From assembly GCF_008709555.1 (NCBI RefSeq), contig NZ_VYIJ01000002.1, forward strand, positions 1 to 64,000: 64,000 bases of DNA, read 5' to 3'. Source of the stretch: Thermoplasma sp. (lineage in GTDB: Archaea; Thermoplasmatota; Thermoplasmata; Thermoplasmatales; Thermoplasmataceae). The notes beneath the pieces were generated by a model. The model worked only from the letters and a program-made list of their open reading frames with translations. It did no database searches and was not told the origin of the DNA. Of the stretch, positions 1 to 64,000 are shown in pieces (position 1 is the first letter of the stretch; every line of letters begins with the position of its first letter). Position numbers and translations under genes: made by a program.

Positions 1-528
1 GATACACACTTTAAAAATATTTCCATTGGAGGAATAGCGTGTATCTCATCGCTGAAGCTGTTGAGAATTACTGCTTCCCCCAAACTCCCAACAATATCTA
101 TAAGCAGAGAATACAGAATAATCAGCAGCGGAAACATAATCAACGTGGTGGGTGGAAAGCTAACGACCTACAGAACAATCGCACTAAAGATTGCACGTGA
201 GGTACTTAAGTCCTTAGAGAAAGCTTCTGGAGAAACCCGGGTTGTCCTGAAATATCGGAGGGACTTAGCTCAGTACAAGGCAGATCTAGCTAAGAAGTAC
301 GACCTTGACGGAAATGATCAGATCAGCTTTGCCTATGACTCACTTTATGAAATGGCGGTACACGCAGATGACATACTCTGGAGGAGAGAAGGATACTTCA
401 TCTTCTCAAGAGATTCCGGCTTATCCCATCTCGATGCCTGTCTTGATACCATGAAAAAGGTTCTAGGCATATCTGATGAGGAGGCTGAAACGGAGAGGAG
501 AAACTACATAAAGCTTCTTTACAGGTAA
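1..528 (+). pseudogene. C-terminal fragment of glycerol-3-phosphate dehydrogenase (GlpA/GlpD type)
   Basis: The frame is open from the left edge of the window to a TAA at 526-528. From about nt 97 the protein matches the end of FAD-dependent glycerol-3-phosphate dehydrogenases: an SREYRI segment, the conserved NVVGGKLTTYR motif, then the helical C-terminal domain (HLDACLDTMKK). The FAD-binding N-terminal domain and most of the catalytic domain (roughly 350 residues) are missing. In their place, nt 28-100 match a degenerate repeat also found near 34.4 kb and 46.0 kb. I see no promoter or Shine-Dalgarno site for an internal start such as TTG 61. I read this as a gene cut by a mobile-element-derived sequence, with only a non-functional tail left. 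The alternative, a short standalone C-terminal domain protein, is less likely. Confidence 0.7.
28..115 (+). repeat. Degenerate dispersed repeat, copy A
   Basis: The segment from ATTTCCATTGGAGGAATAG onward lines up with the sequence near 34410-34490 (copy B): both share CCATTGGAG, a GTGTAT.TCATCG block, and GAAGCTGTTGAGA. A third, more diverged copy lies near 45965-46035. In the CAT-TGG frame it encodes HWRNSVYLIAEAVENY, against HWSKPVYIIVEAVETY in copy B. This protein-level conservation suggests a decayed coding element, perhaps a transposase tail. The family is not identified. Confidence 0.6.
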
Positions 529-625
529 AAAGTAATGATCCGGTTTCCCATAATATCTATCTCATATCAGAACGACCCAGATTTCATTGGAAAAGGCTAA
601 ATACGTATTTATTCATATATATTAT

Positions 626-1048
626 ATGGCAGATGAGATATTGTTTCCATCCCAGGCATGGGTTGATGAATACTGCAAGAAGCTCTCTGAGTCGCCGGAT
701 TACAACAAGGCAGGAAAGGGCTGGAAGGATCCCATAATGTTCACCATATCAGATCCGGATAGTCTCAGCGAGCGGCCTGAGTTCAATTCCTTCACCCTGT
801 ACCTTAAGGATGGTAGATGTGAGAAATGCGAGATGGTCAGAGATGAAAACAGTTCTGCACCATTCGTTCTCACAGCCACGTACGCCAACTGGAAGAAGAT
901 CATCGACGGGAAAATAAATCCAACCCAAGCTATGCTGACCGGACAGCTGAAGGTCAAAGGGAACATGGCGCTCATTCTAAGGTATGCATCTGCGGCAATA
1001 GCAATGGTAAAGGTTGCACAGATGATACCAACAAGGTACATCTCGTGA
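626..1048 (+). CDS. SCP2 sterol-carrier-like protein
   Basis: A 140-residue single-domain protein resembling the SCP2 fold: an N-terminal helix, strands with the pattern FTLYLKDGRCEKCEMV, a central segment PFVLTATYANWKKIIDGKINPTQAMLTGQLKVKG, and a C-terminal helix. The DGKINPTQAMLTGQLKVKG run is typical of this family, which binds acyl-CoA or other lipids in a hydrophobic tunnel. ATG 626 is chosen because a TATA-like stretch (aaatacgtattta) lies about 25 bp upstream, suggesting a leaderless mRNA; the frame could extend to 587. It ends 4 bp before the iron alcohol dehydrogenase, so the two are probably co-transcribed with the aldehyde oxidoreductase. A role in presenting a lipid alcohol or aldehyde is inference only. 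Confidence 0.8.
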   Translation: MADEILFPSQAWVDEYCKKLSESPDYNKAGKGWKDPIMFTISDPDSLSERPEFNSFTLYLKDGRCEKCEMVRDENSSAPFVLTATYANWKKIIDGKINPTQAMLTGQLKVKGNMALILRYASAAIAMVKVAQMIPTRYIS

Positions 1049-1052
1049 TATC

Positions 1053-2159
1053 ATGAGCATAATTACACTTCCGAGAAAGATATACCAGCAAAGAGATATA
1101 ATAGATTCCTTGAAGGAAACCCTGCAATTGAAGGAGCCAATTCTCCTTGTGAGTGACAGGAACATAATGAGGATCTTCGGCGATAGGATAAGGAATGCTC
1201 TGCAGGGATCTGATTACCGCACGATTGACGATGTAACGCCTGAACCAGAAATCTCTGCGATAGAATTAGCTTACAAGAACCTCTCAGGCTTTCAGCCACG
1301 GACGATAATAGCCCTTGGAGGCGGCAGCGTTATAGACTTCGCCAAGTCCCTCGACATAAAAATTTCCTATCCAGAGAGGAGCCTGGAAGAGGTGAATCCC
1401 TTTGAGCCGCTTGACCTAAGGGCAGAGATAATAGCCATACCCACAACATCAGGAACGGGCAGCGACGTCTCCTTCGGTATTGTCCTCGCCAATCAAGGGC
1501 GAAAACTCGCTCTGGGAAACTTCGACCTTGTCCCATACGTTTCAGTACTTGATTCCTCCCTGGTACCATCGGATCCAAAGATAATAAGGCCCACGGGAGT
1601 TGACGCACTGGTGCATTCCTTTGAGGCGCTGACCGCCAACACGTCTTCGATATTTACGGATGCCATGGCCGAAAAGGCCATAGAGACCATATTCAAAAAC
1701 ATCGAGGGATCCATGAATGGGAACGAGGATGCGAGAGAGAACATGCATCTTGCCGCAACCATGGCTGGCATAGCATTCACAAACAGTGGTACGGCGCTTG
1801 CACATGCACTGGGACATAGCTTCGGAGCCACGCATCATGTCGTTCATGGTACGTGCGTCGGTCTCTTCCTGCCCTACGTGATCGAATTCAACTCGTCGGA
1901 CACCAATGCGAAGATGAAATATGATAGAATAGCGGAAAGACTTGGCTATAAGGACGCAATATCCGCACTTAAGGATCTTTATGGTAGGATCGGGCAGCCC
2001 ACAACGGCAAAGGAACTCGGGATTCAAAGAGACGTTTACATGCGCAGTATCGATGAGATGGTCGAGAAGGCCCTAGCAGACAGCGAACTCGCCTTCAATC
2101 CGGTGATTGCGGGCGACGAGGATGTCAGATCCATATTCCTCAAAGCGTACGGTGATTGA
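1053..2159 (+). CDS. Iron-containing (group III) alcohol dehydrogenase
   Basis: A 368-residue protein of the Fe-ADH family, which interconverts alcohols and aldehydes with NAD(P). The N-terminal nucleotide-binding half has the GGGSVIDFAKSL motif (about residues 90-101), followed by PTTSGTGSDVS. The C-terminal metal domain has GVDALVHSFEAL and AHALGHSFGATHHVVHG, which supply the Asp and three His ligands. Length is normal. A GTGAT Shine-Dalgarno-like site lies just upstream of ATG 1053. The AOR-family gene starts at or across its stop codon, pointing to a coupled alcohol-to-aldehyde-to-acid route. The substrate is not evident. Glycerol-1-phosphate dehydrogenase is a distant relative, but the motifs here fit alcohol dehydrogenase better. 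Confidence 0.85.
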   Translation: MSIITLPRKIYQQRDIIDSLKETLQLKEPILLVSDRNIMRIFGDRIRNALQGSDYRTIDDVTPEPEISAIELAYKNLSGFQPRTIIALGGGSVIDFAKSLDIKISYPERSLEEVNPFEPLDLRAEIIAIPTTSGTGSDVSFGIVLANQGRKLALGNFDLVPYVSVLDSSLVPSDPKIIRPTGVDALVHSFEALTANTSSIFTDAMAEKAIETIFKNIEGSMNGNEDARENMHLAATMAGIAFTNSGTALAHALGHSFGATHHVVHGTCVGLFLPYVIEFNSSDTNAKMKYDRIAERLGYKDAISALKDLYGRIGQPTTAKELGIQRDVYMRSIDEMVEKALADSELAFNPVIAGDEDVRSIFLKAYGD

Positions 2160-2160
2160 T

Positions 2161-3927
2161 TTGCGTGGTTTCTGGAACAGATTGCTGTTTGTAGATCTAT
2201 CGCACCGAGAGATCTGGACGGATAGTCTTTCAGAGGATCTATGGGAAAGATACATAGGAGGCGTAGGCCTTGGCGCATACCTCTTCACAAAATATGGCGG
2301 CAACTTCGATCCATTCTCAGATAAGAATCCGATCATAATAACAACAGGGCCACTTGTTGGAACCGCTTTCCCTAACTCTGGGAGGCATGAGGTCGTGAGC
2401 AGAAGCCCACTGACAACATTCCTGGGCGAGTCAAATTCAGGGGGCAGGTTCGGCTTCGAACTGAAACGATCCGGACTGGATGGCATCATCCTAACAGGAA
2501 TATCAGACGTACCAGTATCGATATTCATAGACGACGGAGAATTCAGGATAGAGGAGACGCCAGAACTCTGGGGTCTGGATATATACCAGACACAGGATGC
2601 GATAAGGAAACGGGGGAACTATTCTGTAATGTGCATAGGACCAGCTGGAGAAAAACGCGTGCTCTTCTCTTCAATAATGAACGATGAAGGCCGTGCAGCC
2701 GGAAGAACTGGGCTTGGCGCTGTGATGGGATCCAAGAGGGTCAAGGCCATTGCAGTCCATGGCAAGAAGATCGTTGAGGTGAACGACAGGATCGAATACA
2801 ACAGAGCTGTTAAAGAGGCTTCGAAATCCATAATGGAATCGCCTGTTGTCTCAGGTTTCAGGAGCTATGGCAGCATGATCTGGATGGACGGCGGAATTGG
2901 CTTCAACGATATTCCTGCGAACTACTTCATGGATCGCAGCTTTCAGTTCGACGATCTGAGCAGCATAAAATTCCATGAGGAATATCAGGTATCGAGCTAC
3001 AACTGCGCCGCATGCGTGATCGGCTGCGGCAGGACGGTAAGATACAACGGCCTGACGGTAGATGGCCCAGAGTACGAAACAGTTGCCGCTCTCGGCCCGC
3101 TTCTTGGCAACACGAGCTTTCAGAACATAGTCGAATGGAACCATGAGATCAACAGGTTAGGGATGGACACTATAAGCACCGGTGTGATCATATCAGCAAT
3201 TAGGCACTTTCTGAAGGCAGGCCTCATAGACGATGCTGCCATAGGATCGTATTATTCTGACAACTTTAGCGGGATCAACCGCATGATACAGGATATAGCC
3301 ATGAGGAATGGCCCTGGAAACGCCATAGCCGATGGCCTCTACAGGTACGCAACCTCACTGGGCATTGACAGGGATCTGATAGCAACCGTCAAGGGGCTTG
3401 AGATACCGCTTCACGATCCAAGGGCCTTTAAGGCGCAGGGCATCGTTTACGCAACATCGACGAGGGGGGCGGATCACATGCAGGGCGATATGTACCAGAT
3501 CGATATAGGTGGTGATCACCCGGATATAGGCATAGTGGCCGGTGACAGGTTCAGCATCGACAGCGATGAACGTGTTCGCACGATAATAAGGACCCAGGAT
3601 TTCAGGCAGGTTTACAACTCGCTGATAATATGCTACTATGCACAGCCGGATCCGGATCTCATAGCAAGGGCATACAGCCTAGCTACCGGTTTCAGCGCAT
3701 CTATCAGAGACCTGGTGGATCGTGGATCCGAAATAATAAACTTGAAGAGGAAGATCAACGAGGATCTCGGACTCCGCCCGGAGGAGGACTGGCTGCCAGT
3801 GCTTGTAAGGAAACCGATAGAAGGGGAACCGCAGGAATCTGGTACCACAGATGAGGAACTCATATCGGTGCTTCAAAGGTATTACAGGCTGAGAGGTTGG
3901 GGGAAATACAGGCCCCCGCAACGGTGA
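2161..3927 (+). CDS. Aldehyde ferredoxin oxidoreductase family protein (tungsten/molybdopterin)
   Basis: About 588 residues, the usual length for AOR enzymes, which oxidise aldehydes to acids with a bis-molybdopterin W or Mo cofactor and pass electrons to ferredoxin. The N-terminal domain includes GPLVGTAFPNSGRHEV and the middle has GPAGEKRVLFSSIMNDEGRAAGR in the cofactor region. Three [4Fe-4S] ligands form CX2CX3C at C282, C285 and C289; the fourth is probably C491 (IICYY). TTG 2161 is preferred as start because GGTGAT (2151-2156) sits 4 nt upstream and the protein then begins RGFWNRLLFVDL like its relatives; GTG 2152 is possible. It is coupled to the upstream alcohol dehydrogenase. Substrate unknown. 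Confidence 0.85.
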   Translation: MRGFWNRLLFVDLSHREIWTDSLSEDLWERYIGGVGLGAYLFTKYGGNFDPFSDKNPIIITTGPLVGTAFPNSGRHEVVSRSPLTTFLGESNSGGRFGFELKRSGLDGIILTGISDVPVSIFIDDGEFRIEETPELWGLDIYQTQDAIRKRGNYSVMCIGPAGEKRVLFSSIMNDEGRAAGRTGLGAVMGSKRVKAIAVHGKKIVEVNDRIEYNRAVKEASKSIMESPVVSGFRSYGSMIWMDGGIGFNDIPANYFMDRSFQFDDLSSIKFHEEYQVSSYNCAACVIGCGRTVRYNGLTVDGPEYETVAALGPLLGNTSFQNIVEWNHEINRLGMDTISTGVIISAIRHFLKAGLIDDAAIGSYYSDNFSGINRMIQDIAMRNGPGNAIADGLYRYATSLGIDRDLIATVKGLEIPLHDPRAFKAQGIVYATSTRGADHMQGDMYQIDIGGDHPDIGIVAGDRFSIDSDERVRTIIRTQDFRQVYNSLIICYYAQPDPDLIARAYSLATGFSASIRDLVDRGSEIINLKRKINEDLGLRPEEDWLPVLVRKPIEGEPQESGTTDEELISVLQRYYRLRGWGKYRPPQR

Positions 3928-4000
3928 ATTTGTTATTCAACGATATCCTCTTCCATCCGCATTATCTCAATCTTTTTATATCGTCCAGTTATGGAGCAGC

Positions 4001-6025
4001 GTGAAGATCAGCGACCTGGGTTACGATCGGGCGTTTCTGCAACTGTTCGATGGAAACGATTTCGAACTTTACGATCACCAGAGGATGGCCATAGAACAGC
4101 TTAGAAAGGGCAGAAACGTTGTAGTCAGCGTGCCAACGGCCGCAGGCAAGACGCTGATCGCCTATGCCGCAATCTACGAAACGTTCCAGAGGAACCTCAA
4201 GTCGATATACATAGTACCCCTGAGGTCCCTGGCCATGGAGAAGTTCTCAGAGCTTTCAAGACTCAGGGATCTTGGTCTAAAGGTGAAGATGTCGATTGGC
4301 GATTATGATGACAGCCCGGATTTCATAAGAAGGTATGATGCTGTCATTCTGACTTCGGAAAAGGCCGATTCGCTCCTCCATCATGATCCGTACATGCTCA
4401 ACGATGTTGGCCTTCTGGTGATAGACGAGATCCACACCATCGGGGATGAAAGCCGCGGTCCAACCCTGGAAACCGTAACGTCAATTGCAAGATATGTCAA
4501 TCCTGACGTCAGGATACTGGCACTCTCAGCAACCGTATCAAACGCGATGGAACTCGCCAACTGGCTGAACGCTTCGCTCATCAGAAGCGATTTCAGGCCT
4601 GTGCCCCTGAAGACAGGCATCCTCTACAGGGATCAGCTATACCTTGACGGAAAGAAAAGATCTGGTGTCAGCATAAACCAGATCATAAGGGAGACTGTGG
4701 ACGATCAGGGGCAGGTGCTCATGTTTGTGAGTTCGAGAAAAAAGGCTGAGGATACTGCAAGGGATCTTGCGCAGATATTCGATAAAGCCTCGGATCTGAG
4801 AATTTCCTCGGATGAAACCAGTGTATACGACGATATGCTCAACGAGATCCTGCCAAAGGGTGTCGCCTTCCACCACGCCGGCCTGAGCAACGATCAGCGT
4901 TCGTTCATAGAAAAGGAGTTCAGGAACAGAAAGATAAAGGTTATCGTTGCGACGCCAACGCTGGCAGCAGGCGTCAACCTTCCTGCACGTCTCGTCATAG
5001 TTAGAGATATAACAAGATGGGGATCAGACGGGATATCATACCTCACGAACATGGAGATAAAGCAGATGATAGGACGTGCTGGGAGACCGGGATACGATAA
5101 GTATGGCATAGGCCTGATATACGTATCATCGTCATCCAGCTATGAGGCCGCAAAGGACTATCTGTCCACCGACCCAGAGCCGGTGGTCTCATACCTTGGA
5201 AACGATGCAAAGGTCAGGTTCAACACCCTCGCGACAATATCAATGGGCCTTGCAAGATCTCCGGCCGACATAATGAAGTTCTATGAGACCACCCTCTTCT
5301 TTTCACAGAACGGCAAGGATCTACTAGAGGAAAAAATATCCTCTTCGATCAGGTTCCTTGAAGGCAACGGTTTCATAAAGCAGTCGCCGGATCTCAGGAC
5401 CACGCAGCTTGGTAAGATAACAAGCGACCTGTACATCGATCCGGAAAGCGCCCTTCGCATGATAGATTTTTTCGATGGCCCGTCAGACATAGATCATGCT
5501 CTTTACTACATATCGCTCTGCAGGGAGATCGTGCCTTTTAACATCAAGGACGATTATTCAGCCATGGAGTTCCTGGATGATATAGGGTTGATAGACGGGG
5601 ACATAGACGCCGCAAAGACCGCCATGGTGTTGCGCGACTGGATATCTGAGGCTTCATATAAATTCCTCTACGAAAGGTATGGAATTGCCCCCGGGGATAT
5701 GCAGGCCCGTATATCTATGGCTGACTGGCTTTCTTATTCTCTCGCAAAGCTCTCGTCTATCTACAAGCCTGAGACGCGAAGAATGCTTGAGATCCTCAAC
5801 CTCAGGATAAAGGAGGGAATAAGGGAGGACATATTGCAGCTGGTTCTCATACCTGGCATAGGCCGTGTGAGGGCCAGGAGGCTTTACGATGCAGGCCTGA
5901 GATCCATAGAAGACGTGGCGTCCGCATCTCCGGACAGGGTAAAGGCCATATATGGATTCTCTGACACGCTGGCGAATGCCGTAATAAGGAGGGCGAGATC
6001 CATTGCCTCCAAAGAAGTTCGTTAG
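4001..6025 (+). CDS. hel308: Hel308-type superfamily 2 DNA helicase
   Basis: A 674-residue ATP-dependent 3'-5' DNA helicase of the archaeal Hel308 (Ski2-like) family, thought to act at stalled replication forks. Visible elements are a Q-motif region (FELYDHQRMAIE), Walker A PTAAGKT near residue 45, DEIH at about 142, the SAT motif (LALSATVSN), motif VI QMIGRAGRPGYD, a winged helix and ratchet region, and a C-terminal helix-hairpin-helix (LVLIPGIGRVRARRLYDAG). The start is GTG 4001; a tttttata TATA box about 25 bp upstream implies a leaderless transcript. It overlaps the downstream Trm5 gene by 23 bp. Confidence 0.92.
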   Translation: MKISDLGYDRAFLQLFDGNDFELYDHQRMAIEQLRKGRNVVVSVPTAAGKTLIAYAAIYETFQRNLKSIYIVPLRSLAMEKFSELSRLRDLGLKVKMSIGDYDDSPDFIRRYDAVILTSEKADSLLHHDPYMLNDVGLLVIDEIHTIGDESRGPTLETVTSIARYVNPDVRILALSATVSNAMELANWLNASLIRSDFRPVPLKTGILYRDQLYLDGKKRSGVSINQIIRETVDDQGQVLMFVSSRKKAEDTARDLAQIFDKASDLRISSDETSVYDDMLNEILPKGVAFHHAGLSNDQRSFIEKEFRNRKIKVIVATPTLAAGVNLPARLVIVRDITRWGSDGISYLTNMEIKQMIGRAGRPGYDKYGIGLIYVSSSSSYEAAKDYLSTDPEPVVSYLGNDAKVRFNTLATISMGLARSPADIMKFYETTLFFSQNGKDLLEEKISSSIRFLEGNGFIKQSPDLRTTQLGKITSDLYIDPESALRMIDFFDGPSDIDHALYYISLCREIVPFNIKDDYSAMEFLDDIGLIDGDIDAAKTAMVLRDWISEASYKFLYERYGIAPGDMQARISMADWLSYSLAKLSSIYKPETRRMLEILNLRIKEGIREDILQLVLIPGIGRVRARRLYDAGLRSIEDVASASPDRVKAIYGFSDTLANAVIRRARSIASKEVR

Positions 6026-6941
6026 GGTTCGGAAACAGCTCGCTGAAAGAACAATCAGGGAATTAAAAAATGGCGGTCTGTATGACAGGGACTACGGTAT
6101 CATCAGAGATGGCGACTTTGTCTTCATACCAGTGGTGGAAAATTACATCGGAGATCACGTGGTCCTTGATGCTGAACCAAACAGGATCTCATCCGCGGCA
6201 TCCGGTTCATTTGATATCATAGGATCCATAGCGATCATGAAGAAACAAGATGAGACCCTCGCCAGAAACATATTGAATACGCACAGGAATATACGGAGTG
6301 TCTTCTATGATGAGGGTGTGGATGGGCCTGAAAGGATAAGAAAACTGAAACTCATAGCAGGAGATAACATCAGTGTGACGGAATACAGGGAAAATGGATG
6401 CACCTTCATCGTAGACGTGGCAAGGGCATACTTCTCCCCAAGGTTGGCAACAGAGAGGCGCAGATTGATCGAACAGGTATCTGACGGAGAATTCATCTTC
6501 GACATGTTCGCAGGCATCGGACCCATAAGCATCGAGATAGCCAGGTATCGGATGGTGAGGATAATCGCCGTGGACATGAACTGCGACGCAATAGACATGC
6601 TTCAGAGGAACATGGCGAGGAATCCTCTGCGTGGTACAATCGAACCGTTATGCGAGGATGCCAGGAACGCGGCTGTACGGGTATCAGATGCTGATCGTGT
6701 GATCATGAACCACCCCACAGCTTCATTCGAATTCATAGATTCTGCATTGAAGACCATCAGAGTTGGTGGCATAGTCAATTACTACGAGTTCCTGGATGAT
6801 TCCACGGTTGATCGCAGGATATCTGACCTCGAATCACGTTCGCTGCAACTTCTGGAGATGCATCGCGTTCATTCCTATTCCAAGACCATTTCGCTTTATT
6901 CCATGACGCTTAGAAAGGCTCGAGGCAATGCGGATCATTGA
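6003..6941 (+). CDS. trm5: tRNA (guanine-37-N1)-methyltransferase, Trm5 type
   Basis: A 312-residue class I SAM methyltransferase. Trm5 makes m1G37 next to the anticodon and prevents +1 frameshifting. The N-terminal domain precedes a Rossmann core with FDMFAGIGPISIEIA (SAM-binding glycine motif, about residues 163-177), an acidic strand end AVDMNCDAIDM, and a catalytic-type motif IMNHPTASFEF where Trm5 enzymes usually have NLP. The gene starts at TTG 6003 inside the end of hel308; a GGAGGG Shine-Dalgarno site (5988-5993) 9 nt upstream supports this start and translational coupling. The NHP in place of NLP is a small deviation. A wyosine-pathway homologue is the main alternative. Confidence 0.85.
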   Translation: MPPKKFVRVRKQLAERTIRELKNGGLYDRDYGIIRDGDFVFIPVVENYIGDHVVLDAEPNRISSAASGSFDIIGSIAIMKKQDETLARNILNTHRNIRSVFYDEGVDGPERIRKLKLIAGDNISVTEYRENGCTFIVDVARAYFSPRLATERRRLIEQVSDGEFIFDMFAGIGPISIEIARYRMVRIIAVDMNCDAIDMLQRNMARNPLRGTIEPLCEDARNAAVRVSDADRVIMNHPTASFEFIDSALKTIRVGGIVNYYEFLDDSTVDRRISDLESRSLQLLEMHRVHSYSKTISLYSMTLRKARGNADH

Positions 6942-6976
6942 TCCAGGCGTTTTATTTTTCCATTAGAATACAGAAA

Positions 6977-7015
6977 ACATATTTATAGGGGATATCACTG
7001 TCTTGACCGGAGGTG
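6977..7015 (+). promoter_or_regulatory. Promoter and strong Shine-Dalgarno site of the acidic micro-ORF
   Basis: A TATA box (atatttata, 6979-6987) is followed about 22-25 bp later by a perfect Shine-Dalgarno GGAGGTG (7009-7015), which ends 6 nt before TTG 7022. Together they indicate a dedicated short transcript with a leader. Confidence 0.6.
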
Positions 7016-7021
7016 GAAAGT

Positions 7022-7096
7022 TTGGTCTTCAAGAGGATGGATTACGACGATGACTTCGACGATGAAGACGAAGATGAAGACGACGATGATTTTTAA
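7022..7096 (+). CDS. Very acidic 24-residue microprotein
   Basis: Reading from TTG 7022 gives 24 residues: a short basic/hydrophobic start (MVFKR) followed by MDYDDDFDDEDEDEDDDDF, in which 15 of the last 18 residues are Asp or Glu. It is well placed for translation, with its own TATA box and a perfect GGAGGTG 6 nt upstream of TTG; ATG 7037 is a weaker alternative start. It lies alone between trm5 and the CoA-disulfide-reductase-like gene and is followed by a strongly structured stretch (7116-7179). I do not recognise a family. Acidic tails of this kind can bind basic proteins or metals, but no function can be assigned. A chance ORF inside an untranslated RNA remains possible. Confidence 0.5.
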   Translation: MVFKRMDYDDDFDDEDEDEDDDDF

Positions 7097-7115
7097 GGTC
7101 AAATTGATCATCGCT

Positions 7116-7179
7116 GGGGAGTAATAAAATTATGATCATCCAGAATTTTGAGGACTCCCCATGCATATCGAGATGCATG
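7116..7179 (+). ncRNA. Candidate structured RNA element (two consecutive hairpins)
   Basis: Hairpin 1 has an outer stem GGGGAGT (7116-7122) with ACTCCCC (7154-7160) and an inner stem AAAATT (7126-7131) with AATTTT (7144-7149) around a 12-nt loop. Hairpin 2 is CATGCAT (7160-7166) with ATGCATG (7173-7179) around a 6-nt loop. It lies between the acidic micro-ORF and the next promoter (TATA near 7272-7280). It could be the 3' end of the micro-ORF transcript, a stand-alone RNA, or a terminator. The pairings are visible; that it is an RNA is inference. The rest of the 6942-7303 gap holds only the micro-ORF and the downstream promoter. Confidence 0.4.
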
Positions 7180-7303
7180 AGGGATCGGAGTCAGCCTATG
7201 CGCGTTTTCATTACAGAGCTGTTTCGTCAGTGTTTCCTATTATTGAATGCATGAACCGTACCCGGAACGATGAACTATATATTTCATAGATCAATGTAGC
7301 GGT

Positions 7304-8611
7304 ATGGATATAGTCGTCATCGGAGGGGGCGCGGCGGGTATGGCAGCTGCGTCCAAGGCCAAGAGGATAAATAAGGACGCAAATGTAACGGTCATTGAGT
7401 CAGGTTCATTCGTTTCATACGCTGAATGCGGCATACCCTATTTCCTTCAGGGTATAGTGGGCAGGGCTGAAGACCTGCTTCATTATCCTCTAGAGGAATT
7501 CACTGAAAAGAGGGGGATAAGGGTCATCATCGGAAGGGTCGTCAAGAAGATTGATACCGCATCGCTTTCGCTGATCCTTGACAACGGATCTGCTATAAAA
7601 TTCGATCGCCTCATAATAGCCACGGGAGCTAGACCAAGGATACCAGATGGCATTGCATCTGGGGTGTTCGGCCTCAGAAGCCTGGAGAGCGCGATACGAC
7701 TCAGGGATGTTATCGATGGGTCCAGAACCGTGACGATAATAGGCGCCGGTGTTTTGGGCGTGGAACTGGCATCCACGCTTACCGAGGCCGGGAAGAAGGT
7801 GAAGGTCATATCAAAGTACGATCGGGTGATGCCTCAGCTTGATCCAGACATAGGAAAGATACTGAACGAATACTTCTCATCCAGGGTTGAAGTGGAATTC
7901 TCCTCCACTCCCGTGGAGATAAGGAAGGAGGATGATGCCTTTGCCGTCAAAACAACGGTGGATGACCATGTATCCGATGTGGTTATAGCTGCGGTCGGCA
8001 TAGTGCCAAACTCCAATATAGCCGTCGATGCTGGCATAAAGGTGGATCAGCGTGGAGCCATTCTGACTGATGATCATATGGAGACCTCCATTCCTGGCAT
8101 ATATGCTGCAGGAGATGTCGCCACCGTGAAGAACAGGATAACTGGAGAGGATGAGATGATGCCGCTTGCACAGATAGCGAACAAGGCAGGTAGAGTCGCA
8201 GGTTCCAACGCCGCAGGATCCGAGATGAAGTTTCCCGGTGCCCTTGGATCGACCCTTGTGAAGGTGTTCGATATGGAGGTCGGGTTCACTGGCCTCAACG
8301 AGAAGAGAGCATCTGCTCTTGGCATACCATATGGAAAGACCATGATAAGGGCAAAGAGCAGGGCAAACTACTATCCAGGAAAGGAGGACATATTCGTAAA
8401 AATACTGTACGACAGCAGGGACAGGAAGATCATTGGTGGTCAGGTCATGGGCAAGGACGGGGCAGCATGGAGGCTTAACACCCTGGCTACGGCAATATTC
8501 GCTGGTTTCACGGTCGAGGATCTATTTTACGACGATTTGGGTTACACACCACCATTCGGACCTGTATGGGATCCTCTGATAATTGCCGGAAGCGTGTCGA
8601 TGAGAGAATAG
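7304..8611 (+). CDS. CoA-disulfide reductase / NADH oxidase family flavoprotein
   Basis: A 435-residue FAD and NAD(P)H-dependent oxidoreductase. FAD binding is shown by VVIGGGAAGMAAA at the N-terminus, NAD(P) binding by TIIGAGVLGVELA (about residues 145-157), and a second FAD motif by IPGIYAAGDVATV. The single redox cysteine C42 in SYAECGIPY is the signature of the CoA-disulfide reductase / NADH oxidase group, as opposed to the CXXXXC disulfide reductases. It probably reduces CoA disulfide, polysulfide or oxygen. A TATA box (ctatatattt, about 7272-7280) 25 bp upstream of ATG 7304 suggests a leaderless start. The Lhr helicase gene follows after 1 bp. Confidence 0.85.
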   Translation: MDIVVIGGGAAGMAAASKAKRINKDANVTVIESGSFVSYAECGIPYFLQGIVGRAEDLLHYPLEEFTEKRGIRVIIGRVVKKIDTASLSLILDNGSAIKFDRLIIATGARPRIPDGIASGVFGLRSLESAIRLRDVIDGSRTVTIIGAGVLGVELASTLTEAGKKVKVISKYDRVMPQLDPDIGKILNEYFSSRVEVEFSSTPVEIRKEDDAFAVKTTVDDHVSDVVIAAVGIVPNSNIAVDAGIKVDQRGAILTDDHMETSIPGIYAAGDVATVKNRITGEDEMMPLAQIANKAGRVAGSNAAGSEMKFPGALGSTLVKVFDMEVGFTGLNEKRASALGIPYGKTMIRAKSRANYYPGKEDIFVKILYDSRDRKIIGGQVMGKDGAAWRLNTLATAIFAGFTVEDLFYDDLGYTPPFGPVWDPLIIAGSVSMRE

Positions 8612-8612
8612 G

Positions 8613-11297
8613 ATGTCAAACTCATTTTCATATCTGGACGAAAGGATCATTGAGATGCTCCGCGACAGAGGGATAACGGATCCAACTGACCCGCAGGAGC
8701 AGATAATTCCGCTTGTTCTTGAGGGCAAGAACGTCCTTCTGCTTTCGCCAACCGGCAGCGGAAAGACAGAGGCAGCCGTCCTCCCGGTATTTCAGAGGAT
8801 ACTCAGGGAGAAGCCTCAGAAAGTTTTCGCGATCTACATAACGCCTCTGAGGGCGCTAAACCGCGATATACTTTCACGCCTGGTGGATTATGGACGGGAG
8901 CTCGGGATAGACGTCCAGGTAAGACACAGCGATATGACGGACGCGGACAAGCGGCACATGGCGGAGACGCCTCCTGACATACTGGTCACCACGCCGGAAT
9001 CCCTCCAGATACTTCTCAATGGAAAGAACCTCCGGAGATTCGTTGCAAATGTGCGGGTAGTAATCGTTGACGAACTTCACGATGCCGCTGAGAATGAGCG
9101 TGGATCACAGCTGTCGTTGGCGTTGGAAAGGCTAAGGGACCTGGCGGGAAACTTCCAGCGCATAGGCCTGTCCGCAACGGTGGGAAACCCAGGCGATCTC
9201 GCCAAATTTCTCGTTCCGGACGGCAGCTGCGAGATCATATCAACCACCCTGAAGAAAAACATGTCCATAGAGGTCATGGTCCCAGATGAAGCGAGCGAGG
9301 CCGATGCCGAGATCATGGGATGTGACAGGCAATACGCAGGGGCAATACTGCGCGTCTGGGATCTCATAAACAGGTATTCCGGATCTCTGGTATTTGTGAA
9401 CAGGAGGTTTGTTGCGGAAGATCTGGCATTCAGGCTGAAACTCAGGTTCGGAGACATACCGGTTCTTGTGCACCATGGATCGTTGTCCAGAGAGACCAGG
9501 GAATTCGCCGAAAAGTCGTTCAAAAATGGAGAGGTCAAGGCACTTATATGCACCTCGTCGCTTGAGCTGGGCATCGATGTCGGTACAGCAAACGCCGTCA
9601 TACAGTTCAACTCCCCGAGGCAGATAAACAAGATGATACAGCGCATAGGCAGGAGCGAACACTGGATCGGAAAGACCTCAAAGGGTTACGTTGTCTGCAC
9701 CGATGTCATAGAGATGGAGGAGGCCATAGCCATCGTGGACAGCATCGCAGATGGAAAGATCGAGAATGTGCAGATCATGAAGAACTCGCTTTCTACGTTG
9801 GCGAACCAGATCCTCTCGGAGATAAACGCTAAGGGAAAGGTAAACGTGAAGAGTTTTTTCGAGACGGTAAAGAGGTCATACGCATACGCCGATCTTTCCT
9901 GGGACGAATATTACTCCGTAGTTAACTTTCTCTCCAACACCAGGAAACTCTGGCTTGAAGATGACACAATGGGCAGGAGGCGCAACACGCTCAGGTACTA
10001 TATAGAGAACATCTCAATGATCCCAAGTGAGAAGAACTACAAGGTTATAGACACCACGGGAAAGTTCATAGGTACACTGGACGAGCGTTACGTGGCATCA
10101 GAAATCGATGCCGGAAGCTACTTCGTCATGAGAGGGAATACGTGGCGCGTTGTCAGGATAGACCATGACCGAATACTGGTGGAATCATTCTTCACGCCAG
10201 CTGTAGCACCGAGATGGACGGGCGAAGACATACCTGTCCTTTACGACGTTGTGCAACGGGTATCCATGAATCGCAGATCACGAGAGATTCCTGATTACAT
10301 AGACGAGGCCTCAGCAGTTAAACTCAGGGAATGGTACGAGAACGATATCGCCACCGTTGAAAGGGTCATAATAGAGAGTTTCAACGACGAAATAATAATA
10401 CAGATACTTCTTGGCACCCGGGGCAACTTCGCGCTGGCCGAGATCCTATCCAATGTGCTTACATCAATAACCGGGGAGAGCGTGGAGATGGACTATTCTC
10501 CATATCATATATACCTCAGGACGTCAAGGAAGATCTATGCTGAGGACGTGATGCGTATGATAAAGGCCATCAATCTGGAGAACCTGAATTCCTATATAAG
10601 GGCCTCAGCCTCCAGATCTCGCTTCTTCAAATCCGTCTTCCTTTACGAGGCGAGGAAATTCGGGATAGTTAGCGAAGAGGCAGATCTTGAGAGGATAAGG
10701 ATAGACAAGATAATGGACGCCTACTCTGGATCCGTTGTCTTCGAGGATTCCGTCAGAAAGCTTATAAATGACTACATGGACATCGCTGCGATAACATCAT
10801 TTGTGGGTTCTCTTGACAGGATCCAGTTCGTACTCAAGGACAAGATATCAAAGGCATCAGACATATTCATATCGCACTACTCGGAGAGGGTTGCCCCTCT
10901 GCGGCCCACAAAGGTGATACTTGAATCCGTAAGGAACCGCATAATGAACGAGAGGGTGACCCTCTACTGCGTCAGCTGCGGCAACGTGAGGACATACCGC
11001 GTCAGGGATATAAAGGTACCAAAATGTGATGCGTGCGGATCGAGGCTGGTTGCTGCACTATCCGACTTCGAGAGATCGAAGATAGACGATCCGTCCTACA
11101 GGAAACGCATACTGAAGAATGCACATCTGGTCAAGGAGAAGGGCCTACAGGCCGTCATGGTCATGTCCGCGAGGGGTGTTGGGCCTGAAACGGCCTCCAG
11201 GATCCTTGAGGTGACCTACGCGGACGAGGATGATCTCATAAGGGCCATACTCACAGCCGAGATGGACTACGCGAGAAACCGCAGGTTCTGGGATTGA
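8613..11297 (+). CDS. lhr: Lhr-type ATP-dependent superfamily 2 helicase
   Basis: An 894-residue DEAD/DEAH-box helicase of the Lhr family, implicated in nucleic acid repair or RNA processing. It shows Walker A SPTGSGKTEAA near residue 45, motif II DELHD, SATVGNPGDLAKF, motif VI QRIGRSEHWIG, then the winged-helix and beta-barrel region of Lhr-core proteins. Near the C-terminus a four-cysteine zinc ribbon (CVSCG and CDACG, about residues 786-810) is followed by a helical tail resembling an HhH segment (ARGVGPETASRILEV). ATG 8613 lies directly after the stop of the flavoenzyme gene, so the two are probably co-transcribed. The gene ends 7 bp before the convergent membrane protein. Confidence 0.88.
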   Translation: MSNSFSYLDERIIEMLRDRGITDPTDPQEQIIPLVLEGKNVLLLSPTGSGKTEAAVLPVFQRILREKPQKVFAIYITPLRALNRDILSRLVDYGRELGIDVQVRHSDMTDADKRHMAETPPDILVTTPESLQILLNGKNLRRFVANVRVVIVDELHDAAENERGSQLSLALERLRDLAGNFQRIGLSATVGNPGDLAKFLVPDGSCEIISTTLKKNMSIEVMVPDEASEADAEIMGCDRQYAGAILRVWDLINRYSGSLVFVNRRFVAEDLAFRLKLRFGDIPVLVHHGSLSRETREFAEKSFKNGEVKALICTSSLELGIDVGTANAVIQFNSPRQINKMIQRIGRSEHWIGKTSKGYVVCTDVIEMEEAIAIVDSIADGKIENVQIMKNSLSTLANQILSEINAKGKVNVKSFFETVKRSYAYADLSWDEYYSVVNFLSNTRKLWLEDDTMGRRRNTLRYYIENISMIPSEKNYKVIDTTGKFIGTLDERYVASEIDAGSYFVMRGNTWRVVRIDHDRILVESFFTPAVAPRWTGEDIPVLYDVVQRVSMNRRSREIPDYIDEASAVKLREWYENDIATVERVIIESFNDEIIIQILLGTRGNFALAEILSNVLTSITGESVEMDYSPYHIYLRTSRKIYAEDVMRMIKAINLENLNSYIRASASRSRFFKSVFLYEARKFGIVSEEADLERIRIDKIMDAYSGSVVFEDSVRKLINDYMDIAAITSFVGSLDRIQFVLKDKISKASDIFISHYSERVAPLRPTKVILESVRNRIMNERVTLYCVSCGNVRTYRVRDIKVPKCDACGSRLVAALSDFERSKIDDPSYRKRILKNAHLVKEKGLQAVMVMSARGVGPETASRILEVTYADEDDLIRAILTAEMDYARNRRFWD

Positions 11298-11303
11298 GAC
11301 TGT

Positions 11304-13064
11304 TCACCTGTGCGGTGTGATGTTGGGATAGGTAAAATTCAGTGCAGCCAAGGCACCATTGTAGGACTGATTATATACCAGTACGTAGACGGTCTGCGGC
11401 ACCTGCGATGTGACGGATATGAGGAACGATGATCCGCCCATGAGCATGAACGGGAAGGGGCTGCCCTCAGACACCACCGCGTTCTCAACGATGACGCTGT
11501 AATTCCTTCCAAGCGTTCCGAATGCATAGACGTTGACCATCTCGGTCGATACCGTGTTGCTGTTCAGCTTTATGTTAACAGTATCATTAACGGTGGCATT
11601 GCCAGTGAATGGATTGCTGTTGCGCATTGCGAAATCCTTCGTGAGATCTATGAAGTAAATATGAACAGCTACTGATTCGGATGCCGTGGATGTGAACACG
11701 GATATCGTGTAAGTGTAGAATCCGGGGCTGGATCCCGTGAAATTCATGGTTATGTTGAACAGATCGGTGGTGGATGGCGGTACAGACCGGTGCACGGATC
11801 TGACATGCCAGGCTATGTAGGGTGAAACTGAAAATCCAGGCGTTATTGTGGACGTTCCATGGTTTGAAACGTAGATCGGATACGAAACGTTTGTGGACAC
11901 GTTTCCGCTGACGGAATACACAACGAACTGATTCTCTCCGTAGCTGATTGAAAACTGTGGTGGTAGAGTGTGAAACGGGATTGGAACGAGACCTATTAGA
12001 ACTATGATGACGGCTGAGAGGGCGATCGCCTTGACGTATGAAGATGATCTCCCGACATTGTTGAGGGGTTCAGGGCCCTTCACGCCCAGTATGAGAACGA
12101 ACACAAGCAGGATGAGCCACGATGGGTAGAGTATGGAGAGCCCGATGACAGCAACGACAGCTGTATATGACAGATACTGCGACCATCTGCCGAGCATGGC
12201 GGAGGATATGAGTCCACCGTCCAGAAAACCTATTGGCATGGCGTTGAAGGAAGATACGATGATACCCACCCATCCCGCATAGGCTGTGGGAAATAGAACG
12301 CCATCAGACGGAACGAAGCTTCTCATGGCTGCCTGGAATATGAGCGGGCTGCCTATCTGAAGTATGGGAGATTTCACCCCTGAAACCGGGACATGCTGCA
12401 TTAAAGACAGATAACCCCCGACTATGACGAAGACGAGGGAAACCAGAAAACCAAAGACGATTGAAAAAAGAGACGATTCGACCATGGCCCTCTTGCTTGG
12501 ATAAGCCACGTTTGGAGCATTTATGGATCCCATGGTACCCATGCCAATTGGGTCCGGCACGAAGATCGGGAATGAGTATTGCATGTTATTCCTCTTCATG
12601 CCGAGGTACCTGCCGGATTCTCTGGCCCCCAGGATTGCGAATACGGGTATGACGAAATACGCCATGGTTTCCAGCATTGCAACCATGGGTGGCGATGAAA
12701 AATAAGCTGAGACGTATGAGTATCCCACGTAGAAGAGCGTTATAACGGTTGCTATGGCCATGAGGATCTTAAGTATGGATCTCCTAGGTCTTTCTGGTTC
12801 ATGAATGATTATTATTTCGTTGCTGGCCCTGGTGAAAGCCACGTACCCGATCCTCCTCAGATCGGAGACAAGCATGGAGAAATAGTCCTCCGGATAATAA
12901 TCGATATCCTCAACCTCAACGACGAATTCTCCTTCGTCCTCCTTAACTCTTTTTACGCCATAGTATCGGCCGACTATCTGCTGTATCTGTTCGGGCTGCA
13001 TGGATGTATTTTTACTTAATCTGAATATTACATTATTAAGATTTGCTCCACAGCCATCCGTCAT
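11304..13064 (-). CDS. Site-2 protease (M50) homologue lacking the HExxH zinc motif
   Basis: A multi-pass membrane protein of about 586 residues. Residues 120-360 match M50 intramembrane metalloproteases of the EGY1-like group: the helix leading to the active site, the following PxPxFVPDPIGMGTMG segment, and the second motif FNAMPIGFLDGG with D282 intact. Where family members have HELGHY, this protein has RESGRY (residues 148-153), so both zinc-binding histidines are arginine; only the glutamate remains. A soluble N-terminal domain precedes the first helix near residue 97. The last ~220 residues are beta-rich with many N-glycosylation sequons and probably lie outside the cell. ATG 13001 (MQPEQIQQIVG) is a plausible shorter start. 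It is probably a pseudoprotease that binds but does not cut. Confidence 0.75.
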   Translation of the reverse strand: MTDGCGANLNNVIFRLSKNTSMQPEQIQQIVGRYYGVKRVKEDEGEFVVEVEDIDYYPEDYFSMLVSDLRRIGYVAFTRASNEIIIIHEPERPRRSILKILMAIATVITLFYVGYSYVSAYFSSPPMVAMLETMAYFVIPVFAILGARESGRYLGMKRNNMQYSFPIFVPDPIGMGTMGSINAPNVAYPSKRAMVESSLFSIVFGFLVSLVFVIVGGYLSLMQHVPVSGVKSPILQIGSPLIFQAAMRSFVPSDGVLFPTAYAGWVGIIVSSFNAMPIGFLDGGLISSAMLGRWSQYLSYTAVVAVIGLSILYPSWLILLVFVLILGVKGPEPLNNVGRSSSYVKAIALSAVIIVLIGLVPIPFHTLPPQFSISYGENQFVVYSVSGNVSTNVSYPIYVSNHGTSTITPGFSVSPYIAWHVRSVHRSVPPSTTDLFNITMNFTGSSPGFYTYTISVFTSTASESVAVHIYFIDLTKDFAMRNSNPFTGNATVNDTVNIKLNSNTVSTEMVNVYAFGTLGRNYSVIVENAVVSEGSPFPFMLMGGSSFLISVTSQVPQTVYVLVYNQSYNGALAALNFTYPNITPHR

Positions 13065-13092
13065 TTATTCATTATAAACTCTGTCTGACGAC

Positions 13093-13245
13093 ATGAAGAA
13101 AAAAATATCTGCCAATCACAATATTGATGTCAAATGGTGCGGCATCAAAGCGAGAGGAATCAAAACCATGCAACTGGACAGCAGCTTCTCCTATAAAAAA
13201 CAGTATACTTTGGTATTCAGAATAAAAATAAAGGCTGGATCGTAA
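13093..13245 (+). CDS. Possible 50-residue basic ORF, unknown
   Basis: An ATG-started frame of 50 codons in the gap between the M50-like gene and alaS. The product is lysine/arginine rich (begins MKKKISANHN, later SSFSYKKQYTLVFRIKIK). No Shine-Dalgarno site or clear TATA box precedes it, and I recognise no family. An opposite-strand frame (13072-13281) also stays open, so this may be a decayed fragment rather than a gene. Otherwise the 13065-13318 gap shows only weak TATA-like runs. Confidence 0.2.
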   Translation: MKKKISANHNIDVKWCGIKARGIKTMQLDSSFSYKKQYTLVFRIKIKAGS

Positions 13246-13318
13246 GCGAAGACCGGCTGCAACCAACCAGCCCTCCATCATACGCCTTCAGCAGTACGTC
13301 CTTATGACCCCGCACAGA

Positions 13319-15934
13319 TCATTCGCTGTGTTCGTTGATGAATGAAGCGACTGATTCGTTTCCTTCTGGTTCAACGTTGAACAATCTTCTTATCATATCT
13401 TTTGCGTGCTTGCCTGGCGATATGGCTGTATACTTGAATTTCCCTGAGATGCGGGTCTCGACAACGAGATCGATCCTTCTGGAGTGGGCTATCCTGGATA
13501 TTTCCCCTATGTCGGCTTCATCGGCCTCTATTATTGGATATTCCACGCCGGATGATCCGATCTTCCGTGCGTTCTCTATCCTCGTCTCTATATCCCTGCG
13601 CTTCGCCTCCGCAAGACTCCGCTTGAGATCGGCGTATCCCTTTGAAATCTCTGAGACCGAATCGGCCAACTCGCCAATCGGTTTCTTTATCATCGTGGAT
13701 ATCCTGTATGCAGACTCGTAGGAATCCTGAAACAGATGGAGTGCGGGGACACCGGCGGAGAAGGTTATCCTGTATATGTTCTCCTGGATGGCCTCAACCT
13801 TCCTTATCTTCAGAACCCCTATGGATGATATATTCTTCAGATGCGTACCGCCGCAACCCTCCGCATCAACACCATGTATCTCGACAACCCTTATCTTGGG
13901 CGTGAGCGGTACGCCACCCTCGAACAGCCTGAAACCATACTTATCTATGGCACTGTACCAGTCGAGGTTTCTTACGCTGACCTCCCTGCCCTCCCTTATA
14001 AGCTCGAAGGCGCGTTCCTCAATCCTTCTTATGGTACCCTCGTCTATCCTTCTATAGTGCGTTATATCGAGTCTCGATTCCTCCACGTCCTTCTGAACGC
14101 CGTTCTGCCATACATGCTGGCCCAGAACCTCCCTCAGGACACCAAGCAGAAGGTGCGTCGACGTGTGGTGTATCATTAGTCTGGATCTCCTTTCCCAGTC
14201 AATGACTCCATGTACACGGACACCCTCAGGTATCTCGCCGTCAATGGTATGGACTATAGTTTTTCCATATTTGCGGACGGCCGTGACGTTTATCTTCTTT
14301 CCCTTGTATTCGAAGTAACCCAGATCCCACGGCTGGCCACCGCCCTCTGGATAGAATGCAGTCTTGTCCAGTATGATCTCATTTCCCTTGGAATAAACCA
14401 CGAGTCCTGTGAATTCCCTCATGAATGGATCGTCGTAGTAGAGCGTTCTCGTCTCTATATCCGGATAATCGCTGTATTTTTTCCTTTCAACGGCACCCTT
14501 CTCATGCCTCTGTATCACGAGCGCATGGAAGTTCTCCGGTACATCAATGGCCATTCCCTTAGTTTCAAGATAACCCTTCACGGTCTCCGGGCTTATTCCG
14601 TGAGAGTCGTAGAGCAGTATAAGATCTTCAAGATCGATCTTTCCCTTGCTTGCCAAGAGCTTTTCTATGATCTGGGTGCCATGCCTCTCAACATCCCTAT
14701 ATTTTTCCTCTTCAATGGAAAGGATATCTGATACGAACTGTTCCGGGAACTCCTGGACTATATCCCTGAGATCCCCATGGTTCATCTTTATGAGGTCCAT
14801 GAGGCTGCCAGTGTATCCCGTATTGTTTATGGCCCTGTAGGCCCTCCTTATCAACATTCTGGCCAGATAACCGACCTTAACGTTTGATGGTATGACATAA
14901 GCAGCAAACATGTGCATAAGCGATCTGGCATGGTCAATCATGAGGAATACATCCCTGACCTTCCTTACCCTCTCGAATCTCTCTCTGGCATCGGCATACT
15001 TCCTCTCCAGCTGGGATATGACGAAGGATTCCTCGTATGGTTCCTTCATCACCGAAATCTTGACAACATCCGTCAGAAATTCCTCGTCTATATCCGAAAC
15101 CGAGGAATTCTTCATGACGTGATCGATTATATCCGGATAGATGGCCTGATACACCGTGGGTGTACCCTGAGAGAGCCATGTCAGGCGTTCCAGCCCGTAG
15201 CCCGTATCAACTATTCGCATATCCATCTTCGAATAACGGATGCCGTCTATCTCGTATGGCCCGTTTGGATCCTCCTTCATGTCCATGAATACAAGCGTGG
15301 CAACCTCAAGTCCCCTCACAAATACTTCGAGTGCGTTTCCGGCATTGCCTCCGCCGGACCATGGCTTTTCCTTGAAACTTATCAGTTTTCCGTCTATGCC
15401 CAGGCCCTCAGTAATAAAATCGTAGCAGTAATGTACCGTTTCCTCCTTCCAGTACACAGTCTTATCCTTGGTGTTGAAGGAGTCATGGCACAGCATCTCG
15501 AAGCTTGTGAGATGACGTCCGGTTATGCCCACAAGATCGACATCGTTCATCCTTATACTGGGCTGGGACATGACGATTGGGTTGCCGGGCGGTTTCACGA
15601 TGCCCGAGGTAACATGGGGCTGAAAGTCATATATGGATGCGTTGACCAGAAGCACATCCTCCCTCCACCTCGGAACAACTGGATAAGGCTTCAGGACCTT
15701 GTGACCCCGCTTTTCGAAGAATTTGATGAAGGCATCCCTCATCTCATCCAGAGTATAGGATCTTGGTACAGGGCTGTTTCCTATGAACGTGTATTCATCG
15801 CATGGAGTGTCCCCGCAGGTGTTCCTCTGCCTGTCCTGCGTCCAAAAATAGGATCCACATTTGACGCACTGTTTCTTTTCAAAACCGCTGTTGAGAAAGA
15901 ATTCCAGATCAAGCTCCCCAGTCTGTTTTTCCAT
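13319..15934 (-). CDS. alaS: Alanyl-tRNA synthetase (archaeal type)
   Basis: An 871-residue class II synthetase that charges tRNA-Ala. It has the archaeal N-terminal extension with a cysteine cluster ([17 protein letters not shown]), the catalytic core with motifs around [17 protein letters not shown] and [11 protein letters not shown], an editing domain with the zinc-binding HHTSTH and CGGTH, and a shorter C-terminal domain with a coiled segment. The gene ends at 13319. ATG 15934 matches the family start ([12 protein letters not shown]). TTTTAAA- and AATTAAAA-type boxes lie 15-30 bp upstream. It is a single complete gene with no sign of damage. A 350-codon open frame on the opposite strand is a codon-bias shadow. 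Confidence 0.97.
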
Positions 15935-16028
15935 TGGAGTATGATTTTAAAAGACTATTTTTAATTTTGCGGGCAGACATGCAATTCTGCATTAACCGAT
16001 CTGATCAGCGAGGATGATCGATCTTCGA

Positions 16029-16454
16029 TCACTCCACAAAGAATTCGTATACCATTGGAGACATGAGATCGGCAATCTGGGACAGTAACTGCTCGTCTTC
16101 CTTGCTGAATGCGGCTTTCTTATCGGAATCTATATCTATTTCGCCTATTGCCTTTCCATTGTATCGGACCGGTACGACTATCTCCGACTGCGTTGATGGG
16201 AAGCATGCAAGGTACTTTGGATTGCTCTTCACATCATATTCATTGATGATATCATTTTTCAGAACCGCCAGACTGCACAGCCCGTCACCGAGATTTATCT
16301 CAACGTGTTCCGTTTTCTCTCCAACGAACGCCTCGAGTTTCAGTTTCCCATGTTCGAGAACGTAGAAGCCAACCCAATCGTATTTCGGATTCTTTTCCTT
16401 CAGATACTGGCATGCCGTCTGCATTTGGTTTTTTGCAAAATCCTTGATATCCAT
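16029..16454 (-). CDS. Free methionine-R-sulfoxide reductase (type II fRMsr, GAF domain)
   Basis: A 141-residue single GAF-domain protein. The conserved fRMsr stretch STQSEIVVPVRYNGKAIGEIDID is present, with cysteines at C60 (GDGLC) and C84 (KYLACFPS). The enzyme reduces free methionine-R-sulfoxide and helps in oxidative damage repair. Type I enzymes have a third cysteine near C60; it is missing here, as in the type II subgroup. I recall a T. acidophilum enzyme described as type II with C60 and C84, which this matches by position, but I cannot verify that here. A TATA box (cttatataatgg, minus strand) about 27 bp upstream of ATG 16454 indicates a leaderless mRNA. Confidence 0.8.
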   Translation of the reverse strand: MDIKDFAKNQMQTACQYLKEKNPKYDWVGFYVLEHGKLKLEAFVGEKTEHVEINLGDGLCSLAVLKNDIINEYDVKSNPKYLACFPSTQSEIVVPVRYNGKAIGEIDIDSDKKAAFSKEDEQLLSQIADLMSPMVYEFFVE

Positions 16455-16579
16455 AGAGCTGGAATTTCTTCCATTATATAAGATCTTTTCAGGAAGTGGA
16501 TATACAAAAAAGCACAGAAAGTTAGTCTAAAATGTAAGATCCATGTTCAATCAAATGCGGGCCATGATACCATTCGATG

Positions 16580-16870
16580 TCAGTATTTCAGGGCCTTTAT
16601 CTTCCTTTCGGCCGTATTCTCCACATCTATCCTGTCATCGATCTTCACGTATGTCTCTACCCTCTTGATACCCATCGATAGAATTGCCCTTTCTCCCCTC
16701 TTCACGGCTTCGAATATCTCATCAAGGGTGCCGGCCTCCAGGACAGTTCCCATGCTGTTCGGATAAAACTTAATACCGTATCTCTTGAATTCCTCCAAGG
16801 CTGCATTTATGTACCTTGAGGCCGAGGTACCTAGACCTATTGGTACATATGTTACTTCCGCTAAGATCAT
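16580..16870 (-). CDS. Thiamine-binding / MTH1187 family (DUF77) protein
   Basis: A 96-residue ferredoxin-like-fold protein of the MTH1187/YkoF-type family, starting ILAEVTYVPIGLGTSASRYINAAL and continuing with GIKFYPNSMGTVLEAGTLDEIFEAV, both typical. Members form homotetramers and some bind thiamine or its pyrimidine. The frame stays open to 16939, but ATG 16870 matches the family start and a TATA-like run (aattttttatcg, minus strand) lies about 25 bp before it. It is a single-gene unit. The 125-bp gap before the fRMsr gene holds only promoter sequence and T-rich runs. Ligand unknown. Confidence 0.75.
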   Translation of the reverse strand: MILAEVTYVPIGLGTSASRYINAALEEFKRYGIKFYPNSMGTVLEAGTLDEIFEAVKRGERAILSMGIKRVETYVKIDDRIDVENTAERKIKALKY

Positions 16871-17002
16871 ATTGACGAATTGCGTGTTTCGATAAAAAAT
16901 TAGTGATGACGTCATATTTTCGTCAGACATTGCAAACAAAAAGAAGAAAAATATGGTTCCAATTACGATAAAATTTAAATATTAATTTCGGCTATTTTCA
17001 GT

Positions 17003-17656
17003 ATGCGTCAGACGGTCTCGATCCTCCTCCTCATCTTCTCCGCGTTTGTTTCGGTTATGCTGGTCTCAACCGGAATAGCTGTGCAGGAACAGCAGATGAC
17101 GTCTGTCGCCATTCTCAATTCTTTCAATATAAACAGCTTAGAGAAGCTGGATCAGGATTATTATCTCAAGGTCGAAGCTGTATTCGAAAACAGAGCATAT
17201 ACCGGCGCAGTGATAGCGCTCTACAATTCAGAGATAGTGGTCCCAGCACTGTCAGAGGCCACTGCCGATATCCTGATACCTGTGAATACGACAACTCTGA
17301 TTTCAGCAGGATGGATGCTGAAACCGGTCAACGTTACCATAAGATTCAGTGAAAGGATACTATTTGCGGTGTTTGACAAGAAAGTATCGCTCACCGTACC
17401 TTGCCTATTTGAAAACGTGAGCGAAAAACAGCAAGGAAACTCCATTGAAATATCGTTCGTTCCAAGTTCATTTACGGCTGGAAACATCATGGATATAAGC
17501 ATAAACGGGTTTGATTACGATCTCACGCTGACAAGTGGGACATCAGCGACGATTAAGATTCCTCTGACAAGCCCAAATGCATCAATAGGAGATTCAGGAA
17601 ATTATCTGAAGATATCGAATCTCACCTACTATTTTTCCCAGATAGGTGATCTATGA
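17003..17656 (+). CDS. Secreted or membrane-anchored protein, unknown
   Basis: A 217-residue protein with an N-terminal hydrophobic helix (residues 4-27, [21 protein letters not shown]) and a beta-rich, Asn/Thr/Ser-rich remainder with several N-glycosylation sequons, suggesting exposure outside the membrane. No catalytic motif or family is recognised. ATG 17003 lies 27 bp downstream of an AT-rich TATA element (aaaatttaaatatt), so translation is probably leaderless. Its 3' end overlaps the convergent HAD gene by 35 bp (17622-17656). Confidence 0.65.
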
Positions 17657-18248
17657 TATCCAGTATTTCAGCTATATTCTCTATTTCGTAATCTGCATAG
17701 CTTGAACTTATTTTTCGTCCGTGTTTCACCAGGACAGCTGTACATCTGATCTTCTTTGCAGGTATCAGGTCGTTTTCTATATCCCCGACAACTATGCACT
17801 CTTCGGCTGATATTCCCATCATCTTCAGTGCCTTCTCATAGGGCTCTGAATCTGGTTTCCCGTGGGATACATCGTCTATCGTGACAACGTGATCAACTGG
17901 AATACTGAACTTTTGTATAACCATCCTTCTTGTTGAAGTCACAACTGCTGTCTTTATCCCACGCGCCTTAAGTTTAGAGAGTGTTGGAATGACGTCCTGA
18001 AAGAACTTTGCTGATTCTATATTCCTGAGGAAATAATCCTCCTGGAGCATCTCCACATCAAGGGGATTATTTACAAACTTCTTCGCCAGGTCCACACCCG
18101 GATACCCTATCATCGGCCTGATCATGTCCTCTGGAACCTCTACTCCAAAACTCTGAAACGCCTTCTTCCATGCTGTAACTCTCAGATCCACAGAATCAAG
18201 AAGCGTACCGTCGAAATCAAAGATCACTCCTCTTACCTGCATTTCCAT
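17622..18248 (-). CDS. HAD-superfamily phosphatase (phosphoglycolate phosphatase-like)
   Basis: A 208-residue haloacid-dehalogenase-type hydrolase with the nucleophile motif [10 protein letters not shown], motif II VVTSTRR, a lysine in [13 protein letters not shown] and the acidic motif [10 protein letters not shown] helical cap (residues 20-90) places it with the phosphoglycolate phosphatase / beta-phosphoglucomutase subgroup. Substrate unknown. It starts at ATG 18248 or, with better Shine-Dalgarno spacing (GAGGATGG), at ATG 18242, only a few nt after the stop of the E1-like gene, so the pair is an operon. It overlaps the convergent secreted-protein gene at the 3' end. Confidence 0.85.
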
Positions 18249-18250
18249 CC

Positions 18251-19036
18251 TCAGGGCATGAATTCCAGTCCTATATTCTTATATCTGTCCGTCAGGTATT
18301 CGTAGTTGTGCAATCCACAGGCCGGACAGTCTTTTCTGCGATCCACCAATATCCTATCAAGATCCATGTTCCAGATGTCCAAGTTGTATATCGATCCGTC
18401 AATTTCCTTTCCCGTCAGAATCTTCATCCCGATCGTGAAGGCGATGGAGGAGATCGCGGTAACAAGAGAACTCAGCACGCCGACCTCAGCGCATGTAGGC
18501 TGAGGAAAAGGCTCATTCGTGAAATAGCATCTGTAGCACGATGTTTTTTCCGGTATAATGGCCTTGACCTGGCCGTATGTCTCTATGGCAGAGGCCATGA
18601 CCCAAGGACGTCCGACCTTGACGCATGCATCATTTATGATCAACCTGCTGGTTAGGTTGTCTGTGCCGTCCATTACGAGATCAACGGAGGAGACAAGATC
18701 TTCGGCGTTCGAGGCGTCAAACGTCTCATTGATGGCCTGGATCTCGACCTCCGAGTTAATTTTCTGAAGCCTCCTCCGTGCAGCTTCGGCTTTGGAATCA
18801 CCAATATCGTCCTCTGAATACAGCGTCTGCCGGTAGAGGTTTGATGATGCCACATAGTCCCGATCCACGATGACGATCTTCTTGACTCCGCTGCGAACAA
18901 ACAGATCCGCTATCAGGCTACCTACGCCGCCAAGGCCAACGATCATGACTCTTGCGTTTCTTATCCTCGATATATCGTCCCTGTCGAACTGCCTCAATAC
19001 CATCTGCCTTGCATATTTGTAATCTTCAGGCATCAT
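18251..19036 (-). CDS. E1-like ubiquitin-type activating enzyme (UbaA/MoeB/ThiF family)
   Basis: A 261-residue adenylating enzyme. Residues 28-42 hold the nucleotide-binding glycine motif ([16 protein letters not shown]), followed by [13 protein letters not shown] and [15 protein letters not shown] zinc site is formed by CYRC (about residues 165-168) and CPAC (about 236-239), and the likely thioester cysteine is in [11 protein letters not shown]. Archaeal relatives activate ubiquitin-like SAMP/Urm1 proteins for protein conjugation, tRNA thiolation and molybdopterin synthesis. The HAD phosphatase follows in the same operon. VAT is encoded only 2.3 kb away on the other strand. Whether it acts in modification, cofactor sulfur transfer or both cannot be told from sequence. 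Confidence 0.88.
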
Positions 19037-19276
19037 GCAGGATCATTACATCAAAACTTAAAAATATGCCAGATCAATTGAAAAATGCATCTCATTTCTC
19101 TGATCCTTATAAAGATCCCTGAATTTTTTATTCCTTTATTTTGTTCTCCTAAATGTTAACGATAAGAACAATGGATCAACAGCATACGTAATAGAAACTT
19201 GCATCCATGATTTCGGCCAGTTGTGATCACGCTATGCAAAAAAGATTTTCTATTGATATATGCCGATGATAAGCAT

Positions 19277-19438
19277 TCAGGAGAATTCTTCTTCCAGTTC
19301 AAGTATGACCTGATTCAGTACGTCCTCAAATGTTCTTCCTGTATATTCCCTCAGGCCACCCATTTCAGTCCTGAGTTTTGCGGTGTATTCTGTTTCTGAT
19401 TCCTTGGCAAATTCTATATTGCATATCAGCTCTTCCAT
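19277..19438 (-). CDS. Small acidic 53-residue protein, unknown
   Basis: A short frame from ATG 19438 to TGA 19277-19279. The product begins MEELICNIEFAKESETEYTA, is acidic, and ends in an amphipathic helix (TFEDVLNQVILELEEEFS). It has convincing expression signals on the minus strand: a TATA-like ggataaaaaac near 19470-19480 and a GGTGAT Shine-Dalgarno site 6 nt before ATG. The family is not recognised. The remainder of the 19037-19634 gap holds this gene, its promoter and that of the DtxR-type regulator; 19040-19270 contains only AT-rich sequence with no recognisable feature. Confidence 0.65.
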   Translation of the reverse strand: MEELICNIEFAKESETEYTAKLRTEMGGLREYTGRTFEDVLNQVILELEEEFS

Positions 19439-19598
19439 ACGGATCACCATCCCCTAAAACCTTTATGGCTTAAAGTTTTTTATCCCAGTCATTGCTGGGC
19501 AGGTTAAACTAGGTATACGGGAATATCCAAAATTGGGAATACCATGGTGATCGTTTTCCTCTATACCATAATTATTGTATTCAGATCCGATGAATTGG

Positions 19599-19634
19599 AA
19601 AGTTTTAAATAAGTTAGATTAATACTAATATTAT
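19599..19634 (+). promoter_or_regulatory. Promoter of the small DtxR-type regulator with TTAG/CTAA element
   Basis: A BRE/TATA-like gaaagttttaaataag (19599-19613) precedes ATG 19635 by about 27 bp. Between them TTAG (19614-19617) and CTAA (19625-19628) form an inverted pair, the same half-site ends seen in DtxR/IdeR operators, though the 7-bp spacing is shorter than the classic box. An autoregulatory site is possible. Confidence 0.4.
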
Positions 19635-20036
19635 ATGGAGAACATAACAAAGAAGGAGAGGGACTGCCTTATCACTATAAAGGAGTCTTCGAATGGCCCA
19701 TTTCCGGTACGGTTGAAGGATCTCTCAGCATCCATGAACATAAAACCGCCATCCGTGTTAGAAATACTAAACAGGCTCCAGGAGAAGGGTCTGATAAAGA
19801 AGGATCGTGGAATGATCGCGCTCACAGATAAGGGAGAGGAGACATATCGGAGGATCGTTATGGTCCATCGCACTCTTGAGGTTCTTTATAGCAGAAGCGG
19901 CATAGACGCAAATGATGCCTGCAGGAAGATAGGCAATTTCGACTTCCTCGTGGACTACGATGACGCAAGAAAGATCTCACAGTCCATAGGGAACCCCAAG
20001 GAATGTCCGCATGGAAAAAAAATAGAAGAAGAGTGA
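19635..20036 (+). CDS. DtxR/MntR-family metal-dependent regulator (short form)
   Basis: A 133-residue protein with an N-terminal winged helix-turn-helix (RLKDLSASMNIKPPSVLEILNRLQEKGLI) and the DtxR metal-binding/dimerisation region, ending at the conserved CPHGKK motif. The C-terminal SH3-like domain of full-length IdeR is absent, as in MntR-like proteins. It should repress or activate genes in response to Fe2+ or Mn2+. The start lies right behind a TATA box, so the mRNA is probably leaderless. A second, full-length family member lies at 45116-45790. No metal transporter is adjacent, so the regulon is not evident. The 100-bp gap to the convergent alcohol dehydrogenase contains T-rich runs that could terminate both genes. 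Confidence 0.8.
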   Translation: MENITKKERDCLITIKESSNGPFPVRLKDLSASMNIKPPSVLEILNRLQEKGLIKKDRGMIALTDKGEETYRRIVMVHRTLEVLYSRSGIDANDACRKIGNFDFLVDYDDARKISQSIGNPKECPHGKKIEEE

Positions 20037-20138
20037 ACCCAATCCATGCGGTGAGTCTTTATATCGTTTCAAGCAGTTTTTTCTATAAAATTTAGAGTTT
20101 TTAACCGATTTCAAGCTGTAGGATTTTCACTTCGATGA

Positions 20139-21149
20139 TCAGCTGAACCTTATAAGCACTCTGCCTTCGGTCTTTCTATTCTTCATCATATCCATGGCTT
20201 CGTTTATATTCTCCAGGCCAACCTCCATGCCTATCACAGGATTTATCCTGTTTTCTGCCACCATATTAAGGGCTTCTGATACGTCCTTTCTTGTGGAGCT
20301 GATGCTTCCCCGGATGGTGTTTCCCTTCAATATTATCAGGCCAAGCGGAAGATCCACGGGATCTGGCTTCACGTTTCCGATGACTATCATCTTTCCGCCA
20401 TTGTTAAGGCTCCTCAACGCCCTTTCGAATGTGTGTATGCCGACGCATTCAAGCACGATATCAGCGCCTCCCAGCTTCTTGACCTCCTCATTGAATTTTC
20501 CATTGCCGTCCACTATATAATCCGCGCCGATCTTCTCTATCATATCCCTCTTTGATTCCGAAGTTGTCTCAGCTATTACAGTTGCACCTGCCGCCTTGGC
20601 CATCTGCACGGCATTCGATCCAACCCCGCCGCCCGCGCCTGTGATCAAAACCTTCTGGCCCTCCTTTACCTTCGCCAGTCTGAACAGGGCATGGTATATC
20701 ATACCGGTCACGCATGAAGCTATGGGGAGGTATCTGCTGTCTACGCCTGGCGGCGCCTTTACTAGGCTTATCTCAGGAACGTTAACGTATTCCCTGAAAC
20801 CACCCTGAACCTCCTCCCCTATGGATTTCTTGTATGGGCACAGGTTCTCGTTTCCTGATCTGCAGTATTCACATTTTCCGCAGGGGACATATATGAGGCT
20901 CGCAACGCGGTCACCAACTTTGAAATCCTTTACATCCTTACCGGTCTTGACTATCGTGCCGCCTATCTCATGGCCCGGGATTATTGGTAACTGAATTCTG
21001 GGAAAGAAACCGGTGGCACTCAGGATATCGCGATAGCAAAGGCCGGCGTAATCCTGCTTTATAACGACTTCGTTATCTGCAGGCTCCGGAACGTCCCGAT
21101 CCACAATTGAAAGGGGCTGATTGATCTTCTCCAATACGGCTGCCTTCAT
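20139..21149 (-). CDS. Zinc-dependent alcohol dehydrogenase family (MDR) oxidoreductase
   Basis: A 336-residue medium-chain dehydrogenase/reductase. Catalytic zinc ligands are in GLCYRD and GHEIGG; the structural zinc site is the four-cysteine loop CGKCEYCRSGNENLC (about residues 90-104). The NAD(P)-binding motif is ITGAGGGVGSNAVQMAKAAGA. The overall pattern also resembles archaeal acryloyl-CoA reductase-like enzymes of this superfamily, so a reductase acting on an enoyl-CoA is an alternative to alcohol oxidation. The TATA box cttttatacg (minus strand, centred near 21172) about 23 bp before ATG 21149 suggests a leaderless transcript. It is divergent from VAT. Confidence 0.85.
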   Translation of the reverse strand: MKAAVLEKINQPLSIVDRDVPEPADNEVVIKQDYAGLCYRDILSATGFFPRIQLPIIPGHEIGGTIVKTGKDVKDFKVGDRVASLIYVPCGKCEYCRSGNENLCPYKKSIGEEVQGGFREYVNVPEISLVKAPPGVDSRYLPIASCVTGMIYHALFRLAKVKEGQKVLITGAGGGVGSNAVQMAKAAGATVIAETTSESKRDMIEKIGADYIVDGNGKFNEEVKKLGGADIVLECVGIHTFERALRSLNNGGKMIVIGNVKPDPVDLPLGLIILKGNTIRGSISSTRKDVSEALNMVAENRINPVIGMEVGLENINEAMDMMKNRKTEGRVLIRFS

Positions 21150-21353
21150 GATCGCATGATCGGAAGAACGTATAAAAGCGATGCTCTAGCTCTCATAAGG
21201 GGTTATCTCTAATCATTATCGAATATGGCAAAATAGAAAGAACGGTGAATTTCGTACAGAACATAGAGTGCGAAACAGATTGGAAAATAGATTATTCACA
21301 CAGCATGATTTATCGCTGGAAAAATCAACAAACTTAAAATATTCAGGAAGTAA

Positions 21354-23600
<2,247 letters not shown>

Positions 23601-23651
23601 TCCTTTAAACCCCCTAGAAATAAAAAATAAATACAAATTAATGTTGTATTT

Positions 23652-23936
23652 ATGATGGATTTCTATTCACGCGTCAATCAGAAACCGGTAATGTCCAGTT
23701 CTGGAGAGATAATAGGTTATGTCAAGGGCTTTCTGGCGGACGAAAAATGGAATCTGACCACGATGGTGACGAAACCATCCAATGGCAGGGGAAGGCTGAA
23801 TATACCCACCGACGACGATGGTAATTACCTCATTCCCATGGCAAACGTGAACGTCGGCAACGATGCTATAGTCGTGATGAACATAGAGAGCATCAGGAGG
23901 TTGCCGAAGCAAGACCAACAGTCTGGCTTGCAATAG
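23652..23936 (+). CDS. PRC-barrel domain protein
   Basis: A 94-residue protein resembling archaeal stand-alone PRC-barrels: KPVMSSSGEIIGYVKGFLADEKW, then NIPTDDDGNYLIPMANVNVGNDAIVV. Archaeal stand-alone PRC-barrels have been linked to RNA metabolism and to cell division (CdpB type). It follows VAT by 51 bp with its own AT-rich promoter (ataaaaaataaatac). ATG 23652 or 23655 could be used. The last 44 bp overlap the end of the convergent pilin-like gene. Function uncertain. Confidence 0.65.
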   Translation: MMDFYSRVNQKPVMSSSGEIIGYVKGFLADEKWNLTTMVTKPSNGRGRLNIPTDDDGNYLIPMANVNVGNDAIVVMNIESIRRLPKQDQQSGLQ

Positions 23937-24381
23937 TCCCATCAGTAACCGTGTCCACAAGCTTTACGTATTTTATGAACGGATCACCGTTGTTGGGGAG
24001 ACTGCTTATGGTTATCACGGTAAGGGCCGAAAGGTAATCAGGACCGTTCACGGTTATCTTCCAGTACTGTGTCTGTATCGTGCCTTGTGTCAGCGGTACA
24101 ACCGTTATATTTCCATCTGATGATTGGAATTCGAGAGTCACCTTTGCCAGCGAGACGTTCTGGTTGACGCCGCCAATGTATATCGTGTAGACACCATCAT
24201 TCGAAGACTGCTGCGTCTGGTTTGTTATGGTCATCGAGGCCTGAGGTGTTGGCGCAGATATCAGTGATACATAACCGCCAAGCAGGGAGTAGAGTGTTGC
24301 TGCAAGGACTATCGTTATTGCTATTAGCAGTATTGTGGCTATTATGGGTGATACAGCCTTATCCTGCCTGCTGAATTTCAT
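23893..24381 (-). CDS. Archaeal type IV pilin-like protein
   Basis: A 162-residue protein with a class III signal peptide: a short charged leader (MKFSRQDKA) followed by the hydrophobic helix VSPIIATILLIAITIVLAATLYSLL, as in archaeal pilins, which are cleaved before the helix by a PibD/EppA-like peptidase. The rest is beta-rich, Thr/Ser/Gln-rich and carries sequons such as NQT, NVS and NIT. The frame extends to 24513, but ATG 24381 fits the signal peptide and has a TATA box (attttaatatcc) about 25 bp upstream. The 3' end overlaps the PRC-barrel gene by 44 bp. No assembly ATPase is nearby. Confidence 0.8.
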   Translation of the reverse strand: MKFSRQDKAVSPIIATILLIAITIVLAATLYSLLGGYVSLISAPTPQASMTITNQTQQSSNDGVYTIYIGGVNQNVSLAKVTLEFQSSDGNITVVPLTQGTIQTQYWKITVNGPDYLSALTVITISSLPNNGDPFIKYVKLVDTVTDGTIASQTVGLASATS

Positions 24382-24537
24382 GATACATTCATACATACAT
24401 ATGGATATTAAAATTGATGCGTTTGAAATGCTATTTCGCAGGAAAGTTTTTTCTTTTTGGCAATATGCCCAGCCGTTTACAATGGGAGAAATTGATATCC
24501 CATGAAAGTTCATGAGTCATTAACGTGAAATGCATTG

Positions 24538-25287
24538 TCATATCCTGTAGACCATGCCGGACCTCCTAATTGAGAAGGTTATGAATGCGGTGTGCGTCAG
24601 GTCGTCGCTGGCTGGCCTCGTCGCTCCATCCCTTACAAGTATCTTCCGCTTCATAAGCTCCACGGTCTCGAGATGATACATGCCTGCAGCAGAGAGCGAT
24701 ATCACGGTCTTTTCACTCTGGTCGAAGTTCGGAAGATAGAACGTTGCCGTACCACCTAGCCTAGTCAGGGATGCAATTTTCTGCATGTAGTTCCATGGAT
24801 CCGGTATGTCAACTATCACTGCATCATAACGTTTCTCGCTTTTGAAATCCGAAATGTCCGATCTGTTGAAGTTGACATTGCCCACATCATAGAATTCGGA
24901 CAGATTATCAACGGCCTTCTTCAGGTTATCTTCTTCCTTTTCCACCACCGTTAGCATGCCTTTTCCATTCAGGGCGTACAGTATATAGGAGGACATATTC
25001 CCAGATCCCACGCCTATCTCCAGTACCTGCATCCCGGGCCTTATGCCAGTTCTTGATATTATATATGCCGCATCAATCTCTGAGATTATCTGAGTATTCC
25101 TCCTTATAACCTTGCCGAAATAAACCGGCGAAAAATCAGAGACGATGAAGTTCTTCCCCGAGACTATGACCTCATCGCCGGGCTCTATGACCGTGGATGC
25201 ATCCACGTGATGCTTCTTCCCCCTCAGAATGACGCTGTTCGTTTTTTCATCGTATTTCCCGTATTCTTCTTCAGATAGCAATATCAC
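24538..25287 (-). CDS. trmI: tRNA (adenine-57/58-N1)-methyltransferase TrmI
   Basis: A 249-residue SAM methyltransferase. The N-terminal beta-rich domain is followed by RRNTQIISEIDAAYIISRTGI, a hallmark of TrmI, then the SAM motif VLEIGVGSGNMSSYIL (about residues 88-103), the acidic VVEKE loop, VDIPDPWNY and the C-terminal DDLTHTAFITF. Archaeal TrmI makes m1A at tRNA positions 57/58, which helps thermostability. The gene is single, with ATG 25287. Nothing unusual. Confidence 0.92.
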   Translation of the reverse strand: MILLSEEEYGKYDEKTNSVILRGKKHHVDASTVIEPGDEVIVSGKNFIVSDFSPVYFGKVIRRNTQIISEIDAAYIISRTGIRPGMQVLEIGVGSGNMSSYILYALNGKGMLTVVEKEEDNLKKAVDNLSEFYDVGNVNFNRSDISDFKSEKRYDAVIVDIPDPWNYMQKIASLTRLGGTATFYLPNFDQSEKTVISLSAAGMYHLETVELMKRKILVRDGATRPASDDLTHTAFITFSIRRSGMVYRI

Positions 25288-25349
25288 TGCTGAAGATTAT
25301 TTCAATGCATATATCGCTTTTGCAGCGATGCGAATCTGAAAAAGATAAA

Positions 25350-26843
25350 TCAGAGACTGAAATCTCCCAAATATTCCAGTCTCTCCTTAAATTTAACTCT
25401 CATTACGACTGTGGATATGATTATTATCGCTATGAGTACAAATGAAGCGTAGACTGCATCCACGTAGAAAAGATTGAAGTAAATACTCGCTACTATTGCC
25501 GCCAGCAGAGTTGCGGTGGATGCCGATGGTATCACCAGATATTTCATTGTGTTCATTGGCCCCATGTGAGTGTGCTTCTTCATATAGCTGTATAACGATG
25601 TGTTCGTTAGTATGTGCACTATGTATGTTATCGGACTTTCAAGTATCAGCAGAAATATCGATGAAGATAGAAGAGCATCCAGGGGCGACATCCTGGCTAT
25701 GAATTCAAACCCTGCTCCGACACCTATGACTATGGCTATCGATATAACCGCAAGGGTTATCATGGACATCGTCGGAGTACCGTTGTTTCTGTTGATCTCA
25801 GACAGGAAAGAGGGCAGAGCACCTTCCCTGGACATTGAGAATAGGACTCTGGTTGCGTTTGTACCAAGAGATACCGTTGCCGTGAAAAATGAGTTGAGCA
25901 CGATTATTATGAGCACCCAGAAGATTATTTTACTTGCGAATCCAAAGTCTGAGCCGTATATGCTGAGCAATGGGTAGGCGTTGTTGCCAACACCAAATGT
26001 TGCTATGTTCTGAATGCCCCAGGTTATGACCTGGGCATATGATGCTAGAATTATCGTGACGCCAAGTATTGCTATTGTAGCAACTATTGCCAGTGGAACA
26101 TTTCTCTTCGGTTTCTTAGTCTCTTCGGCTATCGGAATGGATCCTCCAATACCGACGAAAGCACCTATGGCATAGATCATCATGGCAAAGATTGCGAATG
26201 GATCATTTCCAAGGGGTGTAGGCGTGAATGGAGTGGCATTCACCCTTCCTGGATGCATTATTATGAGGGCCAGGGATGTTGCTATCAAAAAGCTTACCTC
26301 GATGAACATTGTGTATGTGACGAAGCGCAGCGATGGCTTGATTCCAAGGTATATCAGCAAACTTACAAGTCCTATGAAGATGACGGCGATTGGCATCCAT
26401 ATGATATTAGGGTCCGGGATCGATATTCCAAGAGATGGTAAAACTGCATAGCCGAAGCCAAGAAAACCAAGAATGCCAAAACCGGTGAAACTGAGAATTT
26501 CGTATGTTATGTATGAGAGCGCTGTGACGAAGCCTGCTGAAGTACCCAGGCCTCTCGAAACGAAGGTATAATAGCCACCAGCACTGGATAAACGCCTGGA
26601 AAAAGCATACATTGAATAGCTCATCAGAGCATATATTATCAGAGAAAGCAAAAGTATCAAGGGAATTGCATACGCACCGTACTCATGGGTGACGAAGGTG
26701 GAGGTTATTAGCGATGCGGTTCCCGCGATATATAGTACGATGGTACCGGCAGGGGCGTTCAGTGCTACGGCTTGGGATATCGCGTGTCTCAGGCCCAGCT
26801 GGTTAACTACCAAATGCTTAAACTTACTCGAACCTGTTTCCAC
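25350..26843 (-). CDS. APC-family amino acid permease
   Basis: A membrane transporter of about 497 residues with some 12 hydrophobic helices and the APC pattern in the first helices (RHAISQAVALNAPAGTIVLYI, then SSAGGYYTFVSRGLG). GTG 26843 is chosen over the upstream frame start at 26927: a TATA box (gatatttaatttt, 26864-26876) lies 27 bp before the GTG, and the longer form would add 28 residues upstream of this promoter. Substrate is probably an amino acid or polyamine. A second family member is at 49882-51315. Confidence 0.85.
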   Translation of the reverse strand: METGSSKFKHLVVNQLGLRHAISQAVALNAPAGTIVLYIAGTASLITSTFVTHEYGAYAIPLILLLSLIIYALMSYSMYAFSRRLSSAGGYYTFVSRGLGTSAGFVTALSYITYEILSFTGFGILGFLGFGYAVLPSLGISIPDPNIIWMPIAVIFIGLVSLLIYLGIKPSLRFVTYTMFIEVSFLIATSLALIIMHPGRVNATPFTPTPLGNDPFAIFAMMIYAIGAFVGIGGSIPIAEETKKPKRNVPLAIVATIAILGVTIILASYAQVITWGIQNIATFGVGNNAYPLLSIYGSDFGFASKIIFWVLIIIVLNSFFTATVSLGTNATRVLFSMSREGALPSFLSEINRNNGTPTMSMITLAVISIAIVIGVGAGFEFIARMSPLDALLSSSIFLLILESPITYIVHILTNTSLYSYMKKHTHMGPMNTMKYLVIPSASTATLLAAIVASIYFNLFYVDAVYASFVLIAIIIISTVVMRVKFKERLEYLGDFSL

Positions 26844-27004
26844 TTTTGAAGTTATTACTCTGTGATATTTAATTTTCTCTCTCAAAAGCCCGCCAACGTG
26901 GCTTTTACATATGACGTAGTCTGACAAATTTAAAAAAAATAATTTAGATACCGATGTTTTCTCTCTTAATGCAGTATGAAATATGATCTTGCTACTTATT
27001 ATTG

Positions 27005-27553
27005 TCAGAATTTTTCATCTATCATAGCGCATATCATATGTATCGCCGTTATATGCGCTTCCTGAACGATAGACGTTAGATCTGAGTCAACGTTTAGCGT
27101 CTCATCGGCCACGTTCTTGACCTGGCCTCCAGATTTGCCAGTGAATGCTATGGTATGACAACCTAGGGCCTTTGCTGCCTTTATGCCTTCTATGACATTT
27201 TTTGAGTTTCCAGAAGTGCTTATTCCCACCACGATATCTCCTGGCCTGGCCAAAGCCTCGACCTGCCTTGAAAAAACAACATCATAAGAATAATCGTTGG
27301 AGATGGCTGTTAGCGACGAGGTATTAGTCGTAAGCGCTATGGCAGCAAGGGGTTTCCTCTCCTTCATAAAATGGCCGGTGAGCTCAGCAACGAAATGCTG
27401 GGCGTCTGCAGCTGAACCCCCGTTTCCAAATACTATAAGCTTGTTCCCGGACATCAGAGCGCCTGTTATTTCCTCAGCTATGTTCGTGATTTTCTTCGTA
27501 TCGAGGTTCAGCCTGACACGTGCCCCTTCTTCAAGATACTGCTTTGCATCCAT
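27005..27553 (-). CDS. gmhA: Sedoheptulose-7-phosphate isomerase (phosphoheptose isomerase)
   Basis: A 182-residue SIS-domain protein with the GmhA pattern: VFGNGGSAADAQHFVAELTG near residue 43, then SNDYSYDVVFSRQVEALARPGD and GISTSGNSKNVIEGIKAAK, ending QEAHITAIHMICAMID. GmhA converts sedoheptulose-7-phosphate to D-glycero-heptose-7-phosphate, the first step toward nucleotide-activated heptose for surface glycans. A TATA box (aatgatatatcc, minus strand) about 27 bp before ATG 27553 suggests a leaderless start. It borders a region rich in envelope and glycan genes, but no other heptose-pathway enzyme is visible. Confidence 0.85.
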   Translation of the reverse strand: MDAKQYLEEGARVRLNLDTKKITNIAEEITGALMSGNKLIVFGNGGSAADAQHFVAELTGHFMKERKPLAAIALTTNTSSLTAISNDYSYDVVFSRQVEALARPGDIVVGISTSGNSKNVIEGIKAAKALGCHTIAFTGKSGGQVKNVADETLNVDSDLTSIVQEAHITAIHMICAMIDEKF

Positions 27554-27657
27554 GGAGGATCATACGCTGTCAGGGATATATCATTTCTGATCATCGCATG
27601 ATATAGTTTATCATTCCATAGGTAAAAGGCTTATATATCGTTTTATAATGAGTAAAT

Positions 27658-28458
27658 GTGAATGTACTGTTCAAGCGCCTGATAATAATTGCAGTGGCAG
27701 TAGCGATCGTAGTACCTGCCGTCTACTACGCAATATCATTGAATAATGCAAATCAGAAACAGTCCGATCCTCTTTACTACGCCCCATATGATTCAAGCAT
27801 GATCGGATATGTTAATTATAACGGGACGCACCTGTACGTATTCGCTCAGAACCGCAGTTTCGGAATTATATTGGACACCTCCTCTCTGACGAACCTCAAC
27901 TTCAGCAAAATAGCTTCACTCACAGGAAATACAAATCTCAGTAGTTCTGGAAAGGGATCTAGCTTCAATATCACAGCAAAAACCAATCTCAGCCTCTATG
28001 CAAGCTACAGAAACTACAACATATATGTTATAAAAAATATCAGCTTCTCCTTCGCTGGAGTCTCTCTGGGTAATCAGAGCGTCTATCTGTATGAGGACAA
28101 TGGTTTCGTTGTAATTGGAAATATAAACGGCATATTTGATTCCATAAATGCAACCATAAATGGAAGGAATGCTGTCAGCTATTCCGGTTACATAAATACC
28201 AGTGCCAACGTTTCCATAGCCATGTTCAACCTCACAAACAGATTTGTCAGATCTATCTACGTTAATATGACTGGATACAATATGACAGGGCGGCTTGTTT
28301 TCACTAATTACACCTACGAGTCATACTTCATATCAGTTATGTCAAACATAAAGGGCTTCAGCATAACCAGCGTGAATGACCTCAGCATCACTTTCAGAAT
28401 GAATGATATAGATATTACCTCAGCATATCAGTTGATCGGTGCAGTCAATGACCAGTAA
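27658..28458 (+). CDS. Secreted or anchored sequon-rich protein of an ABC cassette, unknown
   Basis: A 266-residue protein with an N-terminal hydrophobic helix (residues 6-27) and a long extracytoplasmic part packed with N-X-S/T sequons (NRS, NLS, NIT, NQS, NAT, NVS, NMT, NYT), suggesting heavy N-glycosylation. No known domain seen. GTG 27658 follows a TATA box (cttatatatcg, near 27630-27640) by about 25 bp, so it is probably leaderless. The permease gene begins inside its 3' end (ATG 28448), so the protein is part of the same export or surface cassette. Confidence 0.7.
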   Translation: MNVLFKRLIIIAVAVAIVVPAVYYAISLNNANQKQSDPLYYAPYDSSMIGYVNYNGTHLYVFAQNRSFGIILDTSSLTNLNFSKIASLTGNTNLSSSGKGSSFNITAKTNLSLYASYRNYNIYVIKNISFSFAGVSLGNQSVYLYEDNGFVVIGNINGIFDSINATINGRNAVSYSGYINTSANVSIAMFNLTNRFVRSIYVNMTGYNMTGRLVFTNYTYESYFISVMSNIKGFSITSVNDLSITFRMNDIDITSAYQLIGAVNDQ

Positions 28459-29278
28459 ATTTGCAGTTGCCTTCTCATACTATTTCAAAAACTACTACAG
28501 ATCAAGGAGCTTCTATCTGATGCTTGCACTAATAGTTCTCATAACTGCGATAATGTCTTATTTTTCCTTTAGGTATCAGGGTAAGATTGACAACTTTCTT
28601 TCAAGATTCGACAGCGCCGCGATAAATGCCAGCCTGAAGTCCAGGGCCCTAGACTACATATGGTCTTTCGTGCTCGTTGATATACCGGTTTACGCGGCAG
28701 TATTCTTCGGATCGCCATCCATATCAAGCGAGATAGAGGATAGGACGGCATTCCACATATTTTCCCTGCCAGTTGGAAGAGTAACGATACTCACCGCAAA
28801 ATATGCTGCAGCCTATGCCGTGACAGTACTGATTTCCATCATATACCTCATCATTGAGGCTGTAATAACAAGGACTATCTACGGAACACTGGATTTAAAG
28901 GCATTCCTCATATCTTTCCTGATAACACTTATATTCATAGCTTCAGTCCTTGCATTCACATTCTTCATAAGCAGCATATTCAACAGGAATATCTACGCGT
29001 ACATAACTGTGCTTATAATCTATTTCCTCGTGTTCAATGCGGTTGATGTCATAACCAGCCTTCTTTACAGCACAACCTCACCATTTCTCCTCAATAACGC
29101 TGCGAACATAATAATGGAGGTCTTCGTAAACATAAACCTCTTCACATTCTCGCCGACCATTTCGCTTTCGCCCGCCGGCACGTCTCAGATTCTGCTTGCA
29201 GTTGCAGTTATGATCGTATATCTTGCTGCTTCTCTCGCAGCAGCAGCCATCCTATTCGAGAACAAGGAGGCGAAATGA
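28448..29278 (+). CDS. ABC-2 type transporter permease
   Basis: A 276-residue membrane protein with six predicted helices. The architecture matches ABC-2 permeases: an N-terminal helix (FYLMLALIVLITAIMSYF), a loop, SEIEDRTAFHIFSLPVGRVTILTAKY (the coupling region typical of this family), then five helices. ATG 28448 is chosen because GGTG (28438-28441) lies 6 nt upstream; the frame also has GTG 28439. It overlaps the upstream gene by 11 bp and the ATPase gene by 4 bp. Transported substrate unknown. Confidence 0.85.
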   Translation: MTSKFAVAFSYYFKNYYRSRSFYLMLALIVLITAIMSYFSFRYQGKIDNFLSRFDSAAINASLKSRALDYIWSFVLVDIPVYAAVFFGSPSISSEIEDRTAFHIFSLPVGRVTILTAKYAAAYAVTVLISIIYLIIEAVITRTIYGTLDLKAFLISFLITLIFIASVLAFTFFISSIFNRNIYAYITVLIIYFLVFNAVDVITSLLYSTTSPFLLNNAANIIMEVFVNINLFTFSPTISLSPAGTSQILLAVAVMIVYLAASLAAAAILFENKEAK

Positions 29279-30168
29279 TGGAAATATCCATCAATGCCAT
29301 ATCAAAGAGGTACGGAGATCTGGTCGCCCTCGACCATGTATCATTCAACGTTAAAGGCAATGGGTGTATTGTTCTTCTGGGCCCAAACGGGGCTGGAAAG
29401 ACCACTCTCATGAAGATAATGACGAACATAATTAGACCCTCTGAAGGGAATGTCAGGATAAACGGTATAAACGTAAGAGAGAACCCAGGAAAAGCCCTTG
29501 AAGGTGTCGGATCCCTAATAGAGCAGCCTGAATTCTATCCCTATATCACCGGCTACGAGGCGCTCATGTTCACCTGCATGATCAGAGGAATATCCAGGGA
29601 GAAATGCGTCTCTGAGGTAGAACGCGTGTCCGCCATGACGCACTGCCGTGACTATCTCAGCAGGAGGACAAAGGAGTATTCGCGTGGGATGAAACAGAGG
29701 GTTGGACTCGCCGCTGCGCTCATCGGTGATCCAGAAATAATAATACTGGATGAGCCGACATTCGGCCTGGACCCGAACGGAATGATGGAGATCAGGGACA
29801 TAATAATGAAGCTGAAAAGGGAGAAGCTGATAGTGCTAAGCACTCATCTGATATATGAGGCAGAGATGCTGGCGGATCAGATAGGCATCATAGATCATGG
29901 TCATCTGATGCACTTTGGCCCAGTCGAGAAGCAGCGTTATCTTGAAGTCAGAGGCCGAATATCAGAATCACCGATACACATAGATGGTGTGGATATCGTA
30001 AGAAGGGATGACTCCAGATTAGTGATCAGGAAGGATGATGGAATCGAAAACTGGTCAATAATAAAGGCTCTGGAAGCTTCAGGATCTTCGATCGAGACCT
30101 TCGATTACTACAGCATAATTGAGGACCTATACAGGAACAACGTTTCGCAGAACGATGCAGAGATGTGA
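29275..30168 (+). CDS. ABC transporter ATP-binding protein
   Basis: A 297-residue ATPase. Walker A is GPNGAGKTT (about residues 38-46), the signature motif is EYSRGMKQR, Walker B is IIILDEPTFGLDPNG, and the H-loop is STHLIYEAE. The C-terminal ~80 residues form an accessory domain. A GGAGG Shine-Dalgarno site (29266-29270) precedes the paired ATGs at 29275 and 29278; the second has better spacing. It is the motor for the adjacent ABC-2 permease, with the sequon-rich protein as a likely partner or cargo-handling subunit. Confidence 0.92.
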   Translation: MMEISINAISKRYGDLVALDHVSFNVKGNGCIVLLGPNGAGKTTLMKIMTNIIRPSEGNVRINGINVRENPGKALEGVGSLIEQPEFYPYITGYEALMFTCMIRGISREKCVSEVERVSAMTHCRDYLSRRTKEYSRGMKQRVGLAAALIGDPEIIILDEPTFGLDPNGMMEIRDIIMKLKREKLIVLSTHLIYEAEMLADQIGIIDHGHLMHFGPVEKQRYLEVRGRISESPIHIDGVDIVRRDDSRLVIRKDDGIENWSIIKALEASGSSIETFDYYSIIEDLYRNNVSQNDAEM

Positions 30169-30219
30169 AGAATTCTCCATAACATACATAAACCTTATTT
30201 CCTGATTCTTGTTATTGTC

Positions 30220-31134
30220 ATGATGGATGTTTACTTCAACTTCTCCGCAGATGACCATGTCAGGGAAATAGCGAAAACCGTGCTTAACGGGTTCGACCTG
30301 TACTGGTATCCAGATTATCATGACGCGGAGGCTCAGGTCATAAAGGACAAATACGTCCTGGGCAAGAGAACTAGGATGATACAGACCATAAGCGCCGGTG
30401 TCGATCATATAGATATAACTGGCATTCCGGATGATGTGGTGATCTGCAGCAATGCCGGTGCATACTCCATATCCGTTGCGGAACATGCCTTTGCCCTACT
30501 TCTGGCCCACGCAAAGAATATCATAGAGAACAATGAACTCATGAAGGCAGGAATCTTCAGGCAATCTCCTACAACTCTCCTTTATGGAAAGTCATTTGGA
30601 ATCATTGGATATGGAGGTATTGGCAGAAGGGTAGCATATCTGGCCAAGGCATTCGGTATGAAGGTTCTAACATACACAAGATCAAAGGTGGATGAAAATG
30701 TGGACGAGACCATAGATACAATGGCAGACCTGTTCAGGAGATCCGACTTCATACTTATATCTGTGCCCTTGACCGATAAAACCAGAGGAATCATCAACCG
30801 CCAGCTTCTGCCAAACGCTAAAAGGAACGCAACCATCATCAATGTTGCACGCGCAGATGTGGTTTCAAAGCCAGACATGGTAGAATTCCTCAGGGAAAGG
30901 CCAGATGTATGGTATCTAACGGATGTGTGGTGGGATGAACCGCATATAACGGATACGGATCTGAAGAATCTCATACTATCGCCACACGTTGCAGGAGGAA
31001 TGTCCGGTGAGATAATGGACATTGCATTCCAGCTTGCATTTGAGAACGTCAGGAATTTCTTTGAAGGACATCCGAAAAATATCGTTAGAAAGGATGAATA
31101 CAGGATAAAAAGCGAGAGGTTCCTGGGGATATAG
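30220..31134 (+). CDS. D-isomer-specific 2-hydroxyacid dehydrogenase
   Basis: A 304-residue NAD(P)-dependent dehydrogenase. The nucleotide-binding motif is FGIIGYGGIGRRVAYLAKAFGM; the catalytic Arg is in NVARADVV (usually NVARG), the acidic residue in the DVWWDEP segment, and the His in LSPHVAGGMSGE. Family members interconvert 2-keto acids and D-2-hydroxy acids (D-lactate, glycerate, hydroxypyruvate). A TATA-like accttatttcc about 27 bp before ATG 30220 suggests a leaderless mRNA. The next gene starts directly after its stop codon. Substrate not determinable. Confidence 0.87.
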   Translation: MMDVYFNFSADDHVREIAKTVLNGFDLYWYPDYHDAEAQVIKDKYVLGKRTRMIQTISAGVDHIDITGIPDDVVICSNAGAYSISVAEHAFALLLAHAKNIIENNELMKAGIFRQSPTTLLYGKSFGIIGYGGIGRRVAYLAKAFGMKVLTYTRSKVDENVDETIDTMADLFRRSDFILISVPLTDKTRGIINRQLLPNAKRNATIINVARADVVSKPDMVEFLRERPDVWYLTDVWWDEPHITDTDLKNLILSPHVAGGMSGEIMDIAFQLAFENVRNFFEGHPKNIVRKDEYRIKSERFLGI

Positions 31135-32055
31135 ATGATGAGAAGATCGATTTATGCTGTCAGATTAGATACGGTGAGATATGAGAGAAAACTCAGCTTA
31201 ATAGCGGCCGTTGACAGCGTTGAATCTTCCCACTCCATAATAAATAGCATGATGGATATAGCCGAAGAAACTGGCTATCCATATGAGATTTTGATATCGA
31301 CTAGGTTGCCGGATGAAGAGAGATACTATTACGATGAGATAAGGGTAATCTCGAGGAACACAAAGAGAAGGAGCGATGGTCTGGCAAAAGCCATTAAATC
31401 TGCGACGGGAAATTACACCTTCATCTTCGATCCGTCGATAAACTATTCACTCTCCTACGCAGACCTCATATATGGATATATAAACATAGGAACCAGTGAG
31501 GTCCTTGTCTCTAACGTGATCGGTTTCCAGACAGATGTTGCGATAAACGTGGGAAACTGGAGACCTCTTGTCTGCGGTGAGGATATAGATCTGATGGCCA
31601 GGGCCTTGGACTCCTACGGGGTCATATCGTACCCATTGGGCAGTCTGACAGGTTTCGACATTGGAGAGCTCATTTACGGCAAAAAAAGAAGCAGGATAGA
31701 GAAAGCCATAGCCATGCGCGATCTCGTCATAGCTGCAAATCTGAAGCACAGCGATATAGCAGAGATGATGGAGGCCATGGATATGGATATTGCCACGTAT
31801 GAATGGATGATGTCAGGAAAAATACTCTCTTACCTTTCCAGGATAAGGCCATACGAAAAAAATGTAAACAATTACGTTTTCGTCATGGACAGGATAATAG
31901 AATCCTACATCTCACAGGATTACAGGAGGATAGATACCATCAGCGATACCCCGAAGATAACACTCTCCCCCAGGACAAGGAGGTATCTTTCAGCCGTCAG
32001 TGATCTCTGGACTGCACAGGATACGGATAACAAATATCCCAAAGAGAGTATTTAG
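31135..32055 (+). CDS. GT-A (family 2)-like glycosyltransferase homologue lacking the DxD motif
   Basis: A 306-residue protein with an outline like GT2 transferases: an early beta-alpha segment (LIAAVDSVESSHSIINSMMD), GLAKAIKSATGNYTFIFDPS where the usual acidic DxD is reduced to D99-P-S, and a later GEDIDLMARA (from G148) resembling the acceptor-side ED motif. Missing the second Asp of DxD suggests loss of metal/nucleotide-sugar binding or an unusual donor site. The C-terminal ~130 residues are helical and unassigned. It starts at the base after the dehydrogenase stop. The following gene also carries a degenerate GT-A-like domain. Assignment rests on motif pattern, so it is tentative. Confidence 0.55.
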   Translation: MMRRSIYAVRLDTVRYERKLSLIAAVDSVESSHSIINSMMDIAEETGYPYEILISTRLPDEERYYYDEIRVISRNTKRRSDGLAKAIKSATGNYTFIFDPSINYSLSYADLIYGYINIGTSEVLVSNVIGFQTDVAINVGNWRPLVCGEDIDLMARALDSYGVISYPLGSLTGFDIGELIYGKKRSRIEKAIAMRDLVIAANLKHSDIAEMMEAMDMDIATYEWMMSGKILSYLSRIRPYEKNVNNYVFVMDRIIESYISQDYRRIDTISDTPKITLSPRTRRYLSAVSDLWTAQDTDNKYPKESI

Positions 32056-32159
32056 ATTTTTTCGACATTTCACGTATATGGTGTCAGACTTAATATAGAT
32101 GAATTTTTACCACATACCAGAAAAGTTTAAAAGAGGAAATACCGATAACGCATATCACC

Positions 32160-33098
32160 ATGGAATATCAGCGAACCAGAAGTGTCATCGAGCAGCAGGT
32201 TTCACTGAGGGACGTTCTGTCAGACAAGACCCTCATAATCATAACTCATGACGAAGAGCTGCCAAAGAACCTCCCGCCGTTTGGCGAAGTAAAAATATAC
32301 ACCGTTGAGGCCATTGAGAGGGACAGAAAGAAGTTCGCACAGACCCTGAGCGATGATACGTTCTATATGATATGCGATGGTGGATACGCTTCAAAGGACA
32401 TAATATCAAGTCTTTACGATATAGACAGCTACGATATAATACTGGAAAAGAGGAGACTGGGTCTTCTACTGAAAATATTCAAGCATGTTCTCGCAGAGGA
32501 TGAGAGGGTTGCTGAGACCTCACTGGACGTTATATTCATGAATTCAGCCGTCATGGATTACATCCTCTCAAGGAATTACAGGATATCCAGAGAGGTTCTT
32601 CTCAGGATAATCTCAGGAAACAGGTTCCGCGTGAAGTACGTGGACACTAACATGTGGCAGAATCTGAAAAATTTCGTGTATATAGGCATATATGAGCTCA
32701 TCAGGAGTTCCCTGCCAAAATATCTGATCGTCGGAGTAACGGGTATCCTATTGAACGAATTTATGCTTAAGATGCTCTCCTATCATCTGCCTCTTACGTT
32801 TGCCGATGCCTTTGCCATCGAAACGAGCATAACCTCAAACTTCCTCATGAATGAGTACTGGACCTTCAATAACCGGGACGTTACCAGAGGCGTGAAGGGG
32901 TTCTTCCGTAGGATGGGGTTCCATAACCTGACGTCGCTGATAGGTCTCGGCATAAACCTGGGCATATTCACTGCTCTCGTCGATACAGGGATGGAGATGC
33001 TTGCAGCAAACCTGATTGGCATAGCAGTGGCATTTCTATCCAGATACTTGATGTCGTCCAGGATCGTCTGGCATGGGCCGACGAAGGTAAAAGAATGA
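32160..33098 (+). CDS. Degenerate DPM1-like glycosyltransferase domain fused to GtrA membrane domain
   Basis: A 312-residue protein. The C-terminal half (from about residue 183) is a four-helix GtrA domain with the signature FLMNEYWTFNNRD and an SRYLMSSRIVW end; GtrA proteins help move lipid-linked sugars across membranes. The N-terminal ~170 residues follow dolichyl-phosphate mannosyltransferases (FYMICDGGYASKDIISSLYD, then YDIILEKRR), but the catalytic DAD is replaced by D73-G-G. DPM1-GtrA fusions are known in archaea; here the enzyme half looks inactive. It could act with the neighbouring GT-like protein. A TATA-like aagtttaaaag precedes ATG 32160 by about 35 bp. Confidence 0.7.
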   Translation: MEYQRTRSVIEQQVSLRDVLSDKTLIIITHDEELPKNLPPFGEVKIYTVEAIERDRKKFAQTLSDDTFYMICDGGYASKDIISSLYDIDSYDIILEKRRLGLLLKIFKHVLAEDERVAETSLDVIFMNSAVMDYILSRNYRISREVLLRIISGNRFRVKYVDTNMWQNLKNFVYIGIYELIRSSLPKYLIVGVTGILLNEFMLKMLSYHLPLTFADAFAIETSITSNFLMNEYWTFNNRDVTRGVKGFFRRMGFHNLTSLIGLGINLGIFTALVDTGMEMLAANLIGIAVAFLSRYLMSSRIVWHGPTKVKE

Positions 33099-33182
33099 GC
33101 AGTATCTAGAGACATAATTGATGATTTTTCAGTTCGAATCTTGAGGATCTACTTTTAAATCTCTGTTTTTAATTCTGAATTT

Positions 33183-34157
33183 ATGTCCATGATGTCGATC
33201 TGGCTGAAGCTGAGCAGCCTTTTGATGGGCGTAGCTATCTTCGCCATTGGATTCGGCATAATTTACGGTATCCTGTACTATATTGGTATGGACGTGGGCG
33301 CGCTTGCCCTCCTGATAATTCTCCTTCCGATATTCATAATAATGGATGTATTACAATGGCTTTTTGGCCCTTACATAATAGGCACTGTTTACAAAACACA
33401 TAAACTGCAGCCTACAGATGCGGAATACACAATGCTATCCTCCATTGTTGCGGACGTGGCAAGGAACAACAATGTTAGAACTCCTGAGATATACATAGCG
33501 GAGGTCGATATTCCAAATGCATTCGCCTATGGATCGCCTCTAGCAGGAAGGCGAATCGCCGTAACAAGAGGATTGTTGAGGATACTTGATCCAGAGGAGA
33601 TAAAAGCAGTAATTGGTCATGAGATGGGACACCTCAGACACAAGGATGTGGAAATGCTCCTTGCTATCGGACTCATACCTACGATCATATTCTATTTTGG
33701 CTATACCCTGATCTTCTCTGGAGAGAGGAGCAGAAATGCGGGTGGAATACTGGTCCTTGCCCTAGTTGCAATGGCAGCGAGTTTTCTCTTCAGATTCCTC
33801 ATACTCGCCTTCAACAGGATGCGTGAAAGCTACGCCGATGTGAACTCTGCACTGACCGTGGATGGCGGTGCTGAGAAACTCCAAACCGCGCTCGCAAAGA
33901 TCGTGGCAGCCACCGGAAGAACAGGTCATTATTTCAGGCGGAGACGAAATAGCCCATCAAGCAGCATGACTGAGATGCTCTTCTTCAGCAATCCAAATGA
34001 GTCTGTTAATGAAGACTACAGGAAACTAATAGAGGAATGGAAAAATGCAAGGGTATCTGTCTTTGCTGACTTCTTCTCGGATCATCCGCACCCCGCCAAG
34101 AGGATACAGAGGCTTGAGAAGCTGAAGATGCAGGAAAGCGGGCTTAAGATCGAATGA
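33183..34157 (+). CDS. htpX: HtpX-like M48 membrane zinc metalloprotease
   Basis: A 324-residue integral membrane protease. Two N-terminal helices are followed by the zinc motif HEMGH (H146, E147, H150), with the third ligand probably E215 in MRESYADVNSA, and a second pair of helices between them (ALVAMAASFLFRFLILAF). HtpX degrades misfolded membrane proteins. A cttttaaatc TATA box centred near 33156 places the transcript start at ATG 33183. All catalytic residues are intact, unlike the M50-like protein at 11304-13064. Confidence 0.92.
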   Translation: MSMMSIWLKLSSLLMGVAIFAIGFGIIYGILYYIGMDVGALALLIILLPIFIIMDVLQWLFGPYIIGTVYKTHKLQPTDAEYTMLSSIVADVARNNNVRTPEIYIAEVDIPNAFAYGSPLAGRRIAVTRGLLRILDPEEIKAVIGHEMGHLRHKDVEMLLAIGLIPTIIFYFGYTLIFSGERSRNAGGILVLALVAMAASFLFRFLILAFNRMRESYADVNSALTVDGGAEKLQTALAKIVAATGRTGHYFRRRRNSPSSSMTEMLFFSNPNESVNEDYRKLIEEWKNARVSVFADFFSDHPHPAKRIQRLEKLKMQESGLKIE

Positions 34158-34570
34158 GAATTTAAAGTGAGCTGCTCCTCTCTGAAGCTTCGGAGCTTCC
34201 TGCTTCATCTACCAAACTCGATCCAAATACAACCAGATCGCAGTTTCCCTTCATTGGAAACCTTATTTCGATCCACGTCTTGAAGCAGGGTTACGGAGGT
34301 TCCTATCTCGACAGGCGTTGATTCTGATCCACCAATCCTACTTAGGTATCACACTGCTTGGTTATCATGGAAGAAATGCAAAGGAAAGCAGAAAAGCTAT
34401 CAATAGATCTCTCCATTGGAGTAAGCCCGTGTATATCATCGTTGAAGCTGTTGAGACTTACAGCCTTCTCCGAACACCTAACCTTTCATTGAAAACCATA
34501 AAACATGGAATGGGTTTTAGGAGTATCCCTGATGAATCCTCCTTTGCAATGATTTCTCTCTGGTGAATAT
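34158..34570 (+). repeat. Degenerate dispersed repeat, copy B (mobile-element remnant)
   Basis: A 430-bp gap filled by element-like sequence. At its left end, CTCTGAAGCTTCGGAG is a near-palindrome similar to the one at 45839-45851 in copy C. The core (34410-34490) matches copy A and encodes HWSKPVYIIVEAVETYSLLR in an 82-codon frame (34318-34566). No complete transposase is present and the frame breaks upstream. It is probably a decayed insertion sequence or miniature derivative, family unknown. It separates htpX from the two GT-C-like genes. Confidence 0.55.
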
Positions 34571-34594
34571 TAATTTGACTAAAAAATCTAATAG

Positions 34595-36685
34595 ATGATT
34601 TATTATCCCTACAATATGCTGCAAGAGAGGTCATGGAACCTTGCCCTTTCAGTGACGCTCATCGTCTATGCATACATGGCATGGCTATCCATAGGCTATT
34701 ACGAAATATCAGCCCTAGTACTGGTATGGATTCTCATAACTCTTGCTGGCCTCATCGCAATAAATGCAGCAACGCACTTCATCCCTGCAGTAAGATCCAC
34801 ACTCATATATTCAGCATTATTCGTCTCAATACTTCTCATGCTCACCATCTCCGTAAAATACGTTGCAAACTACTATCTAGAAGACGAGATACTCATACAG
34901 AACAACGCAGCGTATCTCTTCATCCATGGGCAGGACCCATACATAAGGTCAAACATGTTGAAGATGTTTTATTCTTCGCAGGTACCGCTGTTCAATACGC
35001 CTATGCTCCAGGGTGGCTATGTGTATTATCTGATCTACCCTGGTCTGTCCGTGCTACTCTTTGTCCCACCGATCGTTTTTCATTTCAATCCTGATTACGT
35101 TATAGCCGTTTTCAATTTTATCTCAATAGTTCTTCTGATATATTATTACAGAAAGAGAAAGCTAAAGTTGCAGACACCTCTAATAATAACCGCCATATTG
35201 GTTTCAGCATTCTATCTCGGCTTCACCGTTGCTGGTGTTTCCGCAATAATTTGGGTGACGCTGCTAGCCATGGCATACGTCTTCAGGGATCGTCCTTACG
35301 TATCTGGGATATTCCTCGGCCTGTCCGTTGCATACAAGCAGGATCCAGTTATCGTGATTCCATTCTTCCTGTATTTCATATACAAAGAGTACGGTGGCGT
35401 CCATGAGATCAAGTTCATAGCCGCAATGGTATCCTCCTTCATGATAGTCAACCTGCCCTTCATTCTAATGGGACCTCTGGCATGGATGTCCTCCATACTT
35501 GACGTGGCAAATCAGAGCATAATAGGCGTTGGTGTCGGGCCCTCCATAATCTCCTTTGCCGGTTTCTATCATGTGAGCCCGCTTTATTTCTCATTGTTAA
35601 TACTAATAATTGAACTGTTCCTGCTTTTCCTGTACGTTAGATATTACAATGCATTGAAGTATGCCTTTTTCGCCTTTCCTGTTCTTATAATGCTGTTCAA
35701 TTTCCGGGTTCTGATAAGCTATCTCATGTACTGGCCATTCCTTATAATGATCGTCCTCCCAGACATAAATATACAGGAGAACATGCTGAAGCCCCTTCGC
35801 ATCAGGAGATCTCATTTCATAGCGCTATCGCTTGTTCTGATAGTTGTGACCGGCGGCTTCGTGATACCCATGCACACAAGTTCCGCTTCGATAACGATAA
35901 ACTCCATAAATGGAGGCTCAGATGCCATATCCATACCAGGAGTGATAGACGGGATAAACATCACAATGTCCTATTACCCAGGCAATGGCTATCCGGCGTC
36001 CGTGCCCATCTATTTCAGGATACTGACCAATTCTCCAATGGAGAACTACAGTGTAAACGGTCTTTTATGGCATACGAACACTTATCTGCACCCCGGATCA
36101 AATAATATAAGCATATATCCGGACAACTCCTTCGATCTACTTCCAAGCAATACATCGTTTATACTGATAGCATATTACGGCCAGATGCAGGCCTCATACA
36201 GGAGCCATGGACTCTATGACAGGCCGAAATATCCTGTTCCGGATCCCATGTTCGCCTATCCTCAGTACTCAAGATCGGAACCATTCCCCAGGTGGTATCT
36301 CAGCGGAAATGGATCCAATCTCGTTTATATCGCTGATGGCTTCAACATTAGTTCCTCTGGATGGTCCAATATGACATCCAGCATACTTGTGGATTCATCG
36401 GCACTGCAGAACCTGACGATAGAATACAATATCAGTGGGAAAGGCATATACGGTTACACGATATCATTTTCCGAATTCAACTACACAGTCTCTTCGGAGC
36501 CATTCGCAGTGAACATGAATTACACGCACCTTGTGGTGAGCAGGAATCAAAATATGATCGAATTCGCAGCCGCATATCAATGGGCTTTGGCTAATCACTG
36601 GCCGACGACCGAAGTGGACATGGCCTTCTTCACCGGGCCCGGATCTGAGATGAGCGTTCAATATGTTGGTGCCTCGTATGATTAA
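34595..36685 (+). CDS. Polytopic membrane protein, GT-C glycosyltransferase-like (copy 1 of tandem pair)
   Basis: A 696-residue protein with roughly 10-12 hydrophobic helices in the first 420 residues and a beta-rich, sequon-rich C-terminal domain of about 270 residues. Segments such as EDEILIQNNAAYLFIHGQDPY and LSVAYKQDPVIVIPFFLYFIY resemble GT-C (PMT/DUF2029-like) transferases that use polyprenyl-phosphate sugars, where an early extracytoplasmic acidic pair is catalytic. The next gene is a paralogue. ATG 34595 follows an AT-rich stretch (attaatttgac). A role in S-layer or lipid glycosylation is inferred from fold and neighbours. Confidence 0.65.
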   Translation: MIYYPYNMLQERSWNLALSVTLIVYAYMAWLSIGYYEISALVLVWILITLAGLIAINAATHFIPAVRSTLIYSALFVSILLMLTISVKYVANYYLEDEILIQNNAAYLFIHGQDPYIRSNMLKMFYSSQVPLFNTPMLQGGYVYYLIYPGLSVLLFVPPIVFHFNPDYVIAVFNFISIVLLIYYYRKRKLKLQTPLIITAILVSAFYLGFTVAGVSAIIWVTLLAMAYVFRDRPYVSGIFLGLSVAYKQDPVIVIPFFLYFIYKEYGGVHEIKFIAAMVSSFMIVNLPFILMGPLAWMSSILDVANQSIIGVGVGPSIISFAGFYHVSPLYFSLLILIIELFLLFLYVRYYNALKYAFFAFPVLIMLFNFRVLISYLMYWPFLIMIVLPDINIQENMLKPLRIRRSHFIALSLVLIVVTGGFVIPMHTSSASITINSINGGSDAISIPGVIDGINITMSYYPGNGYPASVPIYFRILTNSPMENYSVNGLLWHTNTYLHPGSNNISIYPDNSFDLLPSNTSFILIAYYGQMQASYRSHGLYDRPKYPVPDPMFAYPQYSRSEPFPRWYLSGNGSNLVYIADGFNISSSGWSNMTSSILVDSSALQNLTIEYNISGKGIYGYTISFSEFNYTVSSEPFAVNMNYTHLVVSRNQNMIEFAAAYQWALANHWPTTEVDMAFFTGPGSEMSVQYVGASYD

Positions 36686-38600
36686 TGAGGATCTATGGTC
36701 GACAGTGAGGCGTTTCGAATACCTCGGGTTCACAGTTATAGCATATATGATAGCCTACTACCTCTGGACGTTTTACGGTTACCTGGATCTATTTGTGGAT
36801 CTGGTCCAGTGGACGATCTCAATTGTTGGTGCTTTTGTGGCAATATACGCCATGACCGGACATTCGATGAGGATACAGAGGAGGACGACCTATCTCTTGG
36901 CCGGCGGAAATACAGCTCTCATATTGACAATAATCATAAAATTCGGGCTTCTGAATACGGTGTTCGATCCAGTTATACTCTTTCTCGGCTTCGTCGACTA
37001 TTTTCTGCTGCGAGATGTGTTCAGTTCCGGCCTGGGCAATCCCATGCGTTTCGCCTATGTATTTGCGGCAGTGATGGTGTCCATGTTATCCATAATCTCT
37101 GTCGTCATGCGCCCCGGCCTTGTCACGATGGTGGTCGCAGTATTGCTTTTTTCCGCGGGGATACTCTCCTATTTCAGGTTCCATAACCTTATCCATCCTG
37201 CACTGATAGCGTCTGTAGTCCTCTTCGCATTATCCATACTTCCAATTTATCCAAAGTTGGGAACGGATGAGCTGGCTCTGGATTACTATGCCGCGATAGT
37301 GATACTCCATGGATCGAGTCCATACATGCCACAGGTAATGAAGAATGCGTTTTCCTTCCTCCATTTTCCGCTATCCATGACCACACCCCTATCTACCGGT
37401 GGATACGTTGAAAATTTCTCATATCCCGTGTTTGCAGCGCTGATGTTCATCCCATCAGCTATCATGCATTTTGATCCTAGCCTCACCATCCTTGCATTCA
37501 CCGTGGGCATATACATAATCACCGCCATCTACTTTCTCCGGAAGAGAATGATAGTATCATCGGTGCTTTCCATAGCCATACTTGCCGTGAACGTGAACAT
37601 GATCAGTTTTGCCGATGGGTCGGTTCCTGACGCTGCATGGGCCTTTTTCCTGCTGATATCAATGATGATCATCGACAGGCCTAGATCATCCGCTGTCATG
37701 TATGGAATCGCAATATCCTTAAAGCAGATACCATGGATAGTATTTCCTTTCCTGATATATTTCATATATCGCGAAAAGGGTACCAGAGCGGCGATCGAAT
37801 ACCTTGCAATTTCCATAGGTATCCTTGTTCTGACAAATGCCTATTTCCTGATAATGGAGCCACATCTATTCATATCCTCCATACTTTCCCCAGAGATATC
37901 ACACCTCATCGGGGTCGGGCAGGGCCTGAGCATAATAAGCATTGCTGGGTTCTATCAGCTTTCGCCAATCTACTTCACGATATTGTTCCTATTTTCCCTC
38001 ACCTTCATCTTCCTCCTTTATGTGAGACACTATCAGGATCTGAAGTACACCTTCCTGATATTCCCGCTCATCATATTCTTCTTTAATTACCGGGATCTCT
38101 ACAATTACCTGCTGTTCTGGCCATTCATCGCCTTCGCCTTTCTGCCGCATCTGAAGGCTGGTGAAATGACGAGGAGGATGAAGATAGGTATAAGGAAAAT
38201 TGCGGTATATTCCATCATATTCCTAGCTGTTGCCGGCATTCTATCAGTTCCGCTGCACAGCCAGAGCTCGTTTTCTATAACATCCGTATCGAACATTGAA
38301 CAACGGTCCTATTACGTAGTACAGATGAACGTCAACGTCTCCTATTCTGGTGATCAATTGCAACAGATCCAGTTCAGGTTTCTCCCCTATGGATATCTTG
38401 GAAACCTCAACGGACTCATGTGGAACGTGAAGTCATATGATTCTGGGCCGAACTGGATCAACTTCACAATAGAACCATCTTTCCAGCAGTCAATGCTCAA
38501 CGTCAATTATTCCTACAAGCTGGTTGCCTACTACGGAGATCAGCAAACATTCTATTTTCTAGATCTTCCCTCCATTCTATCCGGGTCTGTTCACCAATGA
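36678..38600 (+). CDS. Polytopic membrane protein, GT-C glycosyltransferase-like (copy 2 of tandem pair)
   Basis: About 640 residues, paralogous to the upstream gene. Shared blocks include DYYAAIVILHGSSPYM (against NNAAYLFIHGQDPY), SLKQIPWIVFPFLIYFIYRE, and IGVGQGLSIISIAGFYQLSP, followed by matching helices. It has a longer N-terminal helical part and a shorter exposed C-terminal domain (about 100 residues). ATG 36678, overlapping the upstream stop, is supported by GGTG (36668-36671) 6 nt before it; ATG 36663 is the longer option. The pair probably arose by tandem duplication and is co-translated. Confidence 0.65.
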   Translation: MINEDLWSTVRRFEYLGFTVIAYMIAYYLWTFYGYLDLFVDLVQWTISIVGAFVAIYAMTGHSMRIQRRTTYLLAGGNTALILTIIIKFGLLNTVFDPVILFLGFVDYFLLRDVFSSGLGNPMRFAYVFAAVMVSMLSIISVVMRPGLVTMVVAVLLFSAGILSYFRFHNLIHPALIASVVLFALSILPIYPKLGTDELALDYYAAIVILHGSSPYMPQVMKNAFSFLHFPLSMTTPLSTGGYVENFSYPVFAALMFIPSAIMHFDPSLTILAFTVGIYIITAIYFLRKRMIVSSVLSIAILAVNVNMISFADGSVPDAAWAFFLLISMMIIDRPRSSAVMYGIAISLKQIPWIVFPFLIYFIYREKGTRAAIEYLAISIGILVLTNAYFLIMEPHLFISSILSPEISHLIGVGQGLSIISIAGFYQLSPIYFTILFLFSLTFIFLLYVRHYQDLKYTFLIFPLIIFFFNYRDLYNYLLFWPFIAFAFLPHLKAGEMTRRMKIGIRKIAVYSIIFLAVAGILSVPLHSQSSFSITSVSNIEQRSYYVVQMNVNVSYSGDQLQQIQFRFLPYGYLGNLNGLMWNVKSYDSGPNWINFTIEPSFQQSMLNVNYSYKLVAYYGDQQTFYFLDLPSILSGSVHQ

Positions 38601-38705
38601 TGGCCTGATAGAGAATACGAAATGAGAATTTCCTGCACCCGTGTTCTGTTCTATGTAGCCGTTATTGAAATAAAGGCTTATATATCAGTTGGTATTTGAT
38701 ATATT

Positions 38706-39080
38706 ATGTACTCACCAGTCAGGTTTTTCACCAATGAAATGTTGAAAAATGTTTCGAATACCGTGAAGGAGATGTCATCGTTCATCTATCCACCCATAAC
38801 CATGTATCAGGACGGAAACGATCTTGTCGTAGAAGCCGAGATGCCTGGCTTTGATAAGAAGGACATAAGGGTGACCGTGGAGAAGAACGTACTGACGATA
38901 AGAGCAGAACGCAAGAGAGAGTATAAGGCGGTGTACATAGATCAGCGGGTCGACAAGGTATTCAAGGTTGTACGGCTTCCGGTTGACGTCGATCAGGCCA
39001 GCATATCGGCTAAATACCAGGACGGTGTCCTCATATTACGCATGAGGGCAAAGGACATCAAGACAGTCGAAATAGAATGA
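38706..39080 (+). CDS. Hsp20 / alpha-crystallin small heat shock protein
   Basis: A 124-residue chaperone that holds unfolding proteins. The alpha-crystallin domain spans residues 35-124: DGNDLVVEAEMPGFDKKDIRVTVEKNVLTIRAER and then the conserved YQDGVLILRMR. The short N-terminal arm holds FFTNEMLKNV. The C-terminal extension with the IXI motif is almost absent (it ends KTVEIE, giving V-E-I). A TATA box (ggcttatatatcag, about 38670-38682) lies 27-29 bp before ATG 38706. The T-rich run ATTTTATTTTTATG just after the stop can act as terminator for this gene and the convergent kinase gene. Confidence 0.93.
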   Translation: MYSPVRFFTNEMLKNVSNTVKEMSSFIYPPITMYQDGNDLVVEAEMPGFDKKDIRVTVEKNVLTIRAERKREYKAVYIDQRVDKVFKVVRLPVDVDQASISAKYQDGVLILRMRAKDIKTVEIE

Positions 39081-39106
39081 TTTTATTTTTATGAATCATT
39101 TTCTTA
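39081..39106. terminator. T-rich bidirectional terminator candidate
   Basis: The short gap between the convergent hsp20 and ABC1 genes contains oligo-T on both strands (ATTTTATTTTT on plus; TAAGAAAATG reverse), consistent with archaeal poly-T termination. Confidence 0.35.
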
Positions 39107-40625
39107 TTAAAACGTAAAGGAAGACAGCAATATCGACAAGTATCAGCGGAATGAATATCAGGGGTCTTGTCTTCTCTTCTATGAAAAGGGATAGAAGAGC
39201 GAAACCAAGAAAGATGGAGGCTGGCACCTTGTAGTCCCTCTGTGGTCTCTGGCTCTCCTCCTCGCTCTCAAGCTTTCTCTTCATCAGCGGTACAATCTGC
39301 ACCGCCTTCTCAACCGATCTAAGAGTATCCGAGAGAAAATTTGTTATCTGCTGTTTGTAGAGTGTCTGTATGAGCCCCTCGTCGTAGAGAAGCTTTTGGA
39401 GTACCCTTATGAACTTGAAATCAGGATCAAGCTCTTGGCATACGCCTTCGAGGAGTGAAGACATCCTCATGTAGAGCACAAGAGCCCTGGGGAGGCGGAA
39501 CGGAAACTGGAAGATAACATCGTTAGCCACATCTAGAAGCTCCCTGATCTCGAGATCCTCGGCCGATCTGCCATAGAAGTTTGAGATGGCAAGCTCTATA
39601 CCCTTCCTGACGACACCCCTGTTTGCACCGGGAGACAGGGCATTAAGAGCTATGAGCGCATCGATTATCTCATCCGGATCCCTGTTCAGTAGACCATCGT
39701 AGAGAGATAGAAGCCTGAAGCGCATATCGTCGTTTATGTGCCCTATCATGCCAAAATCGTAAAGGATTATGGATCCGTCCTCGCGTACGGAAACGTTTCC
39801 GGGATGCGGATCCGCGTGGAATATATCGTTTTTGAGGAGCATACGCATGAATATGGTATCGTACCTGAGCGCGAGCTCCTTCGTGTCAAGGCCTGCCGCT
39901 TTTAGTTTGTGAATGTCGTCTATCTTTATTCCTTCAACGTACTCCATCACCAGAACTTCCTTCCCAGACAGTTCTTCTATTATGCCGGGTACGATGACAC
40001 GGTCTTCCTCCTTCAGATTGGCTGCGATCGCGCGCATGTTCGATGCTTCTTTCCTGTAATCGATCTCGTCAAATATCCTCCTGTTGAAATCCGATATCAC
40101 ATTCTCAATGCTCAGATAGAGGAAATTGTCTATTCTGCCTCTTGCGATCCTAAGAAGATGCTTTATAATTATGAGATCGTTCTTGACCCTCTCTTCTATA
40201 TTGTAGCGGTTCACCTTTACGGCCACTCTCTTACCGTGGTAAACAGCCTCGTACACCTGGCCAAGTGAAGCCCCGGATATGGCTTCTTCGTTGAAGCTAT
40301 CGAAAACCTCGTCGATCTTACCTATGTTGCGTTCTATAATCTGCCTCGCCAGGGGAAAAGGGTCCGGATCAACTCTGTCCTGAAGCAGCCTGAATGATTT
40401 CAGGTATTCCTTCGGAAGGAGATCTGGCCTTGCAGAAAGAATCTGACCAAGCTTAATGAATGTGGGGCCAAGTTCTATGAATCTTCTAACCGCGATCTCG
40501 CCATGCCTCTCTATCTCATAGTTCCACTCATGATCCTCCCTTTCGATCCTTCGGTCTTTGAGATAGCGTCGGAAGACTGGATAGAGCTTCCTGAGAACCA
40601 GTATCTCATCACCAAGGATGTTCAT
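39096..40625 (-). CDS. ABC1/UbiB-family atypical kinase
   Basis: A 509-residue protein of the ADCK/UbiB family. The signature KxGQ motif is present as FIKLGQILSARPDLLP, followed by the Ala-rich loop SGASLGQVYEAVYHGKRVAVKVNR with the catalytic lysine, the EVDYRKEA-like EIDYRKEASNM, HADPHPGN catalytic loop and YDFGMIG metal motif. Two C-terminal membrane helices end the protein. Homologues support isoprenoid quinone synthesis through ATPase activity. GGTG a few nt before ATG 40625 and a 14-bp gap to the thioredoxin gene place it in the pop5-trx-ABC1 operon. Confidence 0.92.
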   Translation of the reverse strand: MNILGDEILVLRKLYPVFRRYLKDRRIEREDHEWNYEIERHGEIAVRRFIELGPTFIKLGQILSARPDLLPKEYLKSFRLLQDRVDPDPFPLARQIIERNIGKIDEVFDSFNEEAISGASLGQVYEAVYHGKRVAVKVNRYNIEERVKNDLIIIKHLLRIARGRIDNFLYLSIENVISDFNRRIFDEIDYRKEASNMRAIAANLKEEDRVIVPGIIEELSGKEVLVMEYVEGIKIDDIHKLKAAGLDTKELALRYDTIFMRMLLKNDIFHADPHPGNVSVREDGSIILYDFGMIGHINDDMRFRLLSLYDGLLNRDPDEIIDALIALNALSPGANRGVVRKGIELAISNFYGRSAEDLEIRELLDVANDVIFQFPFRLPRALVLYMRMSSLLEGVCQELDPDFKFIRVLQKLLYDEGLIQTLYKQQITNFLSDTLRSVEKAVQIVPLMKRKLESEEESQRPQRDYKVPASIFLGFALLSLFIEEKTRPLIFIPLILVDIAVFLYVLIRK

Positions 40626-40639
40626 AACACACCAGAAGA

Positions 40640-40969
40640 TCAGATGGTATCGCAGGGAATTTTCGACACCTGATCGATTATGGATTCAAGTCTATGAAAA
40701 CCTTTGAGTTCAGATTGCCGCTGCCCATCCACGAACATTATTATTCTTGGTATGCTGTTCACATTGAGGAGATCAACGATCTCTGGGTTTTCATCAACGT
40801 TGATCTTGTAAAAGTAGCATGCATTGAGCTTCTGGCATGCCTCCTCCAGGTATGGAGCCATTATCTTGCAAGGGTGGCACCATTCTGCCCATAGCTCAAT
40901 GATGAAGTTTTTCTTCTCATCAAGGAGGCGGCTGAAATCATTGAATGTGATATCTTTAACGCAGGCCAT
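40640..40969 (-). CDS. Thioredoxin
   Basis: A 109-residue thioredoxin with active site WCHPC (C31, C34) and the cis-proline region SIPRIIMFVDGQ. The CHPC dipeptide differs from the usual CGPC and raises the expected redox potential toward that of DsbA or some glutaredoxins. ATG 40969 is chosen because a strong TATA box (aatatataa, centred near 40997 on the minus strand) lies about 27 bp upstream; ATG 40978 or even 41041 are in frame. It lies between pop5 and the ABC1 kinase gene, all on the minus strand. Partner reductase is not in this window. Confidence 0.88.
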   Translation of the reverse strand: MACVKDITFNDFSRLLDEKKNFIIELWAEWCHPCKIMAPYLEEACQKLNACYFYKINVDENPEIVDLLNVNSIPRIIMFVDGQRQSELKGFHRLESIIDQVSKIPCDTI

Positions 40970-41037
40970 ATACTTCATCAATGCTTTTAGCCTTATATAT
41001 TTTTCAGGTCTGTGGTCAACTTTAGAAAAGATCTGGT

Positions 41038-41337
41038 TCATGAACCGCGATCACTTACTTCAGTCCGCAGACCGTTCTCTTTCTTAGATGCCTGATCACA
41101 GATCATCGACTTGCATTTCCTGATCGTTCCACTGGTGATTATGGTTCTGCTGTCTCCGTATGCGTTTATAAACCGTATCACCCTATCTTTGTTGAACTGC
41201 GTGGCTAAGTAGATGGCGTATTCACCCTCATGGAACCTTATCTTGCAGCGAAAGTTCCTGAATAGGTCTCTGGATAAATCATCCTGCTTGGATGACCGGA
41301 CAAGTATGTATCGCTTCCTTATGATTGATCCCTTCAT
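41038..41337 (-). CDS. rnp2: RNase P protein component 2 (Pop5 homologue)
   Basis: A 99-residue protein. RKRYILVR at the start, the central RCKIRFHEGEYAIYLATQF and the C-terminal SGTIRKCK are typical of archaeal Pop5/Rnp2, a subunit of ribonuclease P, which trims tRNA 5' leaders together with the RNase P RNA and Rpp30. GGTG followed by CATAAA directly before ATG 41337 supports this start over ATG 41349. It is small and divergent enough to be missed or labelled hypothetical. The other RNase P subunits are not in this window. Confidence 0.75.
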   Translation of the reverse strand: MKGSIIRKRYILVRSSKQDDLSRDLFRNFRCKIRFHEGEYAIYLATQFNKDRVIRFINAYGDSRTIITSGTIRKCKSMICDQASKKENGLRTEVSDRGS

Positions 41338-41349
41338 TTTATGCACCAT

Positions 41350-41634
41350 GTATCGCGAACTTGTGATTCACCTTTTCCATGTCCGATTGAACATAGGGTG
41401 ATCCTATCGTCATTTGTTATGTAGAGGATAGGAAATTCCATCCTTATGCTTATGCATAACATCCGCAATTTGCGTGAAAGCACAGTTCGCTTGATTTTCT
41501 CACCATTATAAAGTCACCTTAAATATTTCCATCCCTGAGAATGACGCTGGGACTCTTGATTCTTGGCACATTTTTATCCATTAACATGTAATTTGAAATA
41601 TGTTTAAATTCTAAATATCGATATCGGTTCCGAT
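41350..41634. other. Intergenic region with two hairpins and the padR promoter
   Basis: The 285-bp gap carries two inverted repeats: TCCTATC (41402-41408) with GATAGGA (41427-41433), and TTATGC (41444-41449) with GCATAA (41454-41459). A TATA-like gtttaaatt at 41602-41610 serves the padR gene. No ORF or RNA gene is recognised; the hairpins could be regulatory or part of an untranslated leader. Confidence 0.3.
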
Positions 41635-41636
41635 AT
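41621..41636 (+). promoter_or_regulatory. Perfect palindromic operator overlapping the padR start codon
   Basis: ATATCGG-TT-CCGATAT is a perfect 16-bp inverted repeat. It lies 11-26 bp downstream of the TATA-like box and overlaps the first ATG (41635). PadR regulators commonly bind such sites at their own promoters, so it is probably the autorepression site of the operon. Confidence 0.6.
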
Positions 41637-42093
41637 GATGTTTGGAAACTTCGGAGCCTTCAGAAAGAGAGGATCGCTGAGGTACTGGATTCTCTATCTG
41701 ATATACAATAAGCCTATGACGGGCGCGGAGATAATGGACGAAATTGAAAAACACAGTTTCGGGCTCTGGAGACCGTCGCCGGGATCCATATATCCGGCCC
41801 TCGATTCCCTGGTTTCCGAAGGGCTCATAACAAGAAGAGAAGACGGAAGATATGAGCTTTCGGATAAAGGCAAGGAAGATCTGGGCATCGATGGTGCTTC
41901 CCAGACCGATCGCCTGAAGACTCCGGAGAGCATTCTCAACGAGATCTACAGCTACACGCAGTATCTTGAGGATATCGTAAGAGGAGACGGCATCCTGTCT
42001 TCATCAGACATGGATAGACTGCGTAGCATCATTAGGAAACTGCAGGAGATTGAAAAAATAGGAGGTGATTCAAATGACGATAATCAAGACTGA
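41635..42093 (+). CDS. PadR-family transcriptional regulator
   Basis: A 152-residue protein with the PadR winged helix (LRYWILYLIYNKPMTGAEIMDEIEKHSFGLWRPSPGSIYPALDSLVSEGLI), the GSIYPAL segment being diagnostic, and a C-terminal helical dimerisation region. ATG 41635 or 41638 can be the start. PadR proteins are ligand-responsive repressors of multidrug exporters. The palindrome at 41621-41636 suggests autoregulation, and the ABC transporter genes follow with overlap, so it is likely to control them. Confidence 0.88.
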   Translation: MMFGNFGAFRKRGSLRYWILYLIYNKPMTGAEIMDEIEKHSFGLWRPSPGSIYPALDSLVSEGLITRREDGRYELSDKGKEDLGIDGASQTDRLKTPESILNEIYSYTQYLEDIVRGDGILSSSDMDRLRSIIRKLQEIEKIGGDSNDDNQD

Positions 42094-43063
42094 GGATCTT
42101 ACGAAGATCTATCCTGGAGGCACTAAGGCCGTAGAGGACCTAAATATAGAGATAGAGGAAGCAGAGATTTACGGCCTTCTGGGAAAGAATGGCGCAGGTA
42201 AGACAACTACAATAAAGATGCTCACCACGGCCATTGACCCGACGTCGGGAAATGCTGTGATCGATGGCTACGACCTCAGGAAGGATAAGGATAAAATTAG
42301 GAGGATAATAGGAGTCGTACCACAGGATCTTACCACAGATGCAGACCTGAAGGGTATAGAGAATCTCAGGATGATAGCGGCTTTCTATAATATACCGAGG
42401 CCTGAGGCGGAACAGAGGATAAAGGATCTGCTTGAAATAGTGGATCTTTCAGACTGGGGCAACAGATATGTTTCCCAGTACTCTGGAGGGATGAGGAAGA
42501 GGCTGGAGCTCATATGCGGGCTGGTTAATTCACCAAAGATACTGTTCCTGGACGAACCCACACTTGGACTTGATGTTAACACAAGATCTAAGATGTGGAA
42601 GTACATAAAGGATATACAGAAGGAGCTTGGTGTGACGATAATACTCACATCGCATTACCTGGAGGAGGTTGATCAGCTCGCCGACAGGATATCCATAATT
42701 GATCACGGCAAGATACTGATCACCGGTACACCTGAGAGCCTCAAGGCCAGCCTTAAGGGCGACATAGTAACGATGGAGTTCCAGTCAAAGGAAGATGCGG
42801 ATCTTGCTAGATCATATCCAGGTGCACTGGAAGCCACCATCACCGGAAGCTCAAGGGTGAGAATGAAGGTGGAAAATTCGGATACCGAGCTCCCAAGGAT
42901 ACTTGCCTACCTCATGGAGAAGAATGTTTCGCCCATCACAATAAATGTGAAAAAACCCTCGCTGGATGAGGTTTTCCTGGAGTACACCGGATCGTCCATC
43001 GATGAGGATATAGATCCGGAGCAGTTCAGAAGGATGATGCAGAATGTGAGGAGGTTGAGATAG
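42074..43063 (+). CDS. ABC transporter ATP-binding protein (DrrA-like)
   Basis: A 329-residue ATPase with Walker A GKNGAGKTT, signature YSGGMRKRL, Walker B ILFLDEPTLGLD and H-loop TSHYLEE. The C-terminal extension (about 90 residues) is typical of DrrA/drug-export ATPases. A nearly perfect Shine-Dalgarno GGAGGTGAT (42061-42069) precedes ATG 42074, so the longer frame start at 42065 is unlikely. The start overlaps the end of padR, implying coupled translation. Confidence 0.92.
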   Translation: MTIIKTEDLTKIYPGGTKAVEDLNIEIEEAEIYGLLGKNGAGKTTTIKMLTTAIDPTSGNAVIDGYDLRKDKDKIRRIIGVVPQDLTTDADLKGIENLRMIAAFYNIPRPEAEQRIKDLLEIVDLSDWGNRYVSQYSGGMRKRLELICGLVNSPKILFLDEPTLGLDVNTRSKMWKYIKDIQKELGVTIILTSHYLEEVDQLADRISIIDHGKILITGTPESLKASLKGDIVTMEFQSKEDADLARSYPGALEATITGSSRVRMKVENSDTELPRILAYLMEKNVSPITINVKKPSLDEVFLEYTGSSIDEDIDPEQFRRMMQNVRRLR

Positions 43064-43867
43064 ATGTCTGGACTTGGACCGCTGACGATACGTGAGATCA
43101 AGAAATGGTACAGAAACCCTGTTTACCTGATAGTTGGCCTTCTTCAGCCGGTATTCTGGATAATACTTTTCGGCAGCGCCTTTGACATAGCAAAATTCGG
43201 TGGCCCATTCGTGTCCTCGTTCTTCGACGGCGCAAAGGATTACATAACGTACATGATCGGGGGAATACTGACGATAACCGGCCTTTTCACAGGCATGTTC
43301 TCAGGTATAAACATAATATGGGATAGAAGACTGGGAATCTTGCAGAGATTTCTAGTTTCACCAATAAAAAGAAGTTCCATAGTGTTCTCAAGGATCATAG
43401 CTTCGGTCGTTAGGATAATTGTACAGGTCATAATCTTGGTGGCCATCGCCCTGGTGATACCGGACGGACTAAAGATATCGCCGTCGTTCACAGCAGTGGA
43501 CGCGCTCCTGATGGTAGCGGCCGTACTGATGATCTCCTTCATCTTCTCCTCTATATTCTCAATAATAGCCATAAGGATGACGAGGATGGAGACGATAATG
43601 GGCATAACCAACCTTGTGAACCTGCCACTCATGTTCGCAAGCTATGCATTGTTTCCACCTGATCTGATGGTATCATGGCTGAGTACAGTGGCAAAGTACA
43701 ACCCGGTCTCCTGGTCTGCTGAATCGATAAGATTGCTGATAATATATGGCAATCTGACAGGATCACAGATGTCCACGTTCGCATCGTACATGATATACCT
43801 GCTCATACTTACCGTGGTCATGATACTGCTGGTATACTTCGTCTCTGAGAGCGGGATAAAGGAATGA
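43064..43867 (+). CDS. ABC-2 type exporter permease
   Basis: A 267-residue permease with six helices. The pattern RNPVYLIVGLLQPVFWIILFGSAF followed by DRRLGILQRFLVSPIKRSSIVFSRI is characteristic of DrrB-like ABC-2 permeases. It starts at ATG 43064 directly behind the ATPase stop, with GGAGGT (43050-43055) 8 nt upstream. Together with the ATPase it should form a drug, lipid or peptide exporter under PadR control. Confidence 0.9.
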   Translation: MSGLGPLTIREIKKWYRNPVYLIVGLLQPVFWIILFGSAFDIAKFGGPFVSSFFDGAKDYITYMIGGILTITGLFTGMFSGINIIWDRRLGILQRFLVSPIKRSSIVFSRIIASVVRIIVQVIILVAIALVIPDGLKISPSFTAVDALLMVAAVLMISFIFSSIFSIIAIRMTRMETIMGITNLVNLPLMFASYALFPPDLMVSWLSTVAKYNPVSWSAESIRLLIIYGNLTGSQMSTFASYMIYLLILTVVMILLVYFVSESGIKE

Positions 43868-43944
43868 TCGGCTTCCTTTTATCTTGGATCTGGAGGGAGA
43901 ATGCATAGCACCATGAATATGAATTTCAAAATCACAAAATTAAT

Positions 43945-43955
43945 CACACTGTGTG
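43945..43955 (+). promoter_or_regulatory. Inverted repeat before the radical SAM gene
   Basis: CACAC-T-GTGTG lies 16 bp before ATG 43971, between the weak AT-rich promoter element (aaaattaatc) and GGGTG, a possible Shine-Dalgarno site. It could be an operator for the radical SAM/IdeR operon. It does not resemble a DtxR-type TTAG/CTAA box. Confidence 0.3.
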
Positions 43956-43970
43956 CATAGGGTGTAACCA

Positions 43971-45119
43971 ATGGATGTCAAGGGTAAACTTGATCAGGGC
44001 ATATTGAGCATCGAGAGTGACAACAGAATAGTGTTTACCGTGGATCTAGCTGGCAGATTCATCTTCTACACCGACGGCGATGCGACTTACAGGAGATCGC
44101 TTGAAAACAGATTTCTGAGGATAAAGCATGTTGGAAGCAGGAGGGTCGTGGAACAGATCTCCGAAGACGACGGGCGAAGAATCGCCGAGACTGCCTATTC
44201 ATTCCTTCGATCCGCATACGATGATCTTCCGCAGGATCTTAAGGACGCAGCATCAGGATTTCTTGACATGAACTATGAGAAGCTCGTTATTGATTCGGCC
44301 AAGATGAGGGAAATATATGGCGGTGAGGTTCCTATAGTACCCCCAGATCAGTATTTTCCAATATACGTGCAGGCTGAGACCGGATGTTCATGGAACCGGT
44401 GCACCTTCTGTCGCCTTTACAGAGATAGAAGTTACGGAGTTCGGAGTATCGATGATTTTGCGGAACATATTCACCGGATCAAAGACTTCTTTGGCAACGG
44501 TATTGCAGCCAGAAAAAGCGTTTTTGTTGGAGATGCAAATGCTGTCAACATAGATCAGAAGACGCTGCTGCAGATGCTGGACATGATCAGATCCGAGTTT
44601 AACCTCCCGATCTTTTCATTTGTGGATGCCATAACAACACAGAAAAGAAAGAGCGAGATACAGTTCCAGGAGATGCGTGATCACGGGCTGAAAAGGGTCT
44701 ACATAGGTCTGGAGTCAGGAGATCCTGGTGTTCTGAGGATATTCAACAAGCTGATGAACGTCTCAGAGGCCATAAATCTCGTGAACAAGATCAAGGGTTC
44801 GGGAATAAACGTTGGCATAATTCTGATGGCTGGTGCCGGTGGGAAGAAATATTCAAAGTCTCATGTTGAGAACACCGCTTCAGTTATATCACAGATGGAT
44901 CTGGGAAAGGGCGATATCATATACATATCGCCAATGTATGAATATGAGGATACGGAGTATTACGGATTAACAAAGGATCTCGGTATCATGACGGCAGAGG
45001 AGAAGGAAGCGCAGATACAGGAACTAAGATCCAGGATAAGGGAGGAGTTCCAGGACTTCAATGGCAGGCAGCTGGATGCTCCGATCGCGCCATACGATCT
45101 GATGGAGGCAGTGTATTGA
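43971..45119 (+). CDS. Radical SAM protein with a CX4CX2C cluster motif
   Basis: A 382-residue protein. The [4Fe-4S] motif is C139-SWNR-C144-TF-C147, one residue longer than the canonical CX3CX2C; some uncharacterised radical SAM families have this spacing (GCPxNxCTFC type). Downstream features of the TIM-barrel are visible: VFVGDANAVNID, FVDAITTQKR, GLKRVYIGLESGDPGVL, and GINVGIILMAGAGG. An N-terminal domain of about 120 residues has no recognised match. The next gene, an IdeR-type regulator, is translationally coupled. Reaction and substrate are unknown. Confidence 0.8.
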   Translation: MDVKGKLDQGILSIESDNRIVFTVDLAGRFIFYTDGDATYRRSLENRFLRIKHVGSRRVVEQISEDDGRRIAETAYSFLRSAYDDLPQDLKDAASGFLDMNYEKLVIDSAKMREIYGGEVPIVPPDQYFPIYVQAETGCSWNRCTFCRLYRDRSYGVRSIDDFAEHIHRIKDFFGNGIAARKSVFVGDANAVNIDQKTLLQMLDMIRSEFNLPIFSFVDAITTQKRKSEIQFQEMRDHGLKRVYIGLESGDPGVLRIFNKLMNVSEAINLVNKIKGSGINVGIILMAGAGGKKYSKSHVENTASVISQMDLGKGDIIYISPMYEYEDTEYYGLTKDLGIMTAEEKEAQIQELRSRIREEFQDFNGRQLDAPIAPYDLMEAVY

Positions 45120-45790
45120 ACGAGAACAGGATCAGAACAATCACAGAGGAGGACTATCTGAAGATCATGCAGGAACTGGTCTTGTACAGAGGATACGCCA
45201 CTCTAGCGGACATATCAAGGAGCCTGAACGTCAGGAGGCAGAGCGTTAGAGATGAGATCAACCACCTGATCTCCCTGAAAATGGTCGAAAAGATCGAGAG
45301 AGGCAAATACAGGCTGACGCAGAGCGGGGACCGCGAGGCGAATAAATTTCTGCGAAAACATAGGACCGCCGAGATTCTTCTCGCGAGATGCATAGGTATT
45401 CCTTGGGAAAGGGTCGACGAAGAGGCCATGGGTATAGAGCACGGTATGACTGAGGAGATAATCCAGAGAACCATTGAGAGTTTCGGCATAAGGACATGCC
45501 CCCATGGGAACCCCATACCGGATCAGAATGGCGAAGTAGAGCAAACCAACGACGTCAGGATATCGTCTCTGCCCGATCGTTCATATGCACGCATCAGCAG
45601 GATCGTCTACGAAACGGACAGTATACTGCATTTCCTGGCGACAAATGGCCTTCTGCCCGGTAAGGATATAATGGTGGAATCGGCGAAGGACGTGATCAGA
45701 GTAACAATGGCTGGAAGGCGGATCGAGATCCCGCCAGACATAGGCATGGCCATAAGAGTTTTTCCCGTCAAGGAACCGGAAAACGAATGA
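45116..45790 (+). CDS. ideR: Iron-dependent regulator IdeR/DtxR, full length
   Basis: A 224-residue DtxR-family regulator: winged HTH (TLADISRSLNVRRQSVRDEINHLISLKMV), the dimerisation/metal domain with RHRTAEILL-like KHRTAEILLARCIGIPWERVDEEA and EHGMTEEII, the CPHGNPIP motif, and a C-terminal SH3-like FeoA domain. It should sense Fe2+ and control iron uptake and oxidative-stress genes. The start is TTG 45116, overlapping the radical SAM stop as TTGA; GGAGG (45104-45108) 7 nt upstream supports it. I recall an IdeR studied in T. acidophilum that may be this protein, but cannot confirm that here. Confidence 0.88.
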   Translation: MNENRIRTITEEDYLKIMQELVLYRGYATLADISRSLNVRRQSVRDEINHLISLKMVEKIERGKYRLTQSGDREANKFLRKHRTAEILLARCIGIPWERVDEEAMGIEHGMTEEIIQRTIESFGIRTCPHGNPIPDQNGEVEQTNDVRISSLPDRSYARISRIVYETDSILHFLATNGLLPGKDIMVESAKDVIRVTMAGRRIEIPPDIGMAIRVFPVKEPENE

Positions 45791-45824
45791 TATTAAGCAA
45801 TTCCATTAAGTATCTTTTGGCTAA

Positions 45825-46055
45825 TGAGCTATTCCTCAGCGGAGCTTCGGAGATTCATTTTCCATGAATGACTTCTATTTGTATGGGTATATGCCTTAAA
45901 AGAGTGGATTCGAACGGCATGAATCCGAGATTTGAAAAATATATTGATGCAAGACAGGAATCTTTCGATTGGAGGAAACTGCGCATTTGATCGCTGGAGT
46001 AGTTGAATTTTTACAGATTCTCCCAGCACCATAATCTTTCCATAGAAGAACAAAA
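45825..46055 (+). repeat. Degenerate dispersed repeat, copy C
   Basis: The gap between ideR and the GT2 gene contains a left end with GAGCTATTCCTCAGCGGAGC and CTTCGGAG (compare copy B near 34170-34195) and a core at about 45967-46035 (TCGATTGGAGGAAACTGCG onward) that aligns with copies A and B but with indels and in-frame stops. The copy is fully degenerate. No intact ORF of the element remains. Confidence 0.5.
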
Positions 46056-46067
46056 ATTATTCTTGAA

Positions 46068-47267
46068 TCAGCGAGTGAGCCATCTGTCCTGTTTGTAGAA
46101 CGTGAAGAGTGCGTATATGGTTGATACGAACATCATCAGCAATCCTATCGAACCGTATAAGAAAACCTTGGCCTTCTCGCCCCTCATTGTTGTAGATATT
46201 GAGATGCCGAATATTACGGCAGATGCGCTGCTCAGGAAATCGATGAACGATCTCGCCACAAAGAGCAGTGGAAGACCTGGGTCCCTGGTGATCCTGTGCA
46301 TCAAATACGGGTCCACCTTCATAGATGGGATCAGCCCGTAAAACAATAGATGTATGTGTGGTAAGATATCAACAAGCGTCATGATACCTATAACTGCGGT
46401 GAATATTGGAAGTAGATACATATAGATCAGGTTGAATGTGTACAATGGCCCAGCTTTCTTTGCGGAACCACTGGCAATGTCCTTGAAGAAATATGTCCAG
46501 CCAACTCTACCCCATCTGATCTGCTGTTTGAAAAACTTTTTGAAGCTACTGTACTGGTATGTCCTGGCATATACATCGTAGTCCTTAACGGCCCTGTATC
46601 CGGATCTTATTATGTATGATGTTATCTGCCGGTCATCACCAAGGACACTCCTCTTGCCCATCACCATGTTGTCCTGAAATTCCTTCGACGTGAGGAATGG
46701 CCTCACCAGATCGGTCCTGTAAAGTGCACAGCGGCCATCCAGAACCATGACGGAGCTCTTCCTGGACATTGACTTGAATATGACCTCCCTGACACGCTCA
46801 ACAAATTCTGACGTGTACGATACAGGGTGCCCATTCCTGAATATGCTGATATTCGTTCCGACACCTCCAACATCAGCTTCGAGGTATTTCAGCATATCGT
46901 CCACAGCTCCGCGGTCAAGAACGGTGTCGCTATCCAAAAACATAACAAGAGGCGTCTCCACGATGTGCATTGAGTAAGAGATTATCCCTCTCTTGCCCCT
47001 GTGAGGGCTGACCTTGATAAATGAGCATCCATGTTTTTCTGCTATGGATCTGTATGGTTCATCGCAGTCGTCACCGAACACGTACACCGCAGATCCCTGC
47101 TGAGTTGCCGCAATAACCGATTCCTCGAAAACTGCAGCATCCTCCCTGTATACTGGCATAACTATGGTAACGTCCTTTGCTGTGAAGTTCTCTCTTCTAT
47201 CATCGTTATGGCTTCTTCTGTAGGTGAGCGAGTTATAACTGTTGATTATATAGTAAAGCGAAGACAT
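46068..47267 (-). CDS. Processive family 2 glycosyltransferase (hyaluronan/cellulose synthase type)
   Basis: A protein of at least 399 residues. The GT2 core shows VTIVMPVYRED, the DSDTVLD donor motif, GDDRQITSY and the processive QxxRW motif QQIRWGR, followed by four C-terminal membrane helices. It likely polymerises and extrudes a surface polysaccharide. The N-terminus is uncertain: upstream of ATG 47267 the frame stays open and encodes ILEIITLAFGL, which with SSLYYIINSY makes a transmembrane helix expected in this family. No ATG, GTG or TTG occurs there, but a TATA-like cgtttttatcc (about 47330-47340) would place a leaderless start near 47306-47312 at ATA or ATT. Confidence 0.85.
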   Translation of the reverse strand: MSSLYYIINSYNSLTYRRSHNDDRRENFTAKDVTIVMPVYREDAAVFEESVIAATQQGSAVYVFGDDCDEPYRSIAEKHGCSFIKVSPHRGKRGIISYSMHIVETPLVMFLDSDTVLDRGAVDDMLKYLEADVGGVGTNISIFRNGHPVSYTSEFVERVREVIFKSMSRKSSVMVLDGRCALYRTDLVRPFLTSKEFQDNMVMGKRSVLGDDRQITSYIIRSGYRAVKDYDVYARTYQYSSFKKFFKQQIRWGRVGWTYFFKDIASGSAKKAGPLYTFNLIYMYLLPIFTAVIGIMTLVDILPHIHLLFYGLIPSMKVDPYLMHRITRDPGLPLLFVARSFIDFLSSASAVIFGISISTTMRGEKAKVFLYGSIGLLMMFVSTIYALFTFYKQDRWLTR

Positions 47268-47366
47268 CAGGCCGAATGCAAGTGTTATAATCTCAAGTAT
47301 TCTTATCGTAATATCGTTATTGTGATCGCGGATAAAAACGTAATCACCAAATGAAAAACATTGTCA

Positions 47367-48233
47367 TCATAACGAAACATAACACAGAACGTATGAAATA
47401 CCTATGGACTCGAGCTGAATCGGATTCTGTAAGGACATCATCAGCGTATCGGATGACAGGATAATCCTATAGCTACCCACTGTTGCATTTCCTGATGCCG
47501 GCGCCATACCTGAGTTGACCATGATATACTTCTCGAGCGATTTTGTGAATGGACCTGTGATTGTGTAGTTCATACCATCCATCTCAATGGATCTGACTGT
47601 AGCCTCCGTTCCGTTGTATGGAACGCTGCCATTCACATTGAAATAGATAAAATCATGGTACATAGCCGTGCCAGAGACATACATCGACGAGGAGGACGAT
47701 TCCGAGAAGTTCTCGCCGCTCATGCGCACCAGAGAGAGTGAAAACGAAGAATTTGATGTGCGTATGAACAACGGGCCATAGAAGACGCTCCCATCCGTCA
47801 CAAAGCTGCCGTAATCGTTCACGCTCATCTGCATAAGAAAGTTAGAGGACGGATATGCAGAGATTATTCCCGACTGTGTGAAATTCAAGGTATAATTATC
47901 ATATACTGTTTTCCCTCCAGCGGCCAAAACTACGGATAATTTGGCGTTGAAGTTTCCATAACTGAGGTTCAGGAATGAGAGGTATGTGTCGAAAGTGTTC
48001 CCGAACCCTCCAGATATTCCTGCAGGAAAGCTCTGCACGAAGCTGTATCCCTGTATGGCCTTGGCTGAGAGCTCATTCTCTGCTGAAATCGCATTCTGAT
48101 AGAAAGCCTGCTGCGATCTCTGCTCCTGAAGGGGGACATACCAGGAAGCATATGCGGTCAATAAAGTAACGACTATCACAAAGATCAGCACTGTTCCTAT
48201 TATCTCTGCGACAGCGTTATCCTCTCGTTTCAC
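47367..48233 (-). CDS. Pilin-like secreted protein with class III signal peptide, unknown
   Basis: A 288-residue protein beginning MKREDNAVAEIIGTVLIFVIVVTLLTAY, a typical archaeal prepilin-like leader and hydrophobic helix. The rest is Ser/Asn/Tyr-rich with many N-glycosylation sequons and beta-strand character, suggesting an extracellular structural or adhesive protein. The start is GTG 48233. Opposite to it lies the LysE gene, with a 302-bp gap between them. It is the second pilin-like gene of the window after that at 23893-24381. No pilus assembly genes are adjacent. Confidence 0.75.
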   Translation of the reverse strand: MKREDNAVAEIIGTVLIFVIVVTLLTAYASWYVPLQEQRSQQAFYQNAISAENELSAKAIQGYSFVQSFPAGISGGFGNTFDTYLSFLNLSYGNFNAKLSVVLAAGGKTVYDNYTLNFTQSGIISAYPSSNFLMQMSVNDYGSFVTDGSVFYGPLFIRTSNSSFSLSLVRMSGENFSESSSSSMYVSGTAMYHDFIYFNVNGSVPYNGTEATVRSIEMDGMNYTITGPFTKSLEKYIMVNSGMAPASGNATVGSYRIILSSDTLMMSLQNPIQLESIGISYVLCYVSL

Positions 48234-48535
48234 GTATATTCAACTTATGATGGTAGATAACCGTTTCCACGATTAAATTCGGTTTCTTCGCCTGAATAAT
48301 GCCAGCAACTGCGAACTCCAGATGAAAGGTCCTGTGGGTAAGTCCTTTTCTTGAAAGGCATGCAGGATGCCACCACCGAATAACCATTCCATGGCTTGTT
48401 GGAAAAGGTTCTGCAGAACGATCCAGGGCCATGATGTGTGAAGGAACAAAAAAAGCAAATGTAGAGACCAAGATGATCTAGCAGAGAATGATGCCAGATA
48501 TCGTAAATATTTGAATATAATATTTATCTCTTCTT
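48234..48535. other. Divergent intergenic region, no gene recognised
   Basis: Contains the promoter of the pilin-like gene (weak TATA-like runs) and that of the LysE-type gene (aatataatatttatc, 48511-48524). The minus-strand frame 48217-48471 has no Shine-Dalgarno site and no family resemblance. Confidence 0.4.
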
Positions 48536-49117
48536 TTGCATAAGGTAACTCCGTTGCTGCTGCTGGCTTATCTCCTAGGAATAGTGGTCGGCCTCTCTCT
48601 GACGGCTCCACCAGGCCCCGTGAATTCGATAATATCATCCGAGAGCATGAAGTCAAAGATGCATGGCATGAGCGTAGGCGCTGGAGCGATGACTGCAGAT
48701 GCCATATTCTTCCTGATAGTTTATATGTTCGGTGCGTTCATACCAGCCTTCATCATTCATGTCCTCTATCTGACGGGTGCGGCGCTGCTTTTTTACATTT
48801 CGTATTCAGTCCTGAGATCCAGAGCATCTACCAGAACGAGGAGGGGCAACTTCATGGTTGGATTGAGTATTGGCATAACAAACCCGTTCCAGATTCTCTG
48901 GTGGATAACGGTTGGTCTGTTCTTCATAAGATCCTTTCATGTTGCATCCATAGCTGGACTATTCACAGGCATAATTATCTGGATTGTATCATTCCCCTTC
49001 GTTATGAACAGATATGCGCGGAGATTCGAACCATACATAAGGGCATTCTCCTTTATTGTGCTGGTTTCCTTCGCGGTGTACCTTCTAGTTTCAGGCATGG
49101 TGTATTTGATACATTGA
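48536..49117 (+). CDS. LysE/RhtB-family exporter
   Basis: A membrane protein of about 193 residues with six helices. The first helix and loop GIVVGLSLTAPPGPVNSIISSESMKS carry the LysE signature (a PGP motif after helix 1), and GLSIGITNPFQILWW matches the second conserved segment. Family members export basic or neutral amino acids. The start is unsettled: TTG 48536 gives the full frame, while TTG 48554 lies 9 nt behind AAGGT and at a better distance from the TATA box near 48521. Confidence 0.85.
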   Translation: MHKVTPLLLLAYLLGIVVGLSLTAPPGPVNSIISSESMKSKMHGMSVGAGAMTADAIFFLIVYMFGAFIPAFIIHVLYLTGAALLFYISYSVLRSRASTRTRRGNFMVGLSIGITNPFQILWWITVGLFFIRSFHVASIAGLFTGIIIWIVSFPFVMNRYARRFEPYIRAFSFIVLVSFAVYLLVSGMVYLIH

Positions 49118-49246
49118 ATACTTGATTCGGACGATAAGGATCTCAATCAATGACTGGACTTTCAAATGCATCTTATGATCTATAAGGTATAAAAAATCAT
49201 GGAGCGCATGAACTCAAATTTAAATCCTCGATGGGCATATTATACT

Positions 49247-49675
49247 ATGAAGATACTTGTGGCCTATGATGGATCTGATGGTGCACAGAAAGCTCTGAGT
49301 TTCTCTATCAATTTCAGAGGAGATTGCCAGAAGATAATAGCTCTATATGTATCGAGGGACATAATTTCCGAGAGCGGCAGACTGACCTACATTCCGGATT
49401 CAATTCTGGAGCGCAGGGATACAGAAGACGAATCCATTCTTGCAAGGGCCAGAAGTATCCTGGTATCTTCAAACATCGAATTTAAGGTTGTCAAGAAGAA
49501 CTCTGATGGTGTTGATGTTTCCAAGGTGATAGTTGATACGGCAAAAGAGATGGAATGCGATATTATAGTCACAGGTACAAGGAAGCTGAGGGGACTCTCA
49601 AAGTACCTTCTTGGTTCCGTGAGTTCAGGAATAATCGCCATATCTCATGTTCCGGTGATCGTGGTTCCACCCTGA
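49247..49675 (+). CDS. Universal stress protein (UspA family)
   Basis: A 142-residue protein starting MKILVAYDGSDGAQKAL, the standard UspA beginning. The ATP-binding type end GTRKLRGLSKYLLGSVSSGIIAISHVPVIVV (G-2x-G-9x-G-S pattern) is present, so it probably binds ATP. ATG 49247 is preferred over the frame start at 49199 because a TATA-like aaatttaaatcc lies 22-30 bp upstream and the shorter form matches the family. Single-gene unit. Confidence 0.88.
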   Translation: MKILVAYDGSDGAQKALSFSINFRGDCQKIIALYVSRDIISESGRLTYIPDSILERRDTEDESILARARSILVSSNIEFKVVKKNSDGVDVSKVIVDTAKEMECDIIVTGTRKLRGLSKYLLGSVSSGIIAISHVPVIVVPP

Positions 49676-49881
49676 ACCATAGGATTCATCAGCATTTTTC
49701 TATCAAACCGTAAGGGCATCTTAAATGGAATGGTATTCTCTTAATTTCAATTATCATTTTAAAACTAACCTATAAAGCAGACCAAATATTTTCCAGCATC
49801 CTCATAATTAATTGCAAGCAGAACCCATATAAATCAGCTTCTGCATGAAATCTTTATATTGGGTAGATTGATATTAGGGCG

Positions 49882-51315
49882 ATGTCAAGCAATTCTGATA
49901 GTAAGCTGAAGGCCAATTCTGTTGGTTTCATGCCACTTCTGGGCCAGTCAATAGCCATGATATCGCCGCTGGGCGCTGTTGCAGCAACTATGACCGGATC
50001 CGCATCTATTGCACTCGGTTCTCTACCACTCGCATATCTCATAGCCATATTTGCAGTTCTTTTCTGGATAAATACACCTTACCAGTATTCCAAGAAGATC
50101 GCGTCTGCAGGAGGCTTCTACACATACAATACTGAAGGTGCAGGAACATATTATGGTTCAGTTTCAGGATATATACTGTTCTTCTCCTATTACATGACCT
50201 ATACGAATGCCATACTGTTCATAACTGGCGTATTCATTCCTGGCCTCTTCAGTATATTCTTCGGCATAACGCTGAGTCCTTACATATGGATACCCCTGCT
50301 CATCGTTTTCGGCCTCATAATCCTGCTGCCAGCATACTTGGGGGTAGAGGGGTCAACGAAGTACAGCTTCGCGTCCTCCATAATACAGATAGCCCTGCTC
50401 ATCATACTCTCCATAGCGATCATCGTAATCAAGGGTCCAGCAAACACTCTGGAACCGTTCACACCGAAGCCAGCGGGTGGGTTCGGACCTGTCTTCGTGG
50501 GTATGATACTTGCGATATTCTCGATGTCCGGATCATCAGCCGTTGTTGCGCTGGGCGAGGAAGCAAAGCAACCAAAGAAGAACATAAGGAATGCCCTGCT
50601 GATAAGCTTCCTGATAACCGGAGCAGTGTTCGTTCTCACATCCTACGCGCTCACCATAGGCTGGGGCATAAACAACATGTCCAGTTTCGCTGCCAGCGGT
50701 CCTGGACTCGCTTATGGTAACGGCATACCGGGAATAATCGTTGCACTGAAGTACCTGGGCATGCCGATGGCAATAGCCATGATGATATTCGCCGTGAACA
50801 GCCTTTACACCGGATCACTTGCGCCTCTGAACAGCGCTGGAAGGATGCTCTATGCGATGGCCAGGGACGGCATAGCTCCAAAGGTATTCAGCAGGGTTCA
50901 CGGGAAGAGGAAAACACCCCATGTGGCCCTTGTTTTTATAGCTGTTTCCGGTATAGTTGTGTCCCTACTAGCTGGTATAATCATGACGCCATTCTTCGGT
51001 TTCCTTTATCTGGTAACAGCATCAGCTGTTGCACTTTTCATAGGCCACATAATGACAGACGTATCCCTGCCCATAGCGTTCAAGAAGTACAGGGAATTCA
51101 GCATTGCAAAGCACGCCATACTTCCGGCCATATCGATAGTACTCCTCCTTATCGGCATATACTACAGCTTCTTCCCACCGTCATATCCGACAAACATAGC
51201 GATAATATCCGCCGTGGTGTTCATGATAGCCGTGACCATAGCACTGAACGTGTATCTCAAGAGGAGAGGCATAACGACCAATGTGCGCTTGGACGGATCG
51301 GCCTCAACGGATTAG
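49882..51315 (+). CDS. APC-family amino acid permease
   Basis: A 477-residue transporter with about 12 helices. The first helix region (LLGQSIAMISPLGAVAATMTG), SAGGFYTYNTEGAGTYYG and SSAVVALGEEAKQPKKNIRNALL are conserved APC patterns. The aatctttatattggg TATA box (about 49848-49861) is 27 bp before ATG 49882. It is distinct from the permease at 25350-26843 though in the same superfamily. A run of seven T after the stop (51324-51331) may terminate it and overlaps the TATA box of rpiA. Confidence 0.87.
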   Translation: MSSNSDSKLKANSVGFMPLLGQSIAMISPLGAVAATMTGSASIALGSLPLAYLIAIFAVLFWINTPYQYSKKIASAGGFYTYNTEGAGTYYGSVSGYILFFSYYMTYTNAILFITGVFIPGLFSIFFGITLSPYIWIPLLIVFGLIILLPAYLGVEGSTKYSFASSIIQIALLIILSIAIIVIKGPANTLEPFTPKPAGGFGPVFVGMILAIFSMSGSSAVVALGEEAKQPKKNIRNALLISFLITGAVFVLTSYALTIGWGINNMSSFAASGPGLAYGNGIPGIIVALKYLGMPMAIAMMIFAVNSLYTGSLAPLNSAGRMLYAMARDGIAPKVFSRVHGKRKTPHVALVFIAVSGIVVSLLAGIIMTPFFGFLYLVTASAVALFIGHIMTDVSLPIAFKKYREFSIAKHAILPAISIVLLLIGIYYSFFPPSYPTNIAIISAVVFMIAVTIALNVYLKRRGITTNVRLDGSASTD

Positions 51316-51350
51316 ACAACAATTTTTTTATAGATTACACATTCCTTTTT

Positions 51351-52076
51351 ATGGCTGATTTCGAGAAACAGAAGATGAATGCCGCAGTGAAGGCTGCTGA
51401 ATATGTGCGCAGCGGCATGTTAGTTGGCCTTGGTACGGGCAGCACATCATATTATCTCATTAAAGAGATTGGAAGACGCGTCAGGGAAGAGGGCTTAAAG
51501 ATAAGGGCTGTGTGCACCTCCAGAAAAACAGAGGATCTCGCCAGGGAGAACGGCATTGAGATACTGCAGAATACGGATGATCAGATAGATCTTACCATCG
51601 ACGGGGCAGATCAGGTGGGAATGTACGGCACACTGATAAAGGGTGGTGGAGGTGCCCTTCTGCGTGAAAAGATCGTTGCGTACAACAGCAAAGAGATGTA
51701 CGTCATAGTCGATAGCAGAAAGATAGAATCGACGCACTTTGGAAGCTTCCCGCTGCCTGTTGAGATCGTGCCATTCATGCATCTCCGAACCGTCCAGAAC
51801 CTGAGGAAGATATGCGAACAGACAGATATAAGGCGTACGGAGAATGGTGAGATATTCGTAACAGACAACGGAAACTACATTGCAGATATGCGGATGGGAA
51901 AGATCAATGATCCACTGGATCTTGAGGAATCATTGAAAAACATACCCGGTGTGGTAGAGGTTGGCCTCTTCAATGGCATAGCGAAGAGAATATTTGAAGG
52001 CACCGATGACGGCTGCAACATCTACAGGATCACTGATCACGGAATCGAGAGGGAAGAGGTCTATTTCGACCACTGA
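51351..52076 (+). CDS. rpiA: Ribose-5-phosphate isomerase A
   Basis: A 241-residue enzyme interconverting ribose-5-phosphate and ribulose-5-phosphate. Conserved blocks are LVGLGTGSTSYYLIKEIG (phosphate loop), LTIDGADQVG (catalytic Asp pair), IKGGGGALLREKIVA (with the catalytic base region) and VDSRKIE. Length is normal. A ttttttatag TATA box about 25 bp upstream of ATG 51351 suggests a leaderless start. It converges on ileS. Confidence 0.95.
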   Translation: MADFEKQKMNAAVKAAEYVRSGMLVGLGTGSTSYYLIKEIGRRVREEGLKIRAVCTSRKTEDLARENGIEILQNTDDQIDLTIDGADQVGMYGTLIKGGGGALLREKIVAYNSKEMYVIVDSRKIESTHFGSFPLPVEIVPFMHLRTVQNLRKICEQTDIRRTENGEIFVTDNGNYIADMRMGKINDPLDLEESLKNIPGVVEVGLFNGIAKRIFEGTDDGCNIYRITDHGIEREEVYFDH

Positions 52077-52083
52077 CCCCCGT

Positions 52084-55000
52084 TCACTTTGCCAGATCTA
52101 TCTTTATTCTGACTGGCTCGCCGTTTATCTCCCATAGCTTCATACCGTCGACCTTGTCCGTGATTATGCTGTCGCTCTGCGTCTCATTCTTTATGTATTC
52201 GGAATGCCTGTTCAGCGCTTCAAGAAAATCGTCTGACAGATCAAGGTATGTTATTATCCTGTCCGTGTAGTTGAGGTTCATCTCCTTTCTCATCACCTGT
52301 ATCCTCCTGACCAGTTCCCTGGCCAGTCCTTCAAGATAATCTTCACGGTCTATGTTCCTGTTTATGAAAACATCTATCCCGTATTTTTCGGTCTGTGAAA
52401 ATGCGTAATCAGGATCCGGGACCCTGCTTATCTCGACCATCTCCGGATCAAGCTTAAATCCTTCTATCTCAACAGACCCATTTTCGGAAAGCTGACTCTG
52501 CAAATCACGCCCGTCCATGGATCTTATCTTCTCCCGTACAGCGTTAACCTTGGATCTGAGCACAGGTGCAGCCTTTTCCATCCTAAGATCCGCTGAGAGC
52601 CTTATTGGTTCATGTTCCTTGTCTATGATGCGTATTTCCTTGGCGTTTAGCTCCGACTTAACCACACCGAGAACCGCGTTATCTATATCGCCGGCTATGA
52701 GTATCTCCCTGAGAGGCTGTCTTCCCTTTATTGAATTCTCCTGCCTGAGCCTGCGCACCGTCTCTATCACCGAATAGGCTCGATCCATATCGTTCTCAAG
52801 CTTCTCATCAAGCAGACTTCCTTCGAATTCTGGGAACGAATCCAAATGCACGCTCTCTCTTCCACCGCCTAGGTTAAGATACAGGAAATCCGAGAAGAAC
52901 GGGGTGATCGGAGCCATTACGCCGGCGAAGGTCTTCAGGGCGTAATAAAGCGTTGAATACGCGCTCTGCTTATCCTCGTCGAAACCCTCAGCCCAGAACC
53001 GCCTTCTTGACAGACGGAGATAGAAGTTGGATAGATCGTCCACGAACTCCATGGATGCCCGCACCACCTCGTGGAAATCAAGCGATTCGTAGGCTTCTCT
53101 GGAAGCCTTCACGAAGCTGTTTGTCTTTGAAACCATGTATCGATCGAGTGGGTTTCCGGAAAGGTGAAGGCCGTTGTACTGGAAGTTGTCTATGTTCGCG
53201 TTGTATGCGAAGAAGGAATACACATTGAGGACCGTCATCAGAGTTTTCCTCGAGACCTCGTCTATGACCTTCTTGTCAAGGTTCTTCGATTTCCATGGCG
53301 CACCATACAGGAAGAAAAGGCGGAGAGAGTCTGGCGGGACCTGGTTGAGAAAATCAAGGGCATAAACTGAATTTCCCTTGCTCTTGCTCATCTTTCTGCC
53401 CTGCTCATCCAGTATGAAGTTTATGGATAGTGCGCTCTCATAGGCGTTCTTATTGAACATTATTGCAGCTATGACATGCAGAACATAGAACCAGCCCCTG
53501 GTCTGGTCTATGGCCTCCGTTATGAATGAGACCGGAACATCAGTCGCCGGATCGAAGTTCCTCTCGAACGGGTAATGCGAGGCCGCATAAGTGGCGCTCC
53601 CGGAATCGAACCATGTATCGATAACATACGGCTCCCTCACCATCTCCTCGCCGCAGGTCGGGCATTTGAATTTAACCTCGTCTATGTAAGGCCTGTGTAG
53701 ATCATCTGGAACCTTTCCTCCAAGATCCTCGATCTCTTTCCTGCTTCCCACAAATACCGTGTGCCCATTCCTGCATCTCCAGGCTGGTAACGGGGTGCCC
53801 CAGAACCTATCCCTGCTCAGGTTCCAGTCCTTGGCCTCGCCCAGGAAGTTGCCGAACCTTCCATGTTTGAGGTAATCGGGCTTCCAGTTTATCCTCTCAT
53901 TGTATTCAACGAGCTTATCCCTTATCCTCGATACGGCTATGAACCATGCATCCAGCGGGTAATACAGGAGAGGCGTATCGCACCTGTAGCAGAATGGATA
54001 ACTATGCTCATACTTCTCGCTCTTTATCAGCAACTGATTTTTCTTGAGATAAGCTATTATATCGTCATTTGCGTCGCGGACGAACCTGCCATTCCATGGT
54101 ATCCCCGGATCAGCAAATCTGCCGTTCTTATCAACCGGATTGAGTATATCGACACCCTCCGCCTTGCCTATCTGATAATCGTCTGCACCGAATGCAGGTG
54201 CCGCATGAACTATACCGGATCCATCCTCTGATGTAACGAAGGATCCAGCCACGACCCTCAGCGTTCCTGCTGGGGCATCTAAGAACGGCATAAGCTGAAC
54301 ATACCTCTTTCCCAGAAGATCCTGGCCCTTAACTCTGCGTATCTCCCTGTAATCCTTGAATATGTATCCTGCCCTTGAGCTTGCAACATAATACCTTGAT
54401 CCCTGCACCTCGATGAGCGAGTATTCCATCTCCGGGTTGACCACAAGGAATTCATTTGAAGGGAGCGTCCATGGGGTTGTAGTCCATGCGACAAAGTACG
54501 TATTATCCTCATCCGCGGATCTGAAGCGAACGTATACAGATGGATCCTTAACGTCCTTGTATCCCTGGGCCACCTCGTGGGAACTCAGACTTGTCTCGCA
54601 CCTTGGGCAGTATGGAACCACGGTATAGTCCTTGTAGAGAAGCCCGTTCTCGTACATGGTCTTAAGCGCGAACCACTCGCTCTCCATGTAATCGTTTCTG
54701 AGCGTGATGTAGTCGCCACTATGGTCTATCGAGAAACCTATCAGATCGTCAACCTGCTTCCATTCATCTATATATCTGAATATACTCTCCCTGCAGTATT
54801 GATTGAACTTCTCCACTCCGAAATTTATTATCTCAGACTTTGTGTGAAAACCAAAATGCTTTTCGGCCTCAAGCTCCACAGGCAATCCGTGGCAGTCCCA
54901 TCCTCCAACCCTCCGGTATATTCTGTGGTCTGTCATCGTGTTGAACCGCAGCACTATGTCCTTTATCGTTCTTGTCATGGCATGACCTATGTGCGGCCTC

Positions 55001-55164
55001 CCATTGGCAGTCGGCGGGCCTTCCAGAAAAACAAACTTCTTGCTTCCCCCCTTCGTTAGGATCTTGCCAAGGATATCCTTATCCTTCCAGTACTTCAGTA
55101 TCTCAGAATCGATCTCCTTCAGCGTCATTCCAGGATCAATCTGCCTAAATCTTAAGGACTGCAT
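52084..55164 (-). CDS. ileS: Isoleucyl-tRNA synthetase
   Basis: A 1026-residue class I synthetase. The HIGH motif is GRPHIGHAMT (about residues 56-65), KMSKS is in GRKMSKSKGN, and the editing domain (CP1) with TTPWTLPSNE and DGSGIVHAAPAFGADDY lies between. The archaeal/eukaryal-type C-terminal domain follows; no C-terminal zinc finger is seen. A TATA box (catatataagg, minus strand) centred near 55191, 27 bp before ATG 55164, indicates a leaderless mRNA. It is complete. Confidence 0.97.
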   Translation of the reverse strand: MQSLRFRQIDPGMTLKEIDSEILKYWKDKDILGKILTKGGSKKFVFLEGPPTANGRPHIGHAMTRTIKDIVLRFNTMTDHRIYRRVGGWDCHGLPVELEAEKHFGFHTKSEIINFGVEKFNQYCRESIFRYIDEWKQVDDLIGFSIDHSGDYITLRNDYMESEWFALKTMYENGLLYKDYTVVPYCPRCETSLSSHEVAQGYKDVKDPSVYVRFRSADEDNTYFVAWTTTPWTLPSNEFLVVNPEMEYSLIEVQGSRYYVASSRAGYIFKDYREIRRVKGQDLLGKRYVQLMPFLDAPAGTLRVVAGSFVTSEDGSGIVHAAPAFGADDYQIGKAEGVDILNPVDKNGRFADPGIPWNGRFVRDANDDIIAYLKKNQLLIKSEKYEHSYPFCYRCDTPLLYYPLDAWFIAVSRIRDKLVEYNERINWKPDYLKHGRFGNFLGEAKDWNLSRDRFWGTPLPAWRCRNGHTVFVGSRKEIEDLGGKVPDDLHRPYIDEVKFKCPTCGEEMVREPYVIDTWFDSGSATYAASHYPFERNFDPATDVPVSFITEAIDQTRGWFYVLHVIAAIMFNKNAYESALSINFILDEQGRKMSKSKGNSVYALDFLNQVPPDSLRLFFLYGAPWKSKNLDKKVIDEVSRKTLMTVLNVYSFFAYNANIDNFQYNGLHLSGNPLDRYMVSKTNSFVKASREAYESLDFHEVVRASMEFVDDLSNFYLRLSRRRFWAEGFDEDKQSAYSTLYYALKTFAGVMAPITPFFSDFLYLNLGGGRESVHLDSFPEFEGSLLDEKLENDMDRAYSVIETVRRLRQENSIKGRQPLREILIAGDIDNAVLGVVKSELNAKEIRIIDKEHEPIRLSADLRMEKAAPVLRSKVNAVREKIRSMDGRDLQSQLSENGSVEIEGFKLDPEMVEISRVPDPDYAFSQTEKYGIDVFINRNIDREDYLEGLARELVRRIQVMRKEMNLNYTDRIITYLDLSDDFLEALNRHSEYIKNETQSDSIITDKVDGMKLWEINGEPVRIKIDLAK

Positions 55165-55342
55165 TCTTTACCTTAATAAACAACCTTATATATGCTTTTA
55201 CCGATTTGTCCTCATTATTCCAGAGGTATCATGGTACTGAAGGAGCGATGTTCCCCATGGATACCTCCGCCGCATATCGGTATAGGCGAAGGTGCCTCAT
55301 CAGGAAAAAATTTGTAAAGCTTCTATCAATCATTCATGGATG

Positions 55343-56203
55343 AAATTCCTCGCCTACTTTGGACATCTGAATATAGACGTTCTTATGTCCGTGGATACGA
55401 TTCCGCGGGAGGGATCGGTAAACGTAAGGGATCTGAAGCAGCGCTTCGGAGGCACGGCTGGCAACTTTGCGATGATAGCACGCAGGATCGGTGTACCATT
55501 CGATGTGTATTCCGTCATTGGCATGAGGACTCACAGGGACTACTATGCCATGATCGAAGGCATGGGTATAGCCACGGAACATATAGAGAGATTTGATGAT
55601 GAGAACGGCCCAATATGCTACATAGCCACGGATGGTAAGAGGCAGGTCGCCTTCATGCATCAGGGACCCATGGAGAAGTGGAGGCCTAATCTGGCTGAGG
55701 ATTATGAGTACGTGCATTTCAGCACTGGTCCGAATTATCTGGATCTAGCGAGAAACACACATGCCAAAATCGTGTTCGACCCATCGCAGGAGATCGGTAA
55801 GTATTCCAGCGAGGAACTGAGGGAATTCTACGATCTTTCGTACATCTCCATATTCAACGACCATGAATACAGGTTATTCAGGGAGAAGACCGGTATAGCT
55901 ACGGCAAAGAACATAACAATAGTAACCAGCGGTGAAAAGGGTTCGACGTTATTCATGGACGGCAGGAAGCAGGATTTTCCAGCAATACCATCGAGCGGCG
56001 ATACAGTAGGTGCTGGAGATTCCTTCAGGGCGGGAATATACCTTGCGCTGTTCAGCCACAGGAGCCTTGAAAAGGGCATGATATATGGCACGGTGATAGC
56101 TCATCACGTAATAGACGATGGCATCGAGGGTTTCACCATGGATTCAGACGAACTGGAGAAGGAAGCCGAGAACTACAGGAGAATGTTCATGAAACGGTCC
56201 TGA
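55343..56203 (+). CDS. PfkB-family nucleoside/sugar kinase
   Basis: A 286-residue ribokinase-fold kinase. It has the N-terminal GHLNIDVL motif, the substrate lid segment QRFGGTAGNFAMIARRIG, and the C-terminal anion hole and catalytic base in SSGDTVGAGDSFRAG. I recall a broad-specificity nucleoside kinase of this family in T. acidophilum that may correspond, but cannot verify. ATG 55343 is chosen over the frame start at 55292: it matches the family start, and an AT-rich box (aaaaaatttgtaaag) lies about 27-30 bp upstream. Ribokinase or fructokinase activity are alternatives. Confidence 0.88.
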   Translation, partial: KFLAYFGHLNIDVLMSVDTIPREGSVNVRDLKQRFGGTAGNFAMIARRIGVPFDVYSVIGMRTHRDYYAMIEGMGIATEHIERFDDENGPICYIATDGKRQVAFMHQGPMEKWRPNLAEDYEYVHFSTGPNYLDLARNTHAKIVFDPSQEIGKYSSEELREFYDLSYISIFNDHEYRLFREKTGIATAKNITIVTSGEKGSTLFMDGRKQDFPAIPSSGDTVGAGDSFRAGIYLALFSHRSLEKGMIYGTVIAHHVIDDGIEGFTMDSDELEKEAENYRRMFMKRS

Positions 56204-56274
56204 ATTCTACACATAAGCGCGATCATAGGTTTCGCAGAGAAAACAATTTTATCAGGATTAGCGTTTTACCAAAG

Positions 56275-56799
56275 ATGATATACGAATTTGAGGGCAGGAT
56301 ACCTGAGATAGATCCGAGTGCATACGTCAGCGATAGCGCAACCGTAATAGGCAAGGTGAAGATCGGCAAGGAGGTCTGGATTGGACCGGGTGCAGTTCTG
56401 CGTGGAGACTACGGAGAGATAGAGGTTGGCGATTATTCTGCGATTGAGGATAACTGCGTCATACATGCCAGGCCCGGTGAGAAGACGATAATAGGACAGC
56501 ACGTCACGATTGGGCATCTATCGGTCATACACACAGGCAGGATAAGAGACTGGGCAGTCATTGGCATGGGTTCCACCGTATCCGACTTCGCCGTCGTTGG
56601 TGTCTGGGCAGCCATAGGTGAAGGGGCCGTTGTCAAGAACAGGCAGGAGATACCGGATGAGGCCGTTGCAGTAGGCATCCCAGCGAAGGTCATAGGAAAG
56701 ATCGATGAGGATTATAAGAAACTCTGGACGGACTACAAGCACAACTATAACACGTTCAGTTCAAGATACAAGACCAATCTGAAACCCATTAAGAGTTAA
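56275..56799 (+). CDS. Gamma-class carbonic anhydrase-like (left-handed beta-helix) protein
   Basis: A 174-residue hexapeptide-repeat protein with the repeated [LIV]-G-x4 pattern from DSATVIGKVKIGKEVWIGPGAVLRGD onward, and a C-terminal helix. The three metal-binding histidines of gamma carbonic anhydrases are visible in CVIHARP and TIGHLSVIH. The Gln/Asn and Glu proton-shuttle residues of Cam are not obvious, so it is closer to CamH/YrdA-type proteins, some with weak or no hydratase activity. A TATA-like caattttatcagg is 27 bp before ATG 56275. Confidence 0.85.
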   Translation: MIYEFEGRIPEIDPSAYVSDSATVIGKVKIGKEVWIGPGAVLRGDYGEIEVGDYSAIEDNCVIHARPGEKTIIGQHVTIGHLSVIHTGRIRDWAVIGMGSTVSDFAVVGVWAAIGEGAVVKNRQEIPDEAVAVGIPAKVIGKIDEDYKKLWTDYKHNYNTFSSRYKTNLKPIKS

Positions 56800-56844
56800 C
56801 CAGAACCATCGACAAGTTTTATTATAAATATTTGATAGGTAAGC

Positions 56845-58050
56845 ATGGAGTTACCAATAGAAGATGTAAGGGTAAGAAAGGTTCTCGATTCAAGGGGAAA
56901 TTTCACCGTTGAGGCTGACGTGATTGTGCCTGACGGCTTTGGAAGAACGTCTGCTCCGGCAGGTGCAAGCACTGGTGAAACGGAGGTAATAGCATTTTCA
57001 AAATCCGGAATTGATGCATCTATACAGTTCTTTGAATCAAAGGTCAAGAGATCGATCATAGGATTCAATGCTCTGGATCAGGCTGGTTTTGATAAACTGC
57101 TGACGGACATAGATGGATCCGGCAATTTTTCAAACCTTGGAGGCAACTTGGCTACAGCGCTCTCCATGTCCGTGGCAAAGGCCGTTGCACAGAGCCTTGG
57201 AATACCTCTCTACAGGTACGTTGGCGGTATCAGGAGTACGATACCGAGGCCCATGGGAAACGTTATAGGCGGTGGGAAGCATGCCAGAAATGGAACGTCG
57301 ATACAGGAGTTCCTTGTATCGGCCCATGCTGATAATTTTCTGGACTCAGCTTACATAAACGTCCTTGTGCACAGGAGAATTGGCGACATGCTGTCCGAAA
57401 AGTTCAAGGACATAAGCATAGGTGTGGGTGATGAAAGGGCCTGGAGTGTCAATCTGACGGATGAGGAGGCATTCGAAATACTCAACGAAGCGGTCAAGGA
57501 TATATCATCGGAGAAGAAGGTTAAGATATACACTGGCGTGGATTTTGCGGCAGATTCTCTGTATGAAAATGGAAAATACGTTTACAAGCACACGACGAGG
57601 AGCAGGGATGAACAGATTGATTATGCCATCTCGGTATCCAAGGATTTTGGCGTTTACTATATAGAAGACCCAATGTACGATACGGACTTCGATGGCTTCG
57701 CAGAGATAACGGCTAAGGTTGGAGACAGGAGCCTGATCGTCGGCGACGATCTATACACAACCAATCCTGAGAGGATAAAAAAGGGCGTGGAGAAGAGATC
57801 CACCAACGCCGTTCTGATAAAGGTTAACCAGATCGGTACGCTCAGCGCCGCAAGAGAGGCCGTAGCTGTGGCTACTTTCGCAGGGATGAAGAACATAGTC
57901 AGCCACAGATCCGGAGAAACGACCGACGACTTTCTTGCCCATCTCTCCGTCGCCTTCGGTTCGACATTCGTGAAGACCGGAGTTATAGGCGGAGAGAGAG
58001 TCGCCAAACTCAACGAGATATCGAGGATCGAAGAATGCTTAACATCATAG
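56845..58050 (+). CDS. eno: Enolase
   Basis: A 401-residue enzyme, slightly short, converting 2-phosphoglycerate to phosphoenolpyruvate. Start region [22 protein letters not shown], metal-binding Asp/Glu in YIEDPMYD and VGDDLYTTN, catalytic Lys in [10 protein letters not shown] and [10 protein letters not shown] are present. A TATA box (tttattataaat) lies 18-27 bp before ATG 56845. The 3' end overlaps dphB by 16 bp, giving an operon. Confidence 0.96.
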
Positions 58051-58793
58051 GTGTTGGCCTTCGAGGAACAGGAAGCATAACTTTCGATGAGTTCGACGCA
58101 CTGCGTACGAGTGACCTTGTCTATATCGACCAGTACACGTCAATAGGCCAGCCGGGACTTGTGAGAAAGATCAGCGCGATGATAGACAGGGATATCGTAC
58201 CGCTCACAAGGGAGGAGATTGAGAACGGATCGATCCTGCCGGAGGCTGAAACTAAGACTGTCAGCCTCATCGTGGTGGGTGATCCCCTGATGGCCACCAC
58301 ACACAATGAGATCAGGTACGAGGCCATGAGTAGGGGCATACCGGTCAGGATCTTCGAGAACGCTTCCATACTCAATGCTGCCATAGGTAAGGCTGGGATC
58401 ATGGTCTACAAGACCGCACCGCCGGTATCGCTTCCAAAGGTGTCTGATAAATTCTTTCCGGTCAGCGTAATAGAGAAGATAAAGAGGAACATGGACATGG
58501 GTCTGCATACGCCTGTGCTGATCGACCTTGAGGATCAGGAAAACATACCTTTGCACGACGCATTGAATTCCCTCCTGCAGATGGAGAAGAAGAAGGGATA
58601 CGATGGGATCATAGATGAGATATGTGTCCTCTCACGTATATCCTTCCCGGATGAGAGGATAATCTTCGGAAAGATTGCGGATTTGCTCCGGGAAGACGTT
58701 AGATCACCCTATATGTTGATCGTGCTGTCCAAGCTTGATGACAACGAGAGAAGGTTCATAACCTCATTTTCAGAACGCACTATCAGGGGATAA
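58035..58793 (+). CDS. dphB: Diphthine synthase
   Basis: A 252-residue SAM methyltransferase of the tetrapyrrole-methylase fold that methylates the EF-2 histidine-derived amino-carboxypropyl group in diphthamide synthesis. Typical segments: [42 protein letters not shown], and [12 protein letters not shown]. The ATG lies inside the end of the enolase gene, so its translation is probably coupled. Length is normal. Confidence 0.93.
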
Positions 58794-58860
58794 CGAGGAA
58801 TTTCATCTCTATGAAAAATGTTTAGAGGAAAAATTTTAATTAATAAAGTTATAACGTGGC

Positions 58861-59205
58861 ATGGTGTATCGAAAAGTCAGCATATCAACCAAGGTCTTTG
58901 AAAGCACAAACGCGATAATCGCATGGGTGTCCGGAAGGCCGGTACTGCTTTCAAAGTATGACGGGAGATACTACGCCATGGATGCCGTCTGTGGGCACAT
59001 GGGCTGTGCTATACTTGACAGAGTAGAGGGCAGGGAGGCGGTATGCCCGGCGCACAAGGCGAGATACGACATAACGAGCGGCAAGAAAACCGCGGATGCG
59101 ATCATAAGACCAGAGGTCAAATGCGAATATGATAATTCCAGCGAAACGCTCAGAACATATCCAGTCAGAGAAAACAACGGCTTCCTTGAGGTTGACATGC
59201 CGTGA
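58861..59205 (+). CDS. Rieske-type [2Fe-2S] protein
   Basis: A 114-residue single-domain Rieske protein. Cluster ligands are C44-G-H46 and C62-P-A-H65; the spacing between the pairs (about 15 residues) is typical of soluble Rieske ferredoxins. Whether disulfide cysteines of the high-potential bc1 type exist is unlikely: C49 follows the first pair but no partner is seen next to the second. It is probably a ferredoxin-like electron carrier for an unknown oxygenase or reductase. A TATA-like taattaataaag precedes ATG 58861 by about 23 bp. Confidence 0.9.
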   Translation: MVYRKVSISTKVFESTNAIIAWVSGRPVLLSKYDGRYYAMDAVCGHMGCAILDRVEGREAVCPAHKARYDITSGKKTADAIIRPEVKCEYDNSSETLRTYPVRENNGFLEVDMP

Positions 59206-59262
59206 TGCATTCACATGCATGACCTCACACAAGTTAATAATCGATGAAACGATCTTTGTACC

Positions 59263-59679
59263 ATGTACTCAAAGATGGAGGGTAACTTCATAGTTGCCCG
59301 CTTCGATAAGAATACATCATTTTTTGATGATCTGGAGGAGGTGTGCAGGAAGTATAATGTGAAGGCAGGCACCGTGGTCTGGGCAATAGGAATGCTGAAG
59401 AATTTTGAGGTTGGCTACTGGAATGGCCAGGACTACGAAAAAGAGACGTTCAGGGAGCGCCTTGAGGTGGTATCCCTGCACGGTACGATAGCTGAGAACG
59501 AGCCCAGGTATCACATACACGCATCAGGAGCAAGATCGAACCATATGATCGTTGGCGGCCACCTATTTTCCGCCATCGTCGATCCGCTCATAGAGATACA
59601 GATAATGAATGTCACCGGATCGAAGATGACCAGGGTTCAGGATCCATCCGATAAACTCTACAAACTGACTATTGAATGA
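59263..59679 (+). CDS. PPC (DUF296) domain protein
   Basis: A 138-residue protein of the PPC domain family: FIVARFDKNTSFFDDLEEVCRKYNVKAGTVVWAIGMLKN, then VVSLHGTIAEN and HIHASGARSNHMIVGGHL, the last with the conserved His/GGH pattern. In plants this domain accompanies AT-hooks; prokaryotic versions form trimers with no established role. TATA-like agttaataatcg lies 28 bp before ATG 59263. An AT-rich 20-bp gap separates it from the convergent ppdK gene. Confidence 0.85.
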   Translation: MYSKMEGNFIVARFDKNTSFFDDLEEVCRKYNVKAGTVVWAIGMLKNFEVGYWNGQDYEKETFRERLEVVSLHGTIAENEPRYHIHASGARSNHMIVGGHLFSAIVDPLIEIQIMNVTGSKMTRVQDPSDKLYKLTIE

Positions 59680-59700
59680 AAATATAATAAAATATTTTTC
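59680..59700. terminator. AT-rich bidirectional terminator candidate
   Basis: Between the convergent PPC and ppdK genes, the gap is almost pure A/T (aaaatataataaaatattttt), with oligo-T on both strands; consistent with archaeal termination. Confidence 0.4.
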
Positions 59701-62359
59701 AGTATTTTGCAACCTGATCCATCTCAGGCCTGTTCCTCACGATGTTCGATCTTGCAGCCGCCAACCTGGCAACAGGTATCCTGTGAGGCGATGCCGACAC
59801 ATAGTCTAGTCCAATCTCATCACAGAACTCTATTGTGTCCGGATCTCCTCCCTGCTCGCCGCAGATGCCCACCTCCAGATCCGGCTTCGTTTTCTTTCCC
59901 CTCTCAACTGCCATTTTCATTAGCTCGCCAACGCCATCCCTGTCAACGGATGAGAACGGATCGCTCTCCAGTATTCCATTCTCGAGGTAGAAGAACATGA
60001 ACTTGCCCTCGGCATCATCCCTGCTGTACCCGAATGTCATCTGAGTCAGATCGTTCGTACCGAAGGAGAAGAAATCTGCATACTGCGCAATCTTATCAGC
60101 AGTGACGCATGCCCTGGGTATCTCTATCATCGTCCCGAACTTGTACTTAACCTTCTCATGGTTCTTTACCGATCTGGCCGTCTCCTCAAGCCTTGCCCTT
60201 ATCTTCTTCAGTTCGTTATGGTGACCGACGAGCGGTATCATTATCTCCGGATAGATCACACGGCCCTCGTCTATGACCCTTGCGGCTGCTTCGATTATGG
60301 CCCTTACCTGCATGTCATATATTTCCGGATAGACAAGACCGACACGGCATCCCCTGAAGCCAAGCATCGGATTGAATTCCTCCAGATCCCTGACCGTCTT
60401 GAGAAGCCGTTCCAGGTACGGAAGATCGTCCCTGTTCCCATTGCCGCTGTTAATGTCGTATATCTGCCTTATTATGTCCTCCTTATTTGGAAGAAATTCA
60501 TGCAGCGGCGGATCAAGCAGTCTTATTATCACCGGATAACCCTCCATGGTGCGGAAGAACTCAACAAAGTCGTGTATCTGCATGGGTAGAAGCTGATCCA
60601 GGTATTTCTTTCGTTCTTCAGCTGTTTCGCTCATTATCATGGATCGCATTATCCCTATCCTGTCGTTGCCCAGGAACATCCTCTCTGTCCTTGCAAGGCC
60701 GATGCCCTCTGCACCGTTCTCTCTTGCAATCTTCGCTTCCTCCGGCGTGTTTGCATTGGCTCTGATCCCGAGTCTCCTGTATCTGTCCGCGATCTCCAGC
60801 AACCTTTTAGAATACTCGTCGATTGTTGGCTTCTCAACGGGCAGCTCTCCCTCGTAGAAGTAGCCTGACGTGCCGTCGATCGTTACCACGTCTCCCTCCC
60901 TCAGCTTCTTCCCGCCGATGGTCAGCGTCTTTTCGTTCGCATTCACCGACATGGACTCAACGCCAACGACAGCCGGCTTCCCCATGGCCCTGGCCACAAC
61001 GGCGGCATGCGAGGTCATACCGCCCTTCTGTGTAAGGAAGCCTTCGCATACGGCCATGCCGCGCACGTCATCCGCTGTTGTCTCAGGTCTTACGAGTATC
61101 ATCTTCTTGGTCTTCCCTATCTCAAGCGCACGTTCCGATGAAAATACGATCATGCCTGATGCAGCACCGGGAGAGGCTGCGAGGCCCTTTCCTAGTGGTG
61201 TTTCCCTCCCGGTCGTCTTGACCTGTGGATGCATGGTCCTGTCGAACGTGGATGGTGTTATCCGCATCAGTGCTTCTTCCTCGGATATTATGCCCTCATC
61301 GATCATGTCGATAGCTATCCTAATGGCCGCCCTTGCACTCCTCTTTCCGGTCCTGGTCTGCAGCAGGTAGAGCTTTCCACGTTCAACGGTGAATTCTATG
61401 TCCTGCATATCACGGTAATGGTGCTCCAGGATGTCGCATGTCTTCATAAGATCAGCATAAACCTGCGGCATCTCGTTCTTCATATCGTCGATGTACTTTG
61501 GCGTCCTGATGCCGGCAACCACATCCTCGCCCTGTGCGTTGGTGAGGTACTCTGCAAACACCTTTTTCTCACCGGTATTGGGATCTCTTGTGAACGCAAC
61601 TCCAGTGGCGGAATCGTCGCCCATATTTCCGAATACCATAGCCACTATGCTTACCGCTGTACCCATATCGTCTCGGATTCCATTCATCTTTCTGTAGGCC
61701 ACTGCCCGCTTGCTGTTCCATGAATTGAATACGGACTTTATGGATTCAACCAGCTGCGTCTGCGGATCCTGCGGGAAGACTTTACCATGCTTCCTGTATA
61801 TGACGGCGTACTGATCGATTAGTCCCTGCAGATCCTGAACCGTGAATCTATCCTCATCGTAGCCCCTTGTCTTCTTGACGTACTCTATCTTCTCCCTGAA
61901 CTCCTCGTGCGGGAGGCCGTAGACGATCTCGCCGAACATCTGAATGAGCCTTCTGTAGGCATCCATTGCGAAACGCCTGTTATCGGTCATGAAGGCGAGA
62001 CCCTCAACGGTGCTGTCGTTGAGGCCAACGTTTAGAACAGTATCCATCATACCCGGCATGCTGACAGGTGCACCAGAACGAACTGAGACAAGCAGGGGGT
62101 TCTTCTCGTCTCCAAACACCCTTCCAACCCTGTTTTCCAGGTCGTGAAGTGCCTGCATGACCTGATCCATCATACCCTCAGGGAAGCCACCGTTCTTCAG
62201 AAAGGCAATGCATGCCTTCGTCGTTATTGTAAACCCCGGAGGCACGTTCAGCCCTATCTTTGTCATCTCAGCGAGGCCGGCACCCTTACCACCGAGGAGG
62301 TCAACCATTTCTTTTCCTCCTTCATCAAATCTATAGACAAATTTCTCTCTTTGCGCCAC
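59699..62359 (-). CDS. ppdK: Pyruvate phosphate dikinase
   Basis: An 886-residue enzyme that interconverts pyruvate, ATP and Pi with PEP, AMP and PPi. The N-terminal ATP-grasp region includes LLGGKGAGLAEM, the central swivelling phosphohistidine domain has GGMTSHAAVVARAMGKPAVVG (His within TSHAA), and the C-terminal TIM barrel has the PEP-binding GFRGCRVGLVYPEIY and a CGEQGGDP motif with the catalytic Cys. The start is GTG 62359; a TATA box (ctttttatatc, 62375-62385 on minus) about 21 bp upstream places it at or near the transcript start. Enolase lies nearby, consistent with PEP metabolism. Confidence 0.96.
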   Translation of the reverse strand: MAQREKFVYRFDEGGKEMVDLLGGKGAGLAEMTKIGLNVPPGFTITTKACIAFLKNGGFPEGMMDQVMQALHDLENRVGRVFGDEKNPLLVSVRSGAPVSMPGMMDTVLNVGLNDSTVEGLAFMTDNRRFAMDAYRRLIQMFGEIVYGLPHEEFREKIEYVKKTRGYDEDRFTVQDLQGLIDQYAVIYRKHGKVFPQDPQTQLVESIKSVFNSWNSKRAVAYRKMNGIRDDMGTAVSIVAMVFGNMGDDSATGVAFTRDPNTGEKKVFAEYLTNAQGEDVVAGIRTPKYIDDMKNEMPQVYADLMKTCDILEHHYRDMQDIEFTVERGKLYLLQTRTGKRSARAAIRIAIDMIDEGIISEEEALMRITPSTFDRTMHPQVKTTGRETPLGKGLAASPGAASGMIVFSSERALEIGKTKKMILVRPETTADDVRGMAVCEGFLTQKGGMTSHAAVVARAMGKPAVVGVESMSVNANEKTLTIGGKKLREGDVVTIDGTSGYFYEGELPVEKPTIDEYSKRLLEIADRYRRLGIRANANTPEEAKIARENGAEGIGLARTERMFLGNDRIGIMRSMIMSETAEERKKYLDQLLPMQIHDFVEFFRTMEGYPVIIRLLDPPLHEFLPNKEDIIRQIYDINSGNGNRDDLPYLERLLKTVRDLEEFNPMLGFRGCRVGLVYPEIYDMQVRAIIEAAARVIDEGRVIYPEIMIPLVGHHNELKKIRARLEETARSVKNHEKVKYKFGTMIEIPRACVTADKIAQYADFFSFGTNDLTQMTFGYSRDDAEGKFMFFYLENGILESDPFSSVDRDGVGELMKMAVERGKKTKPDLEVGICGEQGGDPDTIEFCDEIGLDYVSASPHRIPVARLAAARSNIVRNRPEMDQVAKY

Positions 62360-62467
62360 GCCTTCCTATTGAATGATATAAAAAGTTTTTTGCGGAAAAT
62401 TTTTTGTTGAATTTTTCTCTTATACGAAAATCATTATTAAAAGAACGTTATTCGAAAGGGACGTACA

Positions 62468-62500
62468 AACTTTATATAACAGGTGCAATAAAGTTTATAT
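62468..62500 (+). promoter_or_regulatory. Promoter of the alpha/beta hydrolase gene
   Basis: A TATA box (actttatataac, 62469-62480) lies about 27 bp before ATG 62501, giving a leaderless transcript. A second TATA-like run (agtttatatatgg) overlaps the start itself. The ppdK promoter is divergent in the same 141-bp region. Confidence 0.55.
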
Positions 62501-63208
62501 ATGGATAGACATTCGATAACGACAAGTTTTGGAAACCTGTCATACCTTGAACGGCCAGGCTCTTACCCGCTCGTATTTCTCCACGGTCTCGGTGGTTCGG
62601 GCAACAACTGGCTGAGGTTGGATAGGTTTCTGGATAGAAAATTCAGAATGATCTGCTTCGATCTGCTGGGCCATGGAAGGAGCGATAAGCCGAGGATCGA
62701 ATACACCTTGGAGGTTCAGGCATCGGCGATAATGGATGCGTTAACCAAACTCGGAATAGAAAGGTTCACGCTTATTGGAAATTCCTATGGAGGATGGATA
62801 TCGCTTTATATTACCCTGAAGAAGAAGCTCCCTGATTACCTAGTTCTTGTTGACAGTGCAGGACTCAATCCGACCATAGCCGAAAGGGGCAAAGAAGATC
62901 TGGACGAATTTGTTAAAAAGGTTATGTCCGTTGAGGACGGAAACGACGAATACGTCATAAGGAACATATCGGTCAACAATTCAAGGGATGAATGGAAGAT
63001 GAAGGATGAGGATCTGAGATCAATAAGAGCGAAGACGATAATAATCTGGGGTACTGCAGACAACATACTTAGCATCGAATACGGGAGAAGGTTCCATGAT
63101 CTCATACCTAACAGTCTCCTCTTTGAAATACCCTATGCTAAGCACACACCACAGATAACGCATCCACAAATTGTATCCAGGATAATAAATGAGAACGTCA
63201 GAATCTGA
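62501..63208 (+). CDS. Alpha/beta-fold hydrolase
   Basis: A 235-residue hydrolase with oxyanion-hole motif [13 protein letters not shown], nucleophile elbow GNSYGG (S95), an acid residue probably in IIWGTADN, and catalytic His in [11 protein letters not shown]. Esterase, lipase or C-C hydrolase activity cannot be distinguished. The start is ATG 62501 behind a strong TATA box. The last 11 bp overlap the convergent nitrilase gene. Confidence 0.88.
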
Positions 63209-63956
63209 TGTTCTCCACCACAGGAAACGAATAGGTTCCTGGATCCTCTTCATACCTCCTCTCACGCCCCTCCTCATACTCCGATGGATCTATTGTGATT
63301 TCGAAAATTGTTTCATGTGATATGGTCTTCCTAATCCTGAAACCAGTTCCATCCCTGTAAGGGACAACCGCGATCGAATTTCCTTCAAAGGGATCGGAAC
63401 TGGAATTCACAGACACGACTGGCACTCTGTTTTCCAGTGACCTCGCTGATATATAGAGATGCCACTCCTCCACAAAGTTTGACCTTATGAGAGACGGGTT
63501 CAGGATTAAATTGCAGCCTTCCCTCATTAGAACCTTTGAATAGTACGGAAAATCTATGTCGTAGCACACTGGAATTCCTATTTTAAGATCGTCACCTGAA
63601 AACACGCGTATCGAAGATCCTGCTTTGTATCTTATTGGTTCGTCCGCGAAGAGCGATATCTTGTCCTGATGCCCAACCATCTTTCCGTAGTGGAAAAGAT
63701 ACGATCTGTTATAGAGCGAGGATCCCTCACGGACGCTGAAGGATCCTGGTATGAAGAAGGGTATGTTATCAATATCGATGCTGTCAAGAAGCGACAGGAC
63801 CTCTTCCTCTGTGTATTCCCCAGTCACCCATTTTTCAGGGAATAGGAGGACATCTGATGATATGTCCGATATCAGCATCCTCATCGTGTCCAAAGCCTCG
63901 ATCTTCTCGGTTCTCCTTGCCTGGACGCCCGTTATCTTTATCATTCCGGTTTCCAT
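63198..63956 (-). CDS. Carbon-nitrogen hydrolase (nitrilase superfamily)
   Basis: A 252-residue amidase with the full catalytic triad: E41 in LLFPEKW, K99 in HQDKISLF and C131 in [11 protein letters not shown]. Such enzymes hydrolyse amides or nitriles, for example omega-amidase or N-carbamoyl substrates; substrate unknown. ATG 63956 is supported by GAGGTTGAG just upstream. It follows the end of another minus-strand gene within about 10 bp, so it is the distal gene of an operon that extends beyond the window. Confidence 0.87.
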
Positions 63957-63965
63957 GCCTCAACC

Positions 63966-64000
63966 TCATATCATGGAGGAGAGCTGCTCAAGAAGCATCC
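63966..64000 (-). CDS. 3' end of a minus-strand gene, cut by the window
   Basis: Only 11 codons remain, ending ...MLLEQLSSMI and TGA (63966-63968). The close spacing and Shine-Dalgarno sequence of the following nitrilase gene make it likely to be a real gene end. The product cannot be identified. Confidence 0.35.
   Translation of the reverse strand, partial: MLLEQLSSMI

Follow-up and report, generated by a model that had tools for sequence, protein, structure and literature searches.

A gene in the window analysed here, a 64,000-nucleotide stretch of Thermoplasma sp. DNA, encodes a site-2 protease (S2P) homologue in which both zinc-binding histidines have been replaced by arginine, a loss that is fixed, as Arg or Lys, throughout f1, the family to which Thermoplasma and Acidiplasma belong. 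With moderate confidence, we favour a reading of the long S2P of f1 as a catalytically dead protein that is fixed and kept by selection, and that would serve as a non-cleaving binder of membrane substrates, in the manner of a regulator or adaptor. Losing both metal-gripping histidines probably changed it from a protein that cuts others into one that binds them. The gene and its zinc-site residues are as follows:

11304..13064, minus strand: S2P-family pseudoprotease gene, 586 aa, ATG start
12621..12623, minus strand: R148, codon AGA, replacing the first zinc-ligand His (aligned to 3b4r)
12618..12620, minus strand: E149, codon GAA, the catalytic Glu, kept
12609..12611, minus strand: R152, codon AGG, replacing the second zinc-ligand His
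12243..12245, minus strand: N274 of the NxxPxxxLDGG segment, Asn in 71/76 orthologues
12219..12221, minus strand: D282 of LDGG, the third zinc ligand, kept (Asp in 76/76 orthologues)

The HExxH zinc-binding motif of active M50/S2P proteases is absent from the Thermoplasma protein, and its position reads RESGR (AGA GAA TCC GGC AGG); the Asp ligand of the LDG motif, another trait of active members, is present as D282 within PIGFLDGG. In a profile alignment with MjS2P (PDB 3b4r), RESGR fell on LHELGH and FLDGG on PMDGG, matching R148, E149, R152 and D282 to the first His, the Glu, the second His and the Asp of the MjS2P metal site. The codons and this alignment bear out the first-pass annotation, which had read the site as RESGR with LDGG and held that an S2P homologue had lost both zinc histidines (H148 to R and H152 to R, with E149 and D282 remaining); it had not stressed that the catalytic E149 and the third zinc ligand Asp282 are both kept without exception. 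The protein thus resembles MjS2P and the M50/S2P family in fold, in its Glu and Asp positions and in the NxxPxxxxDGG segment, but differs in the replacement of both His ligands and in its extra N-terminal and outer domains. The predicted domains are:

12801..12995, minus strand: N-terminal alpha/beta domain, residues 24-88, from the AlphaFold model, aligned in active relatives
11988..12779, minus strand: transmembrane S2P core, residues 96-359, from the model, best PDB fold match MjS2P 3b4r
12519..12578, minus strand: re-entrant beta-hairpin region, residues 163-182, strands 167-171 and 176-181, holding the invariant Y163
11331..11954, minus strand: outer region, residues 371-578, two tandem Ig-like beta-sandwiches, sequon-rich

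The mean pLDDT of the AlphaFold model was 87, for the full-length protein and the transmembrane part alike. Since PDB matches of the full-length model were mostly due to the Ig-like outer region, the transmembrane core was modelled on its own, and its best fold match was 3b4r (probability 1.00, E 4.9e-3, TM 0.49 on target); as modelled, the transmembrane core of the 586-aa protein is an M50/S2P fold. Pfam M50 scored the transmembrane part at 27.4 bits, barely above the cut-off of 27.2, and the full protein at 26.5, slightly below it, while a sequence-only PDB search with the full protein returned chance matches only. The outer region, which had been described as large and sequon-rich, contains 10 sequons where shuffles give 4.5 (P 0.006), and the outer regions of 75 orthologues carry a mean of 10.3 against 4.7, an approximately twofold enrichment.

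Whether the loss is fixed, a question that the first-pass annotation had left to an alignment of orthologues, was answered by a survey of 77 genomes from 19 genera of f1, in which nearly every copy was read. Among the 76 pseudoprotease copies, 75 were readable at the zinc site, and all 75 lack both histidines and carry [RK]-E-x-x-[RK]: position 148 is R in 73 and K in 2, position 149 is E in every copy (codons GAA in 40, GAG in 35), and position 152 is K in 44 and R in 31. These copies have diverged to a median pairwise identity of 28% (minimum 20%), and across the family all six Arg codons are used for Arg148 and both Glu codons for Glu149, which indicates that the residues are held by selection rather than by youth. 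E149 and D282 are the sole invariant charged residues of the whole pseudoprotease in the f1 copies, and dN/dS in close f1 pairs is ~0.05-0.23, lower in the transmembrane part. The protein therefore combines an S2P fold with a zinc motif whose loss is fixed under purifying selection. A degenerate remnant, or an assembly or sequencing error, is of virtually negligible probability: the pseudoprotease does diverge faster than the short S2P copy of the same genomes described below, but a long open frame persists in nearly all genomes of the 19 genera, dN/dS is well below 1, the charged residues are invariant, and RExGR stands at the equivalent site in four further genomes of the genus. The f1 orthologues and these four genomes rule out sequencing error and recent decay.

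A search of genome contigs with two peptide patterns only gave matches in Thermoplasmatales only, the named ones being Thermoplasma sp. and Acidiplasma aeolicum alongside Thermoplasmata MAGs. In genus g17, the pseudoprotease is present twice in each of two genomes (L100 and L010 in G105; L013 and L101 in G106), all four copies being RExxK, and the pseudoproteases L080, L083 and L084 of genus g4 have LDGA in place of LDGG.

In five sister families of the same order (f2-f6), the equivalent long gene encodes ~560 aa with an outer region and has HExxH in 22 of 22 copies sampled, as do 33 of 33 further copies from a wider class and phylum sample; HExxH is thus found in all 55 sampled relatives outside f1, as well as in all 14 short copies inside it. 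The f1 protein is like the long active S2Ps of these sister families in locus, architecture, length and outer region, with homology of the outer region between the pseudo copies and the active long copies of f5/f6 (E values as low as 2.5e-11 within a small set), whereas the active forms keep HExxH, QLDGGH and GxxGP. The locus is marked by one neighbouring gene:

13319..15934, minus strand: alaS, upstream of the S2P gene on the same strand

This gene lies directly upstream on the same strand at all 8 f1 pseudoprotease loci examined and at 6 active long loci of f2, f3 and f5, and adjoins none of the 5 short S2P copies examined. Because alaS adjacency is common to the pseudo and active long forms, the pseudoprotease sits at the ancestral locus, and its orthologue by position is the one long S2P that the sister families have next to alaS. 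In the tree, the pseudoproteases form a single clade (support 100/100) on a long stem of 1.57 changes per column, and the short copies form another single clade (100/100); an AU test of short and pseudo copies as sisters gave p 0.47. Both zinc histidines changed to Arg or Lys once, on the stem of f1. Orthologues with HExxH at this position, which the first-pass annotation had regarded as a sign of sequencing error or recent decay, occur only outside f1, in the sister families, on the other side of this one switch.

No neighbour other than alaS was consistently kept among the loci examined, so that gene order indicates no partner. NAD kinase and DUF2070 genes lie downstream of the pseudoprotease in several genera, though not in Thermoplasma, and DUF2070 is also close to active f3 copies; an operon partner was rejected on this patchy distribution. 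In G104, an IS605 OrfB/TnpB-like gene (L165:1646-2845, plus strand) lies upstream of alaS, between fibrillarin and methyltransferase genes.

The f1 genomes also carry a short S2P of ~365 aa with an intact HExxH and no outer region, at unrelated loci. It is present in 35 of 35 near-complete f1 genomes and in most incomplete ones, and HExxH and QLDG were found in 30 of 30 copies read. A search for intact M50 paralogues, as had been proposed, found three in the window's own genome: a short copy with HESAH...LDGSH on contig C43, and genes with HELMH on C41 and HELSH on C11. The outer region and the locus have stayed with the long copy and the chemistry with the short one, so that the two are partitioned. 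The lack of both histidines in every readable copy, together with these paralogues, supports the earlier proposal of an intramembrane pseudoprotease, the loss of activity being deduced, and a regulator or chaperone role, also proposed there, may fit such a protein. The Thermoplasma short copy (L182, G000:C43:54500-68500, ORF 6386-7462) has HESAH and LDGSH, where other genera have LDGGH. On contig C1 of the single-contig genome G060, the short S2P appears as two distant partial pieces (695441-696073 and 1934701-1935210), which could reflect disruption, rearrangement or a contig-end effect.

The coexistence of the short active copy throughout f1 would also suit a decoy or inhibitor, one that keeps substrates away from the short S2P or directly blocks it. 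We consider this improbable, as coexistence is also expected if both copies are simply needed, and the two share neither locus nor neighbour.

Comparison with 69 active relatives revealed positions that are invariant or nearly so in the active forms and changed in the pseudo form: N99, H148, H152, A180, P189, G201-P202, Q280, H285 and H330. The GxxGP segment of active S2Ps is accordingly missing (G201-P202 in 69/69 active, S/P followed by L/I/V in pseudo), and with it four conserved histidines. Other residues have become fixed: Y163 is found in 75/75 pseudo copies where active forms have Ala or Val, and position 99 is K/R in 72/74 pseudo copies versus Asn in 69/69 active ones. The newly fixed Y163 and K/R99 point to a new function rather than erosion, and the pseudo-specific residues look like gained constraint rather than drift. 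Given the loss of GxxGP and the four histidines, and the long stem, the ability to bind substrates may have gone as well, and the protein would then have a structural, signalling or transport-type role in the membrane, with no S2P-like substrate binding and with a charged quartet that does no more than stabilise the fold. Such a role, which the loss of GxxGP, Q280, H285 and H330 and the long stem would suit, seems somewhat unlikely to us, given that P166, P170, P172, G176 and G179 of the re-entrant loop are still conserved among the pseudoprotease orthologues, as is N274.

How the favoured non-cleaving binder might work can be outlined from the retained parts. The pseudoprotease has very probably lost both zinc binding at this site and peptide hydrolysis. 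It is likely that a pair of basic side chains substitutes for the metal, turning a site of E-, D- and Zn2+ into one of E-, D- and two R/K+; exchanging Zn2+ for two basic side chains with Glu and Asp kept would preserve net charge, leaving the buried site neutral and salt-bridged, with a geometry of R148 and R152 against E149 and D282 that homology suggests. E149 and D282, invariant in every readable copy, might instead carry out metal-free peptide hydrolysis aided by the basic residues. We give this a very slight probability: two of the three zinc ligands are gone, charge pairing also explains the retained D and E, zinc is needed in S2Ps to polarise the carbonyl, and a metal-independent M50 member is not known to us. 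There is likewise a slim chance that the charged quartet (R/K, E, R/K, D) is a metal-free functional site in the membrane, either as an acid-type peptidase or in proton or peptide sensing.

On the non-cleaving reading, there is about an even chance that membrane-spanning substrates still join the hairpin and the NxxPxxxLDGG segment as an added strand and that their extracellular parts are recognised by the Ig-like domains, so that membrane proteins would be held or presented uncut. The receiver might, tentatively, be a membrane protease, either the short S2P with its active site or a different one. SpoIVFB retains its grip on the substrate even when zinc-free, through beta-augmentation at the re-entrant loop (PMC11486902), and the rhomboid YqgP illustrates catalysis-independent adaptor use of a bacterial intramembrane protease (PMC7231995). 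This zinc-free hold, the kept re-entrant loop and the YqgP precedent together favour a non-cleaving binder.

The window also holds the intact HtpX noted earlier, an M48 peptidase with HEMGH (33183-34157, plus strand), 20 kb away, and no link between it and the pseudoprotease was found. Two GT87-type glycosyltransferase-like membrane proteins (34595-38600) follow htpX, and upstream lies a 306-aa ORF (31135-32055, plus strand) within a run of ~300-aa ORFs (29275-33098), one of which was searched and had no Pfam match.

The nearest described counterpart is EGY3, a plant chloroplast S2P-like pseudoprotease that lacks HExxH, is conserved in its lineage and exists alongside active EGY proteases (PMC9355673, PMC10978774), and that is said to be plant-only and the sole pseudoenzyme of its protease family (PMC9355673). 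A literature search of partial coverage turned up no description of an S2P pseudoprotease from archaea or bacteria. Like EGY3, the f1 protein is an S2P homologue with a lost zinc motif, fixed beside active relatives; unlike EGY3, as compared by description, it is archaeal and has an extracellular Ig-like region and [RK]Exx[RK]. The single switch inside Thermoplasmatales suggests that the two arose separately. iRhoms, Derlins and YqgP offer a functional comparison, using an intramembrane-protease fold in non-catalytic handling of membrane proteins (PMC3149277, PMC7231995), but theirs is the serine-protease (rhomboid) fold, unrelated to S2P.

The f1 protein would thus be a prokaryotic S2P pseudoprotease fixed across a family that has cultured organisms, where EGY3 has been described as plant-only. 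The sister families carry active orthologues at this locus, and the cell itself has an active paralogue, which together make a clean natural experiment. If the charged quartet were itself functional, it would represent a metal-free branch of a metalloprotease family. The passage from metalloprotease to non-enzyme would show which residues have to change, here through a replacement of the metal that conserves charge, and which of the parts used in binding remain.
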